IMG/VR virus record: IMGVR_UViG_3300029319_000474
Span: 1 to 24,970 of that record
DNA from: a virus
Direction: 5' to 3' (one strand)
Length of the DNA stretch: 24,970 nt
Shown here one piece after another: positions 1 through 24,970 of this stretch. Positions within the stretch are counted from its first letter, which is position 1, and each line of letters begins with the position of its first letter. The translations under genes and the position numbers were made by a program. Under the pieces are notes generated by a model. The model was not told the DNA's origin, did no database searches, and saw only the letters and a list, made by a program, of their open reading frames with translations.

Positions 1-2
1 AT

Positions 3-728
3 AGGCCTGACTTCTATTTCAACTTGGGAGCGACACAAGACCCAAGAGCCACTTTAATCGGTAATGTACATTATAATAGTAAGACGGGTACTTACTTTTC
101 AGAATCCCTTTTCGTTAAAGCTATTCAAACACCAAATGCGGTTATATTATTAGATGAGTTAACGAGAGCTCATCCAGATGCTTGGAACATCCTTATGACG
201 GTGTTGGATTATGGTCAAAGATATTTGAGATTAGATGAACAAGATGGACAGGGTACGGTTAAAGTGGCTGAGGGTGTTACCTTCGTGGCTACGGCTAATA
301 TCGGTAATGAGTATACGGCAACAAGACAGTTGGATAAGGCTCTGATGGATAGGTTCACTATAGTGGAGATGGATGTATTGAATGATGTGGAAGAACATGG
401 GTTGTTGGAATACATGTTCCCTCATGTGGATAGTAAGGTACTAAAGGATGTAGCTACTATTGCTCACATGACAAGAGTGGAGGCTAATAATGAAACAGCT
501 CGTATCAGTAGTGGTATTAGTACGAGAACCTCTGTTGAGATGGCTGGGTTGTTGTATGATGGGTTTGGATTAGAAGAGAGTGCCAATGTGTGTGTTTATC
601 CCCAATACGACGCCACTGGCGGTGTTGATAGTGAGAGAACCTTTGTGAAACAGATTGTTCAAAAGTTCATTGATGACGGTTCATCGGATGACTTATTCTC
701 TGAAGAAGAGATACAAGAGGCTGTGTAG
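3..728 (+). CDS. cobS: CobS/MoxR-type AAA+ ATPase, 3' part
   Basis: The reading frame is open to the left edge of the window, so the N-terminus and the Walker A loop lie outside. The visible 241 codons hold the second half of an AAA+ core. A Walker B strand ends in LLDELTRAHP, with the acidic DE pair. A following helix reads AWNILMTVLD. Sensor 1 is FVATANIG, and an arginine-finger-like segment reads LDKALMDRF. This arrangement is typical of MoxR/CobS ATPases, and near-identical Walker B wording occurs in the CobS proteins of T4-like marine cyanophages. Family members are ring ATPases that remodel partners carrying a VWA domain. Such a VWA protein with a metalloprotease-like domain lies at 8237-10282, so the two probably act together. 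A role in cobalt chelation is not shown by the sequence. The gene ends just before a strong terminator. Confidence 0.85.
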   Translation, partial: RPDFYFNLGATQDPRATLIGNVHYNSKTGTYFSESLFVKAIQTPNAVILLDELTRAHPDAWNILMTVLDYGQRYLRLDEQDGQGTVKVAEGVTFVATANIGNEYTATRQLDKALMDRFTIVEMDVLNDVEEHGLLEYMFPHVDSKVLKDVATIAHMTRVEANNETARISSGISTRTSVEMAGLLYDGFGLEESANVCVYPQYDATGGVDSERTFVKQIVQKFIDDGSSDDLFSEEEIQEAV

Positions 729-748
729 AGTAGTTCTCTGACGAATAA

Positions 749-774
749 AAGCCCCTCTAAATGAGGGGTTTTTT
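749..774 (+). terminator. Rho-independent terminator after the AAA+ gene
   Basis: The stem CCCCTC (752-757) pairs with GAGGGG (763-768) around a TAAAT loop and is followed by six T residues. A preceding run of A could pair with the T tract, so the hairpin may also stop transcription from the other side. It lies 20 bp after the stop codon of the AAA+ gene. Confidence 0.93.
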
Positions 775-840
775 ATATTGGCTAATACACAACTTGAAAT
801 GGTTTTTCGGTTGACTTAATTATTGTTTTTTGGTCGTCTG

Positions 841-869
841 ATTGACATGCATTTCGTAGTCAATTTTTT
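841..869 (+). other. Inverted repeat with T tract in the 729-968 intergenic gap
   Basis: ATTGAC (841-846) and GTCAAT (859-864) form a perfect 6-bp inverted repeat around 12 bases, followed by T residues to 869. It could be a weak second terminator or a binding site. No coding signal is visible in this 240-bp gap. Apart from this repeat it holds the terminator at 749-774 and the promoter at 913-942. Confidence 0.3.
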
Positions 870-912
870 CACTATAGGGTTAATAGGCTATGTGTTTTAA
901 TTAACAAAAGGC

Positions 913-942
913 TTGACTCATATGTATGTTATTACTTATATT
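913..942 (+). promoter_or_regulatory. Sigma70-type promoter (probable early promoter)
   Basis: TTGACT (913-918), an 18-bp spacer and TATATT (937-942) match the promoter pattern that recurs in this window. It is preceded by AAAAGGC. The expected transcription start near 949 lies after an in-frame ATG at 948, which helps place the real start of the next gene at 969. Confidence 0.75.
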
Positions 943-968
943 ATGATATGAATAAAAGGAGAAATCAA

Positions 969-1379
969 ATGAAATCATTAATGTTATTAATCATTACATC
1001 ATTCATCTTTAGTGAAGAAGTATTTCAATTTGGTGAAAACTCACCTGAAAGAAGATGGGAGAAGATAAGCACATCCATAGAGGTGTTTCAAGGATTGGAG
1101 TCTCATGTTCCAAATATCAAATTAGGAAACATAGAAATCATATACCAAGATTCAAAATACATAGATAAACAATGGGTTTCAACCACCATAATGAAAATTG
1201 ATAATCAATACTACAAAGGTGGTGATTATAGTAAATGGAAAGTAATTAGTTGCAATACATCAGAAATAAGATGTTTAGAACATTGGGAACAAGAAAATTC
1301 CATTAGTGAAAAAGAGGTGGATGAAATCATTAACCCAAATATATTTAAAAGAATTATCAATATATTTAAATTGTTTTAA
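969..1379 (+). CDS. Small exported protein of unknown function
   Basis: The product is 136 residues and I do not recognise its family. It starts with a short N-terminal signal-like stretch (MKSLMLLIITSFIFS) and is otherwise hydrophilic, so export or membrane attachment is likely. The ATG at 969 is preferred over one at 948, because AAAAGGAG (954-961) sits seven bases before it and the promoter at 913-942 would start RNA at about 949. The body has two cysteines about ten residues apart near residue 100 and a hydrophobic, basic C-terminus. It stops three bases before the stop codon of the huge minus-strand gene, with no terminator between them, so the two transcripts should run into each other. 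It is probably an early accessory gene. Confidence 0.7.
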   Translation: MKSLMLLIITSFIFSEEVFQFGENSPERRWEKISTSIEVFQGLESHVPNIKLGNIEIIYQDSKYIDKQWVSTTIMKIDNQYYKGGDYSKWKVISCNTSEIRCLEHWEQENSISEKEVDEIINPNIFKRIINIFKLF

Positions 1380-1382
1380 ACC

Positions 1383-4300
1383 TTATTCCCTACCACCTCT
1401 GTAATCCTCACTTCTCTCATAATATCCTTGAGGTTCTGGACAAGCCTCTTGTTTTCCTACTTCCCAATCATGAATAAAAGGATCTTCTTTATAACATGAT
1501 GTCCAAAATATAGTTGTTAATCTCTCTAACCCATATAATTTATATTCAGGAAAATAAAAACTACCAAATGCTTGTTGATTAGATGCATTTATACTTGGAG
1601 GTCCTGTTACACCATAGTTGTTATACATAAGATGATGTTGACCTAATATTCTAAAATCACCCAAAACATCACAATTCATATCAATAGAGTTCTCCGCAAG
1701 GAATCCATGATTCAACCAACCCAATTCAATTTCATCACTATTATAATTACAACTTGGTTGGCCTTGTTGCCACATATCATATACATTTATCCAACCAGAT
1801 GAAGTACCTACATAATCAGGTGGTCTTGAATCTCCTGGTTGATATGCTGTTTGAAAATTACGAGGTTGTGGCCACATATTACATTTACAACATTTGTAAC
1901 AATTCTCACCAGATGTATCTATATCCCATAATCCAGGATGAGGTTGATCCCAATCAACAGTTTGAAAACCTGGTGCTGGAATAAATTCACCAGTTTGAGT
2001 ATCATGATATCCATTACCCTCTTGACAACATCCTGTTACCCCATTACCATCGTCATCTACAATGAGTTGACCAGCTTTATTATAAACATCATGAGTTAAA
2101 TAATGCCATCCTTCACCGTATTGATTACACATATGTACCATCACAACTGACATATCACCACCAAACACATAAGGATCTAAATCATTTTCATTAGATCCAT
2201 CATTAGTTGGTGGAGGACAATAAAAAGAAAAATCATGTAATCGATTATTTTTATTTCCAAAATCACATTGACATGGGTGTACATTTTCAAATGCATTAGC
2301 ACTACACTCTCTAAACGCCTCCATGGTGGCTTGTTGGTTATAAGGACCTTTTACAGCAGTATAGTATCTTGTACCAAATTCTCCATGTTCATTTGTGTCA
2401 TCAGTACATTGTCCACATGAATTTATAACATGTTGACAATTACATGGATTACCCTTATCAGTGATTTGTAAACGTGACATTGAATTTTGGTCACCAAAAG
2501 GATAAAATCCACCTTCCACACCACCTGGCCATATTTCATTTGATATATCTATGGGATGATACCACTCTGGATTAAACAACCACTCTGGAGTGTATTCCAC
2601 TAAAGAATCATAATTATAACCACCACTCCAATTAACATGTGCGAATCCTGATGATTGTGGATATACATTTTTACATTCAAAGCTTTCCATTACTGGTTCA
2701 TTCATCGCTCTATTTCTACAATAACTGAAATGCATTTCATTTTTACTTGCCATAGAGTACATTGAACCTGGATTAAAATTAATCACCTCTCCTGTATATG
2801 TACAAGAAGATACAGGAATACCAGCTTCAATACAAACTATATCCACATACTTGTCACATGTTAAGTCACCTTTACAATCATAATTTTTAAAACCCTCTTC
2901 TGGTATTTCATTATCCCAAAATCCATCTCCATCACCATCACCCATACATGGTTTTGGAGACATTCCATCAGGACCACTACCACCACAACAAGGGTCTCTA
3001 TGAAATCCAGGAGTACTTGGATCATCACCAACATCTCCATGTCCATGAGTTATTAGGCTTTCATCTATTTCTGTACTTGGATCATCCTCACCTGAATATT
3101 CTATATATCCCTCATCAATGTATGTACATCCTAACGCTTCACATTGTTCTTTATCTGTAATTTCTATAGGATTAAAACTTCCATCAGTACAAGATGGTAA
3201 GGGAGAAGCATTATCTCTACATCCAGCTGGATTGTTTATACCTGAACAATCTTCAACTAAACTCCATGGTACATGTGCTAGATTTTCAAATTGACAATCA
3301 GTGCCATCAGGACACCTATATATTAAAAGTAGAGGATCAAGTTGACAAGTCCCTCCATTTATACACCATCTAACAGGATCCATTATGAAATTACCTTGAG
3401 CATCAAATGCATTTTCATAACAACACACCTCTTCCGCACATCTCCCATATGTTTTATCATGACGCCAATGTTTACATCCAACACAATATGATTTACATGC
3501 ATCAGGATGTCCATCACCATCTTCATCACCACTACATACAGCTATTGGTTCACCATTTGAATGCCACATACCATTACGAAAATCAGGATAATTAATATCA
3601 TACAAATGTTTGTTATAACTCATAGACGCCTGATCACAACACACTTGTGTTAAGTTTTCAGGTTCTGGTGGTATATAATTTTCACAACAATAGTTATCAT
3701 CACTACCATCACACGCTATACAACACGCTCTTTCATATAATGGACTATAATTATCATAGTCTGGATCTGTACATCCCGTAAGTTCTATACATGCTGGGTC
3801 TACACCAAATCTACTACTTACACAATACCCTCCTGTAGTTCCAACTTCCACACATTTTCCTAATGGTCTAGTTCCCATAAATACATTATTTGAATCATAA
3901 ACAGGATCTACTCCACAAGAATCATCTATCCATGGTAAACATGATGAACCATTTAAAGGACCTCCTTGACATTGATACATTGGTTCAGTACCAAAACATT
4001 CACATTCACAAAACGCTGGGTCTTGATAACAAGCACAATCACGAACAGAATTACATTCTTCATCATCCACAGCTATCACTGGTGGTATTTCGAACTGACA
4101 AGTTCCATTATCACATGGTGCGTTTGGATCATAATTAGTAGCTGTTGGTTCTGTACACCCACAACAATAATCAGTGTCATTCGCATCAAATCCAGTTTCA
4201 CCACCTATACACCCACAAAACTCTGATACGAATGCCTCTCCATTGGAATCACCATTACAATCTGGACATCCATTAAGTGGGAATGAATTAAAATCATTTG

Positions 4301-5495
4301 GTTGTAAACACAAACTACCATTGTAACCTTCTGGTGGGTGGTCACAATATATACAAAATTCTCCTTGATATGAATGAGTTTCACAAACACTTTCAGTTAC
4401 AATTCCAAACTGTCCTAATTCTTGTAATAATTCACAAGGTATTTCCGGATCCTCTGCACATCTACCATTATCAGGATCAATAATACATGGTTGTAATTCT
4501 CCATCCACATTGAGATAATTTTGAGTTTCACAATATGTTATAGCTGATGTAACACAAACATTAGCGAACCACCATGCCAAACTATCTATATTATTTAAAT
4601 TACTTATTCCTCCAGTTGAAAAATCATTATAATCATCACATGAGGTTGCGGGTCTATTACCATCATATAATTCTTCACAACTAGCTCCCAATACATAACA
4701 TCTTGGATCTTTTCTACAACTATGTGTATCGCTTCCATATTCAAAACAATATGTATAACAAGCATATCCAATACAACCATTCTCTGGACCACCTGGTCTA
4801 TAATCTATTTCTTCAAGTGCTGGATAGCGTTCTGCATCACATGGTTCATTAAAAGTTCCAATTCCTTGAACGATTCCACCTGGCTCCCACCTACATCTTG
4901 GATCTGAATAACATGCGTTGGGACAAGAACATATAAAACTATATGGGTCATCATTAAACCATTGTGCAGTTATTGGTGCTCCAGGACTTGAATTATCTGG
5001 AGCATATATGAGATTTCTGTCATTTCCATATACATCTGCGCAACCACCGGGTTGAGCTCCCCATATACCACCATTTTCAGTATAAGGAAATGCTGATTCA
5101 AACCCATCATCAATATCCATATATCCAACAATTCTATATCCATATCCAATACCATCTATGATTTGGTCTTCAAAATCACCTGGAATTACCATTGGTGGTG
5201 TATTACAATATGTATCATTATTTCTATCTATTCTTGCACCATCTCTAAGTGATGTATCAGTTGGTCTTGATGGTGTAGATGGTCGTGTTGGTTGAACAGT
5301 CAATGGTATAGATGGACGTGTTGGTTGTATTATTTGATTATCTTCACTTGATACTCTTCTTGATTCAACGTCACCACTTGATGTTTTTCGTATAAATTCA
5401 CTTGTGCCATCCATATAAGTAATTACACGACTATTAGTTCTACTATCAAATCTAATCGACTTGATTTGTCGACTATTGTTTCTTCCATTGGCCAT
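1383..5495 (-). CDS. Giant cysteine-rich putative virion adhesin or fibre protein
   Basis: The product is 1370 residues, and this is the only gene of the window on the minus strand. I chose the ATG at 5495 because TAGGAAA lies nine bases upstream; an in-frame TTG at 5525 has no such support. About 96 cysteines are spread from residue 97 to near the C-terminus, often as CC, CxC or CxxC pairs. The first 95 residues lack cysteine and are basic and Pro/Thr/Ser-rich (PTRPS repeats). Near residue 445 is one GCTEPTATNYDP unit, a calcium or adhesion-like repeat known from marine Bacteroidetes surface proteins and some phage structural proteins. A diverged unit (GCTDPDYDNYSP) follows later. Asp/Gly runs such as DEDGDG (about 655) and DGDGDG (about 850) look like calcium loops. 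No signal peptide or membrane segment is visible. A tail fibre or adhesin stabilised by calcium or disulfides is the best inference; the exact role is unknown. Confidence 0.75.
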   Translation of the reverse strand: MANGRNNSRQIKSIRFDSRTNSRVITYMDGTSEFIRKTSSGDVESRRVSSEDNQIIQPTRPSIPLTVQPTRPSTPSRPTDTSLRDGARIDRNNDTYCNTPPMVIPGDFEDQIIDGIGYGYRIVGYMDIDDGFESAFPYTENGGIWGAQPGGCADVYGNDRNLIYAPDNSSPGAPITAQWFNDDPYSFICSCPNACYSDPRCRWEPGGIVQGIGTFNEPCDAERYPALEEIDYRPGGPENGCIGYACYTYCFEYGSDTHSCRKDPRCYVLGASCEELYDGNRPATSCDDYNDFSTGGISNLNNIDSLAWWFANVCVTSAITYCETQNYLNVDGELQPCIIDPDNGRCAEDPEIPCELLQELGQFGIVTESVCETHSYQGEFCIYCDHPPEGYNGSLCLQPNDFNSFPLNGCPDCNGDSNGEAFVSEFCGCIGGETGFDANDTDYCCGCTEPTATNYDPNAPCDNGTCQFEIPPVIAVDDEECNSVRDCACYQDPAFCECECFGTEPMYQCQGGPLNGSSCLPWIDDSCGVDPVYDSNNVFMGTRPLGKCVEVGTTGGYCVSSRFGVDPACIELTGCTDPDYDNYSPLYERACCIACDGSDDNYCCENYIPPEPENLTQVCCDQASMSYNKHLYDINYPDFRNGMWHSNGEPIAVCSGDEDGDGHPDACKSYCVGCKHWRHDKTYGRCAEEVCCYENAFDAQGNFIMDPVRWCINGGTCQLDPLLLIYRCPDGTDCQFENLAHVPWSLVEDCSGINNPAGCRDNASPLPSCTDGSFNPIEITDKEQCEALGCTYIDEGYIEYSGEDDPSTEIDESLITHGHGDVGDDPSTPGFHRDPCCGGSGPDGMSPKPCMGDGDGDGFWDNEIPEEGFKNYDCKGDLTCDKYVDIVCIEAGIPVSSCTYTGEVINFNPGSMYSMASKNEMHFSYCRNRAMNEPVMESFECKNVYPQSSGFAHVNWSGGYNYDSLVEYTPEWLFNPEWYHPIDISNEIWPGGVEGGFYPFGDQNSMSRLQITDKGNPCNCQHVINSCGQCTDDTNEHGEFGTRYYTAVKGPYNQQATMEAFRECSANAFENVHPCQCDFGNKNNRLHDFSFYCPPPTNDGSNENDLDPYVFGGDMSVVMVHMCNQYGEGWHYLTHDVYNKAGQLIVDDDGNGVTGCCQEGNGYHDTQTGEFIPAPGFQTVDWDQPHPGLWDIDTSGENCYKCCKCNMWPQPRNFQTAYQPGDSRPPDYVGTSSGWINVYDMWQQGQPSCNYNSDEIELGWLNHGFLAENSIDMNCDVLGDFRILGQHHLMYNNYGVTGPPSINASNQQAFGSFYFPEYKLYGLERLTTIFWTSCYKEDPFIHDWEVGKQEACPEPQGYYERSEDYRGGRE

Positions 5496-5526
5496 AGGGT
5501 GGTTTCCTAAATTATAATTATTCAAA

Positions 5527-5536
5527 TATAAATATA
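5527..5536 (-). promoter_or_regulatory. Candidate late promoter for the cysteine-rich gene
   Basis: Read on the minus strand this is TATATTTATA, the same motif found before several plus-strand genes. It lies 31 bases before the ATG at 5495. Its presence before the only minus-strand gene, in the matching orientation, supports a functional promoter. On the plus strand the same bases read TATAAATATA, so orientation cannot be proved by eye. Confidence 0.5.
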
Positions 5537-5558
5537 TAAAAAAAAAATAAAAAAAAGC

Positions 5559-5588
5559 TTGACTTGATTGTATTTTTATTCTTATATT
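5559..5588 (+). promoter_or_regulatory. Sigma70-type promoter
   Basis: TTGACT (5559-5564), an 18-bp spacer and TATATT (5583-5588) are present, followed by ATAG. An A-rich run ends in AAAAAAGC immediately before the -35 box and may act as an UP element. The ATG of the next gene lies 26 bases after the -10 box, with AAGGAG between. Confidence 0.85.
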
Positions 5589-5613
5589 ATAGGGTAAAGA
5601 AAAGGAGAAATAA

Positions 5614-5958
5614 ATGAGTAAATATAGTACGAGTATTAATTACATTGATTTAGAAAGCGTTGGTTCTACTGTAACTAAAGAAGGTATGGTGTTTCCAATA
5701 GACATATATGAAATACCTGAAACTGCGAGTGACGCAGAAGAACTAATGGGTGTTAATGTATTTGAAACAACTGATGAATGGATTGAGAATTTAAGTGTTG
5801 ATGATTTGATAGAGTTGGTTAATTTTTTAGATAATCATATGGCTTATGATGTGGATAATCCAAGTATGATTCATGGTGGTTATACAGAGTGGAGAAATCA
5901 GATTTGGGAACATTGGGAAGATGTGAATAACCACTATGTTAATTTGGAGGCTATATAA
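5614..5958 (+). CDS. Hypothetical acidic protein
   Basis: The product is 114 residues and strongly acidic. It has no membrane segment and no motif that I can assign to an enzyme. The segment VGSTVTKEGMVFP near residue 16 resembles short hypothetical proteins common in T4-like marine phages, but that is recollection, not a search. The ATG at 5614 follows AAAGGAGAAATAA directly downstream of a clear promoter, so the start is secure. Its stop codon TAA overlaps the ATG of the next gene by one base, which implies coupled translation. It is the first gene of a short early-type operon (5614-6278). Confidence 0.8.
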   Translation: MSKYSTSINYIDLESVGSTVTKEGMVFPIDIYEIPETASDAEELMGVNVFETTDEWIENLSVDDLIELVNFLDNHMAYDVDNPSMIHGGYTEWRNQIWEHWEDVNNHYVNLEAI

Positions 5959-6062
5959 TGACATGTGATAAATGTGGTAAAAAACATGATGTAGTTCCTA
6001 ATAACTATGCTCATTATAAAGGTAAAAATTATTGTAATTGGTATTGTGCAAAGAAAGGATAA
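5958..6062 (+). CDS. Tiny zinc-binding protein, 34 residues
   Basis: This small ORF starts with ATG at 5958, overlapping the previous stop by one base. TTTGGAGG (5943-5950) sits seven bases upstream. The product has a CDKCGKKH knuckle at residues 3-10 and a second pair in NYCNWYCAKKG near residues 25-34. The spacing CxxC...CxxxC suggests a single small zinc ribbon. No partner or nucleic-acid target can be read from the sequence. The tight packing between two genes and the good ribosome-binding site make it likely to be expressed despite its size. It could act as a small regulator or protein-binding module. Confidence 0.75.
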   Translation: MTCDKCGKKHDVVPNNYAHYKGKNYCNWYCAKKG

Positions 6063-6065
6063 TAT

Positions 6066-6278
6066 ATGACATTCATGTACACTTGGAAAATACCTAATAA
6101 TGATGATGATATAAAAGTAGAATACTGCTTTTCATCTGTAGATAATTGTATCAAAATTGTAGAGATGTGGGTTAATGGTAAACACCATAGTTGGAGTTGG
6201 GTTCCTGATAAAGGTAAAAATACTTTAATGGGATTGTTGGAAAAACACTATCATGGTGTGGGTGGTGTTGTGGCTTAA
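6066..6278 (+). CDS. Hypothetical protein, 70 residues
   Basis: This is the third gene of the 5614-6278 operon. It starts three bases after the previous stop, with AAAGGA about eight bases before the ATG. The product is small and soluble. It is rich in Trp and His in its second half (NGKHHSWSWVP, then EKHYHGVGG). I do not recognise the family. The His-rich tail might bind metal, but nothing proves this. No terminator follows; a new promoter begins at 6311. Confidence 0.7.
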   Translation: MTFMYTWKIPNNDDDIKVEYCFSSVDNCIKIVEMWVNGKHHSWSWVPDKGKNTLMGLLEKHYHGVGGVVA

Positions 6279-6310
6279 GGTGGTTGTTACAAATTGTTAC
6301 AATTAAGTCT

Positions 6311-6340
6311 TTGGATATGTGGTTCAACTATCCTTATATT
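6311..6340 (+). promoter_or_regulatory. Sigma70-type promoter
   Basis: TTGGAT (6311-6316), an 18-bp spacer and TATATT (6335-6340) are present. The downstream sequence through the ribosome-binding site is almost identical to that after the promoter at 5559, which suggests a duplicated promoter and leader cassette. It lacks the A-rich run before the -35 box. Confidence 0.75.
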
Positions 6341-6366
6341 ATAGTGTAAAGAAAAGGAGAAATTAA

Positions 6367-6699
6367 ATGATTAACAATATAGAGCCAGAAATTATTAAAA
6401 CAAAAGATTACAATACAGCGATGAATAGTTTCATCACTCATATGAATCAAAATTGTAATAAAGATGGTTATTATAATTTTACCATTAATAAAGGTCGTAG
6501 GTTTGATAAGGTGGTTACCAATAGTCCTGGCAGTAGGAGTGTTCATTGTTTTGTAGAAAAAGAAACAGGACATATATTCAAACCAGCTGGTTGGAATGCA
6601 CCACAATTGAAAACCAACATTCCTGTTCGTGGTTCAATTTATGAAATCAATAGTTATAAAAACGCCGACCCTCATGGTGGTTGGTTGTATTTAAGATAA
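6367..6699 (+). CDS. Conserved hypothetical phage protein
   Basis: The product is 110 residues. The middle, with RSVHCFVEKETGHIFKPAGW, strongly resembles a short family of conserved hypothetical proteins that I recall from T4-like cyanophages, where the same spot reads roughly as RSVHAFVD...G..YK.A.W. No catalytic motif is evident and there is no signal or membrane segment. The ATG at 6367 follows AAAGGAGAAATTAA directly behind a promoter. A next gene with its own AAGGAG starts 12 bases downstream, so the two form an operon. Function is unknown. Confidence 0.75.
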   Translation: MINNIEPEIIKTKDYNTAMNSFITHMNQNCNKDGYYNFTINKGRRFDKVVTNSPGSRSVHCFVEKETGHIFKPAGWNAPQLKTNIPVRGSIYEINSYKNADPHGGWLYLR

Positions 6700-6711
6700 G
6701 GAGAATTATTA

Positions 6712-7035
6712 ATGTCATTTTTATCAGTATCAGTATCAGAAACAAGAAGAAGAATGCGAGAGAAAGCTGAAGAAGAGGTTAAGAAAAAACCAGCTAAATT
6801 GGAAAAAAATAAAAAAGCTGTATTAAAGATGTCCATAGTGGGTAAGTTATTACAATTAAAGTATCGCATAAATGAAACTGCAAAAGAAGAGAATGGTTGG
6901 AGTGATGATATGTCAAGTCACAAATCTTGGATTATGACTTTGATATCAGATGTTAGAAAAAATAATTTAACTAAATTGGCTAGAGAAGATGTACAAGTGT
7001 GTAATAAATTGTGGAAATTATATAACGTGAAATAA
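6712..7035 (+). CDS. Hypothetical basic helical protein
   Basis: The product is 107 residues and Lys/Glu-rich. A long charged helix from about residue 12 to 37 (repeated RRR, EEEVKKK and KNKK blocks) is followed by a more mixed domain with several Trp and Leu. It could bind nucleic acid or form a coiled coil; I cannot assign a family. The ribosome-binding site AAGGAGAA lies about nine bases before ATG 6712. It is the second gene behind the promoter at 6311. An AT-rich gap of 114 bp with no obvious hairpin separates it from the next unit. Confidence 0.7.
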   Translation: MSFLSVSVSETRRRMREKAEEEVKKKPAKLEKNKKAVLKMSIVGKLLQLKYRINETAKEENGWSDDMSSHKSWIMTLISDVRKNNLTKLAREDVQVCNKLWKLYNVK

Positions 7036-7117
7036 ATACATATATACCTTAACAAAAAATAAAAAATTTTTCCAAAAAATCAATTTGATGTAAAACACTC
7101 TTTTTGATTTACTCAAT

Positions 7118-7127
7118 GATATTTATA
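7118..7127 (+). promoter_or_regulatory. Candidate late promoter (GATATTTATA)
   Basis: GATATTTATA lies 22 bases before the ATG at 7150. It matches the motif seen before the PhoH gene and the first baseplate gene. No good -35 hexamer is visible, as expected for T4-type late promoters, which have only a -10-like element. Confidence 0.5.
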
Positions 7128-7149
7128 ATAAAGAACAAGTGGAGTTATT

Positions 7150-7689
7150 ATGAAATATAAAATCATACCAGAAGATGTAATTAAAAGTCTCGTTGAGTTT
7201 TTAGATGATGTACAATCAGAAGCAGCTGAAACCAAAAACTCACCTAAAGAATTAGAGAGAATAAATTTCTGTAGTTGGGCTATATCTCAACTCATCAATA
7301 GTACAAGAGCATACAAAGCTGAAGATGAAGAAAGGCCAGCAACTAAAGATGAAAAATGGGATATAATAGATGAATATTTTTTAGATTTTCAATTACCAGA
7401 AGACATGACTAAAAAAGAAATTAACAAAATGATGAATCAATTTGAGGGATTCTTTAAAGGTTGGGATAAGAAATATAAAGAAACCAAACATACCAACACG
7501 GGTAAAAAGAAACAAACATTAAAACAATTTAGAAATAATCTCTTGAAAGATGATGAATTAACACCACAAGAAAAGTTTGAATTGTACTATGATGAATATA
7601 AAAAAAATAAAAACAAACCAATAAGTTTAGACAGTATGTTGAAAAAAATTGGAATACGTAAATCGAGTGGTGGTTCAGATACACACTAA
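7150..7689 (+). CDS. Hypothetical charged helical protein
   Basis: The product is 179 residues, mostly helical by composition, and rich in Lys, Glu and Asp. Trp residues lie near 39, 69 and 103. It has no membrane segment, cysteine cluster or enzyme motif that I recognise. GTGGAG sits before ATG 7150, behind a late-type motif. The C-terminus (SLDSMLKKIGIRKSSGGS) is a basic tail. It is probably expressed late together with the small zinc-ribbon gene 17 bp downstream. It could be a structural or assembly protein, but this is inferred from the promoter only. Confidence 0.7.
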   Translation: MKYKIIPEDVIKSLVEFLDDVQSEAAETKNSPKELERINFCSWAISQLINSTRAYKAEDEERPATKDEKWDIIDEYFLDFQLPEDMTKKEINKMMNQFEGFFKGWDKKYKETKHTNTGKKKQTLKQFRNNLLKDDELTPQEKFELYYDEYKKNKNKPISLDSMLKKIGIRKSSGGSDTH

Positions 7690-7706
7690 TGTAATAAAGG
7701 TTACAA

Positions 7707-7925
7707 ATGGCTAAAAAGAAATCAAGTATATGTTTATCTTGTGGACATGATTTTGATGAAGAATATTATCACATCAACCCACCCATAACTAAAGATGACA
7801 AATATGATGTAAAATTAACAAAAGAATATTGTGAAGAACAATCATTAAAATACAATCATAAAAATTGTAAACCTATTTGGTGTGATGATTGTCAACTTTT
7901 AATGGGTTATTTAGTAGACTACTAA
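7707..7925 (+). CDS. Small zinc-ribbon protein
   Basis: The product is 72 residues. CLSCGHDF near residue 9 and a later set of cysteines (YCEEQS, NCKPIWCDDCQ) give a CxxC...CxxC pattern typical of a zinc ribbon, with about 45 residues between the knuckles. The start follows AAAGG at a normal distance. It lies 17 bp after the previous gene and probably shares its transcript. Function is unknown; transcription or protein contacts are common roles for such ribbons. Confidence 0.7.
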   Translation: MAKKKSSICLSCGHDFDEEYYHINPPITKDDKYDVKLTKEYCEEQSLKYNHKNCKPIWCDDCQLLMGYLVDY

Positions 7926-7935
7926 TTATTATAGC

Positions 7936-7965
7936 GTTTCCTATATATTTATTAATATGGGAAAC
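7936..7965 (+). promoter_or_regulatory. Hairpin enclosing a start codon
   Basis: GTTTCCTATAT (7936-7946) pairs with ATATGGGAAAC (7955-7965) over 11 bp with one G-T pair and an eight-base loop. The ATG at 7957 lies inside the 3' arm. No T tract follows, so it does not look like a terminator. It could block initiation at the downstream ORF. Confidence 0.5.
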
Positions 7966-8172
7966 TCTGAATTTATATTAATCATTTTAGCTACGATATC
8001 AAGTTGGTATGTGAATACACAAGCTCAACCAAAAGAAATATTTGTAATGCATGAAAACACTATAATTGAAAAATATAGATACTCACCAAAATATTCTTGC
8101 CCCACCATATGTGAAACAAACCATATACATTTCGCAACAGATTCACTATATAAAAAAAAATTAAATAAATAA
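7957..8172 (+). CDS. Possible small exported protein
   Basis: The product is 71 residues. A hydrophobic N-terminus (FILIILATISSWYV) ends in NTQAQ, like a cleavable signal peptide. It is followed by a short mature region with two cysteines (YSCPTICET) that could form a disulfide. No Shine-Dalgarno sequence precedes the ATG, and the start codon sits in the stem of a hairpin, so translation may be low or controlled. It is the only reading frame in the gap before the promoter at 8182. I am unsure that it is expressed. Confidence 0.5.
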   Translation: MGNSEFILIILATISSWYVNTQAQPKEIFVMHENTIIEKYRYSPKYSCPTICETNHIHFATDSLYKKKLNK

Positions 8173-8181
8173 AAAAAAAGC

Positions 8182-8215
8182 TTGACTTGAATATAAAAAA
8201 ATCACTATATTTATA
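8182..8215 (+). promoter_or_regulatory. Composite early and late promoter
   Basis: TTGACT (8182-8187), an 18-bp spacer and TATATT (8206-8211) form a standard promoter, with A9-GC just before it. The -10 box is also the first six bases of TATATTTATA (8206-8215), the late-type motif. The ATG follows 21 bases later. The gene could therefore be read in both phases. Confidence 0.75.
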
Positions 8216-8236
8216 TAGAATTTAAAAGGAGTTTTA

Positions 8237-10282
8237 ATGAGTTTAACAAGAGATAATAAGGGTTTCATTTTTAGGAGTGGGCCTGTCAAACAAACTAATT
8301 TCTCTTCATTTTGGGATGACAACAATGATAATTCTTTAGTTGATTCTTTTCTTGGATTAGATGAAGAAAAAACAAGAGGTAAAGATGTTGTTGCTTTGGC
8401 TGGTTATAAAAGAGCCATTGGTAACTTTGTTAGTATCGTTACTGAACAAAACATTCCTGTTACATTTAATAACAATGATGAATCATTCACTGATGGTAAG
8501 AAAGTTGTTTTAGGTGCTAACCTTAATGATAAGAACTTTGATGTGGCTGTTGGTTTGGCTCTTCATGAAGGTTCTCACATTAAGTTATCTGATTTCAATA
8601 TTTTAAAACAATTAGAACATAACATTCCACATGAGGTTTATAAATTAGCTGATAAAGTTAATGTTCCTAAAATGACAGTTATTCAAACTGTTAAAAACAT
8701 TCTTAACTACATTGAAGACAGAAGAATTGATAGTTATATTTTCAGAACATCACCTGGCTATAAGGGTTATTATCATTCAATGTATGATAAATACTTTTAT
8801 AACAAAAATGTAGATAAGGGTTTATTATCTGATGAATATAGAACTGAAGAGATTGATTCTTATATGTTTAGAATTATTAACCTTCATAATAAGAACAGAC
8901 AATTAACTGCTCTTAAAGGTTTGAAAGCTATCTCTGAAGAGATTTCATTAAATGATATTATGAGAGGACAACATGTTATTGACACTTCAATGGCTTTGAA
9001 TTTGGCTTGTGATGTTATGTCAATCATTCTTTTGAATATCAATCCTATTGTTAATAATGATGAGGGTGGTGAGGGTTCTTCTGATTCTGATGAGGGTTCT
9101 CCATCAAGTGATTATGAAAGTGGTAGTGGTAATACTCCTTCTGAAAATTCTGGTAATGATGATGGTTCTGAAAGTGTTGAATTATCAGATAGACAAAAAA
9201 GTTTATTAGAAAAAGCATTTGATAAACAAAAAGATTTCTTAAATGGAAATATTAAAAAAACTAAACTTTCTAAAAAAGATATGAATGATGTTAAAGCTAT
9301 TGAAGATAGTGGGGCTACTTATGAAAATGTTGGTAATGGTTTGTGGAAAGATTCTTGGAGTAGTCAAGTAGGTAAAGGTACTAAATGTTTAGTTGTTAAA
9401 AAATTAACTCAATCACTTATTGATTCAAACCAATTCAGTTGTGCTTCTAAATACAATCAAGAGTATTATAGTGGTAATAAATGGAGTTCAAAAAAATACA
9501 ACTTTGTTGAAGAGGGTTTGAGACTTGGTTCTATTCTTGGAAAGAAATTAAAAGTTCGTGGAGAAGAATCTCAAATCAAATATACAAGAAAAGATTCTGG
9601 TAGATTGGATAAGAGATTGATTGCTGAACTTGGTTTCGGAAACTCAAATGTCTTTAGTCAAACTTTTGTTGATAAATATAATAAGGCTTATTTACATATC
9701 TCTGTTGATGCTAGTGGTTCTATGGGTGGAGACAAATGGAATAAAGCTATGACAAGTGCTGTCGCTATGATTAAGGCTTGTGATATGGCTGGTAATATTG
9801 ATGTCGTGGTTTCTATCAGAGCTACTCATTATCAAGGTGGTGGTGGTCATGGTTCTGCTATGATTATGGTTTGTTATGATTCAAGAACTGATAAATTAAT
9901 TAAAGTAAAAAATCTTTTTCCAGCTCTTGATGTGAGTGGTACTACACCAGAGGGTTTGTGTTTTGAAGCTATTGCTAAAGATTTGATTCCAGGTAATTCA
10001 AATCAAGATAGTTATTTCATTAATTATTCTGATGGACAACCTTATTACTCTAATAGAGAAATTAATTACTCTGGTACTCAAGCTGTCAATCATACTAAAA
10101 AAATGGTTAATGATATGAAAAACAAGGGTTTGAAAGTTATGAGTTATTTTATTTCTGAAGGTAATTATAATCACGGAATAGATACTTTTAAAACCATGTA
10201 TGGTAAAGATGCTTCATTCATCAACACTACTAATATGATGGATGTGGCTAAAACAATGAATAAAAAGTTTTTAACAAAATAA
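8237..10282 (+). CDS. CobT-like protein with zincin and VWA domains
   Basis: The product is 681 residues. An N-terminal metalloprotease-like domain has HEGSH at 110-114, and about 50 residues later NYIEDRRID supplies the acidic residue expected as a third zinc ligand. Residues 275-312 are a Ser/Gly/Asp/Glu-rich linker. The C-terminal VWA domain carries a complete MIDAS: VDASGSM with D491, then GTTPEG (about 568) and YSDG (about 598). This layout is that of CobT-type and related VWA partners of MoxR ATPases. A CobS/MoxR ATPase lies at 3-728, so the pair probably forms a chelatase-like or protein-remodelling machine. The substrate is unknown. AAAGGAG precedes the ATG at 8237. The gene is rich in GTT/GCT/CTT codons compared with its neighbours, which might fit high expression. 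Confidence 0.85.
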   Translation: MSLTRDNKGFIFRSGPVKQTNFSSFWDDNNDNSLVDSFLGLDEEKTRGKDVVALAGYKRAIGNFVSIVTEQNIPVTFNNNDESFTDGKKVVLGANLNDKNFDVAVGLALHEGSHIKLSDFNILKQLEHNIPHEVYKLADKVNVPKMTVIQTVKNILNYIEDRRIDSYIFRTSPGYKGYYHSMYDKYFYNKNVDKGLLSDEYRTEEIDSYMFRIINLHNKNRQLTALKGLKAISEEISLNDIMRGQHVIDTSMALNLACDVMSIILLNINPIVNNDEGGEGSSDSDEGSPSSDYESGSGNTPSENSGNDDGSESVELSDRQKSLLEKAFDKQKDFLNGNIKKTKLSKKDMNDVKAIEDSGATYENVGNGLWKDSWSSQVGKGTKCLVVKKLTQSLIDSNQFSCASKYNQEYYSGNKWSSKKYNFVEEGLRLGSILGKKLKVRGEESQIKYTRKDSGRLDKRLIAELGFGNSNVFSQTFVDKYNKAYLHISVDASGSMGGDKWNKAMTSAVAMIKACDMAGNIDVVVSIRATHYQGGGGHGSAMIMVCYDSRTDKLIKVKNLFPALDVSGTTPEGLCFEAIAKDLIPGNSNQDSYFINYSDGQPYYSNREINYSGTQAVNHTKKMVNDMKNKGLKVMSYFISEGNYNHGIDTFKTMYGKDASFINTTNMMDVAKTMNKKFLTK

Positions 10283-10293
10283 GGAGAATAAAT

Positions 10294-10866
10294 ATGGGAT
10301 TAAGAATAGGAATAGATTGTGATGGGGTATTGAGAGATTTAATACCATGCATTACAGATTCAATTAAAGAAACACATCCACAACATGCGGATAAAATACT
10401 TGAACCTAATTCATGGAATTGGGAAGATTGGTTACCATTCTGGACAGAAGATGAAACTGAAAAATATGTTTTTGAAGATAATTATTTAGATTTCTTTGGT
10501 CCTGAATGTCCACCAATAAAAGAGGCTGTTGAGGATTGGAATAAGTTAAGAAAATGGGCAGATGAAAATAATCATGAATTAATTTTAGTATCAGCTCAAA
10601 GACCACATTGTGAAGAACCAACTACTGATTGGTTACAAAGATGGGGGTTCGTTGGTTGGGATGAAATGCATTATACTAAACACAAATGGTCTATTGATGT
10701 TGATTTTCTGATTGATGACTCACCTGAAAAAATAGAACAATTCAATGATAGAAGTGTAAATCATGGTAGAGCTATTTGTATGAAACAATCGTGGAATAAA
10801 CAATGTCAGAAATCTACAATGAGTATTGACAGATTGTCAGACATTATGACACGAGTCTTCGGATAA
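10294..10866 (+). CDS. HAD-family 5'(3')-deoxyribonucleotidase-like protein
   Basis: The product is 190 residues. HAD motif I is DCDGV, with nucleophile D8 and D10. Motif II is the Ser in ILVSAQ near residue 100. A Lys follows in YTKHKW, and motif IV is FLIDDSPE near 145. The layout and length fit the NT5C type of small nucleotidases, which remove phosphate from nucleoside monophosphates and help tune nucleotide pools during phage DNA synthesis. AAGGAG lies about eight bases before ATG 10294, and the gene sits 11 bp behind the VWA gene in the same transcript. The family call is firm; the substrate is not. Confidence 0.8.
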   Translation: MGLRIGIDCDGVLRDLIPCITDSIKETHPQHADKILEPNSWNWEDWLPFWTEDETEKYVFEDNYLDFFGPECPPIKEAVEDWNKLRKWADENNHELILVSAQRPHCEEPTTDWLQRWGFVGWDEMHYTKHKWSIDVDFLIDDSPEKIEQFNDRSVNHGRAICMKQSWNKQCQKSTMSIDRLSDIMTRVFG

Positions 10867-10934
10867 TTGTTTTGGTATGGTTATTGAACAATATATAGTG
10901 TATAGTAACTTTAAAAAAACATAGGAGAATAAAA

Positions 10935-11306
10935 ATGTTGTATACAATAAATAATAGTATGGTGAATGATTTCTTTCAAGATTTAGATTCTGTATTTAAA
11001 CCATCATCAAATTTCAGTAATGGTAAATCATACAAAACTGAAACCACTGATGATGGCATTACATTAACAATGGAAACACCTGGTTATAATAAGAATCTAA
11101 TTGATGTAACGGTTGAAAATAAAACCCTCATTATTGAGGGTAAATCCAACACAAGTGATACGGATGGATTTAAAGAGAGATTCACCATCAATGATAAATT
11201 TGATGGTGATGGTGTTGAAGCCTCAATATTAGATGGTATTCTAACTGTATCTCTACCATATAAAGCAGAAACCAAACCTCGTAAAGTTAAGGTGAAGGTT
11301 GGTTAG
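10935..11306 (+). CDS. hsp20: Small heat-shock protein, Hsp20 family
   Basis: The product is 123 residues. After a short N-terminal arm (about 35 residues) comes an alpha-crystallin domain: TLTMETPGYNKNLIDVTVEN, then an FKERFTI strand, and the conserved DGILTVSLP signature near residue 103. The C-terminus is short and basic. Hsp20 chaperones hold unfolding proteins in oligomers, and they are a core gene of T4-like marine phages, where they may assist virion assembly or protect host proteins. TAGGAGAA precedes the ATG. The 68-bp gap upstream contains an AT-rich promoter-like stretch, but none that fits the window's consensus well. Confidence 0.92.
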   Translation: MLYTINNSMVNDFFQDLDSVFKPSSNFSNGKSYKTETTDDGITLTMETPGYNKNLIDVTVENKTLIIEGKSNTSDTDGFKERFTINDKFDGDGVEASILDGILTVSLPYKAETKPRKVKVKVG

Positions 11307-11308
11307 CT

Positions 11309-11485
11309 TTGTTTGAACGAATTACATTTCAAGATAAGATGTATAAGGTTATATGTAAGATTCCCAACAATCACGTTGGGAATCGAAAATTACAATCTGA
11401 GTACAAAGCTGATTTAGTTTTACAAAATAAAACTCATCACTTTGTGTTAGAAAAAATAATAGATGCTGAGTTCGAAGAGTTGTAA
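11309..11485 (+). CDS. Small hypothetical protein, about 58 residues
   Basis: A frame opens with TTG at 11309, two bases after the Hsp20 stop, and runs to TAA at 11485. An in-frame ATG at 11339 would give 48 residues. The product (LFERITFQDKMYKVI at the start, IIDAEFEEL at the end) looks like a small compact beta/alpha protein. Neither start has a convincing ribosome-binding site; coupling to the upstream stop could explain the TTG. It fills the space up to the terminator at 11510, which supports a real gene. Function is unknown. Confidence 0.5.
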   Translation: MFERITFQDKMYKVICKIPNNHVGNRKLQSEYKADLVLQNKTHHFVLEKIIDAEFEEL

Positions 11486-11509
11486 TTAAGGTTATGTTTA
11501 TCAACAATT

Positions 11510-11544
11510 AAAGTCTCTATGAATAATTATAGAGACTTTTTTGT
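11510..11544 (+). terminator. Rho-independent terminator
   Basis: AAAGTCTCTAT (11510-11520) pairs perfectly with ATAGAGACTTT (11529-11539) around an eight-base loop, and a T-rich run follows. It closes the transcript that carries the VWA, nucleotidase and Hsp20 genes. Confidence 0.88.
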
Positions 11545-11603
11545 TTTATATCACATATATATAGATATATACTCTATTATGTTATGTTAATGTATATCAC
11601 TCT

Positions 11604-11613
11604 TATATTTATA
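11604..11613 (+). promoter_or_regulatory. Candidate late promoter (TATATTTATA)
   Basis: TATATTTATA follows the terminator at 11510-11544 and precedes ATG 11631 by 17 bases. No good -35 box lies 18 bp upstream, which fits the late type better than the early one. Confidence 0.5.
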
Positions 11614-11630
11614 TATAGGGGGTGAATGAA

Positions 11631-11987
11631 ATGAAAAACATATTTATAATATTAATATTAGTTTTTACATTAGGTATGGTTGATAGTAAGGTTGAAGAGC
11701 CAGTTGATATTTGGTATAGAACAGTGCCTGATTTAAATAATGATGGTAAAACAACAATTGGATTAGATATGAGCGCTGGATTTGCTTATTGTGATGGTGA
11801 GTTTATTTATCTCATGGTTAAGAAAAAAGATATAGATGAACTCATAGTAATGACATTTGTAAATGGTGATTATTGGATTAATGATGAATCTTATTGGAGA
11901 CCACAAGAAAACAAAGAAAATGATATGAGAGAAAGATTTTTAAAAAACCACTTGAATAAAGGTGGTAAAATAGAACGGTTAGATTAA
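11631..11987 (+). CDS. Small exported protein of unknown function
   Basis: The product is 118 residues. A signal-peptide-like N-terminus (KNIFIILILVFTLGMVDS) is followed by a soluble acidic domain containing DLNNDGKTT, which resembles a short calcium-binding loop. I chose the ATG at 11631, which has GGGGGTG seven bases upstream, over an in-frame GTG at 11622 that overlaps this site. No lipobox cysteine is visible, so cleavage by a standard signal peptidase is more likely than lipidation. Family unknown. It is the first gene after a terminator and a late-type motif, with the protease gene 16 bp downstream. Confidence 0.7.
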   Translation: MKNIFIILILVFTLGMVDSKVEEPVDIWYRTVPDLNNDGKTTIGLDMSAGFAYCDGEFIYLMVKKKDIDELIVMTFVNGDYWINDESYWRPQENKENDMRERFLKNHLNKGGKIERLD

Positions 11988-12003
11988 TACAGGAGGAAGT
12001 AAT

Positions 12004-12825
12004 ATGGCAGCATCAAAAGAAATAATTCAAAAGCATGAACAGATGTTTTACCCAACAGTTAGGGTTAGAACAAAAAAATCTGGTGGTAGTGGTACTGTTG
12101 TTTACTCTGAAGAGCATAATAATGAAATCCATACTTATGTAATAACAAATCATCATGTTATTAATGATTGTATTCACATAGTGAAGAAATGGAATCCTGT
12201 ATTGAAGAAAAAAATAGATACTGAAATATTAGATACGGTTCAAGTTGAATATTTCAAGTATAATAATTATTCACATAACATTGGTTCATTTGCAGTTGAA
12301 GCTGATATTGTAGCTTATTCTGAAGTAGAGGGTGGACAAGATTGGGCACTACTACGAGTTAGAGATAAAGAAAGTAGAGCTGATTGGGTTGCTAACTTAT
12401 TCCCATCAAATGATTTAGATAATGTACATATCTTTGATGATGTGTTTGCAGTTGGTGCTTCTCTTGGACACCCACCTATAGCATCTGAGGGTATTATTAC
12501 TTATATGGATGATGAAATTGACCATTATAAATATTGGATGTCATCAGCTCAAACCATTTATGGTAATTCAGGTGGTGCTTGTTATAGATGGAGTCCTACA
12601 AGAAAGATTTATGAATACATTGGAATACCATCAAGAATATCAGTTCAACCAACTGGATTTAGTGCTGATGCTATAACTCATATGGGATACTTTATTCCAA
12701 TTGATAGAGTTTATAAATTATTAAAAGAAAATGATTATCACTTTATTTATGATAAAGATGTATCATTTGAGGATTGTGAAGAAGCCCGTAAGGGTAAACG
12801 AGAACCAAAAAAGAATAAAAAATAA
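12004..12825 (+). CDS. Trypsin-like serine protease
   Basis: The product is 273 residues with a complete chymotrypsin-fold triad: H51 in VITNHHV, D113 in GQDWALLRV and S189 in YGNSGGAC. An early GGSGTVV segment resembles the strand before the His in HtrA or Trypsin_2 proteins. There is no signal peptide and no PDZ domain; the C-terminus is a Lys-rich tail. It is distinct from the T4 prohead protease family. A phage-encoded S1-type protease could process virion proteins or act on host proteins; the sequence does not decide. AGGAGGA before ATG 12004 is one of the strongest ribosome-binding sites here. It follows the exported protein gene by 16 bp. Confidence 0.85.
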   Translation: MAASKEIIQKHEQMFYPTVRVRTKKSGGSGTVVYSEEHNNEIHTYVITNHHVINDCIHIVKKWNPVLKKKIDTEILDTVQVEYFKYNNYSHNIGSFAVEADIVAYSEVEGGQDWALLRVRDKESRADWVANLFPSNDLDNVHIFDDVFAVGASLGHPPIASEGIITYMDDEIDHYKYWMSSAQTIYGNSGGACYRWSPTRKIYEYIGIPSRISVQPTGFSADAITHMGYFIPIDRVYKLLKENDYHFIYDKDVSFEDCEEARKGKREPKKNKK

Positions 12826-12834
12826 AGAAAAGGC

Positions 12835-12864
12835 TTGACTTATATAGAGCAATAGTTGTATTTT
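12835..12864 (+). promoter_or_regulatory. Sigma70-type promoter, weaker -10
   Basis: TTGACT (12835-12840), an 18-bp spacer and TATTTT (12859-12864) are present, with AAAAGGC before the -35 box. It lies only three bases before the ATG at 12868, so RNA would start at or after that codon. Confidence 0.65.
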
Positions 12865-12867
12865 ATT

Positions 12868-13272
12868 ATGAATGTTGAAAGTAAATATAATAGTTTTAAA
12901 GAGGATGGTGTGAGATACATGCAGTGTAAACATTGTTATGATTACAGAGCTGTGAGTGAAGACACTGTGGCGATTACTTGTAGTAAGTGTACTACGGTAA
13001 TACAATTGAATAAGTTTCCTGATACTTTACCAAAGTCTCATAAAAAGAAATCAACAGGTCGTCCTGCTGGTTGGCATTTCATGAATGAGTTTGTTGATAA
13101 GGATGGAAATGTATTTCATAAGGGTGTAGAACAACCTGATTTAAAAGGTACTCTACCACCAACAAAAGTAAAACCACCAAAGAAAAGAAAGAAGAAAAGT
13201 AAAACAGATAGACTATTAGAATTAGCTAAAAAACATAAAAGGAAACTTAAAATAAAAAGGAACTATAAATGA
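12868..13272 (+). CDS. Zinc-ribbon protein with basic tail
   Basis: The product is 134 residues if it starts at ATG 12868. CKHC near residue 19 and CSKC near residue 38 form a zinc ribbon. A central segment has TGRPAGWHFMNEFVDKDGNVFHKG. The last 40 residues are very Lys-rich (PKKRKKKSK and similar), as in nucleic-acid-binding tails. The start is uncertain: the promoter at 12835-12864 would begin RNA at about 12871, and GTG 12910 follows AAAGAGG at a good distance, which would give 120 residues. The stop overlaps the deformylase ATG by four bases (ATGA), so the two are translated together. A DNA- or RNA-binding role is inferred. Confidence 0.7.
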   Translation: MNVESKYNSFKEDGVRYMQCKHCYDYRAVSEDTVAITCSKCTTVIQLNKFPDTLPKSHKKKSTGRPAGWHFMNEFVDKDGNVFHKGVEQPDLKGTLPPTKVKPPKKRKKKSKTDRLLELAKKHKRKLKIKRNYK

Positions 13273-13847
13273 TTGTAAAAGATATAAATCAATTAAAAGA
13301 AAAGTGTGTACCTGTATCCTCATTGTCCTATGGAGAAGGTGAGGATATAGCCAAAAGATTATTAGAGGAATTATCTAATTCTAAAAATGGTATTGGATTA
13401 GCAGCTAATCAAATTGGTATTAATAAAAGAGTATGTGTTATTAATGTTAAAGAAGAACCACTTATATTGATTAATCCTGAAATCATTGAAAGGTCTAAAG
13501 AAACATTTGTATTTCCAGAGGGTTGTTTGTCTTTTCCAAATAAACATGTAAGAACAATAAGAAACACATCTATTAAAGTAAAAGCTGACAATCATGATGA
13601 AGAACTAACATTTAGTGCTGATAGTAAAGATTTTAAAGATGCGTTTGAATGTGCATGTGTTCAACATGAAATTGACCATTTAGATGGTATTACAATGTTT
13701 GATAGAGAATTTAAACAAGAACCAATAAAAGTTAATAAAATTGGTAGAAATGAAAAAGTAACTTTGACAAAAGGTTCTGAATCTAAAATAATTAAATTTA
13801 AAAAAGCTCAACCATTATTGGAGGCTGGATGGACATTACAAAGTTAA
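13269..13847 (+). CDS. def: Peptide deformylase
   Basis: The product is 192 residues with all three deformylase motifs: GIGLAANQIG (Q48), EGCLSFP (C86 as metal ligand) and QHEIDHLDG (H133, E134, H137). It removes formyl groups from new proteins. Phage versions are known from marine myoviruses and are thought to maintain turnover of host proteins such as photosystem subunits, or general protein maturation. After the last motif there is a tail of about 45 residues, longer than in minimal phage deformylases, with a distinct KVTLTKGSE...LLEAGW segment. It overlaps the upstream gene by four bases and the downstream one by 19, so it sits in a tight operon. Confidence 0.95.
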   Translation: MIVKDINQLKEKCVPVSSLSYGEGEDIAKRLLEELSNSKNGIGLAANQIGINKRVCVINVKEEPLILINPEIIERSKETFVFPEGCLSFPNKHVRTIRNTSIKVKADNHDEELTFSADSKDFKDAFECACVQHEIDHLDGITMFDREFKQEPIKVNKIGRNEKVTLTKGSESKIIKFKKAQPLLEAGWTLQS

Positions 13848-14032
13848 TTAAAGATATATTGGTTCACATGATATGGTTTGTTTCATTCTTCATAGTGGCT
13901 ACAGTATTAGGATTTTTAATTTTAGGTATGGTTATTTGGGATTGTTTAATATTTATAATAAGAAAGGTGTTTAAAAAAAACAAGGGATTGACATGGATAG
14001 AAAAGAATTGTCTGAAGATGTTCAAGATATAA
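13829..14032 (+). CDS. Small membrane protein
   Basis: The product is 67 residues with a long hydrophobic stretch from about residue 11 to 44, enough for one long or two short membrane helices. It ends in a Lys-rich tail, which by the positive-inside rule lies in the cytoplasm. TTGGAGG precedes ATG 13829 inside the deformylase gene, and the 3' end overlaps the next gene by 40 bases. It could be a holin-like or other small membrane effector; nothing specific proves this. Confidence 0.65.
   Translation: MDITKLIKDILVHMIWFVSFFIVATVLGFLILGMVIWDCLIFIIRKVFKKNKGLTWIEKNCLKMFKI
13948..13957 (+). promoter_or_regulatory. Weak late-type motif inside a gene
   Basis: AATATTTATA lies inside the membrane-protein gene, 35 bases before ATG 13993. 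It differs by one base from the (G/T)ATATTTATA consensus. It may be chance in AT-rich DNA. Confidence 0.2.
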
Positions 14033-14319
14033 ATGCAAGACTAACTCATTTAGAAGATACAACTTTAGACATTAGAGAAATAATGGTTAAATTGGTTAAA
14101 CAAGGAAACCAAATAGTAAAAGTTCTTAAATCTTTTGAAATAGAAGATATTACTGATGATTATGTTGATAAACCATCAAATACAAGTAGTGAAAAAATAA
14201 AAGAAATGAGAGAGTTGATTGATGAATATTTATCAAAGCAACATGATTTAGTTGAATTTGAAAAAGAAATGTCGAAACATAAAGATAAATTAACTCCAGG
14301 AATAGTTGGAGAATCCTGA
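13993..14319 (+). CDS. Coiled-coil protein, unknown function
   Basis: The product is 108 residues. Heptad-like spacing of Leu, Ile and Val from about residue 5 to 48 suggests a coiled coil (NARLTHLEDTTLDIREIM), and a second helical segment runs from about 68 to 96. It is charged, with no membrane segment or cysteine. AAGGGA precedes ATG 13993. The 5' end overlaps the membrane-protein gene by 40 bases, so the two products may be made together. It ends just before a hairpin terminator. Family unknown. Confidence 0.7.
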   Translation: MDRKELSEDVQDINARLTHLEDTTLDIREIMVKLVKQGNQIVKVLKSFEIEDITDDYVDKPSNTSSEKIKEMRELIDEYLSKQHDLVEFEKEMSKHKDKLTPGIVGES

Positions 14320-14320
14320 T

Positions 14321-14358
14321 AAAAACAACAATAGTGCGGAAAAAAAGTTGTTGTTTTT
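14321..14358 (+). terminator. AT-rich terminator hairpin
   Basis: AAAAACAACAA (14321-14331) pairs with TTGTTGTTTTT (14348-14358), an 11-bp stem whose 3' arm ends in five T residues. It begins one base after the stop of the coiled-coil gene. The 16-base loop is long, so efficiency is uncertain. Confidence 0.65.
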
Positions 14359-14368
14359 AAAATAAAGT

Positions 14369-14556
14369 TATATTTATACATTGAAAACAGGTTATGAAAA
14401 AATTACTACATATATAAACCCACAATGATGCATCAGCATCTCTGAAAGTCCTTTCAGGTTAATCATGTTTTAAATAGAAAAAAAAATAAACAATGGTGAA
14501 TTGTGAGCTTTATATGTGTGTAACTAATCTTAACATAAATACATGGAGGAAATAAC
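14369..14556 (+). promoter_or_regulatory. Late-type motif and long structured leader
   Basis: TATATTTATA (14369-14378) is followed by about 178 bases before ATG 14557, far longer than at other such motifs. The stretch has no plausible gene. It holds two neighbouring hairpins: GATGC-ATCA-GCATC (14427-14440) and CTGAAA-GTCC-TTTCAG (14442-14457). CATAAATA (14534-14541), close to the T4-type late element, lies just before the gene's ribosome-binding site GGAGGA. The region could be a structured 5' leader or a small RNA. Confidence 0.45.
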
Positions 14557-14787
14557 ATGAATGTAAAAAGTACGTTTGGAATGATAGGTGATATCTTAGG
14601 TGGTATCGGTGGTGTCTTAACTGGATTGATTTCAGTTGGAATACTTTCTCAAGTTGTCTTTGGTAGTGCTTGGGTAGTAGGTGACATCGTTGGTAACATA
14701 ACAAACCTTGTAAATTCGTTTTTAGGAGCGGGTGTAACAGGACTGTTAGTACTTATTATTTTACTTTCACTATGGGATAGTAAGTAA
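14557..14787 (+). CDS. Small glycine-rich hydrophobic membrane protein
   Basis: The product is 76 residues and almost entirely hydrophobic. Gly- and Val-rich helices lie near residues 8-36 and 55-72, and the C-terminus is WDSK. The Gly-rich packing (GDILGGIGGVLTG) and two-helix size resemble holins or small virion membrane proteins, but no family is recognised. The ribosome-binding site GGAGGA precedes ATG 14557 closely. It stands alone between a structured leader and a very strong terminator, as expected for a highly and separately expressed product. Confidence 0.65.
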   Translation: MNVKSTFGMIGDILGGIGGVLTGLISVGILSQVVFGSAWVVGDIVGNITNLVNSFLGAGVTGLLVLIILLSLWDSK

Positions 14788-14812
14788 AATAAATAACATG
14801 TAGTAATAAGTT

Positions 14813-14849
14813 GTGGGGTTATTTTAATTAATAACCCCACTTTTTTTTT
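14813..14849 (+). terminator. Strong rho-independent terminator
   Basis: GTGGGGTTATT (14813-14823) pairs perfectly with AATAACCCCAC (14830-14840) around a six-base loop. Nine T residues follow. It is the strongest terminator in the window. Confidence 0.96.
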
Positions 14850-14878
14850 CATTTATTGTATGAAATGATAATATATAT

Positions 14879-14888
14879 GATATTTATA
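14879..14888 (+). promoter_or_regulatory. Candidate late promoter (GATATTTATA)
   Basis: GATATTTATA lies 30 bases before the PhoH ATG and just after the terminator at 14813-14849. No -35 box is evident. Confidence 0.5.
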
Positions 14889-14918
14889 GTTGAATGGTTA
14901 ATTTGAGGAGTTATCAAT

Positions 14919-15785
14919 ATGAATAAAAACAAGAGTTCTTCAAAAAAGGTTTCAATCGCACAACTAAATAATCATGAAGTTACGAATAAAAGACAAGCCT
15001 TAAAAGACCTTAAGATGTTAGACTTTGATTCACTACAATATAAAAATCCAGCCCAAAAAAGATTCTACAAAACTATATCAAAAAAAGATATAACTTTTTG
15101 TATAGGTCCTGCTGGATGTGGTAAAACATATCTTTCGGTTCATAGAGCTTTAAGAGAGTTAGGAGACAAGGATAGTCGTATAGATGGAATTGTTATCGTT
15201 AAACCTCTTGTAGAAGCTGCTGGTGAAAAGATAGGGTTTTTACCAGGTGATGTAGAAGAAAAAACATTACCTTGGATGATGTCTTTTTATTACAACATGG
15301 AACAAATTATTGGTAAACAGAGATTAAAAGTTCTCAAGGAAAGTGGTGTCATAGAAGTTATGCCATTAGCTTTCATGAGAGGTATCACTCTAGCTAATAA
15401 ATTTGTAATACTTGATGAAGCACAAAATGCAACGCCTGAACAAATCAAAATGTTTGTCACAAGAATTGGTGAAGATAGTAAATATTTAATCACAGGTGAT
15501 TTAGAACAATCCGATATAGCAAAACACAAAAGTGGTTTAGAAGATGCTATAAAGAGATTTGCTGGTGTTCATGGTGTTGGTTTAGCTATGTTTAAAGAAA
15601 AAGATGTAGTTAGACATTCATTGGTAAGAAGATTGTTAAAACGATATCATGATTCATTCAATATCATAGATGATGTATCAGCTGAGAAAACCATATCAAT
15701 GTGGGTACATGATGAAGGTATGGAATCTCCACCTGATGGTTCTAGATTTTATGATAGGGAAACTACATTTCAATTAAAACAATAA
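14919..15785 (+). CDS. phoH: PhoH-family ATPase
   Basis: The product is 288 residues. Walker A is GPAGCGKT at 63-70 (K69), and Walker B is FVILDEAQN with D166-E167. Between them are the PhoH hallmarks IVKPLVEAAGEKIGFLPGD and PLAFMRGIT. After Walker B comes LITGDLEQSD, a sensor-like segment. The first 50 residues are a basic, Ser-rich extension. PhoH is a nucleotide-binding protein tied to phosphate stress in bacteria and very common in marine phages; its exact task is unsettled. TTGAGGAG precedes ATG 14919. No terminator follows; the next promoter starts 13 bases after the stop. Confidence 0.95.
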   Translation: MNKNKSSSKKVSIAQLNNHEVTNKRQALKDLKMLDFDSLQYKNPAQKRFYKTISKKDITFCIGPAGCGKTYLSVHRALRELGDKDSRIDGIVIVKPLVEAAGEKIGFLPGDVEEKTLPWMMSFYYNMEQIIGKQRLKVLKESGVIEVMPLAFMRGITLANKFVILDEAQNATPEQIKMFVTRIGEDSKYLITGDLEQSDIAKHKSGLEDAIKRFAGVHGVGLAMFKEKDVVRHSLVRRLLKRYHDSFNIIDDVSAEKTISMWVHDEGMESPPDGSRFYDRETTFQLKQ

Positions 15786-15798
15786 AATAAAAAAAAGC

Positions 15799-15828
15799 TT
15801 GACAGTTATGTTGTAATGGTTGTATATT
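15799..15828 (+). promoter_or_regulatory. Sigma70-type promoter, best match
   Basis: TTGACA (15799-15804), an 18-bp spacer and TATATT (15823-15828) are present, preceded by an A-rich run ending in GC. The ATG at 15856 lies 27 bases after the -10 box, the same distance as in the sister promoters. Confidence 0.85.
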
Positions 15829-15855
15829 ATAGAACAATATAATAGGAGAAACCTT

Positions 15856-16374
15856 ATGATAAAATCAAGTCATAATTATTTTATAATGTTTATGTATTTA
15901 ATATCTGTATTTTCAATCACTTGGTATGCTGATAAAAGTATGGATAAAATGCATGAAAAAATAATGACACTTCAAGAAATAAATTATGAATTGAAGAGAC
16001 AAATGAATGTGACAGAGTTTGAAGTAACGGTTACGATGTATAATCCTACAAAGGGACAATGTGATTCCACACCTAATATCACAGCAGATGGTACAAGGAT
16101 AAATCCAAAGAGAGCATCTTCATATAGATATATTGCTCTTTCGAGGGATTTACTATCTAGGTGGGGAGGTCCGTTTAATTATGGGGATTATGTTATTATA
16201 GAAGGAACTGGTAAAGACGATGGTGTTTATCAGGTAAGAGATACTATGAATCCACGATTTACTAAAAGAGTAGATATACTGAAGAGTAAGGGTAGTAGGA
16301 AATTCAAGTATAATAGTGTTAAGTTGTATAAACATAATGAAATACAAAATGATGTATTTGCATATAATGATTAA
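15856..16374 (+). CDS. Membrane-anchored 3D-domain (RlpA-like) protein
   Basis: The product is 172 residues. A membrane anchor lies at about residues 8-24, a short coiled stalk at 26-50, and a 3D double-psi beta-barrel domain at about 53-150. The domain shows VTVTMYNPTKGQCDS, ITADGT (D78), IALSRDLL (D98), YVIIEGTGKDDGVYQVRDT (D129) and RVDIL (D140); these Asp positions are the ones that name the family. Relatives are lytic transglycosylase-like wall enzymes such as MltA or RlpA, so cell-wall binding or cleavage is likely. TAGGAGAA supports ATG 15856; an upstream TTG at 15820 lies inside the promoter and is excluded. It may help lysis or alter the wall. Confidence 0.8.
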   Translation: MIKSSHNYFIMFMYLISVFSITWYADKSMDKMHEKIMTLQEINYELKRQMNVTEFEVTVTMYNPTKGQCDSTPNITADGTRINPKRASSYRYIALSRDLLSRWGGPFNYGDYVIIEGTGKDDGVYQVRDTMNPRFTKRVDILKSKGSRKFKYNSVKLYKHNEIQNDVFAYND

Positions 16375-16390
16375 TTAATTAGGAGAACAT

Positions 16391-16612
16391 ATGAAAACAA
16401 TGATGTCTTTGGATGGTACTATCTTAAGAGTATCAGATGAAAAAGCCTCAAAATTATTTAACGAGGAAGGATTTAGATATGTAGCTAAATCAATGTGGAA
16501 AGAACAAGTAAGAGATGCTGGTAAAACAGAAGAATCACCTACTGGTAAAAAGAAACACAATAAAATGTCTAAAGCAGCTAAAAGACATTTGAAAAAAAGG
16601 AGTTCATCATAG
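16391..16612 (+). CDS. Small basic hypothetical protein
   Basis: The product is 73 residues. The first half is a small mixed domain (MSLDGTILRVSDEKASKLF), and the second half is strongly basic (GKKKHNKMSKAAKRHLKKR). The family is unknown; the basic tail suggests contact with nucleic acid or ribosome. TTAGGAGAA sits before ATG 16391, 16 bp behind the 3D-domain gene. Its stop codon TAG is part of ATAG, which overlaps the probable start of the next gene. Confidence 0.7.
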   Translation: MKTMMSLDGTILRVSDEKASKLFNEEGFRYVAKSMWKEQVRDAGKTEESPTGKKKHNKMSKAAKRHLKKRSSS

Positions 16613-16950
16613 CAAAGGAAATCATACTAACCATAGTGATATTTTTTATAAACAATGTATTGATATGGTATCAACTTAACTCACAACTCGTATGGGATTG
16701 GGCTAAAGGTACTACAGCTATAATTATATCTTGTTTAATGGGTATACCAATAAGTTATTTATTTTGGTTAGCTACTAAATGGGGATATGAGGGTTTTGGT
16801 TCTCTGTGGTCGATTAGATTTCTTGGGTTTGCCACATCTATGATGACATTTCCAATTATGACTTGGTTGTATTTGGGAGAGACTATAACTTTAAAAACTG
16901 CTATATCTATTATATTAGCAGTTATTATAATGCTATTACAATTGCTTTAG
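16609..16950 (+). CDS. Four-helix membrane protein, probable ATA start
   Basis: The product is 113 residues with four membrane helices at about 4-20, 32-52, 69-88 and 93-112. The last two helices (WLYLGETITLKTAISIILA) resemble the end of DMT/SMR transporters, and similar short proteins occur in marine T4-like phages. No ATG exists near the 5' end. AAAGGAG (16596-16602) is spaced correctly for ATA at 16609, which overlaps the upstream stop as ATAG and gives a natural N-terminus of AKEIILTIVI. The first conventional codon, GTG 16636, would remove half of the first helix and has no well-placed Shine-Dalgarno. The start could be a true AUA codon or a mutated ATG. Transport function is only a guess. 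Confidence 0.65.
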   Translation: MAKEIILTIVIFFINNVLIWYQLNSQLVWDWAKGTTAIIISCLMGIPISYLFWLATKWGYEGFGSLWSIRFLGFATSMMTFPIMTWLYLGETITLKTAISIILAVIIMLLQLL

Positions 16951-16978
16951 TTATTAACTGCTTTAGTTGCTTAGTTGC

Positions 16979-17001
16979 GCTATAACTATATAGCTTATTT
17001 T
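16979..17001 (+). terminator. Probable terminator hairpin
   Basis: GCTATA (16979-16984) pairs with TATAGC (16989-16994) around ACTA, followed by TTATTTT. Just before it, short repeats of TTTAGTTGC/TTAGTTGC run through 16950-16978. It separates the membrane-protein gene from the methyltransferase gene. Confidence 0.55.
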
Positions 17002-17026
17002 GAAAACAATTAAAAAAAATTAAATT

Positions 17027-18466
17027 ATGAAATATTTTTACGAAAGAAGTGGATTATTAGAATCCGAAATTAATATAAACTTTGAAGATTTGTTATGGAT
17101 GGATTCAGAACAAACAACTGAATGGATTGAAACTATGAGATTGTTTATCTTGAATCAATGGGATGAACATGGTATACCACCTACAATTGGACAAGATGAA
17201 GATACTATAAAAAAGAATTTTTCTAAATTAAGAGATTATTCCATTCAGAAGTTTTTAATATCTGATGATGATGGCAATGAAAATATTATCAAGAATTATA
17301 ATAAGTTTGCATCAGGTGTGAATCAATTTTTTCCAACTATGTTGAAAACTGTGGTTGGTAATTCTTCAATATATGAGTGGTTTACAGATGAGTACAAAGA
17401 TAAATTTCATAAAGTCATATTAAGAATATTGAAAAGAGATTCAATGTATAATTATTCTAAATGTATTCTTAAAGATGAGGAATTATCAGAAAATATATTT
17501 GTAACTCAACACAAAGATAATGGTCAAATTCAAGTAGATAATTATATGACTATGACTGCTTCAGAAATAAGAAAACTTTCCAATAAATGTAAAACCAATT
17601 TATCTGATAATTTTGATGATGAAATTGATGGAGTTAAATATAAATTTTTAGTTCATAAATTTGAACTAGGTAAAAAGATATTTCCATCTGGTATTCAGGC
17701 ATTTAGATTAGGACTTGGACAACCAGCTGTAAACTTTCCACCATTAACTGCAAGATGGATTTATGAAAACTATACCAAACACATTCCAAAAGAAGAAACA
17801 CTTAACATATATGACCCAAGTAGTGGTTGGGGTGGTAGAATACTTGGAGCTATGTCCTCACATCGTAAAATACATTATATTGGAACAGACCCCAATACAG
17901 ATAATTTTATTGATGATTTGGGTATAACAAGATATGAATATGTAGCTAAATTTTTCAATGATAATTGTTTGGAATCAAATTCTTTTTGGGAAGAAGACAA
18001 AAATACTTATCATGTATTTCAAGAGGGTTCAGAACATATTGGTAATCATCCAGATTTTCAACAATACAAAGGTAAGTTGGATTTGGTATTTACATCACCA
18101 CCTTACTTTGATAGAGAACAATATTCTAATGATGAAGAACAATCATTCAAATCATATCCACAATATGATGATTGGAGAGACAACTTTTTAAAACCAACAT
18201 TAGAAAATGCATTTAATAGTTTGAAAAACGATAGGTATTTGTTATGGAATATTGCTGATATTAAAATTGGTAAGGATAAATTTTATCCACTTGAACAAGA
18301 TTCTATAGATATTTTAACCAATCTTGGTATGGAATATCAAGGTAAATTAAAAATGTTAATGACATCAATGGTTGGAGTTGACCAATCAAATGTAAAAAAT
18401 TCTGTAATTATTGAAAAAAAGGCTTGGAAGTATGAGCCAATCTTCGTATTTTATAAGAGTAAATAA
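17027..18466 (+). CDS. DNA methyltransferase with SPPY motif
   Basis: The product is 479 residues. The AdoMet-binding motif DPSSGWGGR begins at D263, and the catalytic TSPPYFDRE motif has S357-P-P-Y360. Motif I precedes motif IV. SPPY is usual in N4-cytosine and some N6-adenine amino methyltransferases, so an exocyclic amino group is the likely target. The first 200 residues show no motif I know and may form a recognition or partner domain. The leader is A-rich without a Shine-Dalgarno, unlike most genes here, and the PLP-enzyme gene starts nine bases downstream, also without one. Together they look like an inserted two-gene cassette. No classical restriction enzyme gene is paired with it; a GIY-YIG/ParB-like protein follows at 19353. 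DNA as substrate is inferred from the motif. Confidence 0.8.
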   Translation: MKYFYERSGLLESEININFEDLLWMDSEQTTEWIETMRLFILNQWDEHGIPPTIGQDEDTIKKNFSKLRDYSIQKFLISDDDGNENIIKNYNKFASGVNQFFPTMLKTVVGNSSIYEWFTDEYKDKFHKVILRILKRDSMYNYSKCILKDEELSENIFVTQHKDNGQIQVDNYMTMTASEIRKLSNKCKTNLSDNFDDEIDGVKYKFLVHKFELGKKIFPSGIQAFRLGLGQPAVNFPPLTARWIYENYTKHIPKEETLNIYDPSSGWGGRILGAMSSHRKIHYIGTDPNTDNFIDDLGITRYEYVAKFFNDNCLESNSFWEEDKNTYHVFQEGSEHIGNHPDFQQYKGKLDLVFTSPPYFDREQYSNDEEQSFKSYPQYDDWRDNFLKPTLENAFNSLKNDRYLLWNIADIKIGKDKFYPLEQDSIDILTNLGMEYQGKLKMLMTSMVGVDQSNVKNSVIIEKKAWKYEPIFVFYKSK

Positions 18467-18475
18467 TTTTATATA

Positions 18476-19228
18476 ATGAATAATTTCTTAGACTATAAAT
18501 ATAATGACATCAAATGTGATGTAGAATTACCAAAACCAATCATAGAAGATTTTGATGGTATACAAGTTGTTCGTGATGATTTACTTAATGGTGGAACTAA
18601 ACGAAGAGCTTTTACAATTTATGTTGCGTCATTACCTGATGTGGATGAGTTTGTTTACGCATCACCTCGACAAGGATATGCACAATTATCATTGGCATAT
18701 GCATGTAGAGATTTAAACAAAAAATGCACAGTAACGATTCCAAAAGGTAAAAAAACTTGGTTAACCATAGAAGCAGAGAAATTAGGTTGTAACATCATTG
18801 AAGTACCTATGGGTTATTTATCTAATATTCAGGCTAAAGCAAGATATTATTGTGAAGATAATAATGCACATTTAATTCCATTTGGTGGAGACCATCCAAT
18901 CATCATTGAAGCCATGTGTGAAGCTGCAAAGAGTTTGAACATCAAACCAAAAGAAGTTTGGACTGTTATGAGTAGTGGTGTTTTGAGTAGAGGATTACAG
19001 ATGGCTTGGCCAGATGCAAAAGTATATGGTGTAAGAATTGGACACAAAACAACAAAAAGAGAAAGAGGTAGAGCTGAAACTTTCATATCTAAATATAAGT
19101 TTCAACAAGATTGTAAAGAATCAGAAAGACCTCCATTTCCATCTTCACTAACCTATGATAGTAAAGCATGGAGTTTTATAAAAGAACATGCTTCAGATGG
19201 AGCATTATTTTGGAATGTAGGAAAATAA
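18476..19228 (+). CDS. Short fold-type-II PLP-dependent enzyme
   Basis: The product is 250 residues, clearly shorter than typical ACC deaminase or cysteine-synthase relatives (about 300-340). K42 in LLNGGTKRRA matches the PLP-binding Lys of the ACC deaminase/D-cysteine desulfhydrase group, whose motif is GGNK. SPRQGYAQLSLAYACRDL near residue 63 corresponds to the substrate-loop helix, and VMSSGVLSRGLQMAWPDAKV near 163 to the glycine-rich phosphate loop, here with Ser replacing some Gly. It sits nine bases behind the methyltransferase gene with no Shine-Dalgarno, so translation is probably coupled. The context suggests addition or change of an amino-acid-like group on a base or nucleotide, but metabolism of a free amino acid is equally possible. 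Confidence 0.75.
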   Translation: MNNFLDYKYNDIKCDVELPKPIIEDFDGIQVVRDDLLNGGTKRRAFTIYVASLPDVDEFVYASPRQGYAQLSLAYACRDLNKKCTVTIPKGKKTWLTIEAEKLGCNIIEVPMGYLSNIQAKARYYCEDNNAHLIPFGGDHPIIIEAMCEAAKSLNIKPKEVWTVMSSGVLSRGLQMAWPDAKVYGVRIGHKTTKRERGRAETFISKYKFQQDCKESERPPFPSSLTYDSKAWSFIKEHASDGALFWNVGK

Positions 19229-19236
19229 AAAAAAGC

Positions 19237-19266
19237 TTGTTTTATGTATTAAAACTTATATATATT
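19237..19266 (+). promoter_or_regulatory. Sigma70-type promoter
   Basis: TTGTTT (19237-19242), an 18-bp spacer and TATATT (19261-19266) are present, preceded by an A-rich run ending in GC as in sister promoters. The ATG of the next gene lies 86 bases after the -10 box, leaving room for a structured leader. Confidence 0.7.
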
Positions 19267-19272
19267 ATACAG

Positions 19273-19314
19273 AGTTTCATAAACACTAAAGTAGTGTTAA
19301 TAAAAAATGAAACT
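19273..19314 (+). promoter_or_regulatory. Structured 5' leader of the GIY-YIG/ParB gene
   Basis: AGTTTCAT (19273-19280) pairs with ATGAAACT (19307-19314). Nested inside, AACACTA (19282-19288) pairs with TAGTGTT (19292-19298) around AAG, with an A-rich internal loop on the 3' side. The structure starts at about the expected RNA 5' end. It could stabilise the RNA, bind a protein or control translation. Confidence 0.55.
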
Positions 19315-19329
19315 AGTAATTAGATTAAT

Positions 19330-19337
19330 TATAAATA
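19330..19337 (+). promoter_or_regulatory. T4-like late element TATAAATA
   Basis: TATAAATA is an exact match to the T4 late -10 element and lies 15 bases before ATG 19353, just ahead of AAGGA. The short distance leaves little leader. It may be chance. Confidence 0.25.
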
Positions 19338-19352
19338 TGAAGGAAAAATAAT

Positions 19353-20813
19353 ATGAATAAAAGTAAATTAGCATGGAATTTAGAAACAATAAAAAATCCA
19401 CAAACACGACCTAAACAAATAGTTAAAATAGATGGTAATTTTCAAATGCCGTCAGGTATGAACTCAACTGTTTATAAATTTACAAACTTGGAAAATGATA
19501 AATGGTATATTGGTTACCATAAAGAAACTGATAAAGCGTATTTTTCATCAACAACTAATGAGGAGTTTAAAATTGTTTTAGCTAATCTTAATTCTAAATT
19601 AAAATTTGAAATTTTAGAATGGGGTTCTGTTGAAGAATGTAAGCATATGGAATACGAATTGTTAACTAAGTATGATGCAAAAAATAATCCAATGTCTTAT
19701 AATCTACATAACGGACATCCAGGTAAACCTAAACTAAAAATTAATTCAATTAAAGAACTTGTAAATGATATAGACATACTTAGAAAAAGAAAAGATATTA
19801 CTTTAACAGAATTAAGTAAAGAAAAACATAGAAAAGGACCTAAGTTCGCCAAAGAATTAAGTATGATAGATACTTTACAAACAAGAGATTTACAAATAGA
19901 TAATAAAAATTTACAATATGTCATGGATAGAATAGAAAATCAAATAGGTACTTATGATTTACCAGTATTTTTAGCGGATATCCAACAAGATGGTAAATAT
20001 TATGAACTTTTATTAATAAGTGGTAATCATACGATTACCGCTCATATTAAACTTGGTAATCAATATCCGAATACACCTCTTGAATACATTGTAATTCCCA
20101 AAGAAATACACCAAAGATTTTCAGATATGGAAATAAGAATGATTTCTAATGATTTAAATTCTAATTACAATGGGGGTAAAGCTTTTTCAAAAGGTGATGC
20201 CATTAAAGAGTGTTTAGGACATCATAATTATGGTTATTCTTGGAATACAGCTGAAATGCAACGTAGATTTATGAATTTAGGTTTAACAAAAAATCAAGTT
20301 AGTGGTGTTGTAAATGAGGTATTGGATAAGATTGAAAAGAAAAGACAAAAAGAAGCTGGTATGGTTGTAATGAACTATGATAGTAAACATAAAGATGTTC
20401 TTGAGTATGAAATAAAACACAGACAATCGGAAGATACTTTTGTGTACACTACAGCTTCAACAACCCCAAATTTAAATCGTATTTTTGATAAATTTATTGA
20501 TGAACAAAAGAAAAGATTTGAAAAAAATAAAAAACTAAAAACTAAAATATTAGTTCTTGTTCATCATTCATCTGAACATACTAAAAAACAATTCCCATCA
20601 ATTAAAAAATCAATCTTAACAGTTCAAAATATTAATACATCAACAGATTCTTTATTAACAGATTTTAAGGAAAAAATTTCAAAACAAATTTTTCATCCTG
20701 AAATTACTTTTATAGAATTACCAATGTATAGAAAAGACATTGATGTTAAAAAGTTAATAAATAACAAAATAAAAAACAGTGGGGGGAGAGATCTCTCCCC
20801 CTATTTAAAATAG
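19353..20813 (+). CDS. GIY-YIG nuclease fused to ParB-like domain
   Basis: The product is 486 residues. An N-terminal GIY-YIG domain (about 38-122) shows VYKFTN, then WYIGYH at 51-56, a Glu in MEYELL near 100, and a closing Asn in YNLHNGHPG. From about 200 comes a ParB/Srx-like domain: LPVFLADIQQDG, then ISGNHTITAHIKL at 222-234, in place of the usual GxHR. A helical part with NYGYSWNTAEMQRRF and QVSGVVNEVLDKIEKK (about 280-330) may be a DNA-binding HTH. The C-terminal 120 residues form an unknown domain. ParB-like domains often accompany phage methyltransferases, so it may act with 17027-19228. It has its own promoter and a structured leader. The Arg of the ParB motif is replaced by Thr, so nuclease or CTPase activity of that domain is uncertain. 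Confidence 0.7.
   Translation: MNKSKLAWNLETIKNPQTRPKQIVKIDGNFQMPSGMNSTVYKFTNLENDKWYIGYHKETDKAYFSSTTNEEFKIVLANLNSKLKFEILEWGSVEECKHMEYELLTKYDAKNNPMSYNLHNGHPGKPKLKINSIKELVNDIDILRKRKDITLTELSKEKHRKGPKFAKELSMIDTLQTRDLQIDNKNLQYVMDRIENQIGTYDLPVFLADIQQDGKYYELLLISGNHTITAHIKLGNQYPNTPLEYIVIPKEIHQRFSDMEIRMISNDLNSNYNGGKAFSKGDAIKECLGHHNYGYSWNTAEMQRRFMNLGLTKNQVSGVVNEVLDKIEKKRQKEAGMVVMNYDSKHKDVLEYEIKHRQSEDTFVYTTASTTPNLNRIFDKFIDEQKKRFEKNKKLKTKILVLVHHSSEHTKKQFPSIKKSILTVQNINTSTDSLLTDFKEKISKQIFHPEITFIELPMYRKDIDVKKLINNKIKNSGGRDLSPYLK
20782..20801 (+). repeat. Perfect 20-bp GC-rich palindrome
   Basis: GGGGGAGAG-AT-CTCTCCCCC is a perfect palindrome inside the last codons of the GIY-YIG/ParB gene, in otherwise AT-rich DNA. 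A second palindrome, CTATTT-A-AAATAG, follows at 20801-20813 and contains the stop codon. The RNA would form a very stable hairpin just before the HD gene's ribosome-binding site. It may be a processing or attenuation signal or a protein-binding site. Confidence 0.75.
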
Positions 20814-20822
20814 AGGATTAAA

Positions 20823-21539
20823 ATGAGAAAACTAACAGCAGAAGAAATTCAAAACAATTGGAAAAAGTTAATGGATACCATTGAAGGTTTTATTAGTGAT
20901 GATAGAAAAGAAAACCTATTGAAGATGTATGATTACTTTCAAGATAGAATGATGTTAGCACCTGCTAGTGCTAAAGGACACTTTCATAATGCAATGCCTG
21001 GTGGATATGTTGAGCATGTTCTTCACATCGTAAGACATTCACTTGAATTAAAACAATTGTGGGAAAAGAATGGAGCTAAGATTAATTTTACAGATGAAGA
21101 ATTAGTGTTTGCAGCTCTACATCACGACTTGGGTAAGGTTGGTGATTTAGAACATGATTATTATATACCACAAAATTCAGAGTGGCACAGAAAGAATCGT
21201 GGTGAGATTTTTAAACACAATCCAGCTTTACAATACATGAAAGTACCTGATAGGGGATTATGGTTATTACAACACTTTGGTGTTAAGGTTACTAATAATG
21301 AATACATTGGAATTAAATTAACAGATGGATTATATGATGATGCTAATAAAGCATATTACATGACGTATAATCCTGAATGGCAGCTTCGTTCCAATATGTT
21401 TTACATTCTACATCAAGCTGATATGATGGCTACTCATATAGAATATGATATGTGGTATAGAAATGATGAAGAACAAGAAGATAAACAAGAGCAAAAATTA
21501 AAAGAAATCAAAAATGAATTTAATAAATTATTTGCATAA
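20823..21539 (+). CDS. HD-domain phosphohydrolase
   Basis: The product is 238 residues. The HD metal site is clear: H65 in GYVEHVLHI, H101-D102 in ALHHDLGK and D200 in HQADMMATHIE. The length and the PGGYVEH / HHDLGK wording match HD hydrolases found in T4-like marine phages. HD enzymes hydrolyse phosphate esters such as dNTPs or cyclic nucleotides; the substrate here is not evident. GAGGA precedes ATG 20823, nine bases after the previous stop and directly behind the strong palindrome. The C-terminus is a charged helix. It leads a run of closely spaced genes that ends with the late sigma factor. Confidence 0.85.
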   Translation: MRKLTAEEIQNNWKKLMDTIEGFISDDRKENLLKMYDYFQDRMMLAPASAKGHFHNAMPGGYVEHVLHIVRHSLELKQLWEKNGAKINFTDEELVFAALHHDLGKVGDLEHDYYIPQNSEWHRKNRGEIFKHNPALQYMKVPDRGLWLLQHFGVKVTNNEYIGIKLTDGLYDDANKAYYMTYNPEWQLRSNMFYILHQADMMATHIEYDMWYRNDEEQEDKQEQKLKEIKNEFNKLFA

Positions 21540-21548
21540 GGAATCATT

Positions 21549-21821
21549 ATGATATTAGAAATTACATTAATCATCTTATTATTATTTATATCTTATATGT
21601 TGGTGTTGTCAATGAGAAGAATAAATCAATATGAAGATTTAATACTACAAATACAACAAATAATTACATTTGCAACTGATAAAATGAAACAAGTGGATTC
21701 AACAGGTCATTTTGAATCTGATGATGAAGTTGGTTTCTTTTTTGAAGAATTAAAAAGTATTCAATTATCATTAGATGGTGTGTTTGAACAAACAGAGGAG
21801 AACAAAAATGCCAAGGGCTAA
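21549..21821 (+). CDS. Small membrane-anchored protein
   Basis: The product is 90 residues. An N-terminal membrane helix (ITLIILLLFISYMLVLS) is followed by a cytoplasmic-looking helical region. The DDEVGFFFEELKSIQ segment near residue 58 resembles short conserved hypothetical proteins that I recall from cyanophages, often near gene 55; that is memory, not a search. AAGGAATC precedes ATG 21549, and the 3' end overlaps the sigma gene by 14 bases. Function is unknown. No resemblance to T4 gp33, the sigma's usual partner, is visible. Confidence 0.75.
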   Translation: MILEITLIILLLFISYMLVLSMRRINQYEDLILQIQQIITFATDKMKQVDSTGHFESDDEVGFFFEELKSIQLSLDGVFEQTEENKNAKG

Positions 21822-22515
21822 GAAAAAAAGAAAAGTATATTTTGGACAAGAGGTTCAAGATGCTATAATTAGATATAATCAAAGTACAGATGATGAGGAA
21901 AGAAATGTAATTTATAGAGATGAAATACATAAAGCATTTGACAAGTTGGCTGAGAATATAATCAATACATTTAAATTTAGTTATTTTGATTATGGTTTCG
22001 TAGATGTTAAAAATGAGGTTGTTGCTTTTCTTGTAATGAACATTCACAAATACGACCATACAAAAGGTTCTAAAGCATTTAGTTATTTTTCAATTGTGGC
22101 TAAAAATTATTTAATACTACACAACAATACTAATTATAAGAAATTAAAATCACATGATGACATTGATGCTGTTGGTAATAAATTAAAAATATCATCACAT
22201 GAAAAAACATCTTACATTAATGATTTATTAGATGAAACCATTAGATATTTTGAACACAAAGTTTCAACTTTATTTAAAAAGAAAAAAGATTTAGATATTG
22301 CTTATGCCATAATAGAGTTGATAAAAAGAAGAGATGAAATAGAGAACTTTAATAAAAAATCTCTTTACATTTTAATACGAGAAATGACTAATGTGAATAC
22401 ATCACATATAACAAAAGTTATGAATGTTTTTAGGAGTCACTATCCTAAAATCATAAGTGAATTTGAAATGAATGGTATTTTAGAATTAGATAAAAATAAT
22501 ATTAAGTTTTTTTAA
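21808..22515 (+). CDS. 55: Late-transcription sigma factor, T4 gp55 family
   Basis: The product is 235 residues. A basic N-terminus (PRAKKKRK) is followed by a sigma-70 region 2-like core at about 43-105. The stretch HKYDHTKGSKAFSYFSIVAKN matches the polymerase-binding and -10-recognising helices of gp55-type sigma factors. Regions 3 and 4 are absent, as in gp55, which recognises only a -10-like element and needs the sliding clamp as co-activator. The ATG at 21808 has AGAGGAG seven bases upstream; an earlier in-frame start at 21775 lies deep in the upstream gene without such a site. It probably reads the (G/T)ATATTTATA motif found here. A terminator follows directly. Confidence 0.85.
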   Translation: MPRAKKKRKVYFGQEVQDAIIRYNQSTDDEERNVIYRDEIHKAFDKLAENIINTFKFSYFDYGFVDVKNEVVAFLVMNIHKYDHTKGSKAFSYFSIVAKNYLILHNNTNYKKLKSHDDIDAVGNKLKISSHEKTSYINDLLDETIRYFEHKVSTLFKKKKDLDIAYAIIELIKRRDEIENFNKKSLYILIREMTNVNTSHITKVMNVFRSHYPKIISEFEMNGILELDKNNIKFF

Positions 22516-22536
22516 GAATAAATTAATTAATAATAT

Positions 22537-22566
22537 AAAAGCCCACCTGTTTGGTGGGTTTTTTAT
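22537..22566 (+). terminator. Rho-independent terminator
   Basis: CCCACC (22542-22547) pairs with GGTGGG (22553-22558) around TGTTT, with AAAA before it and seven T residues after. It ends the HD-sigma operon and separates it from the baseplate operon. Confidence 0.94.
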
Positions 22567-22589
22567 TTTCTTTTAAATTTTGTAAACTT

Positions 22590-22599
22590 GATATTTATA
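22590..22599 (+). promoter_or_regulatory. Candidate late promoter of the baseplate operon
   Basis: GATATTTATA lies between the terminator at 22537-22566 and ATG 22632, with 32 bases to the start codon. It is the only promoter-like site before a run of virion genes, which makes it the best example of the proposed late motif. Confidence 0.6.
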
Positions 22600-22631
22600 T
22601 ATGAATAATTATATTTAATCGGAGTAATAAA

Positions 22632-23033
22632 ATGTCTAATAATGAAAACGAAATATTTGAAGGTAAATCATTTCAAGATTTAACAAAAGATATTTACGAA
22701 AATTCTAAAAACAAAAAGTTACAAATAGATTTATTGATTCAAGAAATACATGGTATGATTACAACCATTGATGATGCTGTTATGGTAGCACCAATCATAA
22801 AAGAATACATGGATGTAAGTGTAAAAAATGACGAACATCTTGTTAAATTAGCTGGAGTGTTGCAGAGAATTATGGCTAAATCAAAAGGTGAATCAGATGA
22901 AACAAGTTTATTATCCGATGATGAAAAAGCAGATTTAATGTCTACACTTCAAGAGACTGTAAATGATTTACAAGGTGAAAGTGATAGATTGGATAATGTT
23001 AAGAAAAAAACAAAAGGATTCATGGAGAGTTAA
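22632..23033 (+). CDS. Conserved helical virion-associated protein
   Basis: The product is 133 residues, fully helical by composition and without cysteine or membrane segments. FEGKSFQDLTKDIYENSKNK at the start and APIIKEYMDVSVKNDEHLVK in the middle closely resemble a protein that I recall directly upstream of the gp5-type gene in T4-like cyanophages. Its stop abuts the next ATG without a gap. CGGAGTAA precedes ATG 22632, behind a late-type motif. A structural or assembly role in the baseplate is inferred from position. Confidence 0.7.
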   Translation: MSNNENEIFEGKSFQDLTKDIYENSKNKKLQIDLLIQEIHGMITTIDDAVMVAPIIKEYMDVSVKNDEHLVKLAGVLQRIMAKSKGESDETSLLSDDEKADLMSTLQETVNDLQGESDRLDNVKKKTKGFMES

Positions 23034-24362
23034 ATGGGTGCAACAGTAACCATAGATTCATCTCAATCAGAAAAAAATAAGGGTGGTGCTGTTGGTGGTT
23101 CAACACCACAAACCACCTATTTACAATTTGTACCAGCTCAAGTTACTGATGTAATTCATAGTAGTGATGATGTTGGATATGAGGGTTCTTTTGATGTTAA
23201 TGCTATATATGCACAGAAACATTATGGTGAACTTATGGTTGCTGGACAAATAAACAAAACTAAATATTATCCATTGTTAAGAGGTATAGCTGATGTGCCT
23301 GTTAAAGGTGATATGGTGTTGGTTTATGAAGATGAGGCCGGTCAAGATTATTATTTAGGTCCTTTGAATAGTTTGAATAACCCAAACTTTAACATTAACC
23401 CATTAGTTTCAACACAAACTCAAGCTAATAAAAATACTAAAATAAATAATTTACCAAAGACTACGGAACGAGATAAATTTGGAATACCATTAAATTATCC
23501 AATAGTTGGAGTAAAAAGATTAACAGTAAAAAGAAATAAAAAATTAGATGATCCTGAAAACAAAAGATTGGGTGAAGATGGTAGTATAGGAAAAGAAGAG
23601 ACATTTGGAGATATGATATTTGAGGGTAGATATGGGAATAGTATTAGAATTGGATATAGAAATACTAATCCTTTATTGTTTATATCAAATGGAAGAAAAT
23701 CAATTCAAAACCAAGAAACATTTATTGATAATTCATTGATAGCTATGATTCAAAAAGGAACACTAAGTGACCATTTATGGCCTGGTGAACCTTATCCTAA
23801 TTTTATATTAGGTTCTGAAAAGCCTGAATTGGAAAATCCAAGATTGATTGGTGGTGGTAATTCTGATTCAAATGGTGGTGTTGAGGGAAAATTTAATTAT
23901 AATTATGGTAATGATGATGATGAAAATCCAATATTGGCTGGACAATTATTTTTAAATAGTGATAGATTAGTGTTCAACGCAAGAAAAGATACAATAACTT
24001 TATCAGCGTTTTCTAATTTAGATATGGGTGCTGGAAATAATTTAACAATTAATACTAAAAACTATACAAGTATTGAATCTTCTAATATTTATTTAGGGAA
24101 GCAAGCTCAAGAACAAAAAGAACCAATAGTTCTTGGAGAACAATTAAGATTAATATTGGAGGAAATGGTTGAAATATTGGAAGTATTTAAAGTTACAGGT
24201 GTACAAGCTGGTATATCTGGTACAGCGGCTCCTGATGTGGTGGCTAAGTTAACCACATTAAAGAATAAATTATCATCACCTGCTTTTTTTAGTCAATATC
24301 ATTTTATAGAAGATAATGGACAAAAAGTAGAATCCGTTAGACAAACAGAAGAAACCACTTAG
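23034..24362 (+). CDS. Baseplate hub/spike-like protein, gp5 type
   Basis: The product is 442 residues. Residues 30-110 look like an OB-fold: QFVPAQVTDVI, a PLLRGIADVPVKGD strand pair and the DYYLGPLN end, the same wording as in gp5-type baseplate proteins of marine T4-like phages. The middle has GNSIRIGYR and LFISNG, then strand-rich repeats (LFLNSDRLVFNARKD, ISLSAF-like) that suggest a beta-helical spike. No lysozyme catalytic domain is apparent, unlike T4 gp5. The C-terminal 80 residues are helical. It is translated directly after the upstream gene and followed by two virion-type genes. The exact position in the baseplate is inferred. Confidence 0.7.
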   Translation: MGATVTIDSSQSEKNKGGAVGGSTPQTTYLQFVPAQVTDVIHSSDDVGYEGSFDVNAIYAQKHYGELMVAGQINKTKYYPLLRGIADVPVKGDMVLVYEDEAGQDYYLGPLNSLNNPNFNINPLVSTQTQANKNTKINNLPKTTERDKFGIPLNYPIVGVKRLTVKRNKKLDDPENKRLGEDGSIGKEETFGDMIFEGRYGNSIRIGYRNTNPLLFISNGRKSIQNQETFIDNSLIAMIQKGTLSDHLWPGEPYPNFILGSEKPELENPRLIGGGNSDSNGGVEGKFNYNYGNDDDENPILAGQLFLNSDRLVFNARKDTITLSAFSNLDMGAGNNLTINTKNYTSIESSNIYLGKQAQEQKEPIVLGEQLRLILEEMVEILEVFKVTGVQAGISGTAAPDVVAKLTTLKNKLSSPAFFSQYHFIEDNGQKVESVRQTEETT

Positions 24363-24370
24363 GAGGTCAT

Positions 24371-24790
24371 ATGAAAAAGAAAACAAACATAAAAACAGTG
24401 ATTAGAAAAATAGTTAGAGAAGAAGTTGCTATGGCTATTCAAGAAGTAATAACTGAATTAAAGCAACCAACACAACAAGTTTCTCAACCACAATCAAAAA
24501 AGAAAATTGTTGAAAAATCTAATTACACAAATAATTCTGTATTGAATGATGTTTTAAATGAAACAGCTCAAGATGATTCTTGGAAACAAATAGGAGATGG
24601 GACTTTTGATTCAAGTAGAATGAATGAAGTCATGGCATCTCAATATGGTAATATGATGAATAACAGTCAACCAAACGTGGTTGTTGATGGAGTATCAGGA
24701 GATGAACCTGGTATGGATTTCTTAAAAAAAGATTATAGAGAAGTACTTAAAAAATCTGAAGAAAAATCTAAACAAAAACGAGGTGTGTAA
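24371..24790 (+). CDS. Probable virion structural protein
   Basis: The product is 139 residues. The N-terminal 30 residues form a basic amphipathic helix (IRKIVREEVAMAIQEVITEL). The middle is Gln/Asn/Ser-rich and flexible (QPTQQVSQPQ, YTNNSVLNDVLNET), and the C-terminus is a charged helix. The same general design is seen in small proteins next to gp5-type genes of cyanophages. AGGAGG precedes ATG 24371, and the stop overlaps the next ATG by one base (TAATG). Function is unknown beyond its place in the baseplate operon. Confidence 0.65.
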   Translation: MKKKTNIKTVIRKIVREEVAMAIQEVITELKQPTQQVSQPQSKKKIVEKSNYTNNSVLNDVLNETAQDDSWKQIGDGTFDSSRMNEVMASQYGNMMNNSQPNVVVDGVSGDEPGMDFLKKDYREVLKKSEEKSKQKRGV

Positions 24791-24970
24791 TGAGTTTAAG
24801 AGCTGATATAGAAAAAGTATTTGAAAATAATTTAACTGATTCTGGTGAGGATACCATTGAATTAACTAAATTTCAAAAGAAAAAAGTAAAAGAGTTGGCT
24901 GGTGGATTGGCCGATGCTATAATAGATTTTGTTCAAGCACAAACTTTTCAAATAACTGAAATGGAAGCCA
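24790..24970 (+). CDS. Probable virion protein, 5' part
   Basis: Sixty codons are visible before the window ends. The product starts MSLRADIEKVFENNL and continues with an amphipathic helix (KKKVKELAGGLADAIIDFV) and QAQTFQITEME. It overlaps the previous stop by one base, so it belongs to the same translated series. The helical pattern fits a small structural or baseplate protein of marine T4-like phages, but too little is visible for a firm call. Confidence 0.65.
   Translation, partial: MSLRADIEKVFENNLTDSGEDTIELTKFQKKKVKELAGGLADAIIDFVQAQTFQITEMEA

Follow-up and report, generated by a model that had tools for sequence, protein, structure and literature searches.

A locus in a viral genome fragment is interpreted here as a candidate phage cassette for hypermodification of DNA bases, in which a methyltransferase (MTase)-fold enzyme would place the 3-amino-3-carboxypropyl (acp) group of SAM on a base and a PLP enzyme would then decarboxylate it. 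We put the probability of this reading at about 55%, and infer the chemistry from homologies, gene linkage, fusions and a partner-dependent loop. The window, i.e., the whole stretch of 24,970 nucleotides analysed, was taken from IMG/VR virus record IMGVR_UViG_3300029319_000474. Its MTase and PLP pair is part of a widespread and apparently undescribed phage kit, and the virus carrying it is marine and infects bacteria. No description of the cassette, or of DNA with acp or aminopropyl groups, was found in the open-access literature.

The three genes of the window

The trio of adjacent genes listed in the first-pass annotation was recovered by an ORF check, with all three ORFs on the + strand: an MTase-fold enzyme ("A-type"; 17027..18466, 479 aa), a PLP fold-type II enzyme (18476..19228, 250 aa) and a GIY-YIG and weakly ParB-like protein (19353..20813, 486 aa). 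The intergenic gaps are 9 nt and 124 nt, respectively.

That the first gene encodes an SPPY methyltransferase was confirmed by a profile match to PF01555 (N6_N4_Mtase; E 1.5e-6) and by its motif IV, TSPPYFDREQYS (18092..18127, + strand), which is of the catalytic amino-MTase type. The protein also matches phrog_12517 (E 2e-14) and, in hhalign comparison, the ParB-MTases (Prob 96.3, E 1.6e-9), with which it has motif IV in common as [ST][SC]PPYxDxExYSxD in the alignment. It combines TSPPY, a form of the (D/N/S)PP(Y/F) motif of N6/N4 amino-MTases, with a Rossmann fold; Foldseek with a structure model of moderate quality (pLDDT 71.6) gave matches to Rossmann MTases. Core residues are invariant in 16 relatives. 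For residues ~1-220 no identity was found, no ParB domain was detected in the protein, and single-sequence PDB searches with the products of all three genes gave nothing useful. The SAM-binding motif I loop, DPSSGWGGRILG (17813..17848, + strand), has GG and Arg like the PLP-linked and orphan types, unlike the GD..F of SpeD-linked types, where the equivalence of the Arg depends on the alignment, the window MTase being divergent and the homologous position uncertain. The enzyme is predicted to be a SAM-dependent DNA base alkyl (aminocarboxypropyl) transferase.

The second gene encodes a PLP enzyme of the family of gp52 from Pseudomonas phage M6. Profile searches matched it to PALP (PF00291, E 7e-9) and to phrog_7093 (E 1.2e-35), to which M6 gp52 is also assigned (E 2e-159), and profile-profile comparison gave hhalign Prob 99.4 and E 1e-21. 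The closest PDB folds to its structure model (pLDDT 91) are D-cysteine desulfhydrase (Foldseek E 7e-12), an ACC-deaminase homologue and threonine deaminase. The fold and the Schiff-base lysine are those of PLP fold-type II (PALP) enzymes; this predicted lysine, Lys42 in GGTKxR (codon 18599..18601, + strand), is conserved throughout 132 family members in the family alignment and aligns with Lys36 of M6 gp52. Fold-type II PLP enzymes are chiefly beta-replacement, deaminase and racemase enzymes. M6-type relatives act on DNA-linked adducts, and gp52 reportedly carries out a decarboxylation (Lee et al.). The window enzyme is likewise predicted to act on, namely to decarboxylate, an amino-acid adduct on DNA. 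The PLP family had no match in plasmids, without sign of plasmid spread.

In the third gene, residues 36-164 (19458..19844, + strand) match phrog_314, "homing endonuclease" (E 2e-8), and the two Tyr, the Glu and the Asn of the GIY-YIG nuclease active site are present, with Tyr41, Tyr52, Glu100 and Asn117/120 invariant in 5 relatives. The GIY-YIG part of the proposed GIY-YIG/ParB fusion stands, but the ParB-like identity of the remaining segment is weakly supported, as comparison with MTase-linked ParB domains gave hhalign E 0.007 but a Prob of only 5.5%. The segment does carry Thr in place of the usual Arg, in the aligned motif SGNHT (20019..20033, + strand); GNHT is invariant in the 5 relatives, and the ParB-MTases of Pam4 and of the Mycobacterium phages Vincenzo and prophiGD43A-5 have it in their ParB domains too. 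The GIY-YIG gene, present in a minority of loci beside PLP or GNAT versions, is an accessory that the cassette can lack; this distribution gives no support to the suggestion that a nuclease against unmodified DNA is always part of it, and no result pointed to discrimination between modified and unmodified DNA. Its product is possibly a nuclease or a DNA-targeting factor.

Linkage of the methyltransferase with PLP and other partners

In the window, the PLP gene directly follows a member of the [ST][SC]PPYxDxExYS MTase family, and a comparable linkage was found across viruses. PLP adjoins a ParB/MTase-fold DNA enzyme in 81 of the 83 non-pelagic sibling loci, in the order ParB-MTase-PLP, and each of the 12 long records that carry PLP also had an MTase of the window type, including at distances of 7-9 kb. 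A PLP-family domain is inserted inside the MTase domain, between motifs I and IV, in Erythrobacter phages R6L and ZS04, and the corresponding position in Pseudanabaena phage Pam4 is occupied by a divergent PLP domain. Independent occurrence of the genes, which had been named as evidence against a common module, was observed on one side: MTases of the family are often without PLP, whereas PLP without an MTase of the family was found only in M6-like hypermodifying phages or, among those checked, in fragments. Since 69 of 94 R-type MTases (loop FAGGxVRG) are without PLP, simple methylation by the family is possible.

SpeD (S-adenosylmethionine decarboxylase) and PLP share the slot by the MTase and are mutually exclusive, never occurring together. 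SpeD immediately follows the MTase gene in 154 loci, collected by loop-pattern scans (a single-sequence SpeD scan yielded one locus), and nearly all have the ESH processing motif. Among MTases with the FAGDxVFG loop, 88 of 91 are with SpeD and none with PLP, whereas those with FAGGxVRG are with SpeD in 0 and with PLP in 25 of 94 cases (Fisher p 5e-50 for SpeD; p 1e-8 for PLP); because SpeD-linked MTases form one clade, the correlation of loop and SpeD represents phylogenetically about one event, kept since. The window has neither a SpeD gene nor FAGDxVFG, its loop being DPSSGWGGRILG, and AdoMet_dc (SpeD) was not found in 12 records related to it. Certain SpeD homologues of phages act as decarboxylases of ornithine or arginine, not of SAM (PMC9992855, PMC10407285). 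Window-type MTases are also accompanied by a GNAT acetyltransferase (12 loci) or an Asp/Asn beta-hydroxylase (20 loci), many of them immediately 3'. Since PLP, SpeD, GNAT and hydroxylase partners all handle amines or amino acids, we infer that the MTase transfers acp.

Proposed mechanism and rival explanations

In the first step, the MTase-fold enzyme would bind DNA and probably flip out a cytosine or adenine, and SAM would donate its acp group to the exocyclic amine in the SPPY-type pocket. In the second, as homology to M6 gp52 suggests, Lys42 of the PLP enzyme would form a Schiff base with the DNA-borne amino acid and the acp adduct would be decarboxylated to an aminopropyl group. Sister systems with SpeD would reach the same end product by decarboxylating SAM first and then transferring aminopropyl, and in other sister systems acp may be tailored by the N-acetyltransferase and the Asp/Asn-type beta-hydroxylase. 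The modification would help the viral DNA to escape restriction and further defences. Chances are about even for the broader proposal of an undescribed phage chemistry, in which MTase-fold enzymes move the acp arm of SAM (with SpeD, the aminopropyl arm) onto bases and the PLP decarboxylase, SpeD, GNAT acetyltransferase and Asp/Asn-type hydroxylase are interchangeable tailoring enzymes.

The reading of MTase and PLP as a DNA-modification module, made in the first-pass annotation, is supported by the M6 homology of PLP, the linkage and the insertion in MTases. The same annotation had considered that the first two genes might be unrelated metabolic cargo, and an ordinary DNA methyltransferase beside such a PLP gene and a homing-type GIY-YIG nuclease would agree with the PF01555 match, the homing-endonuclease family match and the many related MTases without PLP. 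We disfavour this explanation as very improbable: cargo is unlikely because the PLP enzyme is a homologue of the one in M6 DNA modification, linked to the MTase in the loci and long records counted above, and placed inside MTases in R6L and ZS04, with the divergent domain in Pam4, and PLP as metabolic cargo was rejected on the fusions and linkage.

Linkage and in-MTase insertion fit any DNA-linked role, including a hypermodification with another small molecule, in which the base is methylated or otherwise made ready by the MTase and a free amino acid, activated by the PLP enzyme through beta- or gamma-replacement, is joined to it, or in which the PLP enzyme racemises or deaminates an adduct. 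The usual reactions of fold-type II enzymes and the similarity of the model to D-cysteine desulfhydrase and threonine deaminase in the PDB favour this possibility, but we consider it rather unlikely, as the nearest sequence relatives of known function, the M6 gp52 family, serve in a DNA modification pathway, and a SpeD gene at this position suggests groups derived from SAM. The exclusive sharing of one gene position by PLP and SpeD could also mean that the PLP enzyme is a SpeD stand-in decarboxylating SAM itself, with the MTase transferring aminopropyl from decarboxylated SAM. This is improbable, since the loop of PLP-linked MTases is still FAGGSVRG, as in relatives without a partner, whereas FAGDxVFG is the loop of SpeD-linked MTases, and M6-type relatives reportedly work on DNA-linked adducts.

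If acp transfer followed by decarboxylation is correct, two genes would suffice to make DNA bases that bear an amino acid or an amine, with SAM as the carbon source in place of hydroxymethyl-uracil chemistry. The cassette would account for the SpeD genes beside ParB-methyltransferases in phages and offer enzymes for putting amine handles on DNA. Since specific nucleoside masses are predicted in several isolated phages, among them R6L, ZS04, Pam4, Mae-JY30 and Vincenzo of the PLP type and ZRG1 and P2559S of the SpeD type, the reading is directly testable.

Comparison with known DNA-modification systems

M6-like cassettes with a gp52-type PLP enzyme are known from hypermodified-thymine phages (PMC9476957). 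In the thymidine hypermodification of phage M6 (gp51-gp58), gp52 is homologous to the window PLP from end to end and agrees with it in the key invariant residues, and both stand in a phage DNA modification context. The new cassette differs in having a ParB/MTase-fold partner in place of hydroxymethylase, kinase, aGPT-PPlase and radical-SAM enzymes: no hydroxymethylase, 5hmU-DNA kinase, aGPT-PPlases or radical SAM were found in the fetched loci outside the M6 group, the window being a fragment. Iterated profile search found no homologues of M6 gp51, 53, 54, 55, 56 and 58 in the complete genomes of R6L, Mae-JY30 and Pam4; a full M6-style pathway was rejected on this absence, and the cassette therefore probably installs its own adduct.

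ACC deaminase, D-cysteine desulfhydrase and threonine dehydratase have the fold and the Schiff-base lysine motif in common with the window PLP, which differs from them in several ways: identity is ~15%, the protein is shorter (250 aa), it has invariant motifs of its own (SGxLxR, YDxKAW, FWN), and its gene neighbourhood is one of DNA modification.

Phage ParB-fused N6/N4 MTases (PF02195 + PF01555, PMC12704722) have the same MTase family and ParB domain as the cassette and often lie near terminase genes in the same order. The cassette has an extra PLP (or SpeD) enzyme, inserted in the MTase in R6L, ZS04 and Pam4, and the window MTase is without a detectable ParB domain.

The CmoA/CmoX/CmoY system for carboxymethylcytosine (PMC12783734) resembles the proposed cassette in using a phage MTase with a modified SAM-derived donor to attach a handle to DNA that further enzymes then tailor, and in having ParB genes nearby. 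It relies on a C5-cytosine MTase, to which Cx-SAM is supplied, and on an amide ligase, whereas the cassette has an MTase of the SPPY/CPPY amino type with PLP, SpeD, GNAT or hydroxylase partners.

The three genes and their neighbours

The trio lies among tailed-phage genes of ordinary kind (PhoH, peptide deformylase) in a 24,970-bp IMG/VR virus fragment, and the three adjacent genes described by the first-pass annotation were recovered, with matches in Pfam and PHROGs: a methyltransferase (17027-18466, + strand; PF01555, E 1.5e-6), a PLP enzyme separated from it by 9 nt (18476-19228, + strand; PALP, E 7e-9; phrog_7093, E 1.2e-35), and a GIY-YIG/ParB-like protein (19353-20813, + strand; phrog_314 for the GIY-YIG part, E 2e-8). 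The AlphaFold2 model of the PLP protein has a pLDDT of 91, and its nearest folds in Foldseek are D-cysteine desulfhydrase, an ACC-deaminase homologue and threonine deaminases. The methyltransferase is divergent and its predicted model is moderate (pLDDT 71.6). An HD-domain phosphohydrolase-like gene (20823-21539; PF01966, E 0.0025, under the cut-off; phrog_5889, E 3e-13) is kept near the PLP and methyltransferase genes in most marine relatives, and a cysteine-rich repetitive ORF of 1,380 aa occupies 1383-5525 on the opposite (-) strand.

Linkage of the PLP gene to methyltransferases

Another branch of the family to which the PLP enzyme belongs, comprising Microcystis phage Mae-JY30 and its relatives, was represented by 83 loci. 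The PLP gene adjoins a methyltransferase of the CPPYxDLEVYSD family in 81 of these, a ParB domain is also present in 71, and the gene order is nearly always ParB, methyltransferase, PLP; the records of the two exceptions start within or right at the PLP gene. Since records are mostly fragments, a missing partner gene is weak evidence. ParB, methyltransferase and PLP form a single chain in R6L and ZS04, two Erythrobacter phages, with the PLP domain inserted between methyltransferase motifs I and IV; in Pseudanabaena phage Pam4 a PLP domain of greater divergence occupies this insertion place (L191:44052-46541). In Mycobacterium phage Vincenzo, the 'carboxylate deaminase' after the ParB-methyltransferase (L196:1406-2275) is a similarly placed and likewise more divergent PLP domain.

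Among the marine relatives of the window, the PLP gene is often abutted or overlapped by a window-type methyltransferase, which was found in 12 of the 12 long records searched, at 7-9 kb from the PLP gene in some. Homology links the window-type group to the CPPYxDLEVYSD-type group (Prob 96.3, E 1.6e-9). A second, 'B-type' methyltransferase of about 410 aa with the loop DFSxGWGDR occurs in the same marine phages (L006:11423-12652, L036:8483-9733, L047:6767-7999), sometimes directly beside the PLP gene. In one locus (L050:3746-4520) two overlapping ORFs stand in place of a single PLP gene, owing to a frameshift or a sequencing error.

Partner genes and the SAM loop

The window-type methyltransferase occurs without PLP too. 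A GNAT acetyltransferase directly follows it in 12 loci, and 20 loci, some of them with PLP as well, have a protein of the Asp/Asn beta-hydroxylase type (PF05118; E 1e-7 to 1e-10 among those tested); the loci with either or both directly after the methyltransferase are L558-L569, L571, L575, L584 and L592. Two tandem copies of this methyltransferase stand beside PLP and hydroxylase-type genes in L583, L585 and L586 (9986-13158). The third gene of the trio is an accessory and no constant part of the cassette: it adjoins PLP in some marine loci, lies between methyltransferase and PLP in L535 and L536, and stands beside the GNAT/hydroxylase versions in L561-L565. Five relatives share its GIY-YIG active-site residues, and its ParB-like segment, a weak match to ParB domains in profile comparison, has a GNHT motif also present in the ParB domains of the Vincenzo, prophiGD43A-5 and Pam4 methyltransferases. 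A role as a nuclease that tells self from non-self DNA, proposed by the first-pass annotation, is hypothetical.

S-adenosylmethionine decarboxylase (SpeD) can fill the place of PLP: it lies directly downstream of PLP-free ParB-methyltransferase relatives in ZRG1, a Pseudomonas phage, and P2559S, a Croceibacter phage (AdoMet_dc, Pfam, E 2e-23 and 2e-19, respectively). The methyltransferase SAM loop is D.FAGD[TS]VFG when SpeD-linked and DPFAGG[SP]VRG when PLP-linked or partner-less; the equivalence of the loop Arg in the window methyltransferase to that of its relatives is uncertain. Two IMG/VR pattern scans used the loop alone, blind to the partner gene. Among 91 FAGDxVFG cases with sufficient flanking sequence, 88 had SpeD and none had PLP; among 94 with DPFAGGxVRG, 25 had PLP and none had SpeD (Fisher, loop versus partner, p 5e-50 for SpeD and 1e-8 for PLP). 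SpeD was 3' of the methyltransferase in 154/154 cases examined, and in most of these the two genes overlap; nearly all of the SpeD proteins have the ESH processing motif. A tree groups the SpeD-linked methyltransferases in a single clade (SH-aLRT 99), so the loop/SpeD link is about one evolutionary event, retained through a diverse clade. PLP-linked methyltransferases are scattered among partner-less ones, and PLP looks like an add-on repeatedly gained or lost. The large SpeD-linked clade with the altered loop (L195:2856-4701, L198:2856-4497, L200-L389) is itself a candidate system for DNA aminopropylation. Phage SpeD homologues may act on other substrates (PMC9992855, PMC10407285).

Possible chemistry and comparison with phage M6

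Acetylation of amines, hydroxylation of amino acids, PLP chemistry and SAM decarboxylation suggest a SAM-derived amino-acid side group as the common denominator of the partners. On this ground, the methyltransferase-fold enzyme may transfer the 3-amino-3-carboxypropyl group of SAM, which the PLP enzyme would then decarboxylate on DNA; SpeD-linked relatives would transfer aminopropyl from decarboxylated SAM. Retention of the GG..R loop in PLP-linked methyltransferases argues that PLP would act after the transfer step.

In the thymidine hypermodification pathway of Pseudomonas phage M6, the PLP enzyme gp52 reportedly (Lee et al.) decarboxylates an amino acid attached to thymine. When complete R6L, Mae-JY30 and Pam4 and every other fetched locus not in the M6 group were searched with iterated profiles of M6 gp51, gp53, gp54, gp55, gp56 and gp58, these found no match. 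By contrast, the PLP profile recovers all loci in which these found nothing, and thus the cassette seems self-contained: the substrate of its PLP enzyme does not appear to be supplied by the M6 route. In M6 and Bordetella phage CN2, the 'threonine dehydratase' adjoins 'DNA repair photolyase', kinase-like and thymidylate-synthase-type genes, and the phage SN1 announcement lists the gp52-type PLP enzyme among base-modifying genes of M6-like phages (PMC9476957). Judged by sequence, the window PLP enzyme is a relative of gp52: gp52 matches phrog_7093 at 2e-159, the window and gp52 families align over full length (Prob 99.4, E 1e-21), and the lysine, YDxKAW, FWN and the SSGT/SSGV loop are common to both.
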